Part shown: in pieces, positions 1 to 57,397 of the stretch
How the letters are laid out: each line of letters begins with the position of its first letter
Numbering within the stretch: the stretch's first letter is position 1
From: Anaerolineaceae bacterium
Lineage (GTDB): Bacteria; Chloroflexota; Anaerolineae; Anaerolineales; Anaerolineaceae
Assembly: GCA_019429225.1 (NCBI GenBank)
Contig: JAHYJK010000004.1
Coordinates: 1-57,397, forward strand
Direction of reading: 5' to 3'
DNA: 57,397 bases
Notes under the pieces: generated by a model
Seen by the model: only the letters and a program-made list of their open reading frames with translations
Databases searched by the model: none
Told to the model about the DNA's origin: nothing
Made by a program: the position numbers and the translations under genes

Positions 1-1
1 A

Positions 2-412
2 TCATTAATCGGACCAAAATCGTATAAAAGGTTTGTATTGCCATACGAACAAAGAATCATTCAAGCGATTCATGCGTATGGTGCAAAAGCCAGATTGCAT
101 ATTTGTGGCAATATTTCATCTCTCCTAAAAATTCTTCCTGAAACAGGAGCGGATATCATTGATATTGATTACCCGGTGGAATTTTCTGCCGCTGTAGCTG
201 CTCTATCTCCTTCCATTGCAGCCAATGGAAATTTTGAACCATCCCGGATCCTTTTGCAGGGCTCTGAAGAAGATGTCAAACAGGCTGTCCGCCAATGCAC
301 ATCGGTCTCGAAAGACAATACCTTCATCTCAGCAGGATGTGAGGTGCCAAGAGACACGCCACCGGAGAATTTGTTTGCTGTGTCTGAGACATTATGGAGT
401 TTATCTAATTAA
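2..412 (+). CDS. URO-D family methyltransferase, C-terminal part (5' truncated)
   Basis: The frame is already open at the first full codon of the window, so this is the C-terminal ~136 residues of a gene that begins upstream. It matches the uroporphyrinogen-decarboxylase/MtaA-MtbA-CmuA fold: the zinc-site motif LHICGN is followed by an ISAGCEVPRDTPPENL-type end, giving the His, Cys and distal Cys used as zinc ligands by corrinoid:thiol methyltransferases. In this family the zinc activates a thiol (coenzyme M, or homocysteine/THF-linked acceptors) for methyl transfer from a corrinoid protein. The substrate cannot be read from this fragment. It is probably a methyltransferase rather than a heme enzyme, because the HxC...C set is present. 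Confidence 0.85.
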   Translation, partial: SLIGPKSYKRFVLPYEQRIIQAIHAYGAKARLHICGNISSLLKILPETGADIIDIDYPVEFSAAVAALSPSIAANGNFEPSRILLQGSEEDVKQAVRQCTSVSKDNTFISAGCEVPRDTPPENLFAVSETLWSLSN

Positions 413-492
413 GTTAGAATAATAAGAAGGTGGCAGATGGTAACTTTTGTTCTTCACCTTTTTCACTAAGAAATCAATTGGAGGTTACTGAT

Positions 493-1302
493 ATGAATGT
501 GTCCCCACAAAATAAAGCTCAAATCGTATATTTCAGTCATGGGGGAGGCCCCATGCCGATACTTGGCGATCCCAGCCACAAGGCAATGATTGATTTCATG
601 ACTCAATTGCCTTCACAATTGAAAACACCGGATATTATCCTTGTCCTCAGCGCGCATTGGGAAGAAAACGTGGTAACTGTTCTGGGTGCTGAAAACCCGG
701 AAATGTTTTATGATTATTATGGTTTTCCTAAGGAAGCTTATTCCATCACATATCCAGCGCCTGGCAGTCCAGAATATGTGGAAAAAGTTGTCAAATTGCT
801 GGAAAAAAATAAAATTCCGGCACGGATTGATCGGAAACGAGGATTTGATCATGGCTTATTTATTCCACTGAAATTGATGTATCCGGAAGCTGATATTCCC
901 TGCCTGCAATTGTCCCTTGTGAGCGGTCTTGATCCTGCAGCTCATCTTGCCATTGGAAGAGCATTACGGGAATTTGAAAATGAGAATGTACTGGTGATTG
1001 GATCTGGCTTTTCATTCCATAATATGCGTGCCTTTTCCTGGCAAGGAGAAGAAATTCAAGATTCAGCGAATGATGCTTTTCAGAATTGGCTTATCGATAC
1101 ATGCAGTGGAACACATTCTGATCAGGAGCGTGAAAAACGCCTGATGGATTGGGAGAAAGCACCATCTGCCCGCTATGGCCACCCGCGTGAAGAGCATTTA
1201 ATGCCATTGCATGTATGTGCCGGAATGGCTGATAAACCAGCCAAACTCATTTTTGATGATCACATATTGGGCAAACGGGGGATAGCATTTTTATGGAATT
1301 GA
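493..1302 (+). CDS. DODA-type extradiol aromatic ring-opening dioxygenase (LigB/YgiD family)
   Basis: This 269-residue protein belongs to the class III extradiol dioxygenase (LigB-like) family, which uses a non-heme metal held by histidines to open catechol-type rings. Visible motifs are SHGGGPMPILGD at residues 15-26, SAHWEE, FDHGLFIPL, GFSFHNM and a C-terminal HPREEHLMPLHV, which together supply the conserved His set. The reading frame extends upstream to 430, but TTGGAGGTT at 478-486 gives a strong Shine-Dalgarno for ATG 493, which is also where family similarity starts. Substrate is unknown; family members act on DOPA, catechols or uncharacterised phenolics. In an anaerobe oxygen-dependent ring opening is odd, so the role may be detoxification or a different reaction. 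Confidence 0.85.
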   Translation: MNVSPQNKAQIVYFSHGGGPMPILGDPSHKAMIDFMTQLPSQLKTPDIILVLSAHWEENVVTVLGAENPEMFYDYYGFPKEAYSITYPAPGSPEYVEKVVKLLEKNKIPARIDRKRGFDHGLFIPLKLMYPEADIPCLQLSLVSGLDPAAHLAIGRALREFENENVLVIGSGFSFHNMRAFSWQGEEIQDSANDAFQNWLIDTCSGTHSDQEREKRLMDWEKAPSARYGHPREEHLMPLHVCAGMADKPAKLIFDDHILGKRGIAFLWN

Positions 1303-1347
1303 GCGATTATTTTTACTGTTTAATAATGTAAAAACAAAGGGGAAAAT

Positions 1348-2529
1348 TTATCCACCGATATTGACGCCAATTAATCGACCGATACCAAATGTAATAACGG
1401 CTGCCAACAAACCAAAAATAACCTGCCTTGATCCTGAAAACAGAATGCTGCGGCCGGTAAATAATGTAATTCCGGTCCCGATGATGAATAGACCCACAGC
1501 ACTGATCAGCAAGCTACCAATCACGGCTGGCATTCCGCTCAGGAAGGTGAAGGCGATGACCGGGATAATGGCTCCAATGGCAAACAAAAAGAAAGAAGTG
1601 ATGGCTGCTTCCCAGGCGGATCCGCCCAACTCAGCCGGGTCAATGTTGAGTTCTTCACGTGACAAAGTTTCCAATGCCTGAGAGGGATCTTCAAAGATCT
1701 TTTTGGCTAATTTTTGTGATTCTTCTTTCGACATGCCGCGTGCTTCATAAATCAGCGCTAATTCTTCGGCTTCTTCTTCGGGAGCAGAGGCAATTTCAGC
1801 CTCCTCAATCGCAATCTGGTGCTGGTATAACTCACGTGAGCTCTGTACTGACAGCCATTCTCCCAGTGCCATTGAGAATGCTCCTGCCAGTAAACCAGCC
1901 AACCCGGTGATAAGGATGGTCGAGTTCTGGAATTCCGCCCCGGCGACACCCATCACCAGACTCAGATTAGAAACCAAACCATCATTGGCACCCAGTACCG
2001 CAGCCCGTAGTGCATTCCCGCCAGAAGCACGATGTCTGCCTTCCAACCTGGCGAGAAAACCTCCTTCCAGTCCTCCGGGCATGCTTTTGGTTACCTGTTT
2101 CAGCAAACGTGAATGCGAGAGCTCATCGGCAGACATCTCGGCAGCATCGGGTGTGTTGGCATATTTCCGCGAGTCTTTTTGTTCCATACTGGTGATGGTG
2201 GGCAAAACAGCATTGACGCCGAAACGTCTGGCAGCCCAGGACAGTGTACGGGTGCGCCAATTTGGTTTAAATTTAGGGATCGAAATTCCCTCTGCCAGCA
2301 GCTTCGCTGTCCACTTTTCGGCATGTTTGTGTTCCACAGTAGCCATGCGCTGGTACACTTCTGCCAGGCGTTCATCTTTTTCAGCTTGTGCCAGGACTTC
2401 ATATAAAAAAGCACCATTCAACTCATCCTGTAGACTATCCAATGTCATTTTTTGCTTTAAATCTTCCATGATGAACTCCAGAGATTTTTCTATAATCATA
2501 CTCCTTTTTTGTTGGAAATGATTATTCAT
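1348..2529 (-). CDS. Ferritin-like domain fused to VIT1/CCC1 iron/manganese transporter
   Basis: Two-domain protein of about 390 residues. The N-terminal ~150 residues are a rubrerythrin/ferritin-like four-helix domain with metal-ligand motifs ATVEHKHAEKW and ADELSHSRLL. The C-terminal ~230 residues are a VIT1/CCC1 transporter with the signature GANDGLVSNLSLVMGVAGA and five hydrophobic segments. Proteins of this build (MbfA-like) export or sequester Fe2+/Mn2+ across the cytoplasmic membrane, with the ferritin-like domain sensing or loading metal. The start is uncertain: the longest frame begins with TTG at 2541, ATG 2529 has no clear ribosome site, and ATG 2469 is preceded by GGAG at good spacing and still keeps the whole ferritin fold. 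Convergent with the dioxygenase-like gene. Confidence 0.9.
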   Translation of the reverse strand: MNNHFQQKRSMIIEKSLEFIMEDLKQKMTLDSLQDELNGAFLYEVLAQAEKDERLAEVYQRMATVEHKHAEKWTAKLLAEGISIPKFKPNWRTRTLSWAARRFGVNAVLPTITSMEQKDSRKYANTPDAAEMSADELSHSRLLKQVTKSMPGGLEGGFLARLEGRHRASGGNALRAAVLGANDGLVSNLSLVMGVAGAEFQNSTILITGLAGLLAGAFSMALGEWLSVQSSRELYQHQIAIEEAEIASAPEEEAEELALIYEARGMSKEESQKLAKKIFEDPSQALETLSREELNIDPAELGGSAWEAAITSFFLFAIGAIIPVIAFTFLSGMPAVIGSLLISAVGLFIIGTGITLFTGRSILFSGSRQVIFGLLAAVITFGIGRLIGVNIGG

Positions 2530-2626
2530 AGGATTTTTCAAGTTTTACAGGTTAATTTCTTAAATGATGATAGGATTAAGTAGGCTGTTCAAAAATCAAA
2601 TAATCTGACAATGAAGGCTACTTTAA

Positions 2627-3001
2627 ATGAACTTATTGGTGTATCTGTTAATCGCATTATTGATCATAAGCAAATTGATGGATGTTTTATCCACGATTGT
2701 TAGAATTAAACACCCACAGATAGAAACCAATCCACTTGCCCGGAAAATGATGACCAAAATCGGCATTAAAACGACTGCCTGGATTGTGTTTGGCATCGTA
2801 GTTTTGATTGTTATACTCATGGGAAGAATTGCCTTGAAAGCTGATGTTTATTTCCAAATCTTTTTTCTGGCTTTCGGCTTTGTTTTATCCATTATCCAAT
2901 TTGCGGTTGCTCTTAATAACTGGACAAGAAGAACCAATTTCATTACCCGGCTGGTGTTGATGTATCATCGTAAAATAAATTCAATGTTTCGTGGATCTTA
3001 A
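2627..3001 (+). CDS. Small membrane protein, unknown function (DUF5658-like)
   Basis: A 124-residue protein with three strongly hydrophobic segments (about residues 1-22, 50-67 and 73-93) and a basic C-terminus. The hydrophilic loop between the first two helices (IKHPQIETNPLARK) resembles small membrane proteins of the DUF5658 type; this is a weak family guess. Its end overlaps the start of the histidine kinase gene by 11 bases, so the two are translationally coupled and it may be an accessory membrane partner of that sensor. No catalytic residues are visible. Confidence 0.7.
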   Translation: MNLLVYLLIALLIISKLMDVLSTIVRIKHPQIETNPLARKMMTKIGIKTTAWIVFGIVVLIVILMGRIALKADVYFQIFFLAFGFVLSIIQFAVALNNWTRRTNFITRLVLMYHRKINSMFRGS

Positions 3002-5249
3002 GAACCAACTCATGAATAGGCTGCGCACCTTATTTACAGAAGACAGAACTTCGAAGGAATTGTTAGAATCGACTTCGAGATATATTATCTTTTCTACGAC
3101 TGCGATTTATGTGGTTTTTCATTTTATTGTTTCTCTCTTTAATCCACGAATATTCAGTCCTCAATTATGGATTTGTACCACCATATTCCTGGTGACATTT
3201 GTTGGTACCTTGTTTCTAATGAGATTTACCTTTCTTCTGGCACAGGTCTTCTGGTTGGTAGGCGTGAGTGCCACCATTCTGAGTGCGTTTTTTCTGTTCA
3301 ATCGGGTGGAAATTCTGTTATTGTTTGCGGTGTTGCCCTTTATGTCGATATCCACCATCGGATTAACCGGTACGATTATTGTGGAGATTTTAATCCTATG
3401 CCTGACGTTGATCTTGCCAGGCTTAGGATGGTTTCCTGCATTACCAGAGGGGTATCCTTTCGCAATTATTTTTGTGTGTATTTTTGCAGGGGTCTTTGGG
3501 TGGGGGATTTCCAATAATCTGAATTCAGCCATTGAGAATGCTTCCTTCCATTATTATGAAGCCCGTAAACGCCTGCAGGAAACGCGGCAACATCGTGCAG
3601 AAATCAGCCGGATGTTGAAAGAGCAGAACCAGTTTAATTATCAATTAAAGCAAATGACCAGAATGCTGGAACAGGCACGCGCACGGGCAGAAGAAGCACG
3701 CGAAGATCGTGACCGCTTTGCCATGGCAGTCTCGCATGAACTGCGTAGTCCGCTGAATTTCATTATTGGGTTTAGCGATTTAATGGTTAATGCCCCGGAA
3801 ACCTATGCACCTCTGGAGGATTGGCCAGCGGGATTGTATGACGATAGCCAGGAGATTTTCAAAAGCAGCAAACATCTGCTGGATCTGATCAATGACATTC
3901 TGGACATGGGTAAAATGGATGCCAGGCAAATGCCACTTTTCAGAGAGCGGGTGGATCCCAAAATTTTACTCGATGAAATTGAGGATCTGGTGGCTGCTCC
4001 CATTATTCAAAAGGGTCTGCAGTTTGAGATTCACACAGAAGCTAATATGCCATATATTTTTGTCGACCGCACCCGCATTCGGCAGGTATTGCTCAATGTA
4101 ATTACAAACAGTATGCGTTTTACCAAACAGGGAAAAATCTCGGTGGATGCCAGAATGCATGGAGCGGATGAAGTTGAAATCGTCATTCAGGACAACGGTC
4201 CCGGGATCGCGCCGGAGGACATCGAACGTATCTTTTACGAATTTCGCCAGGCAGGGCAGGAGAATTGGAGCCGGGAAAAAGGTTCTGGTTTGGGATTGCC
4301 AATCAGCAAGCGTTTTGTGGAATTACACGGTGGCAGAATCACGGTAGAAAGTGAAATTCAAAAAGGAACCATCATTCATATCTTCTTACCCGTGATGGAA
4401 CCCATTGGATCTACACAGGAAGCACGAGCAAACCTGGCGGAGGGAGGTGAACAACGGGTGGCAAGTTCATTTGCCCAAGGACAGGCAGACTTGATATTGT
4501 GTTATTCAGCCGATTTAAGCAAGGCGAAACAAATCGGCATGTTACTTTTCGATTATGAAGTGATTCCGGTTTCCAACATGATTGAATTAAGGCAGATGAT
4601 CGAAAAATATTTTCCTTCTGCCATTATTTTGGACGACGCATTTATAAATGATAATCAGATTACAATGCTGATTGAGAATTTACCTTACCAGATTCCAATC
4701 ATCCGGTTTTTGTATTCCGAAGTGTTGGAACAATCGTTGATATTGCCAGGAGGCGTGTATCGTTATTTGGTTAAACCAGTCTCCCGTGATACGCTGATTC
4801 AGACAATTCAGTCAATTGGAGCAAATACTAATGACTTATTGGTGATTGACGATGATCCAAGTATGGTCAGGCTCTTTACCCAGGCAATCAAATCTTACAA
4901 TGGGGTCATAGAATCCATGGATAAAATTAATTTTTATCCCGCTTATTCTGGTAAAGAAGCCCTGGAAATCATCAGTGGACAAAATGTGGATGCAATTTTG
5001 TTAGATCTGGACTTACCAGATATTCATGGAACCCAGGTACTCACTGAAATTCGCAAAATGAGTGCGCACCAAAAGACACCGGTTGTCATTATTTCAGCCA
5101 GTGATTTTGGAGAAGAACAAAAATCAATACACCCCGGATATTTTCAGATCATGAACAAAAAACCCTACAATCCCATTGAATTGCGAGTTATTTTCAAATC
5201 AGCCTTAGAAGTGCTGAAACCAGATTTCCGGGAAGCAAAAGATACCTAA
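2991..5249 (+). CDS. Hybrid sensor histidine kinase with two receiver domains
   Basis: A 752-residue membrane kinase. Residues ~30-180 hold about six transmembrane helices with no sizeable extracellular loop, followed by a coiled coil (~185-235). The HisKA H-box AVSHELRSPLNF places the phospho-accepting His at residue 249. The ATPase domain shows the N-box (NVITNSMRF), G1 (DNGPGIAPED) and SGLGLPISK. Two C-terminal modules follow: a receiver-like domain (~500-610) that lacks the normal acidic pocket and a canonical receiver (~618-745) with LLVIDDDP and phospho-acceptor Asp672 in ILLDLDLPD. The start is either GTG 2991, overlapping the upstream gene, or ATG 3012; neither has a strong ribosome site. 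The convergent response regulator downstream is a likely partner. Confidence 0.92.
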   Translation: MDLKNQLMNRLRTLFTEDRTSKELLESTSRYIIFSTTAIYVVFHFIVSLFNPRIFSPQLWICTTIFLVTFVGTLFLMRFTFLLAQVFWLVGVSATILSAFFLFNRVEILLLFAVLPFMSISTIGLTGTIIVEILILCLTLILPGLGWFPALPEGYPFAIIFVCIFAGVFGWGISNNLNSAIENASFHYYEARKRLQETRQHRAEISRMLKEQNQFNYQLKQMTRMLEQARARAEEAREDRDRFAMAVSHELRSPLNFIIGFSDLMVNAPETYAPLEDWPAGLYDDSQEIFKSSKHLLDLINDILDMGKMDARQMPLFRERVDPKILLDEIEDLVAAPIIQKGLQFEIHTEANMPYIFVDRTRIRQVLLNVITNSMRFTKQGKISVDARMHGADEVEIVIQDNGPGIAPEDIERIFYEFRQAGQENWSREKGSGLGLPISKRFVELHGGRITVESEIQKGTIIHIFLPVMEPIGSTQEARANLAEGGEQRVASSFAQGQADLILCYSADLSKAKQIGMLLFDYEVIPVSNMIELRQMIEKYFPSAIILDDAFINDNQITMLIENLPYQIPIIRFLYSEVLEQSLILPGGVYRYLVKPVSRDTLIQTIQSIGANTNDLLVIDDDPSMVRLFTQAIKSYNGVIESMDKINFYPAYSGKEALEIISGQNVDAILLDLDLPDIHGTQVLTEIRKMSAHQKTPVVIISASDFGEEQKSIHPGYFQIMNKKPYNPIELRVIFKSALEVLKPDFREAKDT

Positions 5250-5278
5250 CATTAATATTTCCCAAAGAAATTGACTCA

Positions 5279-6466
5279 TTACAATTCAATTACATTCTCA
5301 AGGATTTCCAGCAGCTCTTTCTGTACAATCGGTTTACGCAGAAAATAATTAGCACCTAAAGATTTCGCCAATTCCGGCTCTCCCCAGGCAGAACAAACAA
5401 TGATGGGTATGTGTTTGGTTTTTTCATTCAAGCGTAAAGACTGCAAAATTTCCCACCCATCGAGCTTTGGCATCATAATATCCAACAAGATCAATGCCGG
5501 ATTGAGCTCAATCGCTTTGTGTAAAACTTTGGTTGCTTTTGAAAGACCATAAATTTTATAATTTGTTTTGGAGAGATAGCGTTCGTAGAGTTTTAATGCT
5601 GGTTCCTGGTCATCTACCACCAGGATTAATTTTTTCTCATGACCAATGAAGCACACCATCAGCTGAAATCCTTGTGGTGAACGCATACCTTCCAATCGCA
5701 TATTCAATTCATTCAACCATTGATGGATCTGATTCTCTTCCGAATACAGGAATGTTAGAAATTGATCCATCTCAAATGTGGCTCCAGGAAGATTAAGTAG
5801 CAAATGAACATCTTCTCCTGGTTGTTCCATACTCAGTTGAATATGTCGACAATCTGTCTCTTGTAAGAGTAGGTTAAAAATTCGTATGATGATTTGTCGT
5901 AATATGATCCGATCGCTATTAACGGTGAGTGTATCCTGGGATCGATCAAAATCGACTACAACAGATTCCCTTTCAAAGTTATTCTGAAATAGATCTAAAA
6001 TGCTTTGAACTACCTGATTCAGGTTGATAACTTCGCGGTTGATGACAAAACTGTTTGCCTCTGTTTTATTTGCAAAGGTGTCTTGTAAAGCGTGGATACG
6101 GTCCCATAAAACTAATGCCACAGCTCGAATAGCTTTTTTTTGACTCCTGCGAATTTGCCTTTCGCCCAATAATAATTTTTTCGCCAACTCAGGGGAACTC
6201 ACATTTTCAAGATAGCGCTGGGAAAGTATGATATAAGAACGCCATTCAATCGAGAAAAAGTCAAAATTAATATCACGAGGTTTTAATGAATTTATACATT
6301 CCAGCAGAACACTTTTCAGATAATCACTGCGGGAACCTTTGTATTCTGTTGGTGGTTTGATACCTGCATCGATCAAAGGATGTGTTTCCAATGCAGCATA
6401 ATCAAACATATTGGTGAGTGCATCCTTGACCAAATTCTCAAAAATTTCAAAATCCATATTACTCAT
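5279..6466 (-). CDS. Response regulator with degenerate kinase-like N-terminus
   Basis: A 395-residue protein. The C-terminal ~116 residues form a receiver domain: LILVVDDQEP, phospho-acceptor Asp329 in LILLDIMMPKLDG, the conserved Ser/Thr position in IIVCSAW and FLRKP with the signalling Lys. The region from ~165 to 275 looks like a histidine-kinase ATPase fold (INLNQVVQSILDLF, then a helical DRIILRQIIIRIFNLLL stretch) but has no N-box Asn or glycine-rich G boxes, so it should not bind ATP normally. The first ~160 residues are helical and unassigned, and no DNA-binding domain is present. Output is therefore probably protein-protein. It lies convergent to the hybrid kinase with 29 bases between stops, and the pair probably forms one pathway. 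Confidence 0.85.
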   Translation of the reverse strand: MSNMDFEIFENLVKDALTNMFDYAALETHPLIDAGIKPPTEYKGSRSDYLKSVLLECINSLKPRDINFDFFSIEWRSYIILSQRYLENVSSPELAKKLLLGERQIRRSQKKAIRAVALVLWDRIHALQDTFANKTEANSFVINREVINLNQVVQSILDLFQNNFERESVVVDFDRSQDTLTVNSDRIILRQIIIRIFNLLLQETDCRHIQLSMEQPGEDVHLLLNLPGATFEMDQFLTFLYSEENQIHQWLNELNMRLEGMRSPQGFQLMVCFIGHEKKLILVVDDQEPALKLYERYLSKTNYKIYGLSKATKVLHKAIELNPALILLDIMMPKLDGWEILQSLRLNEKTKHIPIIVCSAWGEPELAKSLGANYFLRKPIVQKELLEILENVIEL

Positions 6467-6501
6467 GTCCGCCGTTCGTCCGGGATAAGTCCGTTAATGT
6501 C

Positions 6502-6530
6502 TTGTTAATGTTTTCTGCGATCGTTATAAT
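6502..6530 (+). promoter_or_regulatory. Sigma-70-type promoter of the sugar ABC operon
   Basis: TTGTTA at 6502-6507 and a consensus TATAAT at 6525-6530 are separated by 17 bases. The predicted transcription start near 6537 leaves a leader of about 155 nt in front of the binding-protein gene. That leader contains an isolated GGAGG (6583-6587) with no start codon behind it. Confidence 0.65.
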
Positions 6531-6692
6531 TAATTTTACCTTGCCTTCGTGGCAATTCCTAATCATTTAACCTATCATATTCGGAGGAGATAAATATCGG
6601 GATAAAACTGTAGCACTGTATGTCGAAACTTTGTGTTGTGTAATCCAATGGAAATTGGTTCATAATCTAATCATTCAGAAGGAGAAGTAAAT

Positions 6693-9209
6693 ATGAACGG
6701 TCGTAAAATTAGTTTGTTGCTTGTCACGCTATTGGTTCTTTTTTCGATGGTGTTGACTGCTTGTGGTGGAAAAACTGAAACCCCGGCACCAGTAGCTCCT
6801 GGTGAACAACCAGCGGAACAACCCGCTGGTAAACAACAGGTGGAAGTATTTTCCTGGTGGACCGGTGGTGGTGAAGCCGCTGGTTTGGACGCCATGATTA
6901 AAGTATTTGGTCAAAAATATCCAGACATTGAATTCATCAACGCAGCTGTAGCTGGTGGCGCTGGTACCAATGCACGTGCTGTTCTTGCAACCCGCTTACA
7001 GGCTGGAGACGCACCAGACAGCTTCCAGGGCCATGCCGGTCAGGAATTGATCGGTACTTATGTGGCAGCTGGCCAGCTCGAACCGTTGAATTTCCTGTAT
7101 GAGGCCAATGGTTGGTTGGATGTGATGCCAAAAACACTCATTCCTTTGATATCTGAGAATGGAAACATCTATTCAGTACCGGTCAACATTCACCGTGCCA
7201 ATGTGCTCTGGTACAACCCCACAGTTTTGGAAGAGAATGATGTAGAAGTGCCTGCTACTTTACCTGAATTCTTTGCTGCGATGGACAAATTGCAGGCAGC
7301 TGGCATGGATGCTCCGCTGGCATTAGGTGAACAATGGACAGTCTTGCACCTCATGGAAACGATTATGCTGGCTTCATTGGGTAGCGATGCCTACAATAGC
7401 CTGTGGGATGGCACCAAGAGCTGGGCAGACCCCGAAGTTGCTAAAGCTATTTCGGATTTTGAAAAAGTATTATCCTATACCAATAGCGATTCTGCTTCTT
7501 TAAGCTGGCAGGATGCTTCTCAGTTAGTTGTGGACGGCGATGCAGCCTTCAATATCATGGGTGACTGGGCGGAAGGCTTCTTCAAAGAATTAGGCAAAGC
7601 TCCTATGACAGAGTTCGGTTGGGCTCCTGTACCTGGAACTGCTGGCACTTTCCAATTCCTGTCTGATAGCTTTGTGTTACCCACTGGCGCACCCAATCGC
7701 GATGCTGCCATCGCCTGGTTAACGGTTGCTGGTTCTAAAGAAGGCCAGGACGCTTTCAACCCGGTCAAGGGCTCCATCCCGGCACGCAGTGATGGTGATA
7801 AAGCATTGTATGATGAATATTTACAATCTGCCATGGACGACTGGGCTAAAGATATTGTGGTTGGTTCTCTGACCCATGGTGTGGTAGCCAATGACTCCTG
7901 GAAGAGTGAAATTGATACTGCTTTAGGTCTGTATTTGCTTGAAAAAGATGGTAAGACTTTCCAGAGTGCTCTGGTAGCTGCCTATGATGCCTCAGGAAAA
8001 CCTGCTCCTGCTCCAGTTACTTCCTCTCTCAGTGGAGATGTGGAAGTGTTCTCCTGGTGGACAGGTGGTGGCGAAGCTGCTGGCCTGGATGCCATGATCG
8101 AAGTATTTGGCCAAATATATCCTAATATCAACTTCATTAATGCAGCTGTAGCTGGTGGCGCCGGGACCAATGCACGTGCAGTGCTGGCAACTCGTTTGCA
8201 GGCTGGTGATGCACCGGATAGCTTCCAGGGACATGCTGGTCAGGAGTTGATTGGTACCTATGTGGTTGCTGGTCAGCTGGAACCATTAAACTTCCTGTAT
8301 GAACAGAATGGCTGGCTGGATGTGATGCCAGAGACATTGATCCCCTTAATTTCACAGAATGGCAATATCTATTCTGTACCGGTCAATATTCACCGAGCAA
8401 ATGTCTTATGGTACAACCCGACAGTATTGAAAGATGCTAGCGTTGCTGTGCCCACATCCCTGGATGAGTTCTTTACAGCGATGGATGCTTTGAAAGCTGC
8501 AGGTATGGATGCTCCTCTGGCATTGGGTGAACAATGGACTGTTTTACACCTGTTTGAGACCATTTTACTGTCTTCCTTAGGCGGCGATGCCTACAACGGT
8601 CTCTGGGATGGCACCAAGAGTTGGGGCGATGCCGATGTGGCACAAGCATTGAATGATTTTGTCAAAGTTCTCTCCTATACCAACAGCGATTCAGCCTCAT
8701 TGAGCTGGCAGGATGCCTCTCAATTGGTAGTTGATGGTGATGCTGCCTTCAATATCATGGGAGACTGGGCAGAAGGTTTCTTCACGGAATTGGGCAAAGC
8801 TCCTATGACAGAGTTTGGTTGGGCTCCTGTACCTGGAACTGCTGGCACATTCCAATTCCTCTCTGATAGCTTCGTATTACCCACTGGTGCACCACATCGT
8901 GATGCTGCCATTGCCTGGTTGACTGTGGCTGGCTCGAAAGAAGGTCAGGATGCTTTCAATCCGGTCAAGGGATCGATCCCGGCACGCAGTGATGGCAATA
9001 AAGCATTGTATGATGTCTACCTGCAATCTGCGATGGATGACTGGGCGAAAGACGTAGTGGTAGGTTCCTTAACCCATGGTGTCGTTGCCAATGACTCCTG
9101 GAAAAGTGAAATCGATACTGCTTTAGGTCTATTCCTCCTGGATTTGAATGTTGAAAACTTCCAAACCAGCCTGGTAGCGGCCTGTGTTGCCTCAGGTCCC
9201 TGTAAATAA
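6693..9209 (+). CDS. Glucose-type ABC transporter binding lipoprotein, tandem-duplicated
   Basis: An 838-residue lipoprotein: signal peptide with lipobox LTAC (Cys24), a Pro/Glu/Gln-rich linker to residue ~49, then two complete family-1 extracellular solute-binding domains in tandem (50-449 and 450-838). Each repeats the same landmarks exactly 400 residues apart: VEVFSWWTGGGEAAGLDAMI, AGDAPDSFQGHAGQELIGTY, VPVNIHRANVLWYNP, FNIMGDWAEGFF and GSIPARSDG. The motif set is that of glucose/galactose-binding proteins such as the Thermus one, so glucose or a similar hexose is the likely ligand. A normal member is ~400-430 residues, so this one is double length. The ribosome site AGAAGGAGAAG precedes ATG 6693. 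Two permease genes follow; no ATPase gene is nearby, so a shared ATPase is implied. Confidence 0.95.
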   Translation: MNGRKISLLLVTLLVLFSMVLTACGGKTETPAPVAPGEQPAEQPAGKQQVEVFSWWTGGGEAAGLDAMIKVFGQKYPDIEFINAAVAGGAGTNARAVLATRLQAGDAPDSFQGHAGQELIGTYVAAGQLEPLNFLYEANGWLDVMPKTLIPLISENGNIYSVPVNIHRANVLWYNPTVLEENDVEVPATLPEFFAAMDKLQAAGMDAPLALGEQWTVLHLMETIMLASLGSDAYNSLWDGTKSWADPEVAKAISDFEKVLSYTNSDSASLSWQDASQLVVDGDAAFNIMGDWAEGFFKELGKAPMTEFGWAPVPGTAGTFQFLSDSFVLPTGAPNRDAAIAWLTVAGSKEGQDAFNPVKGSIPARSDGDKALYDEYLQSAMDDWAKDIVVGSLTHGVVANDSWKSEIDTALGLYLLEKDGKTFQSALVAAYDASGKPAPAPVTSSLSGDVEVFSWWTGGGEAAGLDAMIEVFGQIYPNINFINAAVAGGAGTNARAVLATRLQAGDAPDSFQGHAGQELIGTYVVAGQLEPLNFLYEQNGWLDVMPETLIPLISQNGNIYSVPVNIHRANVLWYNPTVLKDASVAVPTSLDEFFTAMDALKAAGMDAPLALGEQWTVLHLFETILLSSLGGDAYNGLWDGTKSWGDADVAQALNDFVKVLSYTNSDSASLSWQDASQLVVDGDAAFNIMGDWAEGFFTELGKAPMTEFGWAPVPGTAGTFQFLSDSFVLPTGAPHRDAAIAWLTVAGSKEGQDAFNPVKGSIPARSDGNKALYDVYLQSAMDDWAKDVVVGSLTHGVVANDSWKSEIDTALGLFLLDLNVENFQTSLVAACVASGPCK
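6840..9206 (+). repeat. Intragenic tandem duplication, 1200-bp period
   Basis: The stretch from 6840 and the stretch from 8040 encode nearly the same protein in the same frame with an offset of exactly 1200 bp through most of their length. DNA differences are spread and mostly at third codon positions, while the protein is highly conserved, so both halves appear to be under purifying selection. A stretch around 7591-7649 and 8791-8849 is almost identical in DNA, which may reflect local gene conversion. The only linker is the ~15 residues around KPAPAPVTSSLSGD. Confidence 0.95.
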
Positions 9210-9219
9210 GTAGTACAAC

Positions 9220-9256
9220 AAATATCTGAGAGGGGTTCAACCCCTCTCAGATATTT
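9220..9256 (+). terminator. Perfect 16-bp intercistronic stem-loop after the binding-protein gene
   Basis: Arms AAATATCTGAGAGGGG (9220-9235) and its exact complement (9241-9256) flank a five-base loop TTCAA. No proper T-tract follows and the permease genes lie 70 bases downstream on the same strand. It is therefore better read as a partial terminator or an mRNA-stabilising hairpin that keeps binding protein in excess over permease, an arrangement well known in sugar ABC operons such as malE-malF. Confidence 0.8.
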
Positions 9257-9326
9257 AAGCTAAATCCTTTATTACCTATAGGAATATTATTGTATAAATA
9301 ATTATCCTCATAATAAGGAAGGTAAC

Positions 9327-10214
9327 ATGCGCATCAAAAGAGAGACTTTGCTATCGGTAGCTTTGGTCACTCCATCCATCATAGCCATTGCTATCTTTGT
9401 TTATGGTTTTATCGGATGGACAACCCGCGTCTCTTTGAGTAAGTGGAAAGGCCTCTTACCCGATTACACCTGGGTGGGTCTGGAAAACTTTAAAGGTTTG
9501 TTTCAGGATCCTCGCTTTCATATCGATATTCGCAACACTTTGATTTTTACTGTTATATTTGTGATTGGTAGTTTGATTATTGGTTTGGGGTTGGCAATTT
9601 TATTGGATCAGAAAATTAAAGGAGAAGGATTTTTTCGGAGTTTATATTTGTTTCCGATGGCTATCTCGTTTATTGTGACCGGTGTGGTTTGGCGTTGGTT
9701 GATGAATCCTGCTACAGGATCGAGAATGAGTGGTTTAAATCTTTTATTTGACTCATTGGGTTTAGATTTTTTGATCAGCAGATGGCATACCACACCTTAT
9801 TGGGGGATTGCCTTTATTGCGCTTCCAGCGATCTGGCAGATGTCTGGTTATACCATGGCTTTGTATTTAGGTGGTCTACGAGGTATTCCCGTTGAGTTGC
9901 GTGAAGCAGCCCAGGTGGATGGAGCCAACGAGGTTCAAATTTACCGGAACATTATCCTGCCCTTATTAAGACCCATAACCTTGAGCGCCATGATTATTTT
10001 AGGGCATATCTCACTGAAAGTGTTTGATTTAATTGTTGCTGTTGCAGGAAAACAACTTCCTCTGGATGTACCGGCGATTTATATGTGGCAGGTCACATTT
10101 GACGGTTACTTCTTTGGAAGGGGCGCTGCTATTGGTATATTGCTGCTATTGAGTGTGGCCGTGTTAATCATTCCTTATCTGATTTACACCCTTAGAACGG
10201 AGGCTGAAGTATGA
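9327..10214 (+). CDS. Sugar ABC transporter permease 1 (MalF/UgpA type)
   Basis: A 295-residue inner-membrane permease with six predicted transmembrane helices. The EAA motif that contacts the ATPase is visible as REAAQVDGANEVQIYRNIIL near residues 191-210, followed by LPLLRP. It follows the tandem binding protein and overlaps the second permease gene by four bases (ATGA), so translation is coupled. AAGGAAGG precedes ATG 9327. The two permeases together would form the transmembrane channel for a monosaccharide. Confidence 0.93.
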   Translation: MRIKRETLLSVALVTPSIIAIAIFVYGFIGWTTRVSLSKWKGLLPDYTWVGLENFKGLFQDPRFHIDIRNTLIFTVIFVIGSLIIGLGLAILLDQKIKGEGFFRSLYLFPMAISFIVTGVVWRWLMNPATGSRMSGLNLLFDSLGLDFLISRWHTTPYWGIAFIALPAIWQMSGYTMALYLGGLRGIPVELREAAQVDGANEVQIYRNIILPLLRPITLSAMIILGHISLKVFDLIVAVAGKQLPLDVPAIYMWQVTFDGYFFGRGAAIGILLLLSVAVLIIPYLIYTLRTEAEV

Positions 10215-11035
10215 AAGCTCGATCCCGTTCTAATAAATGGCTCATCTATATTCCCCTGATTCTGGCAGCATTTTTCTACTTAATTCCCATGTATGTCATG
10301 TTGGTAACAGGATTCAAGGGATTTGAGGAAGTCAGCCTTAAAACCATGTGGGACCTTCCAAAAGGAATCCGGTTTGATAATTTTGTTGCAGCTTATAAAG
10401 CCCTTGCTCCCTATCTGTGGAATAGTTTCAATATGGTATTCCCCGCTGCGATTATCTCTTCCATTTTGGGTTCGTTGAATGGATATGTACTGGCTAAATG
10501 GAAGTTCAAAGGTTCTGAAATCATCTTCCCTGCCATCCTATTTGGTATGTTCATTCCCTATCAAAGTATCTTGATCCCGCTGGTTGAGTTCATGCGTGAT
10601 ATTAATCTGTATGGTGGTTTACCGGGACTGGTGCTTGCCCATGTAATATATGGTATTCCCATCACAACACTGACATTTCGAAATTATTACGCCACTATTC
10701 CTAAAGAATTAATCGAGGCATCACGGATCGATGGCTGCGGTATATTATCCTCCTACTGGCACATTCTCTTGCCCATTTCTGCTCCGGCGTTTGTGGTGGT
10801 AATCATCTGGCAATTCACATCTGCATGGAATGATTTCCTGTTCGCTGTGGTACTCACCAGCCCATCCAACTGGCCGGTGACGGTGGCACTCAATAATTTG
10901 GCGGGCAGCCAGATCATTGCCTGGAACGTGCAAATGGCAGGTTCCTTTATGGCAGCCTTGCCCACGCTGCTGGTTTATATTTTCCTGGGTCGATATTTCC
11001 TGCGCGGGTTGATGGCAGGTGCATTAAAAGGTTAG
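10211..11035 (+). CDS. Sugar ABC transporter permease 2 (MalG type)
   Basis: A 274-residue permease with six transmembrane helices and a C-terminal EAA loop, IEASRIDGCGILSSYWHILL, followed by LPISAP. It starts inside the stop of the upstream permease and ends 24 bases before a strong hairpin. The ending ARYFLRGLMAGALKG pattern (here GRYFLRGLMAGALKG) is typical of MalG-like subunits. Last gene of the operon. Confidence 0.93.
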   Translation: MKARSRSNKWLIYIPLILAAFFYLIPMYVMLVTGFKGFEEVSLKTMWDLPKGIRFDNFVAAYKALAPYLWNSFNMVFPAAIISSILGSLNGYVLAKWKFKGSEIIFPAILFGMFIPYQSILIPLVEFMRDINLYGGLPGLVLAHVIYGIPITTLTFRNYYATIPKELIEASRIDGCGILSSYWHILLPISAPAFVVVIIWQFTSAWNDFLFAVVLTSPSNWPVTVALNNLAGSQIIAWNVQMAGSFMAALPTLLVYIFLGRYFLRGLMAGALKG

Positions 11036-11058
11036 ATTTCATTTTTGTTCTTCTTATT

Positions 11059-11096
11059 GAAAAATTACGCATGCTACTTTCGATGCGTAATTTTTC
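11059..11096. terminator. Bidirectional Rho-independent terminator
   Basis: GAAAAATTACGCAT (11059-11072) pairs perfectly with ATGCGTAATTTTTC (11083-11096) around a 10-base loop. It has A-rich and T-rich flanks on either side and lies between the convergent sugar-permease and lipoprotein genes, so it can serve both. Confidence 0.85.
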
Positions 11097-11109
11097 GTAT
11101 GAGAAAAAA

Positions 11110-11706
11110 TTATTTTTCTAATTTAAAGGTATGATAGCAACAGGGAGATCCTTCATCACCCTGGTAGTGTTCCGAAATGAAACCGTCCTCCGTGAGAATG
11201 ATGATATCGTGACGCTCTTCATCCACCTGGGTAGTGGTCTTGTTTTCACCTTCACCGCTTACATTTATGTAGTATCCCATATAGGTGCGTTTATAAGTGT
11301 TATCGGCAATTTTATTATAAACTTTTCCAGCATAGGTCAGTTGATCGCCATCAATATCTAAGCTTATCGACATGGTACTTGTATCGATAGAGCAGGTACA
11401 GCCAAAATTTGTTGCTGATACTGCGTATTCATTCTCTTCACTGAATAACGATTCGGAAGCTGATGAGCTAATATCTCCTGAGGCAGGTTTAGCTGATTTT
11501 TGTTCAGGTTGAGGTTGATCTGCTGGCTGTGAATTGTTCATACTGTCCGTTGATTCTTCAGGCTGCTCAGACCAATTTTCTAAAATAGTAATGCTTTGCT
11601 CTGCTGGACTCGGTGTTTCACCTGGACGGGTACCGAACCCGATACAGGAAAGTGTAGTCAATGAGACAAACAAAATAATGGTTAGTGTGATGGTTATTCT
11701 TTTCAT
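11110..11706 (-). CDS. Hypothetical lipoprotein
   Basis: A 198-residue protein with a hydrophobic signal and lipobox TLSC (Cys21), then a Pro/Ser/Glu/Gln-rich low-complexity linker to about residue 90. The C-terminal ~100 residues are a compact region (CTCSIDTSTMSISLDI, TYKRTYMGYYINVSG, GEGENKTTTQVDEERHDI) with four cysteines, which I do not recognise. The composition suggests a small extracellular beta domain tethered by a flexible linker. It stands alone between a terminator and a 213-base AT-rich gap in which I see no other gene. Function unknown. Confidence 0.8.
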   Translation of the reverse strand: MKRITITLTIILFVSLTTLSCIGFGTRPGETPSPAEQSITILENWSEQPEESTDSMNNSQPADQPQPEQKSAKPASGDISSSASESLFSEENEYAVSATNFGCTCSIDTSTMSISLDIDGDQLTYAGKVYNKIADNTYKRTYMGYYINVSGEGENKTTTQVDEERHDIIILTEDGFISEHYQGDEGSPCCYHTFKLEK

Positions 11707-11919
11707 TACCTCTCCTGGAACATTTCTAACTGACTGGATATATCGATTACTGCTAATTATCTAAAAAAAATTGTCATGAAAAACAAATTCCGAAAATATC
11801 TAGCAAAAGTGCTACACGATTCCGAATTCAGTTAAATTATAGATTAGTTTTTCAAGGGAAAACAATAAACACATCAACCAAAGTTATCACAATTACAACC
11901 TGGTTGTCCTGAAAAAATA

Positions 11920-13293
11920 CTATTTTACTAAAAATTCTTGAATGGTTTCAATCAATTCTTGCTGGCCGGGAATCAACGAACTGAATTTCAATTCACCATT
12001 AATCACAATTGAGGGTAAGTTCTGGATCCCCATTTTCTTCAGACGGGCGATGTTCTCTGTTGTGGTCATTTTATATTCCACCATGTCGATTTTTCCTCCC
12101 ATAGCCTGGGTGGCTCGCTCTGCTGCCAGTAACATATAACTGCAGGCAGCACAGGACGCCGAATCCAGGGTGAATACCTCCAGCAAGGGTTTCTCCAGGT
12201 GCGGGTAATCGGGTATTTCCACATGTGAGAGATCCATATCTGCCTGCTGGTAGTTTTCCAGAATCCTGCGGGTCTGTTCCGGGTTGCGGATAGCTTCTGC
12301 CACACCGATCACGTTTTCCACCGGGGTGTCGTAGGGCATGTCGCAGCCGGGCGAGATGATCAGATTGTGATGATCGAGCTTATCCAGCAGCTCAATCACA
12401 TATTGCATGTTGTCTTCCTGGGTACCCAGTAACATACGTGTGGTCAGGGGGATATTGCCCTGCAGGGTGATATTGTACTGGCTGAGGATCGATTGGGCAT
12501 ACACCATATCGATATTTTCATCGACTGCGATACAATCCGGTCCGGTCTGGCACATTACCTCCAGGTTTTTGGTGGCATCCCCACACACAAAGAAAGCCGA
12601 AAAGACCTTCTGCTCTCGTATGGTTTTGAACAGCTGGGTGAAAGGTTCACTCATGAAGCGCTTGAAATGACGTGGAGAGATTTGCGAGATCATCGGATCC
12701 ACCACAGCAATCACATCCATCCCGGCTGCGATGTAGAGTGAGGCTACTTTTTCAACAAAACGAGTGCAATATTCCAAAAGGTCGGATACATACTCCGGCT
12801 CATCGATCATATCCATGAATATCTCGGTACCACGTAAATGCGAAGCCAGTGTGAAAGGTCCGGTGATAAGACCATACAGCAAGGTATGTTCTCCAACAGC
12901 GGTTTTCATGCGTCGCATTACATTCAGAACGATCGGCAGACGGCCATCTTCTGGGGTAGGAATGTACGTGGGAATCAGGTAATCATGTTGGAGTGGGTGG
13001 GTAGCAACCGTGGGGGGTGATTCCTCTGCCCAGAGTAGTTCACAGCCCAGAATCTCAGCTTCAATTTGCAGATCAAAGACCACTGGTTGTCCATCCGGGG
13101 CATACAGGTGGTTCGCTTCCAGCAACGCTTCATACAATTTATCGGCATCCTGCAGGATTTCGCTGGCATTGTGACCGGTTAACTTGCCGACATGCACGCC
13201 AGCAAACGGTACCCAGGGAATCTGAGTGGAAGGTTTGTGTTGGAGGACGGTCAGCAGGTCTGCTTTACGATTTTTGGGATTAGATGGGGACAT
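11920..13293 (-). CDS. URO-D family protein fused to thioredoxin-like domain
   Basis: A 457-residue protein. Residues ~1-370 form a uroporphyrinogen-decarboxylase/MtaA-type TIM barrel (IPWVPFAGVHVGKLTG, GLITGPFTLASHLRG, ISPGCDMPYDTPVENVIGVAEAI). Residues ~375-457 form a thioredoxin_3-like domain with a CxxC (SCAAC) and the cis-Pro loop NLPSIVINGEL. The distal Cys of the zinc site is present (SPGCDMP), but the usual HxCG is FVCG with Phe in place of His (FFVCGDA), so one zinc ligand is missing compared with the gene at position 2. A methyl-transfer role is inferred from the family; the redox domain could reduce a bound disulfide or cofactor. A palindromic operator lies 48 bases upstream of its start. 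Confidence 0.88.
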   Translation of the reverse strand: MSPSNPKNRKADLLTVLQHKPSTQIPWVPFAGVHVGKLTGHNASEILQDADKLYEALLEANHLYAPDGQPVVFDLQIEAEILGCELLWAEESPPTVATHPLQHDYLIPTYIPTPEDGRLPIVLNVMRRMKTAVGEHTLLYGLITGPFTLASHLRGTEIFMDMIDEPEYVSDLLEYCTRFVEKVASLYIAAGMDVIAVVDPMISQISPRHFKRFMSEPFTQLFKTIREQKVFSAFFVCGDATKNLEVMCQTGPDCIAVDENIDMVYAQSILSQYNITLQGNIPLTTRMLLGTQEDNMQYVIELLDKLDHHNLIISPGCDMPYDTPVENVIGVAEAIRNPEQTRRILENYQQADMDLSHVEIPDYPHLEKPLLEVFTLDSASCAACSYMLLAAERATQAMGGKIDMVEYKMTTTENIARLKKMGIQNLPSIVINGELKFSSLIPGQQELIETIQEFLVK

Positions 13294-13340
13294 GTTCTTT
13301 CCTTTCGAACGATCAAAACAATAATTTAATTATAGTTGAT

Positions 13341-13356
13341 TTGACAACGTTGTCAA
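13341..13356. promoter_or_regulatory. Palindromic operator, LacI-family type
   Basis: TTGACAACGTTGTCAA is a perfect 16-bp palindrome with the central CG step typical of LacI/GalR operators. It sits just upstream of the URO-D/thioredoxin gene (start at 13293), overlapping where its promoter should be. A LacI-family gene starts 875 bases away at 14231 and is the natural candidate to bind it. No second exact copy was found in the window. Confidence 0.6.
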
Positions 13357-13453
13357 TTATTAAGTTGTATTTTTTCAGGAACAAATCGAACAATTCTACC
13401 TTTCCAGAATTTATATTATGTCATGCTGTAATAAATAATCATCAAGGATTACT

Positions 13454-14092
13454 TCATTCACTAAAATTAATATTGTGGTTGCTTTGCATTATGAGTACAA
13501 AAGATAATCCCATAACCAGGCCTATGAAACTGCCGGAAAGAAAACTAACTATTCTCAATGAAATTCCTGAATTTTCCAGAATTTTCCATAACCAAAAACT
13601 CAACCCCCAGGATAACATGGAAGTTAATAACCAGAAGAGCTTTGATACCAGCATTTTCCTATCAAGCTTAAGTTTTGAAATGGCTATTGCTTGAAAAAGA
13701 CCCACCAGCAATCCTCCAATGATCATTGCCATTGGAACTGGGGGGATCATGATGGTTGACCCATCAAAAGTGAGATTTGGATTGAATACGAACGATGAGA
13801 ATGTGGACAGGATTAATCCAAAAGGTAAAGCGAGGCTGTATGCGATGGCAGAAACAATTGTCCAGGTTCTGACAATCTGTTAATGATCTTTCAAAATCAA
13901 AGATTGTAGCAATGCAGTGAGGACACCTAGAATAGTGCAAGGAAGAATTATCTCCCCCAAAATATTCCATAAATCGAACCATGACTTGATATTTTTGTGA
14001 AAGGTGGAAATCCCGGGAAAAATAATGAGCAACCAGGGCAGTCCAAAACTGAACGCCCAAAGAAGGATGTTGTTCGATTGATAGATTTTCAT
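13454..14092 (-). pseudogene. Membrane protein gene interrupted by one in-frame stop
   Basis: The minus-strand frame starting at ATG 14092 encodes 70 residues (MKIYQSNNILLWAFSFG...) and stops at TAA 13880-13882. The same frame then stays open without a break to 13454, giving another 142 residues that are also membrane-like (QIVRTWTIVSAIAYSLALPF, then MAMIIGGLLVGLFQAIAI). Read through the stop, it gives one ~212-residue protein with about six hydrophobic segments, in the style of multipass membrane proteins frequent in Chloroflexota. A single substitution would restore it, so it is a recent nonsense mutation or a sequence error. Function unknown. Confidence 0.6.
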
Positions 14093-14230
14093 ATGAATCC
14101 TTAACGTCTTATAACCCTAAGAACATTTTACAATAATTAATAATATTTTCAAGGAAACTCTAAAAAAGCTGGGAAGGAGGGTCGGAAAGGTAGGCCTGGA
14201 TTATAATTATTAATATAGACCAGTTTAATT

Positions 14231-15286
14231 ATGACAAACAATAAAAAAAGAGGAAAATTGGCTGTAACGATCAAAGAAGTTGCCCAACGAGCAGGTTGCT
14301 CGATTAAAACTGTCTCACGGGTGGTGAATGATGAACCGCATGTGAAACCAGCATTGCGTGAACGGGTATCAAACGCCATTGCTGAACTGGGATATGTACC
14401 CAACATCTCCGCTCGTCAGTTGGTGCAAAAGAAATCCTATGTGATCTGCATCCTGCTGCATTCTTCCGGGTCCTTTCAATCCACGGTGATCTCCAAAGTG
14501 TTGGATCTGGGATATGAGGGCAATTATGAAATCCTGGTGCAAACCTATTACCCTTCTTTTTCTCGTTCACGGGATAAGATCACTGCATTGATCCAACAAA
14601 AGCGAATTGATGGATTGGTCACGACCCCACCGTGCGATAGTGATCCATTTTTGATCGATTTGATTAAATCTTCAGGCATTGCGCATGTGCACATTGCTCC
14701 GCTACAACCAACCGGAGGCACACCATACGTCTCTGCTGAGGATTTCACCGGTGCTTATCAGATGACAGAAAATCTGATTCAAAAGGGTCATAAACGGATT
14801 GGCTGTTTAATGGGCTTAAGAAATCATCGCTCCAGCCTGGATCGGCTTTTCGGTTATAAGGCAGCTGTTGAAGCGCATGCGATTCCTTTCGATGTGAAAT
14901 ACCTAGCTGATTCAGAAAATAATTTTCCTGGTGGATATAACGCAGCCCGGATGTTGATGGGACTGCCGGAACCTCCCACTGCCATTTTTGCATTAAGTGA
15001 TGAAGCAGGTGCCGGGGCGCTGTATGCTTTGAATGAATTGAAAATTGATGTCCCCGAGCAGGTTTCACTGGCCGCCTTTGGAGATATTACGCATAGCCAT
15101 GAAATCTGGCCAGGCATTAGCGTGGTGAAGTACCCATTGGAACAGATCGTTGAGAAGTCTATTTGGATGTTGATTGAGTTGGTTGAAGGCCGACAATTGG
15201 AAGAACGACAGGTGATTTTCCCGACAGAAATTATTGAACGGGGTTCCATTCGCTCCATTCCAGAATCAATTCATCAAAATGATTGA
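14231..15286 (+). CDS. LacI-family transcriptional regulator
   Basis: A 351-residue repressor. The helix-turn-helix and hinge helix occupy residues ~12-66 (VTIKEVAQRAGCSIKTVSRV, then ERVSNAIAELGYVPNISARQ). The remainder is a periplasmic-binding-protein-like sugar-sensing domain (FALSDEAGAGALYALNEL, VSLAAFGD). It probably controls the palindrome at 13341 and the URO-D/thioredoxin gene. A lipoprotein gene starts eight bases after its stop, so the two are likely cotranscribed. An AT-rich TATAAT at 14200-14205 could be its -10 element. Confidence 0.93.
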   Translation: MTNNKKRGKLAVTIKEVAQRAGCSIKTVSRVVNDEPHVKPALRERVSNAIAELGYVPNISARQLVQKKSYVICILLHSSGSFQSTVISKVLDLGYEGNYEILVQTYYPSFSRSRDKITALIQQKRIDGLVTTPPCDSDPFLIDLIKSSGIAHVHIAPLQPTGGTPYVSAEDFTGAYQMTENLIQKGHKRIGCLMGLRNHRSSLDRLFGYKAAVEAHAIPFDVKYLADSENNFPGGYNAARMLMGLPEPPTAIFALSDEAGAGALYALNELKIDVPEQVSLAAFGDITHSHEIWPGISVVKYPLEQIVEKSIWMLIELVEGRQLEERQVIFPTEIIERGSIRSIPESIHQND

Positions 15287-15294
15287 GAGATAAC

Positions 15295-15894
15295 ATGAAA
15301 TTAACGAAGAAATTCCTCCTGAAGATGCTTATTCTTTTTTTGATTGCCATCCTGACAGCCTGTGCCAGCAACGCAAGTCTATCGAAAGATAATAATGTAG
15401 CCAGTGTCACAACCGATGAAACCAGAATTGAGGGTGAGTTGATCAGGATTGATGGAGACGAGATGGTCATTCAACAATCCGATGGAATGGAAGTCTTATT
15501 GCACACCACCGAAAGCACCATTTTTTGGGAGGGGATTGATTGGTTAGAAGAATTGCCAGCTGAAATGGGTGATCAGATCACAGCATGGGGCGAGTGGAAC
15601 AAGGACCAGAGCGCTTTTGAGGTGGAAAGTTACTATGCCAATATGCAGGAAATTCACGGGGTTGTCTTTTATGTGTGTGGGGAGACCGAAGCTTTCATGT
15701 TAGATCAACCTGATCAGGATTATTTGATTTTACCCATGCTGAAACGCACACAACTGTTGACCGAATCCCCCGAAGATCCGCGCTCATACAAATATTATGA
15801 TCTGATGCCCAATTTTGGGGAAAAATTAACCGTGGTGGGTAGGAGTATTGAGGAACCTTTTGTGATTGCAGTTAAAATGACACGCATGGATTAA
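15295..15894 (+). CDS. Hypothetical lipoprotein, OB-fold-like (DUF5666-like)
   Basis: About 199 residues from ATG 15295; the frame can be extended to a TTG at 15283 but that codon overlaps the LacI stop and lacks a ribosome site. Signal peptide with lipobox ILTAC. The mature part begins GELIRIDGDEMVIQQSDGME and goes on with a second similar strand-rich segment (GDQITAWGEWNKDQSAFEVE). This pattern resembles the short beta-barrel DUF5666/OB-fold domains; I am only moderately sure. It is probably cotranscribed with the LacI gene. Confidence 0.75.
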   Translation: MKLTKKFLLKMLILFLIAILTACASNASLSKDNNVASVTTDETRIEGELIRIDGDEMVIQQSDGMEVLLHTTESTIFWEGIDWLEELPAEMGDQITAWGEWNKDQSAFEVESYYANMQEIHGVVFYVCGETEAFMLDQPDQDYLILPMLKRTQLLTESPEDPRSYKYYDLMPNFGEKLTVVGRSIEEPFVIAVKMTRMD

Positions 15895-16084
15895 TCCGGT
15901 AGCCATCATAAATTGAAGAATCGTGCCAATATCCAAAAATGATCCACCATCATAGCGGAATAATCATGTTTCCCGACCATGCCAATCAAAACAGGCCACC
16001 GTGTTGTTAGAAACAAACGATCAAAACGACCAAATCTTGATAACGAATAAATGCCTAAAAACATTTGATGGAAATTTTTACCAT

Positions 16085-16150
16085 GGGGCGAAGCAGGTGA
16101 TTACGAAATTTCGGGTGGAAAACGGCGTCCCATATCACCTGCTTCGCCCC
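16085..16150. repeat. REP palindrome, copy 1
   Basis: GGGGCGAAGCAGGTGAT (16085-16101) and its exact complement (16134-16150) are separated by 32 bases. A second copy with identical arms occurs at 16403-16468 in the same orientation. The flanks are also shared: both copies are followed within a few bases by TGATAACCAAT and then by a CAATGGA. Confidence 0.85.
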
Positions 16151-16376
16151 TGATAACCAATTATCCCAAATCAATGGAACGGTTTCCGTTTCAATTGGCG
16201 AGATTATACAAAAATATAAATCGGGGACATCACGCAAATTCAACGCCTTACCAGGTGTGAAGAATGTGAAAATCTGGCAAATCAATTACTATGACCACAG
16301 TATCCGTGAAGATAAGGTTTTTGCACGGATTGTTGGTAGATGCAATAATCCTTTGAATTGGGAAAATGGCGAATAG
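16101..16376 (+). pseudogene. REP-associated tyrosine transposase (RAYT/IS200-like), C-terminal remnant
   Basis: An open frame from 16101 to the TAG at 16374-16376 encodes in its last ~64 codons the diagnostic RAYT C-terminus: IGEIIQKYKSGTSRK, then VKIWQINYYDHSIRED and finally ARIVGRCNNPLNWENG. This aligns with the family pattern (W)QRNYYEHIIRNE...RI..YI.NNP..W. No start codon or HUH catalytic half is in frame upstream, so it is a decayed fragment. REP palindromes flank it on both sides, the standard arrangement of a transposase and the repeats it mobilises. The region 15895-16518 holds nothing else I can identify. Confidence 0.75.
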
Positions 16377-16402
16377 TATAATGAGTATTATTTCCACGGG
16401 TA

Positions 16403-16468
16403 GGGGCGAAGCAGGTGATTCCGGAATTAAGGAATGGAAAACAAATCTCTTATCACCTGCTTCGCCCC
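16403..16468. repeat. REP palindrome, copy 2
   Basis: Arms GGGGCGAAGCAGGTGAT at 16403-16419 and the exact complement at 16452-16468. The 32-base centre is related to that of copy 1 (both contain TGGAAAAC) but has diverged, while the arms have not, which implies that the stem is the conserved part. Confidence 0.85.
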
Positions 16469-16518
16469 TTGTATCATGATAACCAATCAACCTAATTCAA
16501 TGGATTGTTGTTATGATG

Positions 16519-17406
16519 TTAGTTTGCTCTCGCCGATTTTGCTATTGCTGCCAGATGTTCCGGACTGGTGCCACAGCAACCGCCCACCAGTCTCGCTCCT
16601 TCAGCAATCCATAATTTGGCCTGATTTCCCATTTTTTCCGGGGTGACATCATAGCTGGTGCTGCCGTCCACATTGGATGTAGGTAATCCGGCATTCGGTT
16701 TGAACCAGATTGGTTTTGTGGTGTTTTCTTTGAGCGTTTTTAAGACGGCGAGGTTGTCTTCCAGACTCTTTCCACAGTTGATCCCAATCGCATCCACAGG
16801 TAGATCGTTAAATATTTCAGCAACTTGAACCGGTTTGACCCCCATCATGGTGCGCACCCCACGGTCAAAACTGAAGGAACATACCAGAGCAATCTCTGTA
16901 TCCATGGAGCGCACTGCCCGTACTGCTGCCTGGGCTTCATTCAGATCAAACTGGGTCTCAATGACCAGTAGATCAACATTGGAATCCAGTAGAATTTTTG
17001 CCTGTTCAGCGTAAATATCCAATACCTGTGCTTCACTCATGCTGCCAAACGGCTGCATCATCTCCCCGGTGGGGCCGAGGGATCCTGCTATCAGTACATC
17101 CTTATCTTGGATTACTTCTTTCGCCAATACGACAGCAGTCTGATTGACTTCAACAATTTTGTCTGTCAGATTGGCATGTGCCAATCGAGTGCGATTACCA
17201 CCAAACGTGCAGGTCAGGATGATGTCGGAGCCCGCCTGAACGAAGTCGCTGTAGAGCTGTGAGATGCCAGCTGGATTGTCGAAAAGCCAGGTTTCCGGGG
17301 CTGTGCCAATGGGTAATCCACGTTTTTGCAGATTGGTGCCGGTCGCGCCATCCAGGACGAGGGTTTGTTTTTGATCGAGCAGGGAGAGGAAGTCGCTTGA
17401 GTTCAT
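16519..17406 (-). CDS. Homocysteine S-methyltransferase family protein
   Basis: A 295-residue protein of the MmuM/BhmT/MetH N-terminal family. It begins with the family signature LVLDGATGTNLQKRG and carries the three zinc-binding cysteines: one in GINCGKS and a pair in VGGCCGTSPEHL near the C-terminus. The reaction is methyl transfer to homocysteine or a related thiol. It is short, a single domain, and lacks the folate and cobalamin domains of MetH, so the methyl donor is either S-methylmethionine, a betaine or a separate corrinoid protein. Its neighbours (URO-D proteins, CobW-type GTPase) favour a corrinoid-linked role, which is inference. Confidence 0.9.
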   Translation of the reverse strand: MNSSDFLSLLDQKQTLVLDGATGTNLQKRGLPIGTAPETWLFDNPAGISQLYSDFVQAGSDIILTCTFGGNRTRLAHANLTDKIVEVNQTAVVLAKEVIQDKDVLIAGSLGPTGEMMQPFGSMSEAQVLDIYAEQAKILLDSNVDLLVIETQFDLNEAQAAVRAVRSMDTEIALVCSFSFDRGVRTMMGVKPVQVAEIFNDLPVDAIGINCGKSLEDNLAVLKTLKENTTKPIWFKPNAGLPTSNVDGSTSYDVTPEKMGNQAKLWIAEGARLVGGCCGTSPEHLAAIAKSARAN

Positions 17407-17430
17407 GATGAGGTCCTTTCGAGGGGAGAT

Positions 17431-17510
17431 GAGTTAATTGTATCGTAGGATTCAGGTTTGAGGGAGTAGGAATGAAAAATCAAGGATTCAGGGGGCAGGA
17501 TTCAGTGACT
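17431..17510 (+). repeat. Short GGATTCAG repeats in intergenic gap
   Basis: The gap 17407-17641 contains three near-copies of AGGATTCAG (in AGGATTCAGG, AGGATTCAGGG and AGGATTCAGTG) within about 60 bases. They are irregularly spaced. I see no gene or hairpin in this gap; the function, if any, is unknown. Confidence 0.5.
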
Positions 17511-17641
17511 ATTGACTCGCTCTGATATTAGTTCATTTAAGAAAAAAGATAATTACGCAAAATAGCAAAGTTTAAAAGAAAAGACGCAAAGGAGAATTTT
17601 CTGATAATATTAAGACTTCCAATGCATGTTCAGAGGTCGAT

Positions 17642-17839
17642 GTGGTAAAAAAATTCTACATCAAAAACAAAATCAAAAGGAATGAAACGATTTCCAGGGA
17701 AGCCTGGTTGGCTGAGAGCAGAGCCTTAGCAGAACAAATCAGAATGAACCACGGTGGTCAGATGATCGATGTCGACAGGATCATTGAACTGGATAAACAA
17801 GAACTTGAGGAAAGATTTACAAAATGGATAGAAGAGTAA
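17642..17839 (+). CDS. Small helical protein, unknown function
   Basis: A 65-residue charged protein starting at GTG 17642, preceded by AGAGG at reasonable spacing. The N-terminus is very basic (MVKKFYIKNKIKRNE) and the rest is predicted helical and acidic, ending QELEERFTKWIEE. Its stop lies four bases before the CobW-type GTPase start, so the two are almost certainly one transcript, and it may be a regulatory or scaffold partner. I do not recognise a family. It could also be an antitoxin-like protein, but no toxin is adjacent. Confidence 0.6.
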   Translation: MVKKFYIKNKIKRNETISREAWLAESRALAEQIRMNHGGQMIDVDRIIELDKQELEERFTKWIEE

Positions 17840-17843
17840 CACA

Positions 17844-18932
17844 ATGAAAATATATCTGGTCAGCGGATTTTTGGGCAGTGGAAAGACAACAGCCATCATT
17901 TCGGCCTCGAAAGCATTAATGGCGCAGGGGCTGAAGGTGGGAGTAATTACCAATGACCAGGGCAAGTACCTGGTGGATACTCACTTCATGCGGCTGAATG
18001 ATATCCCGGCGGTGGAGGTCAATGGTGGTTGCTTCTGCTGTAATTATGGTGATTTTAACCAGAGTCTGGAGCAGATTACCCAGGAGATTAAGCCAGATGT
18101 GGTTTTCGCTGAATCAGTGGGATCGTGCGCAGATATTGTCGCAACGGTGGTCAAGCCATTGATGGAATTCAAGACTTCACACGAAGAAGACACCACACTA
18201 ACCACTTTCACCGATGCGCGTTTGCTGAAGATTTATCTGGAAGGGGGTGATTTACCATTTCAGGATCATGTGATCTATATCTTCGAACAGCAGATCCAAG
18301 AGGCAGGGATTCTGGTCATCAACAAGGTAGATTTACTGGCGGATGATGTCCTGGGTGATTTACTGGATCGTACAGCTCAGCACTTCCCTGAGAAGCAGGT
18401 CCTCCCACTGGTCTCATTAACACCTGAGAGCGTAACACCCTGGCTGGAGAGTTTGCAGAATACATTGCAATATGCAACTGCACCACTGAAGATTAGTTAT
18501 AAAATATATGGATCCGGGGAGCAGGAGCTCGCCTGGTACGATGCCCAGCTCAGAGTAGAATCGGGGAGTAAACCAGCAGTCGAATGGGTGCAGGATTTTC
18601 TGGGATTGGTGGCTCAACAGATAAGTGAGCAGGGAATTCCGGTGGGGCATCTTAAGTTTCTGCTGAGTGATGGTGTGCACCATCAAAAATTTAGCCTGGT
18701 GAGTGGGGATGGTGCCCCTGTTTTTGTAATCGATCGACCTGAGGAGTGGGGACAAACAGTTGAATTGACCGTCAATGCCAGGTTGGAAGGTTCGCAGGAG
18801 GAAATAAAGCAACTTTTCCAGAGCTGTCTGACAGAGAGCACTGATTCAATGAAAACAAAAGTAAAAGTCCTGGCAGAGGAATCCTTTCACCCTGGCTTTC
18901 CCAAACCGACGTACAGGTTCCCGAAGATTTGA
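17844..18932 (+). CDS. CobW/COG0523-family P-loop GTPase
   Basis: A 362-residue metal-chaperone-type GTPase. It shows Walker A SGFLGSGKTT at residues 7-16, the metal-binding CxCC motif in NGGCFCCNYGDF, a Walker B-like VVFAESVG and the guanine-specificity motif VINKVDLL. COG0523 proteins hand metal (Zn, Co, Ni) to target enzymes; in methyltransferase neighbourhoods they are often linked to corrinoid or zinc methyltransferases. The C-terminal ~130 residues are a variable target-binding domain. The last ~20 codons are duplicated downstream (19098-19195). Confidence 0.88.
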   Translation: MKIYLVSGFLGSGKTTAIISASKALMAQGLKVGVITNDQGKYLVDTHFMRLNDIPAVEVNGGCFCCNYGDFNQSLEQITQEIKPDVVFAESVGSCADIVATVVKPLMEFKTSHEEDTTLTTFTDARLLKIYLEGGDLPFQDHVIYIFEQQIQEAGILVINKVDLLADDVLGDLLDRTAQHFPEKQVLPLVSLTPESVTPWLESLQNTLQYATAPLKISYKIYGSGEQELAWYDAQLRVESGSKPAVEWVQDFLGLVAQQISEQGIPVGHLKFLLSDGVHHQKFSLVSGDGAPVFVIDRPEEWGQTVELTVNARLEGSQEEIKQLFQSCLTESTDSMKTKVKVLAEESFHPGFPKPTYRFPKI

Positions 18933-19195
18933 GGGGGAGATGTGCAGATTTCCAAACTCACCATGGATTCAAATCCATGGATACTAAAGTTCAAACTGAT
19001 TGAAATCAGTTGGCTGTCGTAACTATTTTCAAATAGTTTGAAATTAATTATCCTATGAATTGATTCATAGGACACGCTGGCGTCACAGGTGACCATCCTG
19101 CCAGAGGAAGCCTTTTCCCAGGGTTTCCAAACCCGACGTATAGGTTCCCGAAGATTTGAGGGGGAGATGTGCAGATTTCCAAACTCTTCCATGGA
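18869..19195 (+). repeat. Duplicated 3' end of the CobW-type gene
   Basis: About 97 bases at 18869-18965, covering the last codons, the stop and ~34 bases of 3' flank, reappear at 19098-19195 with a few substitutions and small indels. The best-preserved segment (GGTTCCCGAAGATTTGAGGG and on through GATTTCCAAACTC) is identical for over 50 bases. In the second copy an indel changes the frame, but it still ends PTYRFPKI and TGA, so it is a gene-end fragment and not a functional gene. The two copies bracket a cluster of four hairpins. Confidence 0.85.
18961..19072. repeat. Cluster of four short hairpins with tetraloops
   Basis: Four consecutive perfect palindromes, each with a four-base loop, stand in 112 bases: 18961-18980 (CCATGGAT, loop TCAA), 18994-19011 (AACTGAT, loop TGAA), 19021-19038 (AACTATT, loop TTCA) and 19051-19072 (TCCTATGAA, loop TTGA). 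Stems differ in sequence but are 7-9 bp long, and loops are all permutations of T/C/G with AA. The gap 18933-19189 contains only these and the duplicated CobW end. Confidence 0.75.
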
Positions 19196-19332
19196 CTGAG
19201 GGTGAACTCATAGGAGGTGATCGTGCGTGGGCTTAATCCTTCTGCCGTCTTGAATTTAAGATATCCATCGATGGCTTTTACTAAGGTAAGTGCTACTTTG
19301 GGTTTTGACGAACCCGGCGAGCTGCGGTTCAT
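19190..19332 (-). pseudogene. Tyrosine recombinase (phage integrase), N-terminal stub
   Basis: The minus strand reads MNRSSPGSSKPKVAL then LVKAIDGYLKFKTAEGLSPR and TITSYEFTLSPW before it runs into the duplicated CobW fragment. This is the beginning of the SAM-like core-binding domain of XerC/D-type integrases. ATG 19330-19332 has an excellent ribosome site (ATGGAGGAA) eight bases upstream, so the start is intact while over 80% of the gene, including all catalytic residues, is gone. It lies 90 bases past the 3' end of the initiator tRNA, a usual integrase location. Confidence 0.7.
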
Positions 19333-19388
19333 AAGAAATTCCTCCATTTTTGGAAAAATGTCTACCGCCGTGCGCCGGGCTAACGAAA

Positions 19389-19413
19389 AACCAGAGCCCG
19401 ACGGACTCTGGTT
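19389..19413 (-). terminator. Terminator of the initiator tRNA gene
   Basis: On the minus strand AACCAGAG pairs with CTCTGGTT, extended inward by T-G, C-G and C-G pairs around a GTC loop, and a run of five T follows. It is ten bases beyond the tRNA 3' end. Confidence 0.8.
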
Positions 19414-19422
19414 TACTCTTAG

Positions 19423-19494
<72 letters not shown>

Positions 19495-19514
19495 TCGTTT
19501 ATTGAACGATCAGA

Positions 19515-19543
19515 ATTTTACCCCACCTTGCCTGATCCGTCAA
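19515..19543 (-). promoter_or_regulatory. Promoter of the initiator tRNA gene
   Basis: Minus-strand TTGACG (19538-19543) and TAAAAT (19515-19520) are spaced by 17 bases, with the tRNA 5' end 21 bases downstream of the -10 box. Confidence 0.75.
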
Positions 19544-19670
19544 GCCAAACATTATTCGATACTTCATCCATATTCATTGTGTGAATCTGTTTCTATTGTC
19601 CATTTTCATGTATTTTCCTAAATATTCAATCTTTTTTGTACTTTGTGACTGAATTTAAGTTAAATGTCAC

Positions 19671-19698
19671 TTGACAGATGGGCAGGATTTTGTAGAAT
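19671..19698 (+). promoter_or_regulatory. Promoter of the AOR/molybdenum hydroxylase operon
   Basis: Consensus TTGACA (19671-19676) and TAGAAT (19693-19698) with a 16-base spacer. The start would be near 19705, leaving a 150-nt leader before ATG 19855. The rest of the gap 19495-19854 holds the tRNA promoter and no gene that I can support. Confidence 0.7.
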
Positions 19699-19854
19699 CT
19701 TAAATAGAAAATAAATTTTTTCTACCAATCTCCACAATATTAATGGTATCCTGATTTCATCTTTTATTATCAAAAGAGTTTCAAAATCAGACACTTCATT
19801 CACGAGAATCACTTCAACATCGGTGATTGTCAATCATAATCAATTGAGGAAAAA

Positions 19855-21741
19855 ATGGCGAAAACTGCATGGATAAATTTATCGACTGGTGAAATCCGGG
19901 TGGAAGAAACAAATCCGAGACTTCTCCAGCAATTTTTAGGAGGGCGTGGATTAGGAGCTAAATATTTGTATGATCTTGTGCAACCCGGAATTGATCCATT
20001 TGGACCAGAAAATTATATAATTTTTACCAATGGTTTATTCAGTGGCACATCATGGCCTTCTGCTTCTCGTTATCATGTCACCTTCAAATCCCCTGCCACC
20101 GATGGGTATGGATATGCCAACTCCGGTGGCGGATTTGGGCCTGAACTCGCTTTAGCGGATTATGATGCCCTGATTGTTTCTGGGGTTTCCCCCACACCTG
20201 TTTATCTCAAAATTACCGATGAATCTATTTCTCTGGAAAATGCTGAACATCTTTGGGGAAAACGTACCGGTGAGGTACAGGATATTTTATTAGGAGCCAA
20301 CTCACCCAAAGGAGCCAATGGCCGCGTTGCCTGCATTGGTCCTGCTGGAGAGAATCTTGTTCGAATCGCTTCCATTATTAATGATTATGGCCGCGCCGCC
20401 GCTCGTGGTGGTCCAGGCGCTGTGATGGGTTCTAAGAAGTTGAAGGCAATCCATGTGAAATCCTCTTGTAAAGGTAAGAATCCCCCCGATTTGAAAGATG
20501 AGATCAAGAGATTGAACCAGCATCTCCGTCAGGATCCAAAAATGCAGGGATTGATTGATTCGGGCACTGTGATATTAATGCGCTCCAAAAATGTCAGTGG
20601 TGATTTACCTGCAAAAAACCATCAATTAGGTCAGGTGCCATTTATCGATAAAATGGATGCTGCTGCTATGAAAAACTATCGCACCAAACGAATGGGCTGC
20701 CGCTTCTGTCCGGTGCAATGCTCGTGTGAATCAATCGGTCAGGGATCTGAAGGGCCCATTCACACCGAAGGACCGGAATATGAGTCCACTGATGCCCTGG
20801 GACCAGTACTATGGAATGAAGATGTCAATGTCATCATTGAAGGCAATTATCTTTGCAATGAACTGGGCTTGGACACGATCTCCACCGGCAAGGTGATTGG
20901 CTTTGCCATGGAATGCCATGAAAAAGGCATTTTATCCGATGCTGATTTCAACCTGGAGTGGGGTGATGCCTGCACCATTCTTGGTTTAATGAAGAGCATC
21001 TCCTATCGCAAGGGGATCGGTGATCTGCTGGCAGAGGGGACTAAACGTGCTGCGGAAAAAATCGGTCACGGCGCTGAAGCTTTTGCAATGCATGTGAAAG
21101 GATTGGAGATCCCAGAACAGGAACCACGCGTCGCCAAAGGTTTTGGGTTGGGTCACGCTGTTTCTAATCGCGGTGCCGATCACCTGTATGGTTTACCTGC
21201 TATCGATCTGGCTGGTAATTTTGAGACAGCCCGCAAGGTATTTGACCCGGAAATTATCGATGAGTTAATGGAATCCTCCAATGAAAAATATAAAGCAGAT
21301 ATGCTCATCTATGGTGAACATTTTTGTGCTTTATCCGATGCCTTTGGGGTTTGCAAGTTCACAACCACGGAAGAATACAGTTTGATGCCTTCCGATTTCC
21401 TGCCCGGATTAAAAATTATGGGTTTCGATCTTGATGAACGATCCTTGCTGCAAATTGGAGAACGGATCGTTAATCTGGAACGGTTATTTAATGTAAGGGA
21501 AGGCTTTGACCGCAAAGATGATAACTTGCCCAAGCGATTTACGACTGAAGAGATGCCTATTTATGCCAATGAAAGAGATCCTGAAACAGGAAAAACAATC
21601 CTGGGCAAGCAAATTGGTTCAGCGATTATTCATGACCTGGATGCGATGTTGGATCGTTATTACCAGTTACGCAGCTGGGATGAGCTGGGAAAACCTAAGC
21701 CTGAAAAACTTCAGGAATTGAATTTAATGAGTGAATATTGA
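19855..21741 (+). CDS. Aldehyde:ferredoxin oxidoreductase (tungsten AOR family)
   Basis: A 628-residue enzyme of usual AOR length. It starts with FLGGRGLGAKYLYDL in the N-terminal cofactor-binding domain, then IGPAGENLVRIASIINDYGR and ARGGPGAVMGSKKLKAI, which bind the bis-tungstopterin. The [4Fe-4S] cysteines are in GCRFCPVQCSC (near residue 280) with the distal Cys in DAFGVCKF. The family oxidises aldehydes to acids with ferredoxin reduction, or runs in reverse on carboxylates. Cytoplasmic. Ribosome site TTGAGGAAAAA precedes ATG 19855. It is the first gene of an operon with a molybdenum hydroxylase and a MoaD-like protein. The substrate cannot be read from sequence. Confidence 0.93.
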   Translation: MAKTAWINLSTGEIRVEETNPRLLQQFLGGRGLGAKYLYDLVQPGIDPFGPENYIIFTNGLFSGTSWPSASRYHVTFKSPATDGYGYANSGGGFGPELALADYDALIVSGVSPTPVYLKITDESISLENAEHLWGKRTGEVQDILLGANSPKGANGRVACIGPAGENLVRIASIINDYGRAAARGGPGAVMGSKKLKAIHVKSSCKGKNPPDLKDEIKRLNQHLRQDPKMQGLIDSGTVILMRSKNVSGDLPAKNHQLGQVPFIDKMDAAAMKNYRTKRMGCRFCPVQCSCESIGQGSEGPIHTEGPEYESTDALGPVLWNEDVNVIIEGNYLCNELGLDTISTGKVIGFAMECHEKGILSDADFNLEWGDACTILGLMKSISYRKGIGDLLAEGTKRAAEKIGHGAEAFAMHVKGLEIPEQEPRVAKGFGLGHAVSNRGADHLYGLPAIDLAGNFETARKVFDPEIIDELMESSNEKYKADMLIYGEHFCALSDAFGVCKFTTTEEYSLMPSDFLPGLKIMGFDLDERSLLQIGERIVNLERLFNVREGFDRKDDNLPKRFTTEEMPIYANERDPETGKTILGKQIGSAIIHDLDAMLDRYYQLRSWDELGKPKPEKLQELNLMSEY

Positions 21742-21804
21742 AAAAACCATGATGAAGTAAAATAATTTTTAGAAAATCACTTTTTACGTGGGAATGGATA
21801 AAAG

Positions 21805-22680
21805 ATGGCAAAATTTGATTATGTATTAGCAAAAACTCTGGAAGATGCTGTTCATCTGTTGAACGAACCAAATATTCGCAGTATCCCTTTAGCAGGCGGA
21901 ACGGATATCTATGTAGCAATTCGAGTCAATCCAATCTGGTTTGACCGATTGGTGGATATTCGCAGAATTCCAGAATTATCTCAGATCACACAGGAAGGAG
22001 ATGTGGTATCTCTGGGTGCAGCGGTAACTTTTTCGCACGCCATCGCAAATCCCATCCTGCAGAAAGTTGCACCATTTCTTGTGGAAGCCTGCAGTACGAT
22101 CGGCGGGCCAGCCGTCAGAAACTGCGGGACATTTGGTGGTAATGTATCCAATGCGGCTGCCTGTGCCGATTCTTTACCGGCACTTGTCTGCCTGGAAGCA
22201 GTCGCTCATCTGCGATCACCCAAAGGAAAGCGCCAGCTCAAAGTAGAGGATCTGGTCACCGGACCACATGAAACGAAAATCGAATCAGGGGAATTATTAA
22301 CCCATTTCACATTCAAAGTTCCTCCCGAAAAGGCCAGAAGTTGTTTCATTAAAATAGGTCGCCGTGAAGCTCAATCCATTTCTCGGTTAAGTATCGCTGT
22401 CATTGGAGCTGTGGATTCAACAGGAATGGTGGATTACATTCGTGTCTGTCCGGGAGCTGCTGTGGCAACACCGGTTCGTTTTCCTCATGTTGAAGCTGTT
22501 TTATTGGGAAAAAAACCGGATGAAGAAATCATTACCGCAGCAGCGGAACAACTGGTTGTAGATATGATCGTGAGCACCGGTCGGCGCTGGTCAACAGAGT
22601 ATAAGGAAATAACCCTGAAAGCGATTGCGGAAAGATCGCTCACGAAAATTTTTTTAGAGGATGGACAGCATGTTAATTAA
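21805..22680 (+). CDS. Molybdenum hydroxylase FAD subunit (CoxM/XdhB-like)
   Basis: A 291-residue FAD-binding subunit of the xanthine dehydrogenase/CO dehydrogenase family. The FAD pyrophosphate-binding motifs are clear: SIPLAGGTDIYVAIR near residue 30 and TIGGPAVRNCGTFGGNVSNA near residue 100. It passes electrons from the Fe-S subunit to its acceptor. The next gene starts inside its 3' end, so translation is coupled. Confidence 0.93.
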   Translation: MAKFDYVLAKTLEDAVHLLNEPNIRSIPLAGGTDIYVAIRVNPIWFDRLVDIRRIPELSQITQEGDVVSLGAAVTFSHAIANPILQKVAPFLVEACSTIGGPAVRNCGTFGGNVSNAAACADSLPALVCLEAVAHLRSPKGKRQLKVEDLVTGPHETKIESGELLTHFTFKVPPEKARSCFIKIGRREAQSISRLSIAVIGAVDSTGMVDYIRVCPGAAVATPVRFPHVEAVLLGKKPDEEIITAAAEQLVVDMIVSTGRRWSTEYKEITLKAIAERSLTKIFLEDGQHVN

Positions 22681-23164
22681 TTTCAATTTGAATCATAAAC
22701 CAGTTTCGGTGGATGCACCGGCTGATATTACGCTGTTAGCTTTACTGCGGGATCGTTTTAAGCTAACCGGTACAAAAGAAGCCTGTGAGGTTGGAGAATG
22801 CGGTGCCTGTTCGGTCTTATTGGATGGAGAACTGGTGAATAGCTGCCTGGTAGCGGCACCTTCTGTAATGGGACGCAATGTAGTCACCATAGAAGGTATT
22901 CATGCTGAGGACGGCGGACCCAATGATTTGCAACGAAACTTCATCGAAAAAGGTGCTGTGCAATGTGGATTTTGTATCCCAGGCATGGTATTGGCAGGAG
23001 AAGCACTTCTGTCAATAAAGTCTGATCCTAGCAGATTAGAAATTAGAGAAGCATTGGCAGGGAATCTGTGCCGTTGCACCGGTTATATGCAGATTGTGGA
23101 TGCAATCGAGACCACAGCCAAAGCTCGTGCAGAAAAGCATCATCCAGAAAAAAGGGAGGATTAG
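22670..23164 (+). CDS. Molybdenum hydroxylase [2Fe-2S] subunit (CoxS/XdhC-like)
   Basis: About 164 residues. Two [2Fe-2S] clusters are visible: the plant-ferredoxin type in CEVGECGACSVLLDGE...NSC and the helical type in QCGFCIPGMVLAGEAL with NLCRCTGYMQIVDAI. ATG 22670 is preferred over the in-frame ATG 22661 because AGAGGA lies at proper distance only for 22670. It overlaps the FAD subunit gene by 11 bases and is followed after five bases by the large subunit gene. Confidence 0.95.
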   Translation: MLINFNLNHKPVSVDAPADITLLALLRDRFKLTGTKEACEVGECGACSVLLDGELVNSCLVAAPSVMGRNVVTIEGIHAEDGGPNDLQRNFIEKGAVQCGFCIPGMVLAGEALLSIKSDPSRLEIREALAGNLCRCTGYMQIVDAIETTAKARAEKHHPEKRED

Positions 23165-23169
23165 TCTCA

Positions 23170-25506
23170 ATGGCAAATTTAAAATATGTTGGCCACCCAG
23201 CTCAACGTGTCGATGCTTTGGATAAAGTCATGGGCAAAACCAAATATGTAGGAGATATGTCCATTCCTGGAATGTTGTACGCTCGCTCGCTTCGCAGCGA
23301 ACTCCCTCATGCCCGTATCGTAAAACTGGACGTTTCCCCTGCGCTGAAAGTTCCTGGGGTTGTTGCCGTTGTCACCAGTGATGATTTCATGAATCACAGT
23401 AATTTTGGCTTTCCCATATCTGATATGTACATGCTCGCCTATGAGAAAGTTCGTTATGTGGGTGAAGGTATCGCATCCGTGGCTGCTGAAACACCAGAAG
23501 CCGCGTTAGAAGGTGTCAAAGCCATCATCTGTGAGCTGGAACCCCTTCCAGCCGTGTTTGATATGGCTCACGCCCTGGATCCGGATGCACCTCAAATTGG
23601 ACCAAACCGTACCGATGGGAACCATCCCAATTACATCGGTCATTATCCGGTCTATAAAGGCAATCCAACCGAAAAATTACAGGAGTGCGATGTCACCATC
23701 GAACAGAAATATGAAACGGTGATGCAGGAACATGCCTACCTTGAGACAGAAGGTGGGTTGGCTATTCCCACCCCGGAAGGCGGGGTTGTCGTTTATCTTT
23801 CCTGCCAGAGCCCTTTTATTCCACGAAATGATCTTTGTAAAGTATTAGGCTTATCAGCGGACCGTGTACGCGTGATTGTTCCTCCTGTTGGCGGTTCGTT
23901 TGGTGGAAAAGACGATCTGAATTACCAGACCGCCGGTCAGGTGGCTGCCCTGGCATTGAAAGCCAAACGCCCCGTTCGAATGACCTTCTCCCGCGAGGAA
24001 AGCATCATTGCCAGCTACAAACGTGGCTCCATGCGTATGAACATCAAACTCGGTGCTGATCAAGATGGCACATTACGAGCCTGTGAATTCAGGAGCCTTT
24101 ATGATTCTGGTGCATATTCCTCTCAAAGCCCCTTCACCAGCTGGCGCGCCAGTATTCATGCTATGGGAGCATACCGTTATGAAGATTGCACAGTCGATAT
24201 CGATACGGTTTATACCAACACTGGTTATGCTGGCGCATACCGTGGCTTCGGCAATACCGAAGTTTGTTCTGGAATTGAGCAAGCCATTGACGAAATGGCT
24301 GATGCTCTAAAAATGGATCCCATGGATTTCCGTTTGAAAAACTGTCTTAAGGTTGGAGATGTCACCCCACACGGACAATTACTTTCAGAATCGGTAGGAT
24401 TGACAGATTGTATTTTGAAAGTTCGCAAAATGAGTGATTGGGATCGCAAACGAAAAGAATTCGCCAGCCAATCACCTTCCGCCGAAAAACGGCGTGGTAT
24501 TGGTGTTGCTGCACTTTTCCATGGAACCTCTTTGGGTGCAGAAGGCCTGGATGAAGCCACCGCCACCATCGAAATCCATTCTGATAATCAGGTTACCTTG
24601 ACATCGGGTTTGACCGATTATGGTACCGGAGCTCGCACAGTTTATACCTTAATCGCCGCTGAGATCCTGGGAATCAAGCCTGAACGGATTCTTGTTCACA
24701 ATCCCGATACCAATACTGCAAAAGACAGTGGTCCCACGGTCGCCAGCCGTACTACCATTCTGGCAGGGAACTCTGTGCGCGTTGCCGCACAAAACCTGAT
24801 CCAGAACCTGGATTGGGCAGCCGCAGATTTCTTGAAGTGTGATGTTTATCAGGTGCATCGTGTCGGTGAGGATTATATCGGCCCCAGCGAAGAACCTGTT
24901 TCCTGGGATATTATTGTTAAACACGCCCGCGAGATGGGATTGGTTTTGTCTGCATTTGGTAGATGGACAGCACCCGAAATTCATTGGGATGAAGAAAAAG
25001 GTACCGGAATACCCTATTTTGCTTATCATTTTGGTGCACAGGTGGCTGAAGTTGAGGTGGATCTCAAGACTGGTCACACTGATGTGGTCAACATCTGGGC
25101 TGTTCATGATATAGGTAAAGTCATTTTTCCTCAGGGCGCTTATGGTCAGCTATATGGCGGCATTTCTCACGGTCTGGGTTATGGACTCTATGAAGATCTG
25201 GATTACCAGAATGGTTATGCACAATCCATTAACTTTGATACCTATCTTATTCCTACTTCAATGGATATGCCTGAGATCAAAGGCGGGTTTGTGGAAGCAG
25301 CATTCTCTGCCGGACCATTTGGGGCTAAGAATATTGCAGAACCATCCATGGTACCCACAGCTCCCGCGATATTAAATGCGATTGCCAACGCCACTGGCAG
25401 GAGAATTCGCAAGCTGCCAGCCAACCTTGAAAGAGTGATGCTGGGCAAGGAACTCACCAAAAAAGGGTCACCTTTCAGCTGTAAAGTTGCTCTTAAAATC
25501 ACATAA
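23170..25506 (+). CDS. Molybdenum hydroxylase large (molybdopterin) subunit
   Basis: A 778-residue catalytic subunit of the xanthine dehydrogenase family. It starts with YVGHPAQRVDALDKVMGKTK and has the cofactor motifs VPPVGGSFGGKDDLNYQTAG, GAYRGFGNTE and the C-terminal FGAKNIAEPSMVPTAPAI containing the catalytic Glu. The longer frame from 23068 is rejected: GGGAGG lies just before ATG 23170 and the extra codons overlap the Fe-S subunit. The AYRGFG motif shows it is not a form I CO dehydrogenase (AYRCSFR). Substrate could be a purine, an N-heterocycle, an aldehyde or an aromatic CoA thioester; not decidable here. Confidence 0.94.
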   Translation: MANLKYVGHPAQRVDALDKVMGKTKYVGDMSIPGMLYARSLRSELPHARIVKLDVSPALKVPGVVAVVTSDDFMNHSNFGFPISDMYMLAYEKVRYVGEGIASVAAETPEAALEGVKAIICELEPLPAVFDMAHALDPDAPQIGPNRTDGNHPNYIGHYPVYKGNPTEKLQECDVTIEQKYETVMQEHAYLETEGGLAIPTPEGGVVVYLSCQSPFIPRNDLCKVLGLSADRVRVIVPPVGGSFGGKDDLNYQTAGQVAALALKAKRPVRMTFSREESIIASYKRGSMRMNIKLGADQDGTLRACEFRSLYDSGAYSSQSPFTSWRASIHAMGAYRYEDCTVDIDTVYTNTGYAGAYRGFGNTEVCSGIEQAIDEMADALKMDPMDFRLKNCLKVGDVTPHGQLLSESVGLTDCILKVRKMSDWDRKRKEFASQSPSAEKRRGIGVAALFHGTSLGAEGLDEATATIEIHSDNQVTLTSGLTDYGTGARTVYTLIAAEILGIKPERILVHNPDTNTAKDSGPTVASRTTILAGNSVRVAAQNLIQNLDWAAADFLKCDVYQVHRVGEDYIGPSEEPVSWDIIVKHAREMGLVLSAFGRWTAPEIHWDEEKGTGIPYFAYHFGAQVAEVEVDLKTGHTDVVNIWAVHDIGKVIFPQGAYGQLYGGISHGLGYGLYEDLDYQNGYAQSINFDTYLIPTSMDMPEIKGGFVEAAFSAGPFGAKNIAEPSMVPTAPAILNAIANATGRRIRKLPANLERVMLGKELTKKGSPFSCKVALKIT

Positions 25507-25511
25507 TCACG

Positions 25512-25802
25512 ATGCATTCCGGTCAAATTACAGTAAAGGTACGTTTCTTCGGTATTTTAGAAAAGTATGCTGGAGCACGATTAATTGTTTTTGATGTGCC
25601 GGAAGGATACACACTACAAGAATTATTAGATAAGCTGGAAGAAATCAATCCTCCAGCTTATCGAGAATTATTCCGTCAAATACCGGAATCTGAGCCTTTT
25701 TTAAGAATCATGATCAATGATGTTCTGATTCATAAAAATGATGAAATTCCATTGACGCAGAATGACGTCATCACCTTGCTTCCAGGAATTTCCGGTGGAT
25801 AA
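25512..25802 (+). CDS. MoaD/ThiS-like sulfur-carrier protein
   Basis: A 96-residue ubiquitin-like protein ending in the essential GG (LLPGISGG), which is adenylated and thiocarboxylated to deliver sulfur for molybdopterin. The start VKVRFFGILEKYAGARL and DVITLLPG are typical of MoaD. It follows the hydroxylase large subunit by five bases, so it is the last gene of the operon and probably serves cofactor assembly for the upstream tungsten and molybdenum enzymes. Confidence 0.9.
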   Translation: MHSGQITVKVRFFGILEKYAGARLIVFDVPEGYTLQELLDKLEEINPPAYRELFRQIPESEPFLRIMINDVLIHKNDEIPLTQNDVITLLPGISGG

Positions 25803-25813
25803 ATCATTTAACT

Positions 25814-25834
25814 GATTAGAATCTGTTTCTAATC
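25814..25834. terminator. Bidirectional terminator hairpin
   Basis: GATTAGAA (25814-25821) and TTCTAATC (25827-25834) pair around a five-base loop between the convergent moaD-like and small membrane protein genes. The stem overlaps the last codons of the latter. Confidence 0.6.
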
Positions 25835-26056
25835 TTTGTTGATCTTTTTTACGAAAATATCCAATCCAAATAAAAACAAAGCAACCAGACCGATGGGGAC
25901 TAATCCACCTACTAAGCACAGCAAGCCGACTAAAGCTGCCCCGGTTCCATAAAAAATGGCTATTAACCCCAGACCCACCACAAACAACAGCACAAATCCC
26001 CCAATGATTAATTGCACATTGGTTTGAGATGTATACTTCTTTAAATCACGAGACAT
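25829..26056 (-). CDS. Small two-helix membrane protein
   Basis: A 75-residue protein with a short basic cytoplasmic N-terminus (MSRDLKKYTSQT), two hydrophobic segments (about 15-36 and 40-65) and a basic C-terminal tail (VKKINKD). It follows der by 35 bases on the same strand and is likely the last gene of the coaE-cdaA-cdaR-der transcript. No known domain is recognised. Confidence 0.7.
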   Translation of the reverse strand: MSRDLKKYTSQTNVQLIIGGFVLLFVVGLGLIAIFYGTGAALVGLLCLVGGLVPIGLVALFLFGLDIFVKKINKD

Positions 26057-26091
26057 GTGTACTCAATCCATTTGATCATGAGCCGGTTAAA

Positions 26092-27450
26092 TTATGACCG
26101 TTTCTTAAAAACAATAAATATGGGTGTCCCGGTAAATGGGTACTCTTCACGTATGGTATTTTCAATAAAACGAATAAATGTGAAGTGAGCCAACTTAGGC
26201 TCATTGCAGTAAATCATGAAAGTCGGTGGATCTGAACGCACCTGGGTACCATAATACATTTTGAATACCCGCCCGGCTCTGGATGGTGTGTGCATATCCT
26301 GAACATGTTGAATAATCCGGTTTAAGGTCGATGTTGTCATTCTGGCGAGACGTTCTTCCTGAACTTTCAATGCCATGGGCATTACCTGTTCTATGCGTTG
26401 CCCGGTCTTGGCTGAAATAAACAGCAAGGGCACATAATCCATAAAATTCAGATCTTTCCGTATTTGTTCAGTGAATGCCACCATTGTGTGCGTGTCTTTC
26501 TCTATGGCATCCCACTTGTTGACCACCACCACACAACTTTTTCTTGCTTCCAGGATGTATCCAGCAATATGAGCATCCTGGGCTGTGATGCCTTCAATCG
26601 CATCAATCAATAACAATGCCACATCCGCCCTTTCTATGGCACGCATGGAACGCAAGACTGAATATTTTTCCACGCCCTGCTCTACTTTCCCACGGCGTCG
26701 AATCCCTGCTGTATCAATTAAGGTGATGGGCAATCCGTCAATCTCCATCTTGCTATCAATCGCATCACGCGTTGTACCCGGAATGGAGGAAACGATCATC
26801 CTTTCTTTACCGATCAATCGGTTTAAAAGACTGGATTTTCCAACATTCGGTTTTCCCACCAATGCTATTTTTACAGATTCATCCTCTTCTTTTTCAAGGT
26901 CTTCTGGAAAAGTAGCCACCAGAGCATCCAGTAAATCCCCGGTTCCGGTTCCATGCACTGCAGAAACTGCGAATGGTTCACCCATGCCCAACTCGTAGAA
27001 TTGATATACCTCTTCACGAAAGGTTTTACTATCGGCTTTATTTGCAACCAGCAAAATGGGTGGAACGAGTTCGCCGTTGATGGTCTTTTGTTTTCTGCGT
27101 AAAATTTCAGCCACTTCCTGATCGGCAGGAGTGACACCAGAAATGGCGTCCACCACAAACAGGATCGTATCTGCATCTTCGATCGCGATTTCTGCCTGCG
27201 CTTTGATCTCTTCAATAAAATTTGCGGAGCCAATCGAGAGAGGTGTTCTACCGCCAACAGATGGGTCAATCCCTCCCGTGTCAATTACATAAAATGGGCG
27301 TCCGGTCCATTCAGCTTCAGACATCAATCGGTCACGGGTAGTGCCAGGGATATCATCAACAATCGCTTTTCTCTCACCTGTCAGGCGATTAAACAAAGTA
27401 CTTTTGCCGACATTTGGACGTCCGACAAGTGCAACAATCGGTTTATTCAT
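26092..27450 (-). CDS. der: Ribosome-assembly GTPase Der (EngA)
   Basis: A 452-residue double GTPase. The two G1 motifs are GRPNVGKSTLFNRL (residue ~10) and GKPNVGKSSLLNRL (~200), each with its own NKAD/NKWD specificity motif and DTGG/DTAG switch. The C-terminal ~100 residues are the KH-like domain typical of Der, ending FTGTPIFIVFKKRS. It is needed for late 50S ribosome maturation in the cytoplasm. Length and order are normal. Confidence 0.97.
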   Translation of the reverse strand: MNKPIVALVGRPNVGKSTLFNRLTGERKAIVDDIPGTTRDRLMSEAEWTGRPFYVIDTGGIDPSVGGRTPLSIGSANFIEEIKAQAEIAIEDADTILFVVDAISGVTPADQEVAEILRRKQKTINGELVPPILLVANKADSKTFREEVYQFYELGMGEPFAVSAVHGTGTGDLLDALVATFPEDLEKEEDESVKIALVGKPNVGKSSLLNRLIGKERMIVSSIPGTTRDAIDSKMEIDGLPITLIDTAGIRRRGKVEQGVEKYSVLRSMRAIERADVALLLIDAIEGITAQDAHIAGYILEARKSCVVVVNKWDAIEKDTHTMVAFTEQIRKDLNFMDYVPLLFISAKTGQRIEQVMPMALKVQEERLARMTTSTLNRIIQHVQDMHTPSRAGRVFKMYYGTQVRSDPPTFMIYCNEPKLAHFTFIRFIENTIREEYPFTGTPIFIVFKKRS

Positions 27451-27466
27451 TGCTTACTTTCCGCGT

Positions 27467-28720
27467 TTATCCACCCGGTGTGGGTGTTGGCGCTATGATC
27501 ACTTCAATATCGATTAATCCAGGTTGGATACTATCCACCGTGATTTCCTCGGAGGGTAATTCTACCACTGGTTCTAATTGGTATGTTCCGACTTCGTAAT
27601 CGGTCAAATCCAGAACGACTCGAATATCTCCTGGTTTGATTCCATCCAGGATAGGAAGTGGCCCTGAAATCAGTATCGTGATCAATTCAGGAGCAATTAT
27701 CGCCTGCAAATTCTCTGGTAATCCAATGATTTCTATCGGTAGATTAGCAATAGGCATACTGGATTGCACAGCAGCAATACTAACCCGCACTAATACTGTA
27801 CGGTTATCACCCACCACCAGAATACCTTCAGGTAAATCCAGTAGCAAGGATACATCTATATCATCTTTCATTCCCTCCAGATTCAATGGCATTGTTTGCA
27901 CATATCCAGGAAGATCGTTAACAATTTGAGGGTTGGATGAATAAACCGTCACGGCCAACGGAATAACAGAAATATTGGTCAGCCGGTATCCATCTGCCAC
28001 CTGACCTTCGATGGTCACAGAAACAATTACATTGCGATAACCGTAACGCTGGTTGATTTCCAGTAACATATCAACACGATCGGGCGTAAGGGTAACACCA
28101 TTAATTACCATTTCATTTTTATCCAAAGCCACAACATTGATCACTCTGGAAATATCCTCATACGCCAGGTTTATGTCCAGGGTAGCTCTAACTTCAGCCA
28201 CTCTATCAACCTGTGAGATTGGGCCAGTGACTGTTATCTGTCTTATATCTACCACTGGCTCCTCAACCTGATACCCGATTGCTGGTTCACCACGAATATC
28301 CAGAGATAACGGTATTACCTTGCTGGAAAGACTTTCCAGGGTAACAGAAACGGTTCTGGGGGAATAAGAAACAACTTTTACCGGTCGAATGTTTACCTGA
28401 ATCTGAAGATCGACGATATGGGTTCCTGGCTGTAGACCCGAAAGGTCTACAACCGCACGTACCGGTGATTGAGCGCTGATCATTTTATCCCATACCGATT
28501 GTGGGGTATTGAGAACAATCGACACATTCGACGGCAAATCGCTGGTCATTACCAGATTTGTATCCTGCCCAACAATTTCTATCGGTACATTACGTGGATA
28601 AGTTCGATTTTCTGCCGGATCACTGGTTGTAACAGCAATAATCCAGACAGTGATCGCTAAAATTAGCGCAGTCAGAAAGGTTGGAAAAATCCTTTTGGAT
28701 TTTCGAAGGAAGCTCCACAT
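27467..28720 (-). CDS. cdaR: YbbR-domain protein, regulator of diadenylate cyclase (CdaR)
   Basis: A 417-residue protein with one N-terminal membrane anchor (residues ~12-30) followed by about four YbbR repeats, each a strand-rich ~80-residue module with the pattern P-S-x-V-x-V/I-x-L/G (for example SNVSIVLNTPQSVW and PRTVSVTLESLSSKVIPLSL). It ends in a Thr/Pro tail. In Firmicutes CdaR binds and modulates the membrane cyclase CdaA; the two genes here are two bases apart. Confidence 0.9.
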   Translation of the reverse strand: MWSFLRKSKRIFPTFLTALILAITVWIIAVTTSDPAENRTYPRNVPIEIVGQDTNLVMTSDLPSNVSIVLNTPQSVWDKMISAQSPVRAVVDLSGLQPGTHIVDLQIQVNIRPVKVVSYSPRTVSVTLESLSSKVIPLSLDIRGEPAIGYQVEEPVVDIRQITVTGPISQVDRVAEVRATLDINLAYEDISRVINVVALDKNEMVINGVTLTPDRVDMLLEINQRYGYRNVIVSVTIEGQVADGYRLTNISVIPLAVTVYSSNPQIVNDLPGYVQTMPLNLEGMKDDIDVSLLLDLPEGILVVGDNRTVLVRVSIAAVQSSMPIANLPIEIIGLPENLQAIIAPELITILISGPLPILDGIKPGDIRVVLDLTDYEVGTYQLEPVVELPSEEITVDSIQPGLIDIEVIIAPTPTPGG

Positions 28721-28722
28721 AA

Positions 28723-29604
28723 TTAATCTTCCTCCTTAGGATGTAAACCGGGTATTCTAATTTTCCATCCAAATATATTGATGTAATCTACGATGCCAGG
28801 TACTGGCCGGAAAAGTGCAATTAACATATTTTCTAATCGATCAGAATCCAACCCTCGAATTAAACGGCCAGCCTGCGCCACCGAAATTGACCCGGTCTCT
28901 TCCGATACCACGATTACAACCGCATCGCTGGCTTCAGAGGAACCTAAGGCTGCCCTGTGACGTAATCCCATTTGTCTTTCCGGTGTGCGATTCAAAATAC
29001 CACTGGCGGATAAAGGCAAAACACTGGAAGCTGCTAAAATCCGGCTTCCGGAAATAACAACAGCGCCATCATGCAATGGTGAATTGGGATAGAATATCTG
29101 CAATAACAATTCTGGTGAAACAACTGCATCCATATAAACACCAGTTTGAACATATTCCTGTAAAGAATCAATTCTTTCCAGCACAATTAAAGCTCCATGT
29201 CTACGAGCGGAAAGCCGGGCGCAGGCAATACTGATAATATGCATGGTATTTTTTATGTCTTCTTCAGAAGCCAGATTTCGCCGGAACAGGTTCGATGATC
29301 CAGCGCGTCCTAATCGTTCCAATCCTCGTCGTATCTCAGGAGCAAAAATGACAGGAATAGCCAATAAGAGTGCAGGTAATGTTGTTTGAATTAACCAGGA
29401 AAAGGCAGGCAGTTCGATGAATTGTGTTAATAATGCCAACAAAATAACCAGAAATATCACACCGCGCAATAAAATCGTTGCCTGGGTATCTCGTAAGAGT
29501 GCCAGAATCGTGAAGAAAATAAGGGTAACCAACACCAGGTCAAGCACACTTAACCAATTTATTCGTTGGAATATAAATAAAATCTCATTTAAAAATTCTG
29601 ACAC
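28723..29604 (-). CDS. cdaA: Diadenylate cyclase CdaA (c-di-AMP synthase)
   Basis: A 293-residue membrane enzyme: three N-terminal transmembrane helices (up to residue ~95) and a DAC catalytic domain with both active-site motifs, the DGA of SPLHDGAVVISG and the RHR of MGLRHRAALG followed by VVIVVSEETGSIS. It makes c-di-AMP from two ATP. The partner cdaR is directly downstream; glmM, usually third in this cluster, is absent and der is found instead. Confidence 0.96.
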   Translation of the reverse strand: MSEFLNEILFIFQRINWLSVLDLVLVTLIFFTILALLRDTQATILLRGVIFLVILLALLTQFIELPAFSWLIQTTLPALLLAIPVIFAPEIRRGLERLGRAGSSNLFRRNLASEEDIKNTMHIISIACARLSARRHGALIVLERIDSLQEYVQTGVYMDAVVSPELLLQIFYPNSPLHDGAVVISGSRILAASSVLPLSASGILNRTPERQMGLRHRAALGSSEASDAVVIVVSEETGSISVAQAGRLIRGLDSDRLENMLIALFRPVPGIVDYINIFGWKIRIPGLHPKEED

Positions 29605-29616
29605 TTTTCTCTCTCT

Positions 29617-30759
29617 TTAGATTGGTTTTAACACACGATCCTGTCTTAATTTTTTGAATAGTAATATGGAACCCTCTGGCATAGAATCTCGTGCTGCAAA
29701 CATCCAGGCAATCACCTTTAATTCATCCGGGGTGCGGATTTCATAACCTAATGGGTGCCAGATCTGTTCCAACTTAGCCATCTTTTCATTCAGGAACAAC
29801 AATGAAATCTCACATTGTAACTCTCCCGATGCCCGTTCCATTTCATTAATTAAAAGGGGGATTGCCTTGTCGTATGGAACATGATCAAGAATGCGTAGAT
29901 CTACTGTTCGAGCAACCAGATTTTCAACCTGCCAGCCCAGAATTCCGACCATTGTTTCTCCAGCCTGTAAAACCAGAAATGCTTTCTCCCCAAAAGCCTC
30001 CATGATGTCCCGGCGATTAAATGACCTGCCATTATCAGGAAATTGGTTGAAGAATTCAGCAATTTCATTGGATCGACGAGGAGTACCTCTGCGGACAGTT
30101 AATTCACCGCTGATGGATTGAACTGTAGCCAGGGTGGCTTCACTCTCGGATGCTTGTTTTGGTACAAGCTTGAGCCAGTTATCATTTACTTGTTTCCAGG
30201 TATCCTCAACAGAACCTGCATTATCAATAACCACCTGGGCTGCTTTGATTTTTTCTTCCTGTGGAGGTTGGGCATCAATCCGCTGTTGGGCGTCTACAAC
30301 ACTCATTTTCCGACGTATGACCAAACGCTCAAGCTGGATATCGGGAGGGGTCTGTGTAACCCAGATGCTATCGCATGTCTCTTTGATTTCTGATTCCAGG
30401 AGTTTGATGGCTTCAATCACAATGACTTTATGTTTTACGCGTTTAATGATGTAATCCAATGCCTGAAAAACCAGTGGATGAACAATTTCCTCCAGAATTT
30501 TCAAAGCCTCAGGATCATTAAAGACCAATCGACCCAGTTTTTTGCGGTCAATTTCTCCATCATCACTCACCATCCATTGACCAAATTGGGATATGACTTT
30601 TTTGTATCCCGGCGCGCCTTTCGCGATAGCCCGATGTGCAAGCGCATCCGCATCAATACCGAAAGCTCCCAGGTGTTCCAGCATACGCCGAACAACACTT
30701 TTTCCTGTACCAATATTTCCGGTTAACCCAATAACGAGCTTACCAGCCCATTTGCCCAA
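29617..30759 (-). CDS. coaE: Dephospho-CoA kinase with C-terminal GNAT-like domain
   Basis: Residues ~7-200 are dephospho-CoA kinase (last step of CoA synthesis): P-loop GLTGNIGTGKSVVRRM, FGIDADALAH, and VIEAIKLLESEI plus the LVIRRKMSVVDAQQRI lid. An unusual extension of ~170 residues follows (GELTVRRGTPRRSNEIAEF, VLQAGETMVGILGWQVEN, WHPLGYEIRTPDELKVIAW), which has the strand-helix order of an acetyltransferase (GNAT-like) fold. Normal CoaE is ~200 residues, so this is a fusion. Whether the extra domain is an active acyltransferase is not known; no clear acetyl-CoA loop is seen. Confidence 0.9.
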   Translation of the reverse strand: MGKWAGKLVIGLTGNIGTGKSVVRRMLEHLGAFGIDADALAHRAIAKGAPGYKKVISQFGQWMVSDDGEIDRKKLGRLVFNDPEALKILEEIVHPLVFQALDYIIKRVKHKVIVIEAIKLLESEIKETCDSIWVTQTPPDIQLERLVIRRKMSVVDAQQRIDAQPPQEEKIKAAQVVIDNAGSVEDTWKQVNDNWLKLVPKQASESEATLATVQSISGELTVRRGTPRRSNEIAEFFNQFPDNGRSFNRRDIMEAFGEKAFLVLQAGETMVGILGWQVENLVARTVDLRILDHVPYDKAIPLLINEMERASGELQCEISLLFLNEKMAKLEQIWHPLGYEIRTPDELKVIAWMFAARDSMPEGSILLFKKLRQDRVLKPI

Positions 30760-30863
30760 TTTTCCTCCTTAATTATGGAAAAAATCTTTGATCCTCCTTC
30801 ATTTTAGCTTTGCGAGGCAAGAATGTCAAAGGTTTGTCATTTAGAAAATTCATCCATCCATAA

Positions 30864-32180
30864 TCATTTCGATGAAACGATCGGCAAGAAGATCTTATGA
30901 TTTAACCCTTCGGGTATTAATAAGGTGCGTAGTCGAATGGTACCTTCATAGCTTTGACCTGGCCAGGCTGGCAACGATTGCCAGATTCCTTCCGTATCTC
31001 TGAACCAGGTTTTATCAGCAGATAATGGACCATGATGATCCAGTGTAAGAAGATTAGAATTAAACTTATTTTTTACATTCAACACAACCGCAATTTCACT
31101 ATCCTCTGGTATTTCCAGATTCTGGTTTATCTTTATATGATGGTATCCAGCGTAGGGAATATCTATCTCAGCTGATTTATACAGGAGATTTATTAGTCCG
31201 ATTCCATCAAATCGCTCGTAAATATCTATTGACACAAAAGCAGCATCACTAGTCCAAAATTCAACTGATAGTAGAATTTCATTTTGTTCAATCTCAAATA
31301 ATGACATACTGGAAGCACTTTTCAAGTCACTAACAGTCAAGTGTTTCGTATATCCTGCTTCATCATAGAAATGAATTTTATTAAAAACTGAATTTTTCTC
31401 CCAGCCCGTCACCGTCGCTAAGGAACTTCCGATCCCTGCTTTTCCATAAGCAATGTTAAAGTATCCATCATTACCCCACTCTGTGCCATAGCTGTTCTTC
31501 ACAATCCAGGCACCTTTCCCACCAGTATAGCTTAGTTCATCATCCCAACCCACTATCAAAACGCCATGAGTCCATTTATTCGGATCAGTGGATGTTCCGT
31601 ACAGCACACAATCACCAGAATAACTGGAAAAACCAGAAATTTTCGGATCCATCTGTGAATAGAGCGGACCATGTTCTCTTAACTTTTGTTTGATCAATTC
31701 AATTGAAGCTGGTTTATCACTTGGACCAAACTGTTGCCATTCAGTGATGTAGTATTGCGATTTACAACTTGTATTACAGACTGTATCATAATCCACATAA
31801 GGATCACAGGTTTCAAGCACCAACCCCTCCTGAGTAAAAAGGTTGGTTAATATCTTGAAATTTCCACCTTCACAGGTGTTGAGTGGTAATCCAGCATAAT
31901 GGGTCAATGCATGCCAGTTACACTCTTTGGCATGATTCACCGAAAAATCCACCTTAACCTTATCTTTTTTCCAGATGGCTGCCTGCACTGCATCCACGGC
32001 TGCAAAAGCATAACCCGCGTTACAATTGCCCTGATCATGGACAGGGAAATCATAGCCATCACTACGCCAATCAAAATTGGGTAAATCTTCGTCTGTAGCC
32101 TGACTGACTGTTTCTGGATAAAGAAGTAAAGAAATGATACCAACAAAAATCAAAACTCCTCGTAACAATGTGAGCCGCAT
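30864..32180 (-). CDS. Secreted papain-family (C1A) protein lacking the catalytic cysteine
   Basis: A 438-residue secreted protein with an N-terminal signal, a papain fold at about 35-265 and a C-terminal beta-sandwich. The papain landmarks are the oxyanion Gln (HDQGNC), the catalytic His (THGVLIVGW) and the Asn with flanking motif (VKNSYGTEWG), but the residue at papain Cys25 is Gly: DQGNCNAGYAF against the family DQGxCGSCWAF. The disulfide cysteine two-three residues earlier is kept. There is no propeptide. The C-terminal tail HKIFLPIVSSK is the FLPIV-type end common in secreted Chloroflexota proteins. It is probably a binding or structural pseudoenzyme. Confidence 0.88.
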   Translation of the reverse strand: MRLTLLRGVLIFVGIISLLLYPETVSQATDEDLPNFDWRSDGYDFPVHDQGNCNAGYAFAAVDAVQAAIWKKDKVKVDFSVNHAKECNWHALTHYAGLPLNTCEGGNFKILTNLFTQEGLVLETCDPYVDYDTVCNTSCKSQYYITEWQQFGPSDKPASIELIKQKLREHGPLYSQMDPKISGFSSYSGDCVLYGTSTDPNKWTHGVLIVGWDDELSYTGGKGAWIVKNSYGTEWGNDGYFNIAYGKAGIGSSLATVTGWEKNSVFNKIHFYDEAGYTKHLTVSDLKSASSMSLFEIEQNEILLSVEFWTSDAAFVSIDIYERFDGIGLINLLYKSAEIDIPYAGYHHIKINQNLEIPEDSEIAVVLNVKNKFNSNLLTLDHHGPLSADKTWFRDTEGIWQSLPAWPGQSYEGTIRLRTLLIPEGLNHKIFLPIVSSK

Positions 32181-32436
32181 TGAAACCTCCGGGATATTTG
32201 ATACATTGATTATAGAATAAAAAATTTTTTATTTTTTATTTTCAGCTTTAATTTTCATAGACCACCCGTCCATGTTCAGGATAACAAAACCCGGATATAA
32301 TCACGGCTGTTTCATTTAAATACCATCACCATAAAGAAATCTGAAAATAATTAGATTGATCTCGATTTGTTGGTGAAATTCAAAAATTATTAGACAGAAT
32401 CAGTCTAAAACTGATGAGATGAGGTGTTCATTGTCC

Positions 32437-33345
32437 ATGAGAGACTTTAAGAATCAATTAAGCCGTGAAATTTCCACGATGAAATTTACCCGTTCCACAT
32501 TCAAAGATTATTTCTTTATCATCCTGGGTGTGATCATCCAGGCTTTTGCCATGCGCCTCTTCCTGGTGCCTGCCTATCTGGTGAGCGGTGGCGTCAGTGG
32601 AGCAGCCCAGTTGATCAATCACCTTACTGATTTTCCGATCGGTCTGATGATATTAATTGGCAACATTCCTCTTTTCGTCCTGGGATGGCGCTATCTGGGT
32701 GGACTGCGTTTTGCCTTGCGGACAGCGGTAGCAATCCTGATTTTCTCCTTTTTAACCGATTTTCTGGTCTTGTTTATCTCCCCTGAAGGGGTGACTGATG
32801 ATCTGGTTCTTAATAGTATTTACGGTGGCTTGATGTATGGTATCGGTTTGGGAATGGTATATCGCGGAAAAGGTACCAGTGGCGGCAGTGATATTCTTGG
32901 CCGTATCCTCAACCATCGCTTTGGTATTTCCATCTCCACTTCCTATCTCATAACGGACTCTCTGGTTGTGTTAATGGGTGGTTTGGTCTTCGACTGGGAA
33001 CGTGCGCTGTATGGTTTAGCTGTCATTTATGTCAGCGGGTTGGCAGCTGAGATCGCCTTTGAGGGCCGAGCGGTTTACCGCACTGCGATGATTATTACCT
33101 ATGATTCAGAAGAGGTTTCTAAAAGAATTTTTACAACACTGGAGCGTGGAGTCACCTTGTTGCATGGCATGGGAGGATACACTCATGAGGAAAGGAATGT
33201 CCTGTATTGCGTCATTACCCAATCAGAAATTCCCCAACTAAAAGAAATCGTCAAAGAAGTTGATCCACGGGCATTTATGGTGATTGGACAGGCACATGAA
33301 GCGCTGGGGGAAGGTTTCCGCCCATTGATGGAAGCCAAGAATTGA
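32437..33345 (+). CDS. YitT-family membrane protein (DUF161/DUF2179)
   Basis: About 302 residues: five to six N-terminal transmembrane helices (motifs LVSGGVSGAAQLINH, GTSGGSDILGRILNHRFGIS) and a C-terminal cytoplasmic DUF2179 domain (GVTLLHGMGGYTHEERNVLY, DPRAFMVIGQAHEALG). Function of the family is poorly defined. ATG 32437 is chosen because GAGGTG lies ten bases upstream; in-frame ATGs at 32419 and 32479 are alternatives. The 238-base gap upstream is AT-rich and shows no gene. Confidence 0.9.
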   Translation: MRDFKNQLSREISTMKFTRSTFKDYFFIILGVIIQAFAMRLFLVPAYLVSGGVSGAAQLINHLTDFPIGLMILIGNIPLFVLGWRYLGGLRFALRTAVAILIFSFLTDFLVLFISPEGVTDDLVLNSIYGGLMYGIGLGMVYRGKGTSGGSDILGRILNHRFGISISTSYLITDSLVVLMGGLVFDWERALYGLAVIYVSGLAAEIAFEGRAVYRTAMIITYDSEEVSKRIFTTLERGVTLLHGMGGYTHEERNVLYCVITQSEIPQLKEIVKEVDPRAFMVIGQAHEALGEGFRPLMEAKN

Positions 33346-33349
33346 CCTG

Positions 33350-34024
33350 TTAAAGCAAACCCAACATCAATAATGCACCAGTAGCGATGCCTATTTGCCC
33401 CAGATGATAGGTGAACATCACCAAAAAATTTCCATATGGCACAGGGCGTAGAAACCTTCCAGTTGCCAGAAGTGTATCCGAAATTGTAAACAAAAGCGCA
33501 CCGACACTGGCGATTAATGCAGATTCACTGGTCCATTGATCACGGAACCAGGTCATCATGGCAGAAAAAAACATGATCGTGATGGTCACCATATACAAAA
33601 CCACAGGTAACCATAATCTCCTGTGTTCCAATCTACGCCGCACACCCCCCACGATGCGAGGATAAGCCACAATGACTAAACCAATCACTAAAAGTAAAGG
33701 TATAAGCCCCCACCCATTGAGATTGAAAGTGCCAAAGCTGAATCCAATGATATAGAGTAAATGTGCAATCAAAAATGAAAATAAACCCGCTATAAAGAAC
33801 CGCGAGCGTAACAACAAGAATACATCTCCAACCAGCGAAAATAGAAGACCAGCTCCAAACCAAAACCCTGCTTGAACCCATCCACCCAGAAGCGAAAAAA
33901 TTAATATTAACAAAATCAATGAAAGTGGTTTTGTAATGAAACGCACCTTGATCCAGCGTTTTCCTGCAGCAACCCATTCCAATGGCATAATCAAACCCAA
34001 AACGATCACCAAATAAGGGATCAT
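33350..34024 (-). CDS. YhhN/TMEM86-family membrane protein (lysoplasmalogenase-like)
   Basis: A 224-residue, eight-helix membrane protein. Family landmarks are the acidic GAGLLFSLVGDVFLLL and SFLIAHLLYIIGF, and a later FTISDTLLATGRF with a conserved Asp. YhhN proteins hydrolyse the vinyl-ether bond of lysoplasmalogens, or are of unknown role in many bacteria. Convergent to YitT with only four bases between the stops. Confidence 0.88.
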   Translation of the reverse strand: MIPYLVIVLGLIMPLEWVAAGKRWIKVRFITKPLSLILLILIFSLLGGWVQAGFWFGAGLLFSLVGDVFLLLRSRFFIAGLFSFLIAHLLYIIGFSFGTFNLNGWGLIPLLLVIGLVIVAYPRIVGGVRRRLEHRRLWLPVVLYMVTITIMFFSAMMTWFRDQWTSESALIASVGALLFTISDTLLATGRFLRPVPYGNFLVMFTYHLGQIGIATGALLMLGLL

Positions 34025-34362
34025 GAATTCACCTGAAAATGATTATGTATTCGCGTGAATACCTTAGAATTAATTTGAAGTTTTTTTATACACTCAAAAA
34101 CGCCAGTCCCCATCATCCTCTCATCCCGATCAAACCTTAAAATTTATTACAGGTCAAACGTATCCATCAACAATGCAACCCTATACTAAACCTTTATCCC
34201 ATGTGAGAATCACAAAAATCTCCTCAAAAACATAATGCTATGCTTTGATTATAGAAGGTAATTTGAATTCTACATTCAATAATTTATTTCCAATCATTTT
34301 TCTGTCTCTGATGACCACCCGAAAATCAGATTCGGTTTATCCAAAACAACACGAAAAAATCC

Positions 34363-34390
34363 TTGCAACTTTATTTCAAATCAGTATAAT
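34363..34390 (+). promoter_or_regulatory. Promoter of the liv operon
   Basis: TTGCAA (34363-34368) and a consensus TATAAT (34385-34390) with a 16-base spacer. It is the best promoter in the gap and points at the liv operon. Confidence 0.65.
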
Positions 34391-34598
34391 GAATAAATCA
34401 ATTGAGTAAAAAGATAAAATTTGTAAACTCTAAATTGTTTGTTCTTTATCGAAAACAAGCATGGAAAAATTTATTGTCTTTTAACTTGATTCAAGCTCAT
34501 CAAACTTCCTTAAGATCCCGCTTCTATCAAAAATTTTTCCTAAAAATCTATACTTTAGTCAATAACGGTATGTGTCTGATCAATGCTCTTCTTTGAAC

Positions 34599-34609
34599 TG
34601 GAGGTGATG
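34599..34609 (+). promoter_or_regulatory. Orphan Shine-Dalgarno in the livK leader
   Basis: TGGAGGTGATG matches the 16S anti-Shine-Dalgarno almost fully but lies 105 bases upstream of the livK start. An ATG occurs only two bases after GGAGG, normally too close, and would give a 24-residue peptide MTIGFLTFW...ISLN. Similar orphan sites stand before the two other binding-protein genes in this window (6583 and 56592). Confidence 0.5.
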
Positions 34610-34709
34610 ACTATAGGTTTTTTAACTTTTTGGCTTATACGAGTTGAGGGTAACAATCGTATAACAATCTCTTTAAATTAATCTGGTGTAGTTTTAGAAG
34701 GATGAGAAA

Positions 34710-35885
34710 ATGAAAATGAAATTGGTCGTTACTATTGTTTCTGTCTTACTTGTCACCGCGTTTTTTGCTTCAGCGTGTGCTGCTGGGGGTGGAGATACAA
34801 TCAAAATTGGCATCAATGCTGAGATCACTGGTGATAAACCAAAGGTTGGCGAACAAAGTAAATTCGCTGCAGAAATGTATGTCAAAGAAATTAATGAAGC
34901 CGGGGGAATTGATGTCGGCGGGAAAAATTACAAGCTAGAATTGGTCATTGAGGATAATAATGCTACAGCTGAAGGTTCAGCGGGAGCAGCCAATAAATTG
35001 ATCAGTCAGGATAATATCCTTGCCATGGTAGGTCCTAACCCAAGCAATGCTGCTGTCCCGGCTGGCGAGGTTGCCAATAATCTCGAGACACCTATGATCA
35101 GCCCCTGGTCAACCAATCCGAATACAACATTGAATCGTCCCTGGGTATTTCGAACACCTTTCCTGGATCCCTTCCAGGGCCCTGTAGTAGCAAATTTTGC
35201 TTCTGCCAAATTTAATGCTACTACGGCATGTGTTTTGTTTGATATTGCCAGTGACTACCCTAAAGGTTTGGCAGATAATTTCAAGGAAGCATGGGAAAAA
35301 TTACATGGTGCCGGTTCTGTTGCAAAGTTTGAAAGCTTCACGACCGGTGATCAGGATTTCAGTGCCCAATTAACCTCCATCAAATCCTCTGGTTGTGAAG
35401 TACTCTTTACTCCTCAATATTACCAGGAGGTTCCATTAATTGTTTCACAGGCAAAAGACCTCGGAATGGATATTCCAATCATGGGAAGTGACTCATGGGG
35501 AGATCCTCAACTATTAGAACTATGTGGTTCTGATTGCGAAGGAGCATTTTTCAGTACGCACTATGTTGCCAATGGTGCAACCGGAGCAACCAAAGATTTC
35601 ATTGACAAATACAATGCTGCTTACAATTACATACCAGGGGATGTGGCAGCTTTAACCTGGGATTCGATGATGATTGTTACGCAAGCTATCAAGAATTGTG
35701 GAACTATCACCGGAAATCTAACAGAAGATCGAACATGCGTTCGTGATGGTATGGCGAAAATAAAAGACTTTGACGGTATCACTGGAAATATGACCTTTGA
35801 CGCACAAGGTGACCCGATCAAATGCGCAGTTATTGTCGAGATTCAGAATAGTGAATTCATCGCCTTTGATTCAGCCTGTCCATAA
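34710..35885 (+). CDS. livK: Branched-chain amino-acid ABC binding lipoprotein (LivK)
   Basis: A 391-residue lipoprotein: signal with lipobox ASAC at residue ~24, then a type-I periplasmic-binding (Leu/Ile/Val) domain starting DTIKIGINAEITGDKPKVG. Landmarks include IEDNNATAEGSAGAANKLI and AMVGPNPSNAAVPAGEVAN. It captures branched-chain or other amino acids outside the cell and delivers them to LivHM. AGAAGGATGAG precedes ATG 34710. It is the first of five liv genes in the canonical order K-H-M-G-F. Confidence 0.95.
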   Translation: MKMKLVVTIVSVLLVTAFFASACAAGGGDTIKIGINAEITGDKPKVGEQSKFAAEMYVKEINEAGGIDVGGKNYKLELVIEDNNATAEGSAGAANKLISQDNILAMVGPNPSNAAVPAGEVANNLETPMISPWSTNPNTTLNRPWVFRTPFLDPFQGPVVANFASAKFNATTACVLFDIASDYPKGLADNFKEAWEKLHGAGSVAKFESFTTGDQDFSAQLTSIKSSGCEVLFTPQYYQEVPLIVSQAKDLGMDIPIMGSDSWGDPQLLELCGSDCEGAFFSTHYVANGATGATKDFIDKYNAAYNYIPGDVAALTWDSMMIVTQAIKNCGTITGNLTEDRTCVRDGMAKIKDFDGITGNMTFDAQGDPIKCAVIVEIQNSEFIAFDSACP

Positions 35886-35925
35886 GTAAATTAGTGAATA
35901 AATTATCGGGTTAATCTTTGGAATT

Positions 35926-35962
35926 CAATCTCCCGACTTGCATAATCAAAATCGGGAGATTG
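35926..35962 (+). terminator. Intercistronic stem-loop after livK
   Basis: CAATCTCCCGA (35926-35936) and TCGGGAGATTG (35952-35962) form an 11-bp stem with a 15-base loop, followed by GATTTTCT. It parallels the hairpin behind the sugar-binding protein gene and would make the binding-protein mRNA more abundant than the downstream permease mRNA. Confidence 0.7.
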
Positions 35963-36006
35963 GATTTTCTCATACACATTCCAGAAATCATTGCAAGGAG
36001 GATTTA

Positions 36007-36939
36007 GTGACTCTCGATTTCTTTATCCAGAATTTTATTAATGCCATGCAATGGGGCAGTTTTTTGGCTTTGATTGCGGTTGGGTACACGTTGGTTTATG
36101 GAGTACTGTTACTTATTAATTTTGCACACGGCGATATATTTATGGTTGGAGCATATACAGGGTATTTCATTGGAACATTTCTAACCAATAACTTTGAAAT
36201 AAAATTACCGTTTGATCTGCCAAGTTGGGTTGTCATTCCTGTAACGATTGTTGCCACGATGTTTATTACAGCCCTGGTAGGTGTTGCGATCGAACGGATT
36301 GCTTATCGACCTTTGAGAAATCGCGGAGCACATAGGCTATATCTGGTGATAACCGCACTCATGTTTGGTCTTTTACTGGAGTATGGTAATCTTGCTTTGC
36401 TGGGCGCAAGTGACCGCCAGTTTCCGAATCTTTTCGATAAAATTATTTACTCTATCGGAGGGATCACAGTCACCAATATTAAAATTTACGTAATTTTACT
36501 TTCATTCCTTAGTATGGGAATCCTCTGGTGGATTGTACAAAAAACACGTTGGGGGATGGCCATGCGAGCTATTTCCTATGACCGCCTTGCTGTACCGTTG
36601 ATGGGAATTTCTGTCGATCAAATTATACTATTTACATTTGTTCTCGGCTCTTCAATGGCAGCCTTAGCTGGGATTATGTACGGAACCGCATTTCCTATCC
36701 TTCGTTTTAATATGGGCATGCTGGTTGGGTGGCAAGCATTCATTGCGGCTGTGGTTGGTGGTATTGGCTCCATACGAGGGGCGATGGTAGGAGGATATAT
36801 TTTGGGATTTACCCAGATATTTGTAGCAGCTTTCTTACCTTCAACTTATCGTGATTTAATTGCCTTTGTTGTCCTGCTGCTCATCCTGGCAATTAAGCCG
36901 ACGGGGCTATTTGGTGTTCCCCGTCGCACCAAAGTTTAA
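36007..36939 (+). CDS. livH: Branched-chain amino-acid ABC permease LivH
   Basis: A 310-residue permease with about eight transmembrane helices. The start at GTG 36007 is chosen because AAGGAGG is directly upstream (35995-36001) and the mature family start LDFFIQNFINAMQWGSFLAL follows; the in-frame ATG at 35938 lies inside the upstream hairpin. Motifs VGYTLVYGVLLLINFAHGDI, AVVGGIGSIRGAMVGGYILG and AIKPTGLFG are typical. It forms the channel with LivM. Confidence 0.93.
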   Translation: MTLDFFIQNFINAMQWGSFLALIAVGYTLVYGVLLLINFAHGDIFMVGAYTGYFIGTFLTNNFEIKLPFDLPSWVVIPVTIVATMFITALVGVAIERIAYRPLRNRGAHRLYLVITALMFGLLLEYGNLALLGASDRQFPNLFDKIIYSIGGITVTNIKIYVILLSFLSMGILWWIVQKTRWGMAMRAISYDRLAVPLMGISVDQIILFTFVLGSSMAALAGIMYGTAFPILRFNMGMLVGWQAFIAAVVGGIGSIRGAMVGGYILGFTQIFVAAFLPSTYRDLIAFVVLLLILAIKPTGLFGVPRRTKV

Positions 36940-36974
36940 GTTAGTAAATCTTATAGAATAATCCAGGAGGATCT

Positions 36975-38021
36975 ATGAAACGCTTTGGTATGCCTGCACT
37001 CATCGGGATCTCATTTCTCATTTGTATCGTGCCATCCTGGTTGGGTTGGTTCAGTAATTATATTCAGTTCATTATTACATTAATAGGCATCAATATCATA
37101 CTGACCGTGAGTTTGAACCTTATTAATGGCTATATGGGTGAGTTTTCTGTTGGACATGCAGCTTTTATGGGTGTTGGTGCTTATACCTCATCGCTGCTAA
37201 CCGTATATTTACTTACCGAAAATCCGTTTTTTGGAAAAGCAATCTTACCAGAAGAATTATCAATTCTGATTTTCCCCATTTCTCTGCTTATTGGTGGTGT
37301 TGCTGCGGCTCTTTTCAGTTTATTGATTGCTATTCCTTCTTTTAGAACCAGAGGAGATTATCTCGCGATCGTCACATTAGCCGTCAATTTCATCTTCAAA
37401 AGTGCTGTCGAGAATATTGATGCAATTGGTGGTCCCCGTGGTTTTATGGGAATGGGAAAAGTTGTAAAAGCTATGGATAATCTGGTTAGTTTTCCGTGGT
37501 TAATTTTTTGGACATTTCTGGTCGTGGTTTTTTCAATTTTTATCATTCGGAATTTTGTTAACTCAACAATGGGTAAAAGCATTGTTGCCATCCGGGATGA
37601 TGAAATTGCATCTGAATTGATGACGGTCAACACACGCTGGCTGAAGATTGTTGCCTTTATGCTCTCCTGTGGATTGGCAGGTGTGGCTGGTGGATTACAT
37701 GCTCATACCGTTACCTTTATTAACCCATCCAGCTACTTTATTTTGCAGTCAACTTATATCCTGGTTATGGTTTATCTCGGGGGCATGGGTTCGCTCAGTG
37801 GATCGGTTATCAGCGCAATTGTGTTTACCATTTTGCTTGAGTTACTACGACCATTGGATGTATGGCGATGGGTAGCAACTCCATTGCTGCTAATCATCTT
37901 AATGTTGTTCAGACCGACTGGCATCATGGGAAGTCGCGAGTTATTGGACGTGTTCCCAAAATTGAAAAAATATTTTTCATCTCTGCAGGAGCGATTAACA
38001 AATGCCTTTATTAAAAGTTGA
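36975..38021 (+). CDS. livM: Branched-chain amino-acid ABC permease LivM
   Basis: A 348-residue permease, 8-10 helices, with LNLINGYMGEFSVGHAAFMG near residue 47 and YLGGMGSLSGSVISAI before the C-terminal LFRPTGIMG. CCAGGAGGATCT precedes ATG 36975. The 3' end overlaps livG by 20 bases. Confidence 0.94.
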   Translation: MKRFGMPALIGISFLICIVPSWLGWFSNYIQFIITLIGINIILTVSLNLINGYMGEFSVGHAAFMGVGAYTSSLLTVYLLTENPFFGKAILPEELSILIFPISLLIGGVAAALFSLLIAIPSFRTRGDYLAIVTLAVNFIFKSAVENIDAIGGPRGFMGMGKVVKAMDNLVSFPWLIFWTFLVVVFSIFIIRNFVNSTMGKSIVAIRDDEIASELMTVNTRWLKIVAFMLSCGLAGVAGGLHAHTVTFINPSSYFILQSTYILVMVYLGGMGSLSGSVISAIVFTILLELLRPLDVWRWVATPLLLIILMLFRPTGIMGSRELLDVFPKLKKYFSSLQERLTNAFIKS

Positions 38022-38769
38022 TAAACTCACACATTATTTTGGAGGTCTACGTTCAGTCGATAACTTCAACCTTGAGTTAAGCGAAAATGAACTTGTCGGA
38101 CTCATTGGTCCCAATGGGGCTGGGAAAAGCACTGTTTTTAATCTGGTTTGCGGACTCTATCGCCCTACTGAAGGATCAATATCATTCAATGACAATAACT
38201 TGATAGGTCGATATCCTCATCAAATCACTTCACTTGGGATTGGTAGAACCTTTCAAAATATCCGCTTATGGAATGAATTATCCGTGATAGATAATTTACG
38301 GATTGCTCACTTTTCACAAATCGATTATAAGCTGCTAGATTCGCTGTTTTTCACCAGCCGAATGGTAAGAGACGAACAAAAAGTCACAGAAGAAGCAATG
38401 GATCTGCTGGATAAGTTCAACCTGGTTCCTTATGTAAAGGAATTACCGCGTAATCTACCCTATGGCATTCAACGTAGAGTTGAAATTTGTCGGGCATTGG
38501 TGATGAATCCCAATTTGTTGCTCCTTGACGAGCCGGCTGCAGGCATGAATCAAGGTGAAATTGGTGAATTGATAAATTTGGTGCGTTGGGTCAAAGATGA
38601 GTTCAAAGTCACGGTCTGGATTATTGAGCACCAGATGCGAGTGATTATGAACATTTGCGAGAGAATCCAGGTACTTGATTTCGGTTCAATCATTGCTGAA
38701 GGAACTCCTAAAGAGATCCGCGATAATCCGCTTGTTATCAAAGCTTATCTGGGTGAGGAGGTTACATAA
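38002..38769 (+). CDS. livG: Branched-chain amino-acid ABC ATPase LivG
   Basis: A 255-residue ABC ATPase. Walker A GPNGAGKST (residue ~36), Q-loop after GIGRTFQNIRLW, signature NLPYGIQRRVEICRAL (degenerate LSGGQ, as often in LivG), Walker B NLLLLDEPAAGMN and H-loop IIEHQM. It powers LivHM from the cytoplasm together with LivF. It overlaps livM by 20 bases and livF by one (TAATG). Confidence 0.95.
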   Translation: MPLLKVDKLTHYFGGLRSVDNFNLELSENELVGLIGPNGAGKSTVFNLVCGLYRPTEGSISFNDNNLIGRYPHQITSLGIGRTFQNIRLWNELSVIDNLRIAHFSQIDYKLLDSLFFTSRMVRDEQKVTEEAMDLLDKFNLVPYVKELPRNLPYGIQRRVEICRALVMNPNLLLLDEPAAGMNQGEIGELINLVRWVKDEFKVTVWIIEHQMRVIMNICERIQVLDFGSIIAEGTPKEIRDNPLVIKAYLGEEVT

Positions 38770-39494
38770 TGTTGCTGAGCATAAAAGACCTGGTCGTTTC
38801 GTATGGAGCAATCCAAGCATTACATGGAATCTCCTTTGATGTTGAAGAAGGGGAAATTGCCACTTTGATCGGTGCAAATGGCGCAGGAAAATCAACCACT
38901 TTATGGTCTATCGTTCGTCAGATCACAGAAATGGGTGGCAGAGTTGTGTCTGGTTCAATCGAATTCAAGGGTGAAGATTTGTTGAAATATGCACCGCACG
39001 ATATTGTCAATAAACTGGGTATTACCCTCGTTCCTGAAGGCCGTAGGGTTTTTGGTAATTTGAGTGTACTGGAAAACTTAAAGATAGCTGCTTATGGTCG
39101 CAGAGACAATAAAGGTATTGAAGAAGATTTCAAGCGGGTCTTTAAAATTTTTCCGCGCCTTGAAGAACGGAAATCTCAATTAGCTGATTTATTGAGTGGT
39201 GGAGAGCAACAAATGCTGGCTGTTGGCCGATCGATGATGAATCGAGGAAAATTGATGTTGCTCGATGAACCTTCCATGGGATTGGCTCCCATTCTGGTAA
39301 AAGAACTATTTGAAAATCTTGCAAAAATAAATCGAGAAGGAACCACTATTCTCCTGGTTGAACAAAACGCACACTTAGCTTTGCGATATGCAACCAAAGC
39401 ATATGTAATAGAAACCGGTACAATCACCCTTTCAGGCACATCGGAGGAAGTGGAAAAGAATCCGGAAGTCAAAAAAGCATATCTGGGCACTTAA
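38769..39494 (+). CDS. livF: Branched-chain amino-acid ABC ATPase LivF
   Basis: A 241-residue ABC ATPase: Walker A GANGAGKST, Q-loop ITLVPEGRRVFGNLSV (typical of LivF), signature LLSGGEQQMLAVGRSM, Walker B KLMLLDEPSMGLAP, H-loop VEQNAHLAL. It forms the heterodimeric motor with LivG. Last gene of the operon; a terminator follows six bases later. Confidence 0.96.
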   Translation: MLLSIKDLVVSYGAIQALHGISFDVEEGEIATLIGANGAGKSTTLWSIVRQITEMGGRVVSGSIEFKGEDLLKYAPHDIVNKLGITLVPEGRRVFGNLSVLENLKIAAYGRRDNKGIEEDFKRVFKIFPRLEERKSQLADLLSGGEQQMLAVGRSMMNRGKLMLLDEPSMGLAPILVKELFENLAKINREGTTILLVEQNAHLALRYATKAYVIETGTITLSGTSEEVEKNPEVKKAYLGT

Positions 39495-39499
39495 ATAAC

Positions 39500-39537
39500 A
39501 ACCTGGTTGATAAGAGATAAGCCTTATTAACCAGGTT
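39500..39537. terminator. Bidirectional terminator after livF
   Basis: AACCTGGTTGATAAG (39500-39514) pairs with CTTATTAACCAGGTT (39523-39537), 15 bp with one G-U, and an 8-base loop. T residues follow, and A residues precede it, between the convergent livF and era genes. Confidence 0.85.
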
Positions 39538-39560
39538 TTGTATTTATCCTCGTTGAAAGC

Positions 39561-40505
39561 TCAATTATCGGGAACGATATATCCCATTAAATTTAATGCT
39601 TCGGGATTGTTACGCCAATTTTTATGCACTTTCACCCGTAACTCCAGATAGACATTTCTACCCGTCATACCTTCGATCTCTTTTCGAGCGGTCTTGCCAA
39701 TTTCACGGATCATGCTCCCCTGTTTACCAATCACGATTCCCTTTTGAGAATCGCGTTCAACAAACAATGTCGCCATAATATAAGCCTGCTCTTCACCCCG
39801 ATCTTCATAGGTATCCAACCGAACAGCCACAGCGTGCGGGACCTCTTCCTCCAGATGCCGCATGACCGCCTCTCGGATTAATTCCACAGCAATATCCCGT
39901 TCATAATAATCTGTTACCTGCTCCTCATCATAATATGGGTCTCCAACAGGTAATTTTTCAATGATGATTTGTACCAGTTCAGCAATCCCTTTATGTAAAC
40001 TTGCACTGAGAGCAATAGATTCAGACCCAGGCACCAGATTCTGATATAGTACTTGATTTTGTGCCAACTTATCAGGCGACATCAAATCGATTTTATTCAA
40101 AACAATTAATAGTTCTGGTCGTCGTGGGAAAGCAGACAATTTTTCTGCAATCAAACGGTCTTCTTCAGTAGGCGCTACAGAAACATCCACGATCCATAAG
40201 ATCAATTCCCCATCAAACAATGCCAACTCAGCAACTTTATTCATATAATCACCCAGCTTATGACGAGAAATATGCATACCAGGTGTATCCATGAAAACAA
40301 TTTGTGCCTGATCAGTTGTGAGGATTCCCAGTTGTTGTTTGCGGGTCGTCTGGGGTTTTGGGGATACTGCAGCAATTTTCTGTCCCAGAATCGCATTAAG
40401 TAAGGTTGATTTTCCTACATTAGGTCTACCTATCACCGCCACAAAACCAGATTTAAACGAGCCACCAGGTTCAGAATTTTCTGGCATTGGATCAATTTGT
40501 TGCAT
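39561..40505 (-). CDS. era: GTPase Era
   Basis: A 314-residue GTPase involved in 16S rRNA maturation and 30S assembly. G1 GRPNVGKSTLLNAI, G3 DTPGMH, G4 NKID, and a C-terminal KH domain (ERDSQKGIVIGKQGSMIREI, then VYLELRVKVHKNWR) that binds the 3' end of 16S rRNA. There is a ~14-residue N-terminal extension before the G domain. It is convergent with livF and divergent from the HerA-like gene. Confidence 0.97.
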   Translation of the reverse strand: MQQIDPMPENSEPGGSFKSGFVAVIGRPNVGKSTLLNAILGQKIAAVSPKPQTTRKQQLGILTTDQAQIVFMDTPGMHISRHKLGDYMNKVAELALFDGELILWIVDVSVAPTEEDRLIAEKLSAFPRRPELLIVLNKIDLMSPDKLAQNQVLYQNLVPGSESIALSASLHKGIAELVQIIIEKLPVGDPYYDEEQVTDYYERDIAVELIREAVMRHLEEEVPHAVAVRLDTYEDRGEEQAYIMATLFVERDSQKGIVIGKQGSMIREIGKTARKEIEGMTGRNVYLELRVKVHKNWRNNPEALNLMGYIVPDN

Positions 40506-40764
40506 TCTATGCCTCTACTTATGATTATTTTGTCTTTTACACATAACGTAAACCTAATATACCACTAATTATCGACCGTAAATCCAGACATAATTAAAAT
40601 TTGGGATTACTCGAATATTATCTTCCTATTGATTCATTATAGCAATTCTACAAATCCAAATATTGATTCATTCCAATAGAATCTACTTCGAAAAATTTTC
40701 CAGTGGGCAAGAAAAAGAGCCATTTCAGGAAATCTATCAATATTGTCAGGCAATTGGCACCTTA

Positions 40765-40790
40765 GCGTAGGGTAAGCGTAGGGTAAGCGT
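40765..40790 (+). repeat. Tandem 11-bp repeat
   Basis: GCGTAGGGTAA occurs twice head to tail and continues with GCGT (2.4 copies). It lies just upstream of a possible -10 box (TAATAT at 40815-40820) of the candidate small RNA, so it could be a binding site; this is speculative. Confidence 0.6.
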
Positions 40791-40821
40791 CAAGTATTGT
40801 TCCAAATGTTCTGGTAATATA

Positions 40822-40938
40822 GTAAACAACAAAGGGCGACTTCTCTTCTTCTCCTCCTTAAAATGAGAGCCGGGGGCGGCGTACCCGGCTCTCACTAAAT
40901 TTAAAAAAAGGCAACCTGATAATTTCAGGCTGTTTTTT
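40822..40938 (+). ncRNA. Candidate small RNA with anti-Shine-Dalgarno motif and terminator
   Basis: No coding frame is credible in 40506-40996. The segment has TAATAT at 40815-40820 as a possible -10, a pyrimidine tract containing CTCCTCCTTA (40851-40860), which resembles the 16S anti-Shine-Dalgarno, then a perfect 10-bp stem GAGAGCCGGG/CCCGGCTCTC (40865-40874 and 40884-40893), and a second hairpin CCTGA/TCAGG (40915-40929) followed by seven T. This is the layout of a trans-acting small RNA with a C-rich seed. Alternatively it is only a leader of the downstream gene with an attenuator. Not a known family to me. Confidence 0.4.
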
Positions 40939-40996
40939 TGTTAATAATAATTTTTCAGATACAATAAAGATAATATTAAATAACATGAGGGAAGCT

Positions 40997-43486
40997 ATGA
41001 GTAATAATCGAGATTTCTATCTGGGAAAAGAATTTGACTTCAAAAATAAGGTGCTTACCGAGAATATAATTTATTACGATCCAGCCGATCTCACCACACA
41101 CATGTTTGTGACCGGAATGACAGGCTCAGGTAAAACTGGCTTATGTGTTGGATTAATGGAAGAGGCAGCATTACAGAATATTCCGGCTATTGTAATCGAT
41201 CCAAAGGGAGATCTCACCAACTTACTCCTTCATTTTCCGAATTTATTACCCAAAGATTTCGAGCCCTGGATTGATCCGGAGGAAGCCCGTCGTGAAAATA
41301 AATCCACTCAGGTTAAAGCAGAAGAAACAGCCACGATGTGGAAGAATGGTCTCGCAGATTGGGGATTGACCGGAGAGAATATTCAGAAATTACAGGACTC
41401 TGCCGAATTTGCCATCTATACGCCTGGTTCAACCTCTGGTATCGCAGTTGACATTCTTTCTTCATTTGCTGCCCCAGAGTTGGATTGGCATGAAAATCAG
41501 GAAATACTCCGTGAACGGATCGCATCCAACATAACAGCTTTATTGGGATTAATTGGTTACAACGATATCGATCCTCTCAGTTCCCGGGAGCATATCCTGC
41601 TTGCCAATATCATGGAGTATTACTGGAGCAAAGGGAAATCATTTGATTTAAGTGATTTGATCATGCAAACGCAAAGCCCGCCTTTTGACCGCCTGGGTGC
41701 CTTCCCCATTGACCGTTTGTTCCCGGAAAAAGACCGTTTTGGACTGGCAATGAAACTCAATAACTTTCTGGCTTCCCCTTCTTTTCAAACCTGGATGCAA
41801 GGTCAACCTCTGGATATTCAAAAAATGATGTTTGCCGAAAGTGGTAAACCTCGCCAATCCATCTTTTATCTGGCTCATCTGAGTGAAAATGAGCGCATGT
41901 TCTTCGTAACATTGTTGTTTGGAGCCGTCGAATCCTGGATGCGTCGCCAAAGTGGCACCAGCGGATTGCGCGCAATTATTTACTTTGATGAAATTCTGGG
42001 TTATCTTCCTCCAGTCGCCAATCCACCTTCCCGACCGATTATGTTACGCATGTTAAAACAAGCCAGGGCTTTTGGTGTCGGTCTGGTGCTGGCGACCCAA
42101 AACCCTGTCGACATGGATTATAAGGCCCTCTCAAATGCTGGAACCTGGATGATAGGACGGTTACAAACGGATCAGGATAAAGAACGTCTGATGGATGGAT
42201 TGCAGAGCGCCAGTGGCAGCATTGACAGAGCAGAAGCCAACAATTTGCTATCCAATCTGGGTAAAAGGGTTTTTCTGCTCCATAATGTTCATGAGAAAGG
42301 TCTAAAACTTTTTAATACGCGTTGGGCCATGAATTATCTGGCTGGCCCAATGACTCGTTCTCAGATACCAGCCTTGAATACTCTGGCAGGAGCGGGTATC
42401 AGTAAGGCAAAAGTTGGCCCACGGTCTGCTGCCAATGAACCCAAAACCCAGCCTGTTAAAACACAATCGGCAGCCGCTGAACCTGTGTCAACTCAATCAG
42501 TGCTCAGACCGGTTCTTCCTAGCGGCATCATTGATTACCACCTGCCAAACAATCTGACCCTACAAGTTGCAGCTCAAAAAGCGAATATTCCCTTATCCAG
42601 TGGTTCAAAGATGGTCGCTATTGAATATCATCCCCGCTTACTGGCTCAGGCGGAAATCCGCTATCTGGACAGAAAATACAATGTACAAAGCATGCAAAAA
42701 AAGTCTGTATTGGTGGAAGATGAAACGGGCAGAATGATCCGATGGGATGATCACTTAACTGGAGCCATTGACCAGGATCAAATTGAACGATTTTCACTGC
42801 CAGAAACAGGCTATCAACAAATGCCGGTTTGGATGGCTGATCCTAAGACAATTAAGATTCTGGAATCAGACTTTCTCGATTGGGTCTATCGAACTGATAA
42901 TATGACCATTCGTGCCAGTCAGGGATTAAAAATCTATGCTGGTCCTGAAGTTTCAGAACAGGAATTTAAATCTCAAATCAATCAAGCCACCAAAGATCAA
43001 ATGGATCTTGAAATTGAAAAAGTGAAAATGAGTTATGAAAAGAAAATAACTGCCCTGGAACAAAAGCTTGAAAAAGAAAAACGCGACGTGGAAACAGCAG
43101 AAGACCGCTTAGGCCAACGCCGCATGGAAGAGGTTGGTACACATGGCGAAATGTTGCTGGCGCTATTATCAAAACGCAAGAAATCCATCTCTTCATCTCT
43201 AACCAAGCGTAGGATGACAGCCGAGGCAAAAGCTAAACTTCAGAATGAAAAAAAGGATGTAGATAATGCAATCGCCAACCTGACTGCCATGCAAACTGAA
43301 ATGAAGGATGCAATTGCTAAATTAGAGAAGGAATGGTCTGGTAAAGCAAATGATATTACAGAAATAACAATTACTCCGTTGAAGAAAGATATTTTTGTTG
43401 AGCTTTTTGGAATTGCCTGGGTTCCCTATTATGTTGTCGAAATAGATGGTCGTAACCGCCGCATTTGCGCTTTCAGCAGTAACTAA
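40997..43486 (+). CDS. HerA/VirB4-like ATPase with C-terminal coiled coil
   Basis: About 829 residues. N-terminal strand (YLGKEFDF), then Walker A VTGMTGSGKTGLCVG, IPAIVIDPKGDLTNLLLH, Walker B RAIIYFDEILGYLPP and the sensor/arginine region GVGLVLATQNPVDMDYKAL, which mark the HerA/FtsK/VirB4-type DNA-pump ATPase group. A Pro/Ala/Gln linker (~480-505) leads to a second globular region and a long charged coiled coil (~665-790) ending in a short conserved strand block. ATG 40997 has GAGGGA just upstream; an in-frame ATG at 40985 is less likely. No nuclease (NurA) or other DNA-transfer partner is next to it. It may act in DNA processing; substrate unknown. Confidence 0.85.
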   Translation: MSNNRDFYLGKEFDFKNKVLTENIIYYDPADLTTHMFVTGMTGSGKTGLCVGLMEEAALQNIPAIVIDPKGDLTNLLLHFPNLLPKDFEPWIDPEEARRENKSTQVKAEETATMWKNGLADWGLTGENIQKLQDSAEFAIYTPGSTSGIAVDILSSFAAPELDWHENQEILRERIASNITALLGLIGYNDIDPLSSREHILLANIMEYYWSKGKSFDLSDLIMQTQSPPFDRLGAFPIDRLFPEKDRFGLAMKLNNFLASPSFQTWMQGQPLDIQKMMFAESGKPRQSIFYLAHLSENERMFFVTLLFGAVESWMRRQSGTSGLRAIIYFDEILGYLPPVANPPSRPIMLRMLKQARAFGVGLVLATQNPVDMDYKALSNAGTWMIGRLQTDQDKERLMDGLQSASGSIDRAEANNLLSNLGKRVFLLHNVHEKGLKLFNTRWAMNYLAGPMTRSQIPALNTLAGAGISKAKVGPRSAANEPKTQPVKTQSAAAEPVSTQSVLRPVLPSGIIDYHLPNNLTLQVAAQKANIPLSSGSKMVAIEYHPRLLAQAEIRYLDRKYNVQSMQKKSVLVEDETGRMIRWDDHLTGAIDQDQIERFSLPETGYQQMPVWMADPKTIKILESDFLDWVYRTDNMTIRASQGLKIYAGPEVSEQEFKSQINQATKDQMDLEIEKVKMSYEKKITALEQKLEKEKRDVETAEDRLGQRRMEEVGTHGEMLLALLSKRKKSISSSLTKRRMTAEAKAKLQNEKKDVDNAIANLTAMQTEMKDAIAKLEKEWSGKANDITEITITPLKKDIFVELFGIAWVPYYVVEIDGRNRRICAFSSN

Positions 43487-43490
43487 GAAA

Positions 43491-43518
43491 TGATCCCGCT
43501 TCTATTGGAGCGGGATCA
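43491..43518. terminator. Terminator hairpin between convergent genes
   Basis: TGATCCCGCT (43491-43500) pairs with AGCGGGATCA (43509-43518) around an 8-base loop, in the 37-base gap between the HerA-like gene and recR. Confidence 0.7.
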
Positions 43519-43523
43519 TCCTA

Positions 43524-44132
43524 TTAATCCAATTCTTGCCGTCCAGCCAATGCTCTCAGAAGCGTATTCTGATCGGCATATTCCAGATCTCCCCCCATGG
43601 GTAGTCCACGTGCTAACCGAGTCAAGCGAACCGGGAATAATAGCAATTGCTGTTTGATATACAAGGCAGTTGCATCCCCCTCCATGGATGGATTGGTGGC
43701 GATGATGATTTCCTTTATATTTCCCGCTTTAACCCGCTCAACCAATGGCCTGATTTTTAAATCATCCGGCCCGATACCTTCAATCGGAGAAAGGGCACCA
43801 TGCAGAACATGATACTTTCCCATAAATCCACCTGTGCGCTCCAATGCCAGCACATCCAAAGGCTCTTCAACCACACAGATCTGGCTATCATCACGTTGAT
43901 TGCTGGCACAAATTTCACACAGTTGATTGCCTGCCATGGTGATATTAAAACACTGCTCACAGAATGTTGTCGAACTTTTCAAATTCTGTAAAGCGTCCGC
44001 TAGATTCTTGCTGGCTTCATCCGGAGCGCGCAATAAGAAAAAAGTCAGTCGGGATGCCGATTTTGGACCAACTCCAGGAAGTCGTTCAAAGGCATTAATT
44101 AAATTCTGAACAGGTTCAGGTAAGATTGGCAT
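43524..44132 (-). CDS. recR: Recombination protein RecR
   Basis: A 202-residue RecR: helix-hairpin-helix near the start (FERLPGVGPKSASRLTFFLL), a Cys4 zinc finger (CEQCFNITMAGNQLCEIC) and a Toprim domain (ICVVEEPLDVLALERTG, EIIIATNPSMEGDATALYI). It acts with RecO/RecF in loading RecA at gaps. It is downstream of ebfC and dnaX on the same strand, the normal arrangement. Confidence 0.97.
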   Translation of the reverse strand: MPILPEPVQNLINAFERLPGVGPKSASRLTFFLLRAPDEASKNLADALQNLKSSTTFCEQCFNITMAGNQLCEICASNQRDDSQICVVEEPLDVLALERTGGFMGKYHVLHGALSPIEGIGPDDLKIRPLVERVKAGNIKEIIIATNPSMEGDATALYIKQQLLLFPVRLTRLARGLPMGGDLEYADQNTLLRALAGRQELD

Positions 44133-44156
44133 ATTTTTCCAAAGAGAATCTTGATT

Positions 44157-44504
44157 TTAGAAACCCAGGCCAGGCATTCCTCCAGCCAGTGGTCCCATTT
44201 TCTGAGCTTGCAGCTCGCGGGATTGATCCAATGCCATATTTACAGCTGATAAGATCAGATCCTGCAGCATTTCGGCATCTGCATCCTGCAATAAATCTGC
44301 AGCAATTTCAACCGACTTACAATGTTGGTCGCCAGTCATGGTTACCTTGACAGCACCTCCGCCAACGCTGGCGGTTACGGTTTCATCCGCCAGAGCAGCT
44401 TGAGCAGCTTCCATCTGCTCCTGAAGTTTTTGCAGCTGGCGCATCATTGCATTCTGGCCGCCGCCCATGCCGCCACCCATTTTTCCACCAAATCCTTTTG
44501 CCAT
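44157..44504 (-). CDS. Nucleoid-associated protein EbfC/YbaB
   Basis: A 115-residue protein of the YbaB/EbfC family, preceded by a Gly/Met-rich N-terminus (GFGGKMGGGMGGGQNAMM). The core QKLQEQMEAAQAALADETV with the amphipathic helix and VEIAADLLQDADAEMLQDLI is typical. It binds DNA as a tweezer-like dimer and lies between dnaX and recR, three bases after the dnaX stop. Confidence 0.94.
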   Translation of the reverse strand: MAKGFGGKMGGGMGGGQNAMMRQLQKLQEQMEAAQAALADETVTASVGGGAVKVTMTGDQHCKSVEIAADLLQDADAEMLQDLILSAVNMALDQSRELQAQKMGPLAGGMPGLGF

Positions 44505-44507
44505 TTT

Positions 44508-46166
44508 TTACTCCTTATCTACAATTTTTCCACCCAGATCAAGGGCTGCACTAACAAGACTATCGGGTTCGAACTCTTCTTCATGATCAACAAGATTAGA
44601 TTTTGCGTTGATAACCACAGCCTTTACTTTTGCATCTGCTCCCAGCACATGGGAAAAGGCACGTTGTATAATCTCCTGGTGTTCTCCTTTTTCCATTCTT
44701 TCCTTTAATACCGGACTTTGAAACCCGATAATGATCACCCCATTTTTCATCGAAAAACTTCGAGCCGACGCCAGTAATGCTTCTGTATTTTTTCTATAAT
44801 TACGAATTAAATTCTTTACTTCCGTCAAAGATTCCCGTACTTCGTTGATGCCAAAAGGTGCTTTCACATCGGGTCTTTCACCTTCAGTCACCACTTCATG
44901 AGAATCAGGTGCGTTTTCTTTGGCGGGGCTTTCGAAAACCTTTTCAGCCTCGCTCTTTTCCGTTTTAATGATTTCAGGATCAACTTGCTTCTGATATTCT
45001 GAAGGTTCTTTGCTCTTCGTTTGTCTTGAGGGTTTGGATTCTTCCTCTTTTATTAATCTGGGTGCTTGTATTTGTGAAGTTTGGACATCAAATAATTGAA
45101 CACCCTGGGCAATTGCCAATTCCAAAGCCAGACTGGGTTGCCATGCCAGACGGCTTTCATTGGCAGCATTGTTAAATAACTTCACCAATTCAGTCAGTAT
45201 AAACATGGAAACTTTTTGTGTCTGCCTACCCATGATTTGACGAACCTCATCGGTGACATCTATTGACTTTTCATTACCCAACTGAATTAACATCAATCCT
45301 CGTAAATAATCAACCATTTGACGCGCAAATTGGCGTGGATCTGTACCAGAATCGAGTGCGCTATGTAATTGATCCAGACAACCTTTCGAATCCTGCACGC
45401 AAATCATATCAACCAGATTGATCACAGTCTGGTTGGTAGCGGTACCTAAAACCTGTTGTGCCAGTTCAAGTGTGATTACATCACCGGTGGAGGCAAGTTG
45501 ATCCAATAAGGATATTGCATCTCGCATAGCCCCGGTGGATTGTCTGGCGATCATAAAAAGTGTGTCATCGTCCACTTTTAATTTCTCTGCCACCACTAAC
45601 TCTTTGAGTAGATCCACAATGATTATCACAGGAATGCGCCGGAATTCATGTCGCTGACAACGTGACAGCACAGTAGCCGGGATCTTGTGTACCTCAGTGG
45701 TTGCCAGAATAAAGATCGCATGGGGTGGTGGCTCTTCCAACGTCTTCAACAATGCGTTAAAAGCCGCTGTTGACAACATATGGACTTCATCGATGATATA
45801 GACCTTAAATTTTCCCTGTGAAGGTGAAAAACCAATTTTTTCGCGAAGGTCACGCACATCATCCACACTCGTATTGGAAGCCGCATCAATTTCAATCAGG
45901 TCCATGAAACGACCTTGGTTGACTGATAAACAATTTTCACACTTGTTACAGGGTCGCGTTTTGAGATCATCACTCTGACAATTTACTGCTTTTGCCAACA
46001 AGCGTGCCGTGGTGGTTTTTCCAGTGCCACGCGGTCCTGAAAATAAATAGGCATGTCCAACACGATCACTACGGATAGCGTTTTTCAGGGTTTGAACGAT
46101 ATGATCCTGTCCTACAACTTTTTCCCACAATTGGGGACGCCATTTCCTGTATAATGCCTCTGACAT
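44508..46166 (-). CDS. dnaX: DNA polymerase III subunit gamma/tau
   Basis: A 552-residue clamp-loader ATPase: GPRGTGKTTTARLLAKAV Walker A, four-Cys zinc module (C-x8-CNKCENC), Walker B VYIIDEVHML, SRC motif TVLSRCQRHEF, then domain III and a charged, Pro/Glu/Lys-rich linker (~370-430) before a small C-terminal domain. It loads the sliding clamp and couples the polymerase to the helicase. No strong A-run slippery site was seen, so a gamma product by frameshifting is not predicted. Confidence 0.97.
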   Translation of the reverse strand: MSEALYRKWRPQLWEKVVGQDHIVQTLKNAIRSDRVGHAYLFSGPRGTGKTTTARLLAKAVNCQSDDLKTRPCNKCENCLSVNQGRFMDLIEIDAASNTSVDDVRDLREKIGFSPSQGKFKVYIIDEVHMLSTAAFNALLKTLEEPPPHAIFILATTEVHKIPATVLSRCQRHEFRRIPVIIIVDLLKELVVAEKLKVDDDTLFMIARQSTGAMRDAISLLDQLASTGDVITLELAQQVLGTATNQTVINLVDMICVQDSKGCLDQLHSALDSGTDPRQFARQMVDYLRGLMLIQLGNEKSIDVTDEVRQIMGRQTQKVSMFILTELVKLFNNAANESRLAWQPSLALELAIAQGVQLFDVQTSQIQAPRLIKEEESKPSRQTKSKEPSEYQKQVDPEIIKTEKSEAEKVFESPAKENAPDSHEVVTEGERPDVKAPFGINEVRESLTEVKNLIRNYRKNTEALLASARSFSMKNGVIIIGFQSPVLKERMEKGEHQEIIQRAFSHVLGADAKVKAVVINAKSNLVDHEEEFEPDSLVSAALDLGGKIVDKE

Positions 46167-46178
46167 GCGGGTTCCAAT

Positions 46179-46586
46179 CTACTTTTTTTCTTTTTCCTGT
46201 TTGATATTGAATAGAATTTCTTCAATATTTATCATCCTTCTTTGCAGTCGGCTGGCAGGAACACTTAAATTGTAATCGAAAATTTTCTTATTTATCTGCA
46301 AGATTTGATTAGATATTTCATCCTCGACAGCTTTCCTCAAAGGTAGAAGGAGCTTTACTTGTTTCGTCAAATCAAGTACCAAATTCTCAATTTCCTTTCT
46401 TAAATCCATCCATGGGTAGGACAAATTATTATTTCGGAGAAGATCCTCTACCATCCGCCACTCTACCGGTGTATATGGGTTATCCTTCCATTCAATGGGC
46501 TTCCCAGCGCCAGGCAAATTATCAAATTCCCCTGCTGCCATTGCTTTTTTGATGATCTCGTCGATTATTCGATCCGTGTTTGCCAT
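46179..46586 (-). CDS. DUF1992 protein (DnaJC28-like)
   Basis: A 135-residue protein whose first half is the DUF1992 signature: IIDEIIKKAMAAGEFDNL, PGAGKPIEW, and VEWRMVEDLL with NNNLSYPWMDLRKEIE. The second half is a charged helical segment. Function unknown; the mammalian homologue has a J-domain that is absent here. It is 12 bases from dnaX and eight from the lamin-tail gene, so it is part of the same transcript. Confidence 0.9.
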   Translation of the reverse strand: MANTDRIIDEIIKKAMAAGEFDNLPGAGKPIEWKDNPYTPVEWRMVEDLLRNNNLSYPWMDLRKEIENLVLDLTKQVKLLLPLRKAVEDEISNQILQINKKIFDYNLSVPASRLQRRMINIEEILFNIKQEKEKK

Positions 46587-46594
46587 GCAAATGT

Positions 46595-47182
46595 TTATGG
46601 GATCTCGAAAACAGCTCGTTCCTGTCCAGCTGAATCAAAAATTCGCACGATTTCTCCTGCTGTCCAGATGGGTTCATCACTGCCCCAAAACAACGTATTG
46701 ACGGTATTGGTACCTGGCCTCGAATACACGGATATCTGCCCTTTTACCAGGTCAATAGATGGAAAAACAAATGCATTTTTATCCTGATCGATGATTTGCC
46801 AACCCGACAAATTTAGTTCACCTTCTCCAACCCGTTCGACAACCAGTAGTTCATTCTGGAGATCACCGGCCGCAAACACATTTGCAATGGCAATAACAGG
46901 TGTGTCCAGTGGAGGCAACTCTCCCAAAGCCGGTTGCTCGGTTGAAACTGGGGCAGACGACGGTGGAGATTCAATCACGATACTATTTGCTGTATTGACA
47001 CGATTCCAAATGGTAAGCACCAGCAGGGTCGTGGCTGCTGAGACAATGATATTGACAATCAAGAATGGTAACCAACGTTTCAAATCAGTCTCCTGGTTCT
47101 TTTCACGTTTACGCACAAAACGGACAAAATTACACAAATTCAGTAATTTGGTTAATTTGCTTGAATCATAGCATACTTTCAA
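46595..47182 (-). CDS. Membrane-anchored lamin-tail-domain protein
   Basis: A 195-residue protein: cytoplasmic basic N-terminus, one transmembrane anchor (about 38-60, FLIVNIIVSAATTLLVLTIW), a Pro/Ser linker, then a C-terminal lamin-tail domain (LTD) of ~90 residues (ELLVVERVGEGELNLSGWQI, DEPIWTAGEIVRIFDSAG). LTDs are extracellular Ig-like folds in bacteria, often on surface proteins or nucleases. First gene of the dnaX transcript; the ancient pairing with dnaX is probably incidental. Confidence 0.8.
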   Translation of the reverse strand: MKVCYDSSKLTKLLNLCNFVRFVRKREKNQETDLKRWLPFLIVNIIVSAATTLLVLTIWNRVNTANSIVIESPPSSAPVSTEQPALGELPPLDTPVIAIANVFAAGDLQNELLVVERVGEGELNLSGWQIIDQDKNAFVFPSIDLVKGQISVYSRPGTNTVNTLFWGSDEPIWTAGEIVRIFDSAGQERAVFEIP

Positions 47183-47216
47183 CGTAAAATAAAATGACGA
47201 AAGGACACTTTGAAGA

Positions 47217-47696
47217 ATGATTTTGATTGATGGTCATAATTTGGTACCGAAGATAAAAGGACTCAGCCTCAGTATGGAGGATGACGAAATGGCGTTAATC
47301 CAGATATTGAGTGAGTATACACGCCTTACCAGAAAAAAATTAGAAGTTTATTTTGACAAAGCACCAATCGACAAATCGGGCACCAGGAAGTTTGGATTCA
47401 TCACCGCCCATTTTGTCAGGGAGGGATCAACAGCTGATGAAGCGATCATCCAGCGTATCCGTAAGATGGGACGTAAAGCGCGTAATGTGAAAGTAATCAG
47501 CTCCGATCAACACATTCTGCGACAGGTGCAGGCCTGCCAGGCTGAGACACTTACTTCGGATTTATTTGCGAAAGAAATAGAAAAAGTTCTCGCATCCAGT
47601 CCGGGGGGTGGAAAACCAGACCCACAAAAAATGTCTGATTTGGAAATTGAAAACTGGTTAAACCTCTTCAAAAACAATAATTCTCAAAAAGATTAA
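47217..47696 (+). CDS. NYN-domain (YacP-like) ribonuclease
   Basis: A 159-residue protein of the NYN/PIN-like nuclease family (YacP/Rae1 type). Acidic active-site residues are placed in MILIDGHNLVP (Asp5), EVYFDKAP, STADEAIIQRIRK and VISSDQHI. Rae1 of Bacillus cuts mRNA within the ribosome. Divergent from the lamin-tail gene with 34 bases between starts. Confidence 0.88.
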   Translation: MILIDGHNLVPKIKGLSLSMEDDEMALIQILSEYTRLTRKKLEVYFDKAPIDKSGTRKFGFITAHFVREGSTADEAIIQRIRKMGRKARNVKVISSDQHILRQVQACQAETLTSDLFAKEIEKVLASSPGGGKPDPQKMSDLEIENWLNLFKNNNSQKD

Positions 47697-47739
47697 ATTT
47701 CTCTTAGTTTTATTTAACATAATATGTACTATTATGATC

Positions 47740-47891
47740 TATAATATCCATTAGACACCCATTAATGGTTAATGTAAGGTGTCTCAGTCAGAAAATCTGT
47801 GAACATTTCCCCCGATGTTTACATCCAGGATTTTTCTGATAGCATTCCCTCCCTGGAGACCGTCATGCATTCCCCAAGTGCATGGCGGTCA
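47740..47891 (+). ncRNA. Structured leader of a lipoprotein gene
   Basis: A -10 box TATAAT at 47740-47745 would start transcription near 47752. The following 140 bases hold stacked helices: AGACACC/GGTGTCT (47753-47759 and 47778-47784), TCAGAAAA/TTTTCTGA (47788-47795 and 47833-47840) enclosing AACAT/ATGTT (47802-47806, 47815-47819), and GACCGTCATGCA/TGCATGGCGGTC (47859-47870, 47880-47891; one G-U). Loops are C-rich (TTCCCCC, TTCCCC). It precedes a lipoprotein gene by ~90 bases. Either a novel structured leader or an independent small RNA; no known riboswitch is recognised. Confidence 0.45.
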
Positions 47892-47983
47892 CGTTTAATT
47901 ATTATTCACTCGCTTCTTTGCTTGACGTAGATTTTGAATCTACTAAAATCCTAATAGTGAAGAATTCTCCATGGAGCGAAAAA

Positions 47984-48865
47984 ATGAAAAAACCTTTTTT
48001 TAGTCTGTTATTTTTATTGATTTTTCTCTCTGTTGCCTGCAGTCTCCCAACCAATAAAAAAGAAGAAATTAATAACATAAAAGAGCCAACAGTTTTGATT
48101 AATCAACCCACAACAGCGCTTGCTATTGATCCCACACAAACAGTTTACTCACCACCGACAGCCAGACCAACCAGCAATGAAACGCCTAAACCAGCTGCAA
48201 CGGTCGAAGTGGTAAAACCAACAGACATTCCCACACAACCTGTTTCTTTATGTTCACCATATATAAAAGAAGAGTTTGACAATCCTGGAGAATGCTGGCC
48301 AGTATCCATTGAAGAAATTTTCTCTCCTGTTTCCATTTCTAATAAAAATAAATTATTTGTTCAGGTTAAAGATGGACGGCTTGAGTTTGAATCTCAATTA
48401 AGTGAAGATGTTTTTCTATATTCATTTTATAAAGATAATGAATATGATGAAGTGATAGTACGGGCGTCGGTGACAAAAATTGAACCGAGTGCTAACCAGA
48501 ACGGATTTACACTTGCCTGCCATGTCAATCGGGATGGCTGGTTCGAAGTCCGTATCGAAAGTAGTGGCACATTTGAAGTGTTCCAATATGATGCATTTAA
48601 GAAACAATCAGGACAAAATCCGTATGTGAATTTGGGAAATGGTGGAGCTGCTGCTTACCGGATTGGTACCGGACGTGAAAATATCATCGAATGGCAATGT
48701 AGATTTGATAGTTTAACCTTGATCATTAATGATAAACAAACCTGGATTAAAGAGAATTTTTCCAATATGAAAAGTGGTGGTGGTATTGGCGTTGGGTTGG
48801 CATCTTACTCAGGGGTAGTACCTCGCCACATTGGTTTTGATTTTGTTGAAATTCTTGAACCGTAG
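47984..48865 (+). CDS. Secreted lipoprotein with concanavalin-like domain
   Basis: 293 residues from ATG 47984 (GGAG upstream); the frame goes back to 47882 but the extension lacks a ribosome site and would bury the signal peptide. Lipobox LSVAC, Thr/Pro-rich linker to residue ~90, then a ~200-residue strand-rich domain (KEEFDNPGECWPVS, GFTLACHVNRDGWFEVRI, GGGIGVGLASYSG) like the concanavalin A/laminin-G-type lectin folds often found after such linkers in Chloroflexota. Ligand unknown; probably surface carbohydrate. Confidence 0.82.
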   Translation: MKKPFFSLLFLLIFLSVACSLPTNKKEEINNIKEPTVLINQPTTALAIDPTQTVYSPPTARPTSNETPKPAATVEVVKPTDIPTQPVSLCSPYIKEEFDNPGECWPVSIEEIFSPVSISNKNKLFVQVKDGRLEFESQLSEDVFLYSFYKDNEYDEVIVRASVTKIEPSANQNGFTLACHVNRDGWFEVRIESSGTFEVFQYDAFKKQSGQNPYVNLGNGGAAAYRIGTGRENIIEWQCRFDSLTLIINDKQTWIKENFSNMKSGGGIGVGLASYSGVVPRHIGFDFVEILEP

Positions 48866-48920
48866 GCTCGCTCATAATAGTTTCCTGGCGAAATACCTGC
48901 CATGATACCTGTCAAAAGCC

Positions 48921-48949
48921 TTGTATCATCCTGTGCTGAATGCTATAAT
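48921..48949 (+). promoter_or_regulatory. Promoter of tRNA-Arg
   Basis: TTGTAT (48921-48926) and TATAAT (48944-48949) with a 17-base spacer, ten bases before the tRNA. Confidence 0.8.
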
Positions 48950-48958
48950 CTCGTTGTT

Positions 48959-49031
48959 GCCCCAGTAGCTCAATGGACAGAGCAAAGCACTCCTAACGCT
49001 TAGGTTGGGGGTTCGATTCCCTCCTGGGGCA
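48959..49031 (+). tRNA. tRNA-Arg (CCT)
   Basis: Cloverleaf with a perfect 7-bp acceptor stem GCCCCAG/CTGGGGC, D arm GCTC...GAGC, anticodon loop CTCCTAA giving CCT, T stem GGGGG/CCCTC with TTCGATT. It reads AGG codons. The 3' CCA is not encoded. Confidence 0.92.
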
Positions 49032-49063
49032 CTTTTAATTTCAAAATAGACCCTATTTTCCTC

Positions 49064-49137
49064 TTGCAATTTTTTGTTTTTATGCTAAAATATTGTTTAG
49101 ATAAACGCTTGGGTGCCCCCCTCACCTAAGCGTTTAT
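49064..49137 (+). promoter_or_regulatory. Orphan promoter followed by a 15-bp hairpin
   Basis: TTGCAA (49064-49069) and TAAAAT (49086-49091), spacing 16, stand directly before ATAAACGCTTGGGTG (49101-49115) pairing with CACCTAAGCGTTTAT (49123-49137; one G-U) around a C-rich loop CCCCCCT. There is no gene within 650 bases downstream on this strand. It could be a very short RNA, or the hairpin ends the upstream tRNA transcript. Confidence 0.5.
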
Positions 49138-49172
49138 CATTTAATCTCTGTAATCGTGTATTTTTAAAAAAA

Positions 49173-49191
49173 GACCCTGTTATCCAGGGTC
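49173..49191 (-). terminator. Terminator of the gene at 49215-49586
   Basis: On the minus strand GACCCTG/CAGGGTC forms a 7-bp stem with a five-base loop, followed by seven T. It lies 24 bases after the stop. Confidence 0.85.
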
Positions 49192-49214
49192 CTTTAAGTT
49201 TTCCATCAATTGAA

Positions 49215-49586
49215 TTAATTGTCAAAATTTGGCGTGTCGTCATCCTCATCATCAGAATCGATATCAAAATCGTATTCGATTTCTCCAGCTTTGCGGCGTA
49301 TCCACAAATATAGTACCTGGCCATCAGTGGAATCTGATGAACGGGCAGCCATGATCGGCACTTTCTCTTCCAGTCCATAATCATTACGATAATGGAGAAA
49401 AATCGTGTCCTTTCTTCGCCAGGCTCGATGGCAACGTTCAACCAGTGCCGGACCATTAAAGGTGCGTAATCGTGTCAAAGCCAGGTCATATAGACCAGGT
49501 CCTTCGTTTAATCCCAAAGCCCAGCCATCATCAATCAATTCAAAACTGGGTGGTGGTCCTTCAATAATTGTAATTTTATCGTCCAT
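49215..49586 (-). CDS. Conserved hypothetical acidic protein
   Basis: A 123-residue soluble protein with a compact strand-rich core (FELIDDGWALGLNEGPGLYD, RAWRRKDTIFLHYRNDYGLE) and an acidic tail (DFDIDSDDEDDD). No family is recognised. It has its own terminator and probably its own promoter (region 49587-49700). Confidence 0.7.
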   Translation of the reverse strand: MDDKITIIEGPPPSFELIDDGWALGLNEGPGLYDLALTRLRTFNGPALVERCHRAWRRKDTIFLHYRNDYGLEEKVPIMAARSSDSTDGQVLYLWIRRKAGEIEYDFDIDSDDEDDDTPNFDN

Positions 49587-49793
49587 AAAACTCCCCGATT
49601 CATCTTGTTACTTTAATGAATCTGAAATCATTTTACCGCGAATCTTATAAAAGTCCATGAGAAGAATGTTAATTCTTTATTAGAGTTTCGGCTCTAAAAT
49701 TTATAAAACATTAATATTTTTCATTCAAAAAACTTATGTTCAGCATGTAAGATTATCTCAACGGACAAAACAAAAATATTATTGGAGGAAATA

Positions 49794-50210
49794 ATGCCTA
49801 CTCTTTATGTAAGAAACCCTTATCGTCAGCTGACCCGCCGCAATAGGTGGAATGCCATTGAGGAAAATAACATCGAAGAACCGAAAGTAATCTTCCCGGT
49901 AGATATCAGAGTTGCAGAAGATGAATACATGGTCGAAGCATTTCTGCCTGGTGTTTCAACGGAAGATCTGGATATTCAAATTGAAAGTAATGTTGTCACC
50001 ATCAAAGGTGAATTAAAAATTGAAGGAAAAGAGGATGATCGCTATCTCTTACGTGAACGACCATCAGGAATATTCCAACGATCAATCGAATTACCAGATG
50101 ATGTAGATGCTGATAAAGTGGAAGCAGAATTGAAAAATGGTGTTCTCACATTGCGTCTCCCAAAATCTGAGCTAGTAAAACCACGCAAGATTAAAATATC
50201 CAACAATTAG
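49794..50210 (+). CDS. Small heat-shock protein (Hsp20/alpha-crystallin)
   Basis: A 138-residue chaperone with a short N-terminal arm and an alpha-crystallin domain (PVDIRVAEDEYMVEAFLPGV, then VTIKGELKIEGKEDDRYLL and GVLTLRLPKSE), ending in a short tail without a clear IxI. TTGGAGGAAATA precedes ATG 49794; the frame starts at a TTG in 49782 which is part of the ribosome site. The stop overlaps a 10-bp direct repeat that flanks a palindromic element. Confidence 0.93.
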   Translation: MPTLYVRNPYRQLTRRNRWNAIEENNIEEPKVIFPVDIRVAEDEYMVEAFLPGVSTEDLDIQIESNVVTIKGELKIEGKEDDRYLLRERPSGIFQRSIELPDDVDADKVEAELKNGVLTLRLPKSELVKPRKIKISNN

Positions 50211-50308
50211 TGTGCTTTCATTAATTCGCGGACAGGGTGTTTTTGGCGTGCGCTGCACGCCAAAAACACCCGTTTGCCCCAATTAATGGAGATAATCTAA
50301 CAATTAGT
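50202..50308. repeat. Palindromic element flanked by 10-bp direct repeats
   Basis: A perfect 17-bp stem (GGGTGTTTTTGGCGTGC 50235-50251 with its complement 50255-50271, loop GCT) is enclosed by outer arms CATTAATT (50219-50226) and AATTAATG (50281-50288). Direct repeats AACAATTAGT at 50202-50211 and 50299-50308 bracket the whole element; the left one contains the hsp20 stop codon. This looks like a MITE-size insertion with target duplication. The stem alone could act as a terminator. Confidence 0.65.
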
Positions 50309-50326
50309 TGCCATACAATCCTATTC

Positions 50327-50362
50327 CAGGAGTCCCAGCATAAAGCCGGGACTCCTGTTTTT
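50327..50362 (+). terminator. Rho-independent terminator
   Basis: CAGGAGTCCC (50327-50336) pairs with GGGACTCCTG (50348-50357), 10 bp, followed by five T. It probably ends the hsp20 transcript. Confidence 0.9.
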
Positions 50363-50427
50363 AATTAATTAACGATCGCAAATTTTTTCTTACCTATTCT
50401 CATTGTGTATTGCGGTAAAATGGATGC

Positions 50428-51225
50428 ATGTCAATTCCAGAAGCATTTATTAAAGCGATTCAAAGTACATCTGTTCCACAATTCAAATATTACAGCAGTG
50501 TAGATTCCACCAATCGGATCGCTTTGGAATGGCTGGATAATGGCACGCCGGATGGAGCGATCGTATTTGCGGACCATCAAAGTTCCGGCCGTGGACGCTT
50601 TGATCGAAAATGGGTCACCCAGCCTGGCAGTGCTATCGCAGTTTCAATTATTGTCCGGCCAGATATACGAGAACAACAACACCTGGCATTGTTTTCACCA
50701 CTTGCTGGGATTGCTTTAGTAGATATATTGAAACACATTCTGCAGATTGATGCCCAGATTAAATGGCCAAATGATGTTCTGATCCAACGAATGAAGACCG
50801 CCGGCATTCTGACAGAAACAATCTGGAATGGGGAAGAATTACTTGGTTTGGTGGTGGGAATAGGGGTAAACGTCCTTCCTCAATCAATCCCACCAAAGGA
50901 ATTCCTGCAATACCCCGCAACCTGTATCCAGGATCACTGTTCATTTCCCATTGATCGCTTTGAAGTTTTGGCAGAGCTGATTAATGCTTTTAATTTCTGG
51001 CGATCCCAAATTCATTTACCCGAATTTATGAATCAATGGCAAAAAACACTGGCATTTCGTGGTGAAAAAGTATATATTAAGCAAAAAGATGGAAACGTTC
51101 AAATGAGTGGTATATTGTCAGGTTTAACCTCCAATGGAGATTTGGAGATCTTATCCGAGAATAATCAAAAACAGACCATAACAGTAGGAGATGTCCATCT
51201 TCGACCTGCTGAACCAGAAAATTGA
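50428..51225 (+). CDS. birA: Biotin--protein ligase BirA (monofunctional)
   Basis: A 265-residue ligase without the N-terminal DNA-binding domain of bifunctional BirA. Catalytic motif SSGRGRFDRKWVTQPGSAI (residues ~52-70), the ATP/biotin segment IKWPNDVLIQRMKTAGILTE and GLVVGIGVNVLPQ; the C-terminal small SH3-like domain follows. It attaches biotin to acetyl-CoA carboxylase carrier protein. Start at ATG 50428 without a strong ribosome site. Confidence 0.95.
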   Translation: MSIPEAFIKAIQSTSVPQFKYYSSVDSTNRIALEWLDNGTPDGAIVFADHQSSGRGRFDRKWVTQPGSAIAVSIIVRPDIREQQHLALFSPLAGIALVDILKHILQIDAQIKWPNDVLIQRMKTAGILTETIWNGEELLGLVVGIGVNVLPQSIPPKEFLQYPATCIQDHCSFPIDRFEVLAELINAFNFWRSQIHLPEFMNQWQKTLAFRGEKVYIKQKDGNVQMSGILSGLTSNGDLEILSENNQKQTITVGDVHLRPAEPEN

Positions 51226-51235
51226 GAGGTTTATT

Positions 51236-51445
51236 ATGTTAGATGATTTACGAAATACTGCCGAAGCATCTTTTATCGAGGAAGAATCCGCTCTGGAAGC
51301 CCAAAGATTTTTAACCCCTAAAGAGAAAAGGGTTCTGGGGATGACTGCCGCCCAACGCTTCATCCTGGCTTTCCTATTATTGATCCTGGTTGTTGTATTG
51401 GGCACATTGTTTCTCCTGGTTTCAGGAAAAATGATTCTGCCATAA
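51236..51445 (+). CDS. Small single-pass membrane protein
   Basis: 69 residues from ATG 51236 (GAGAGG upstream); a longer frame overlaps birA and lacks a ribosome site. Acidic N-terminal part (EASFIEEESALEAQRF), then RVLGMTAAQRFILAF and one hydrophobic segment of ~25 residues. It follows birA by ten bases and is probably cotranscribed. Function unknown. Confidence 0.65.
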   Translation: MLDDLRNTAEASFIEEESALEAQRFLTPKEKRVLGMTAAQRFILAFLLLILVVVLGTLFLLVSGKMILP

Positions 51446-51470
51446 AACTTGAATCGTCCGGTAATTAAAA

Positions 51471-51491
51471 AATGCCTGGCAATCAGGCATT
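51471..51491. terminator. Bidirectional terminator
   Basis: AATGCCT/AGGCATT (51471-51477, 51485-51491), 7 bp with a seven-base loop, A-run before and T-run after, between convergent genes. Confidence 0.85.
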
Positions 51492-51511
51492 TTTGATTTA
51501 AATAAGCTGGA

Positions 51512-53995
51512 TTATTCAGCTACAGCGTTTTCAGAGGTATCTCCTTCACCCGCCAGGATATCAGCACTGATCCGGGCCATGGAGGCTACGCTATCTCCAT
51601 CATCAATATCCATCACACGCACACCTCGGGTGGCACGTCCCATTTGTGAGATATCGCGTACTTTCATGCGAATCATCACACCATTGGTGGAAATCATCGA
51701 CACCTCATCGTCCAATTTAACAATTCTGGCAGTCGCAATCAGACCGCTCTTTGAAAGATTGTGTTTATCAATCGTAGAAACACCTTTTGACCCACGGCTC
51801 TTGGGATTGTATTGTCCTAATGGGGTTCGTTTACCATAGCCTTTATCGGTAATGACCAACAATTCAGCATCCGGTTCCAAAACATCCATACTGGTCACAC
51901 GATCTTTGGCATCCATCCGGATTCCAGTTACCCCACCAGCTGGCCTTCCCATGCAACGAATTTCGCTTTCGTCCATACGCAGGGCACGCCCATACGCCGT
52001 CACCAACATCACTTCGTCTTTTCCGCTGGTTAATCGCACCCAACCGAGTTTGTCATCTGGCTTCAAATCCATGGCAATCAAACCCGATGGGCGTACATTC
52101 GCAAATTCTGAAAGCTGCACGCGTTTAATTTTTCCCTGTTCGGTTGCCATCGTACAATATTCAGCCTGCTCAAAATCCGGTACCGGAACAGCTGCCGTGA
52201 CACGTTCACCCGGGTTGAAGGCCAGAATATTCATGATCGAGATACCTTTATCAGTTCTTCCTGCTTCTGGCAGGTTATAAACTTTCTCTGAGTAAACTTT
52301 TCCGCGATCCGAGAAGAATAATACGGTGTTCAGGGTTCGAGCGGGCAGCAATAACATGACTTCATCTTCATCACGCATGGATTGACCAATCACACCACGG
52401 CCGCCACGTCCCTGCGTGCGGAACAGGTTAGCGCGTGTCCGTTTGATATATCCTTTTTCAGTGACTGTGATCAGAACAGCTTCGTCTTTCACCAACTCAG
52501 CTTCGGAGAACTCTTCTTTGGCATCGAAACTGATCAGTGTCCGGCGTTCATCTCCATACTTGTTGGACATTTCCGTCAGATCTTCCCTGATCAAGGATAG
52601 GATTTTCTGTGGATTTGCTAATAAATCTTCCAGGTATGCGATGGTCGCTAGAATTTCTTTATATTCATCTTCTATTTTTTGACGTTCCAGCGCAGCCAGA
52701 CGGCGCAATTGCATATCCAGAATGGCTTGTGCCTGAATTTCGGTCAGATTGAAACGTGAAATTAAATTTGCCTTGGCTTCATCGGCATCCATGGCTTTTC
52801 GAATCGTATTAATCACATCATCCAGATTGGCTAATGCGATTAATAATCCATCCAGAATATGTGCGCGGTGTTTGGCTTTATCCAGATCGAATTGTGTCCG
52901 GCGCGTGATGACTTCCTTGCGATGCTCAATGAAGATTTGTAGCATTCTTCGCAAAGACAGCGTTCGTGGCTCGCCATTGATTAAGGAAAGCATATTCACG
53001 CCAAAAGTGGACTGTAATTGAGTGTACTTGTATAACTGGTTCATGACACGTTGCGGCTGTGCAGCCCGTTTGAGTTCGATTACAATGCGCATCCCTTTGC
53101 GATCGGATTCATCGCGCATATCCGAGATCATATCCAGACGGCCTTCACGCACCAATGCGGCAATTCTTTCCAGCATGGTCGTTTTGTTTACCTGGTAGGG
53201 GATCTCTGTGATGATGATCGCGTGTCTACCAACTTTGAATTCCTCAATATCAGCTTTACCACGTACAACCAGACGCCCACGGCCGGTTGAATAAGCCTGT
53301 CGAATCGATTCCTGTCCGATGATAATGCCACCGGTTGGGAAATCCGGGCCTGGCAAGAATTTGATCAAATCTTCAACTGTTACATCTTCGAGATTCTCAT
53401 AGTTATCAATCAGATGATTAATGGCTGCTACCAACTCACGCAAATTATGCGGTGGGATGTTGGTTGCCATACCCACGGCGATACCGGACGAACCATTCAA
53501 CAACAGGTTGGGAAGTCGGGCAGGCAAAACCAATGGTTCTTTGAGGGATCCATCAAAATTGTCGGTAAAATCTATCGTATTTTTGCCAATATCTGCCAGC
53601 ATATCTTCTGCCATGGCGGAAAGTCTGGCTTCGGTGTAACGCATGGCTGCTGGGGAATCCCCATCGATGGAACCAAAGTTTCCCTGGCCATCGACCAGCA
53701 TGTAGCGCATAGAGAAATCCTGTGCCATACGCGACATGGCATCGTAAACAGATAAGTCACCATGGGGATGATACTTACCCAACACCTCACCCACAATACG
53801 GGCAGATTTTTTATAAGAGGTATTCGCTCGAATGCCCATATCATGCATAGCATAAAGGATGCGGCGATGCACTGGCTTCAAACCATCGCGTGCATCCGGC
53901 AAAGCTCGGGCGACAATTACGCTCATCGCATAATCTAAGTAGGCGGAACGCATCTCACTGTCAATGTCCACCAATTTGATATTGCCTATATCCAT
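51512..53995 (-). CDS. gyrA: DNA gyrase subunit A
   Basis: An 827-residue type IIA topoisomerase subunit. The catalytic Tyr is residue 120 in [11 protein letters not shown]. The quinolone-resistance region reads [14 protein letters not shown], with Leu81 at the site of E. coli Ser83 and Asp85 at Asp87. The C-terminal beta-pinwheel begins with an altered GyrA box (QGRGGRGV). The C-terminal DNA-wrapping domain is complete and ends in an acidic tail. gyrB is not adjacent. It introduces negative supercoils. Confidence 0.96.
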
Positions 53996-54132
53996 GTACG
54001 TTCATCCTCCAATTATCAGCGTTCAGGCTGGTAAACCTTCATTTAATTGACTTCCCCAAAACCTAATTATACCTCACTACAGGCGTGTTCAGGCCGATTC
54101 TTCCTTTTAAAAATGCAGGGGGATCGCTTCCC

Positions 54133-54161
54133 TTGCCAATCTGATGGCTATTTGCTATAAT
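54133..54161 (+). promoter_or_regulatory. Promoter of tRNA-Val
   Basis: TTGCCA (54133-54138) and TATAAT (54156-54161), spacing 17, twelve bases before the tRNA. Confidence 0.8.
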
Positions 54162-54173
54162 CACCCTCACCAA

Positions 54174-54247
<74 letters not shown>

Positions 54248-54251
54248 CAAG

Positions 54252-54277
54252 AAACACTCTGCAAAGGGTGTTTTTTT
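54252..54277 (+). terminator. Terminator of tRNA-Val
   Basis: AAACACTC/GGGTGTTT (54252-54259, 54266-54273) with one G-U pair and a run of seven T at 54271-54277. Confidence 0.8.
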
Positions 54278-54385
54278 GTTTAATTCTTTTTCCCCATTCA
54301 GTAATTTATCTATTTAATTCGTTGATTTCAATTCCTGGTTTCTCGAATTCCCTATCAGAAGATTCCTCATCCAACCTTCCAAGAA

Positions 54386-54697
54386 TTAACCAATCACCGT
54401 ATCCACCGGTAAAATTTTTTTCAACACGTTCTTTTCCGTTTTAGCAGCAAAATACATCTCCCACCTCAATTGCATATTCATCCAGAAATCCGGCGATGTG
54501 TTAAAAAACTTTCCCAGTCGTAAGGCAGTGCTGGAGGTAATTCCTCTCCGGCCATTAACGATATTATTTATCCTCTGGTAAGGAACCAGGATGGCATCAG
54601 CCAATGCTCTTTGAGTTAATCCCATAGGATTTAGAAATTCTTCCAGAAGCATTTCTCCTGGATGGGTAGGGGTTCTTTTTGTTGGTATTTGTATCAT
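54386..54697 (-). CDS. HigA-family antitoxin (orphan)
   Basis: A 103-residue XRE-type helix-turn-helix protein of the HigA/VapI family: RTPTHPGEMLLEEFLNPMGL followed by TQRALADAILVPYQRINNIV and the HigA-specific FFNTSPDFWMNMQLRWEM. HigA neutralises HigB mRNA interferase and represses its own promoter. The toxin gene normally lies just upstream on the same strand; here that space holds the SAM riboswitch on the other strand, and no HigB is found. Confidence 0.88.
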   Translation of the reverse strand: MIQIPTKRTPTHPGEMLLEEFLNPMGLTQRALADAILVPYQRINNIVNGRRGITSSTALRLGKFFNTSPDFWMNMQLRWEMYFAAKTEKNVLKKILPVDTVIG

Positions 54698-54780
54698 AAT
54701 TCACTTCTATCACTTAATGATAATCGATGATTTTATCTGGTGTATAATTAATTTAACAATTCAATAGCCCCAGCGGCGCA

Positions 54781-54934
54781 CTTATCCAGAGAGGTGGAGG
54801 GACCGGCCCTTTGAAACCTCGACAACCTGCAGAGAATCTGTAAGGTGCCAAATCCGGCAGAGTAAATCTGGAAGATGAGAGGCGAGCGATTTTTCCTTGC
54901 CCCTCTCAGCGTGGGGTTTTTTAATTCTGAGAGG
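54781..54934 (+). promoter_or_regulatory. SAM-I (S-box) riboswitch
   Basis: The core at 54781-54881 matches the SAM-I consensus in order: CTTATCCAGAGAGGTGGAGG, GACCGGCCCTTTGAAACC, GACAACCTGC, AAGGTGCCAAATCC and the closing GATGAGAG. Downstream, CCTCTCAG (54902-54909) can pair either with TGAGAGG of the P1 strand (54876-54882) or with CTGAGAGG (54927-54934) next to the ribosome site GAGGAGGT. These pairings are mutually exclusive, so SAM binding should free CCTCTCAG to hide the ribosome site: translational OFF. A weaker G/C hairpin and six T at 54917-54922 may also terminate transcription. A TATAAT at 54743-54748 is a possible -10. Confidence 0.92.
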
Positions 54935-54942
54935 AGGTCTTT

Positions 54943-54978
54943 ATGAAATTCATGTACCTGAAATTCAAGCTGCCGTAG
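54943..54978 (+). CDS. 11-residue leader peptide or gene remnant under SAM riboswitch
   Basis: ATG 54943 stands behind the riboswitch-controlled GAGGAGGT. Its frame stops after 11 codons (MKFMYLKFKLP). If one base is inserted near the start, the other frame reads IHVPEIQAAVDAYLASNKTG to the TGA at 55008-55010, which looks more like real protein. It could therefore be a tiny leader ORF or a frameshifted remnant of the original regulated gene. Confidence 0.35.
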   Translation: MKFMYLKFKLP

Positions 54979-55064
54979 ATGCTTATTTAGCGTCAAACAA
55001 AACCGGCTGAAGTGTATCAGCCTGGTTGAATGGTAAATCTATAGAAATTCATCAGGAGTTTAAC

Positions 55065-55370
55065 ATGAGTGAAAATGATAATTTAGAAGAAATCTGGAAT
55101 ATGATCCAGAAAGAATACCCACTAGTTATGTTCACAGGCAGTTCCAGACTATATACGATGGTGCGGCGCATGCAGGCCGAGAAAAAAAATAATATTCCCT
55201 GTGAGTTGCGCAGTGGTTTTGCCGTATCTGTAAAGTCAGGAAAACACGCCAATGAAATGGCAGAACAGGAATGGGAAGATTTTTATAATGCTTTGAGGAA
55301 GGAGCTGAAGGAAAATTATCCAATGTTGTATCACAAATTATTCAAAGATGAGGAGGATCTGAGTAATTAG
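55065..55370 (+). CDS. Unknown small protein downstream of SAM-I riboswitch
   Basis: 101 residues from ATG 55065 (CAGGAG at good spacing). Charged, soluble and mainly helical: NLEEIWNMIQKEYPLVMFTG, RRMQAEKKNNIPCELRSGFA, EQEWEDFYNALRKELKENY. It has no signal or membrane segment and no recognised domain. It is the only substantial gene between the SAM-I riboswitch and a terminator 6 bases after its stop, so it is likely the regulated gene, and a link to methionine/SAM metabolism is inferred from that alone. Confidence 0.65.
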   Translation: MSENDNLEEIWNMIQKEYPLVMFTGSSRLYTMVRRMQAEKKNNIPCELRSGFAVSVKSGKHANEMAEQEWEDFYNALRKELKENYPMLYHKLFKDEEDLSN

Positions 55371-55375
55371 CTTTT

Positions 55376-55410
55376 ATGGAGAGATGACCAAAAATCATCT
55401 CTCCATTTTA
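55376..55410 (+). terminator. Rho-independent terminator
   Basis: ATGGAGAGATGA (55376-55387) pairs with TCATCTCTCCAT (55395-55406), 12 bp, loop CCAAAAA, followed by four T. Ends the riboswitch transcript. Confidence 0.9.
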
Positions 55411-55432
55411 ACAATTCCTGACCGTTTTTTTC

Positions 55433-55461
55433 TTGACTTTAATTTTTAGATTTGCTATTCT
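55433..55461 (+). promoter_or_regulatory. Promoter of the LacI gene at 55531
   Basis: TTGACT (55433-55438) and TATTCT (55456-55461), spacing 17, about 70 bases upstream of the regulator start. Confidence 0.7.
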
Positions 55462-55469
55462 AATATTAA

Positions 55470-55495
55470 TTCGTTCGTTTTTTGTTCGTTCGTTT
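55470..55495 (+). promoter_or_regulatory. Direct repeats TTCGTTCGTTT, possible autoregulatory site
   Basis: TTCGTTCGTTT occurs at 55470-55480 and 55485-55495, immediately after the -10 box, where a bound repressor would block transcription. LacI proteins usually bind palindromes, so a direct repeat is atypical. Confidence 0.45.
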
Positions 55496-55530
55496 GATAA
55501 TCATTATTTCCCCAGGAATACCACAATACA

Positions 55531-56565
55531 ATGCCTACAGTTCGTCAAATTGCACAACATGCAGGTGTTGCCAAAAGCACCGTCTCTTTGGTAATGAATA
55601 ACAAACCCGGTGTATCTGATAAAACACGTCAGATCGTTCTAAACGCATATCAGGAATTAAATTCACAAAATGAAAATAATTCTGATGACAACTTGGAAAA
55701 AAACATTTTTTTTACTCATTCTCATTATGTAACCAAAAAGCCTTTGTCATTCGTAGTATTTCATCCTGCCATTCTTGGATCAAACCAGGTATTTTCAGAA
55801 CTGCTGGCTGGTATCCAATATGGAGCAGATCTGTATCATGCACAGCTTCGTCTTACAATCAATGAAAGGAAGATTTCTTCTAACCATATCAGTAATTTAT
55901 ATTTAAAAGATCCCTCTTTACAGCCAGATGGCATTTTGATTATAGGTGCAAGAGAAAAAGAACCAGTATTAGAGGAAGCAGAACGCCAACAAATCCCCTT
56001 TGTAATCGTCAGCCGAACTGTTTCGGACCCATCCATTTCTGCAGTCGGTCGTAACGAGGTAAAAATTACAATGGAAGCTGTAAATTATTTAATTGAATTA
56101 GGACACACAGCCATAGGTTTTGTTGGAGGTAATCCCTTATATAGCTATACCCATCAGAGAATTCTGGGTTATCAAAAAGCGCTTAAGACATCCGGTATTA
56201 CACCACCCGATCGTTGGGTTTCATTAGGTACAGGAGATGAAGCCGCAAAAACGATATTACAAAACAGTCCAGAGATCACAGCCATCGTTTTTGTTAATGA
56301 CACATTTGCCATGCAAGCGCTACCAGTTCTTATTCAAGCCGGGCATCGAATTCCGGACACGCTATCTATTATTTCATTTGATGATACGGATGAAGCAAAA
56401 AATTATAACCCTCCCTTAACTTCAATTCATCATCCTCGTTATGAGGAAGGTGCCTGGGGTGTTCGAATACTGGTTGAAAAAATTCGAAATCCCAATTTTG
56501 AAGAATGTCAGATCATTCTAAAATCAAATTTCATATTGCGGGACTCCTGTTCTCGACCAAAATAA
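55531..56565 (+). CDS. LacI-family transcriptional regulator
   Basis: A 344-residue repressor: N-terminal HTH (TVRQIAQHAGVAKSTVSLVM, then NNKPGVSDKTRQIV) with a rather long, Asn/Asp-rich linker (~48-70), then a sugar-binding sensor domain (PDGILIIGAREKEPVLEEAE, IGFVGGNPLYSYTHQRILGY, IISFDDTDEAKNYNPPLTSI). It directly precedes a sugar-binding protein gene, which is the likely target of its regulation. Confidence 0.93.
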   Translation: MPTVRQIAQHAGVAKSTVSLVMNNKPGVSDKTRQIVLNAYQELNSQNENNSDDNLEKNIFFTHSHYVTKKPLSFVVFHPAILGSNQVFSELLAGIQYGADLYHAQLRLTINERKISSNHISNLYLKDPSLQPDGILIIGAREKEPVLEEAERQQIPFVIVSRTVSDPSISAVGRNEVKITMEAVNYLIELGHTAIGFVGGNPLYSYTHQRILGYQKALKTSGITPPDRWVSLGTGDEAAKTILQNSPEITAIVFVNDTFAMQALPVLIQAGHRIPDTLSIISFDDTDEAKNYNPPLTSIHHPRYEEGAWGVRILVEKIRNPNFEECQIILKSNFILRDSCSRPK

Positions 56566-56591
56566 AACGTAGTGGAGAATTCTTTCTTCAC

Positions 56592-56602
56592 AAAGGAGGT
56601 GA
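56592..56602 (+). promoter_or_regulatory. Orphan Shine-Dalgarno in binding-protein leader
   Basis: AAAGGAGGTGA is an 11-base perfect match to the general bacterial anti-Shine-Dalgarno, yet no start codon follows at usable distance; the real start is 65 bases downstream. In Bacillus such a site (STAB-SD) stabilises the 5' end of mRNA. Confidence 0.5.
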
Positions 56603-56666
56603 AATTTAAAATTTTTCTTTTAGTACGCTGTAAGAACCAATCATAAAAATTTAGAAAGGAATGAAA

Positions 56667-57397
56667 ATGAAGAAGAAGAATATTTTTACGTTATTCGTGT
56701 CATTAATGGTCATTGCTTTGATCATCACCTCCTGCGCTCCTGCAGCCCCTACAGCTGCACCAGTTGTTGAGCAACAACCCACAAAAGCGCCAGAACCAAC
56801 CAAAGCGCCAGAACCAACCGCGGCAACCGTTGAAGAACCTGCACCGGAACCCTTAGAAGATGTTGAATTACGCATGACCTGGTACACAGATGGCAATGAA
56901 GATGTAGCCATGCGGGCTTTGTTGGATAAATTTGAAGCGGAGAATCCAAACATCAAGGTGGTACTTGACAATGTAGCATACAATGTAATTCTGGAACAAC
57001 TTCCGGTTCAATTGGAAGCTGGACAAGGCCCAGATCTGGCCCGTGTGACCCAATTTGGTATCTTATCACCTTACTTTTTGGACATCAAACCTTATGTTGC
57101 TGATCCCGGTTATTGGGAAGAAAATTTTGGCCCATTCCTGACCTGGATGAGACCAACAGGTGATACAGAAGGTATCTACGGTATGATGACCCAATTAACG
57201 GTCACCGGACCTTACATCAACCGCACCCTCTTTGAACAGGCTGATGTTGTAGTACCCAGTGATGGTTCAGCGTCAGCCACCTGGGAAGATTGGGCTGAAG
57301 CTACCCGTCAGGTCGCAGAAGCTACTGGCACTGATTTTGCCATGACGATGGATCGTACCGGACATCGACTCGCTGGCCCATTGATCAGCAATGGTGC
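56667..57397 (+). CDS. Sugar ABC transporter binding lipoprotein (3' truncated)
   Basis: The gene runs off the window end; 243 codons are visible. Signal peptide with lipobox ITSC, a long Pro/Ala/Glu/Thr linker with repeated KAPEPT, then a family-1 solute-binding domain: LRMTWYTDGNEDVAMRALLD, FEAENPNIKVVLDNVAYN, LEAGQGPDLARVTQFGILSP. ATG 56667 is preferred to ATG 56661 because AAAGGA is six bases upstream of it. Sugar specificity is not evident and it differs from the glucose-type protein at 6.7 kb. The upstream LacI gene is its probable regulator. Confidence 0.9.
   Translation, partial: MKKKNIFTLFVSLMVIALIITSCAPAAPTAAPVVEQQPTKAPEPTKAPEPTAATVEEPAPEPLEDVELRMTWYTDGNEDVAMRALLDKFEAENPNIKVVLDNVAYNVILEQLPVQLEAGQGPDLARVTQFGILSPYFLDIKPYVADPGYWEENFGPFLTWMRPTGDTEGIYGMMTQLTVTGPYINRTLFEQADVVVPSDGSASATWEDWAEATRQVAEATGTDFAMTMDRTGHRLAGPLISNG

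Follow-up and report, generated by a model that had tools for sequence, protein, structure and literature searches.

A SAM-I (S-box) riboswitch whose leader, judged from its relatives, is of the metK type stands in an Anaerolineaceae genome in front of a small gene of no recognised family, and what is new here is the lineage-specific target behind a known riboswitch class. On balance it appears probable that promoter, SAM-I leader, 101-residue gene and end hairpin form a one-gene unit, in which the metK-type leader would act by attenuation and the gene would be expressed at low SAM. The window, i.e. the whole 57,397-nucleotide stretch of DNA analysed, is contig C174 of the source genome (G000; assembled to 4.2 Mb over 368 contigs). 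A matching arrangement is carried by the genome of a sister species (G007) at locus L006 in JAURZL010000011.1, and in a third species (G005) the SAM-I leader is present and the 101-residue gene absent. The locus is a natural case in which a change of target gene by a riboswitch can be read off, and related genomes show the leader both ways, constrained where the gene is present and with altered core letters where it is absent. If the control is confirmed, a small uncharacterised protein would join those made when SAM runs short. No paper combining 'SAM-I riboswitch' with 'Anaerolineae' was found in the literature and, among the matches listed, no title or abstract opening described SAM-I before such an orphan gene. 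The features of the locus are collected in Table 1.

Table 1. Features of the SAM-I locus and its neighbours, in window coordinates.
Feature	Position	Strand	Basis
HigA-type antitoxin gene (TIGR02607)	54386-54697	-	profile match; SAM-I unit at the expected place of the partner
Putative -10 element TATAAT of the unit	54743..54748	+	alignment of three genomes
SAM-I (S-box) riboswitch aptamer	54779..54881	+	cmscan RF00162, 86.8 bits
P1 3' strand UGAGAGG	54876..54882	+	sequence; can pair with 54902-54908
Weak terminator-like GCCCC-loop-GGGGU, then U run (platform)	54899..54922	+	folding, alignment
Alternative hairpin CCTCTCAG/CTGAGAGG, overlapping the upstream Shine-Dalgarno in part	54902..54934	+	folding
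Shine-Dalgarno AGGAGG	54932..54937	+	probable descent from the metK ribosome site
Spacer evolving at about neutral rate	54939..55053	+	G007 comparison
11-codon ORF ATG...TAG, not a gene	54943..54978	+	no ATG there in G007; no clear codon-position bias
Shine-Dalgarno AGGAG of the 101-residue gene	55054..55058	+	sequence; letters same in G007
Gene for 101-residue protein of unknown family	55065..55370	+	81% identity in G007, dN/dS
12-bp hairpin past the gene, probable transcription end	55376..55406	+	folding, G007 comparison
LacI-type regulator and sugar-binding ABC protein, behind the unit	55531-57397		

The aptamer and the type of its leader

The SAM-I riboswitch that the first-pass annotation had named from the letters of the window is a real member of this known riboswitch class. 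Searching with cmscan gave a match to RF00162 over the full model (1-108) at 86.8 bits, against a gathering cut-off of 44.4, with an E of 3.1e-19. The score is 86.8 bits in the sister species also, and 76.8 in the third species; the core motifs AGAG and GAGGGA are present in the first two and altered in the third. The aptamer of the source genome would be expected to bind SAM. Between source genome and sister species, 6 of 101 aptamer bases differ (plus 2 gap columns), as do 5 of 57 bases of the expression platform, so that aptamer and platform together show 11/158 differences versus 39/114 in the adjoining spacer (P = 2e-8; platform alone versus spacer, P = 3e-4). There are three SAM-I riboswitches in the source genome, the other two of which we take to precede metK (L001) and metH (L002), these genes having been recognised by eye. 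A metK gene with its own leader, again recognised by eye, is present elsewhere in this genome.

A switch of this kind normally precedes the SAM synthetase gene. For comparison, 76 leaders were collected by running a regular expression on fetched loci, which missed some loci (e.g. L025 and L053), and identical leaders were merged; the classes metK, metH, metA and metY are our presumed assignments from short sequence motifs. In the tree of these 76 leaders the three orphan leaders, i.e. those of the source genome, the sister and the third species, group together (100/95), and the orphan group sits inside the metK leaders, beside six metK leaders of another genus (fork 96/94). A GCCC motif upstream is found in 44/46 metK and 3/3 orphan leaders, compared with 0/20 metH and 0/4 metA leaders. 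Of the best non-orphan DNA matches, the 27 with loci that were read (L097-L123) all stand before metK; as these loci were selected by likeness to the query leader, the class counts are not those of a random sample. Sister metK leaders also carry CCCCTCTCCGCGAGGGG and a U-rich run at the corresponding place, and share with the window the order P1 strand, CCCCTC, GGGG, U run, GGAGG and ATG. By tree placement and motifs alike, the leader in the window is thus of the metK type. A tree constrained to group the orphans with metK leaders of their own genus could not be rejected, either with 4 such rows (p 0.089) or with 7 (p 0.242), and therefore transfer and local duplication are both possible sources of the leader. 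A DNA-level comparison of gyrA matched just 3/8 genomes and was left unused. In another genome (G006, locus L046), one of three SAM-I riboswitches precedes a metA-like and then a metY-like gene, both recognised by eye.

Since the leader is of the metK type, the 'Shine-Dalgarno switch' described in the first-pass annotation is best read as inherited from metK. The AGGAGG at 54932 occupies the position that GGAGG has ahead of metK in the sister leaders, although the alignment sets the two a few columns apart, for which reason we say only that the upstream Shine-Dalgarno probably descends from the metK ribosome site. The likeness to a metK SAM-I leader (RF00162) extends over the aptamer, the GCCC motif upstream, the CCCCTC platform strand, the position of the ribosome site past the U run and, probably, transcription attenuation. 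What sets the leader in the window apart is a gene other than metK behind it, a weaker terminator stem and an additional hairpin that extends into the upstream ribosome site. Behind this leader no metK is found, and the 101-residue ORF is there instead. Remains of a metK body were also sought: local alignment scores for the spacer and for the 101-residue gene were reached by 14/200 and 127/200 shuffles, respectively, and the score of the spacer against the first 80 bases of metK was reached in 89/500, so that a worn metK, not clearly above chance, was rejected in each case. The earlier alternatives, loss of an original gene or a new SAM-controlled protein, both find some support here. The leader is of the metK type with no metK behind it; a metabolic gene at this very site, named in the first-pass annotation as a refuting result, was not seen in the relatives examined.

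The 101-residue gene and the spacer before it

The relative of the 101-residue protein in the sister species is 81% identical over all 101 residues. Between the two genes 12, 10 and 32 of 101 codons differ at positions 1, 2 and 3, respectively, and the dN/dS ratio is 0.158 (27.2 synonymous and 26.8 non-synonymous changes), compared with 0.173 for the adjacent LacI gene. In its pattern of substitution the ORF behaves as a real gene under purifying selection. Past the gene, the end hairpin folds with -17.6 kcal/mol within a 59-base stretch and has 1/30 differences to the sister species.

The gene is rare. It was found in 2/61 relatives, in 2/400 genomes drawn from the order, at convincing scores in 2/147 genomes of the family, and in 1/400 genomes drawn from the phylum, that one being the source genome itself. 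A contig scan for close relatives of the protein gave one locus; viral contigs, scanned for close relatives only, gave no match, and neither did phages and plasmids searched by tblastn. Homologues away from the riboswitch, which the first-pass annotation had named as a refuting result, were not seen: the gene lies behind SAM-I in 2/2 genomes that carry it, which, with just two genomes having the gene, is a thin linkage. Together with the purifying selection, this lends partial support to the proposal of a new SAM-controlled protein. Weak profile matches (E 0.01 to 0.085) in 5/147 family genomes were judged to be chance. Four of them had loci, two of these with an in-frame stop; in pairwise tblastn against those four loci alone, two align over 28 to 58 residues and two do not, with E values of 1e-4 to 1e-3 that hold for this tiny four-locus set.

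As had been noted from the sequence, no family is recognised for the protein. The best Pfam profile (E 0.021) was below the cut-off, NCBIfam and PADLOC gave zero matches, and a PHROGs match of the window protein (0.0047) was dropped because it was absent for the homologue in the sister species. Among PDB sequences the best E was 0.56, with no solved relative. The fold model is mostly helical and of low confidence (mean pLDDT 61.4), and its best Foldseek match (E 5.3) was not interpretable.

The 101-residue gene starts 86 bases past the end of the 11-codon ORF. The region before it drifts at about the neutral rate: the spacer (54939-55052) has 39/114 differences to the sister species, the third positions of the gene having 32/101 for comparison, and in the 120 bases before the gene 10, 12 and 15 of 40 codons differ at positions 1, 2 and 3. 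In the sister species no ATG follows the upstream Shine-Dalgarno, and its spacer, read in frame with the gene, contains four stops; thus the 11-codon ORF is not conserved and a base error need not be invoked. The ATG...TAG pointed out by the first-pass annotation therefore exists, but its interpretation as a gene, leader peptide or frameshift remnant was rejected, given the missing ATG in the sister species and the almost even drift over codon positions; the error suspected near base 54946 is not supported either, the sister genome showing the stretch to be non-coding. Read-through of the spacer, sought in 147 family genomes, gave only the source genome, the sister species and one match (E 0.07) with a stop.

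The expression platform and competing explanations

The strand CCTCTCAG (54902-54909) can pair either with the P1 3' strand UGAGAGG or with CTGAGAGG (54927-54934), and the latter overlaps the AGGAGG at 54932-54937. This mutually exclusive pairing of UGAGAGG, CCUCUCA and CUGAGAGG is present in the sequence and in folds of cut stretches; pairing of the P1 3' strand with 54902-54908 appears when the stretch is folded only as far as the U run. The terminator-like stem-loop has -7.7 kcal/mol for the sister and the third species (the same stem-loop), and its stretch is identical in letters between source genome and sister species, the U run being interrupted at 54921 in the third. For metK leaders, the terminators have a median of -13.5 kcal/mol in the 33/46 leaders where the hairpin search found one. 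Neither this stem-loop nor the hairpin past the gene was among the hits of a consensus terminator scan. The alternative hairpin has -11.6 kcal/mol in the source genome, -11.8 in the sister and -14.4 in the third species, and its stem letters are unchanged across the three. In the source genome the terminator search favoured this sequestering hairpin (-14.4), and so did unconstrained folding of the entire platform. Compared with shuffled sequences, the whole leader does not fold exceptionally well (z -1.35; 25/200 shuffles equally good). Upstream of the aptamer, the -10 element reads TATAAT in the source genome and sister species and AATAAT in the third; it is given as putative because the promoter scan had no listing for TATAAT.

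In the mechanism we propose, a metK-type S-box leader, probably with the ribosome site of metK, would have come to precede a small, unrelated gene. Binding of SAM would let P1 form and leave the CCCCUCUC strand available, and transcription would halt at the GCCCC/GGGGU hairpin with its U's. Without SAM, the P1 3' strand would pair with CCUCUCA so that the terminator would be unable to form, and the gene would be transcribed and then translated from its own AGGAG site. The 101-residue protein would in this way be produced under a shortage of SAM or methionine. Transcriptional control is favoured on two grounds: the AGGAG that serves the gene (55054) is not part of the switch, and the sister species has no start past the AGGAGG at 54932. 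Termination at CCCC...GGGG-U6 is the likelier mode of control, and our confidence in this step is moderate since the stem is weak, is unlisted by the scan and gives way to the alternative hairpin in the source genome.

A translational switch of the kind put forward in the first-pass annotation, in which SAM would let CCTCTCAG cover AGGAGG and, in the source genome, translation of the 11-codon ORF would be coupled to that of the 101-residue gene, draws on the stability of the hairpin at 54902-54934 and its unchanged stem, on the good spacing of AGGAGG from the ATG at 54943, and on hairpins reaching over the ribosome site in two sister metK leaders (L099 and L108). It appears unlikely, however, as the ribosome site covered by the hairpin is not the gene's own: that AGGAG, identical in both genomes, lies about 120 bases beyond the upstream Shine-Dalgarno and outside the switch hairpin, while the sister species lacks the start codon and has its four spacer stops, and the spacer evolves at about neutral rate. 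The alternative pairings noted in the first-pass annotation are thus there in the sequence, but their control of the 101-residue gene is not supported. Riboswitches with a dual platform of terminator and ribosome site are described in PMC2258182, and here, too, one choice of strand can affect both transcription and ribosome access. In those systems the ribosome site is that of the gene itself and forms part of the terminator hairpin, whereas in the window it lies past the terminator and serves the 11-codon ORF in the source genome and no gene in the sister species.

It is quite unlikely that the leader is a functionless relic, left after loss or rearrangement of metK, with the 101-residue gene expressed regardless. 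Its metK type, the meaningless short ORF and the left-over leader with its P3 pair but no gene at the site in the third species would suit such a relic; the strong conservation of aptamer and platform between source genome and sister species, next to a spacer that is not conserved, would not, nor would core motifs that are intact in these two and changed where the gene is gone. That the aptamer senses another ligand is very improbable. Spermidine-binding variants of SAM-I are described in PMC10853860 and share with the present case a SAM-I scaffold before genes outside methionine synthesis, the target here not being a methionine gene. Different from those variants, the source genome and sister species retain the common form of the two core motifs compared and score like ordinary SAM-I. 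The one departing letter, in GACAACC, is also found in 4/4 metA and 3/46 metK leaders. Least credible, to the point of being hardly conceivable, is a single split gene, in which a frameshift and an in-frame TGA separate the short ORF from the 101-residue ORF or which is read by recoding. In both genomes spacer and gene are indeed in one frame, interrupted in the source genome by a single stop, but the missing start and the four stops of the sister species speak against it, as do the lack of a clear third-position bias and the failure of the read-through search, with its single further match at chance level, to reveal an intact relative among the 147 family genomes.

The gene-less leader and the surroundings of the unit

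The third species keeps the leader and gave no match to the 101-residue gene. Just upstream of the unit it has 1/40 differences to the source genome, versus 16/35 in the sister species; in the aptamer 10/101 bases differ, versus 6/101. Its core motifs have changed from AGAG to AGCG and from GAGGGA to GCGGGA, each form occurring in 1/76 leaders; at the two altered positions, 74 and 75 of these leaders have A. Three of the ten aptamer differences are common to the sister species, and two (54831 and 54839) swap A-U for U-A in P3 with the pair retained, and therefore this aptamer is not simply decaying, which points to a structure maintained for a while. The sequence jumps from the AGGAGG region to what seem to be the last codons of the gene, which makes gene loss by deletion likely, presumably between short GAGGA-like repeats. 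The core changes fit a relaxed constraint after the loss of the gene, in this one case. Beyond attenuation of a one-gene unit, we tentatively regard it as possible that a gene, newly arisen or newly arrived, took over a metK leader to give a small dedicated SAM-starvation protein confined so far to one genus, and that the riboswitch of the gene-less species has been free to change, even at its core.

The order gyrA, tRNA-Val, SAM-I, 101-residue gene and LacI gene is common to the source genome and L006. Leader and LacI gene occur jointly in 3/8 genomes of the genus, and at E 1e-50 the LacI protein of the window was found only in the same 3/147 genomes of the family; it was tried as a clue to a donor and set aside. 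A promoter-like site lies before the LacI gene at 55433-55461, 4 such sites occurring in the region versus 2.9 expected by chance. The SAM-I/101-residue unit is probably monocistronic. In another genome (G001), whose gyrA start is identical to that of the source genome over 200 residues, the 9.5 kb stretch that was read has no match to the unit, and the site holds a HigA-like gene preceded by what we take, by eye only, to be a HigB-like gene. The window retains higA, and its homology to this genome ends near 54725, not far from where the unit begins. In the sister species, the stretch behind tRNA-Val (L006, 4340-4640) carries repeats of parts of the tRNA 3' end and tail, a hint that insertion or duplication has occurred here more than once.
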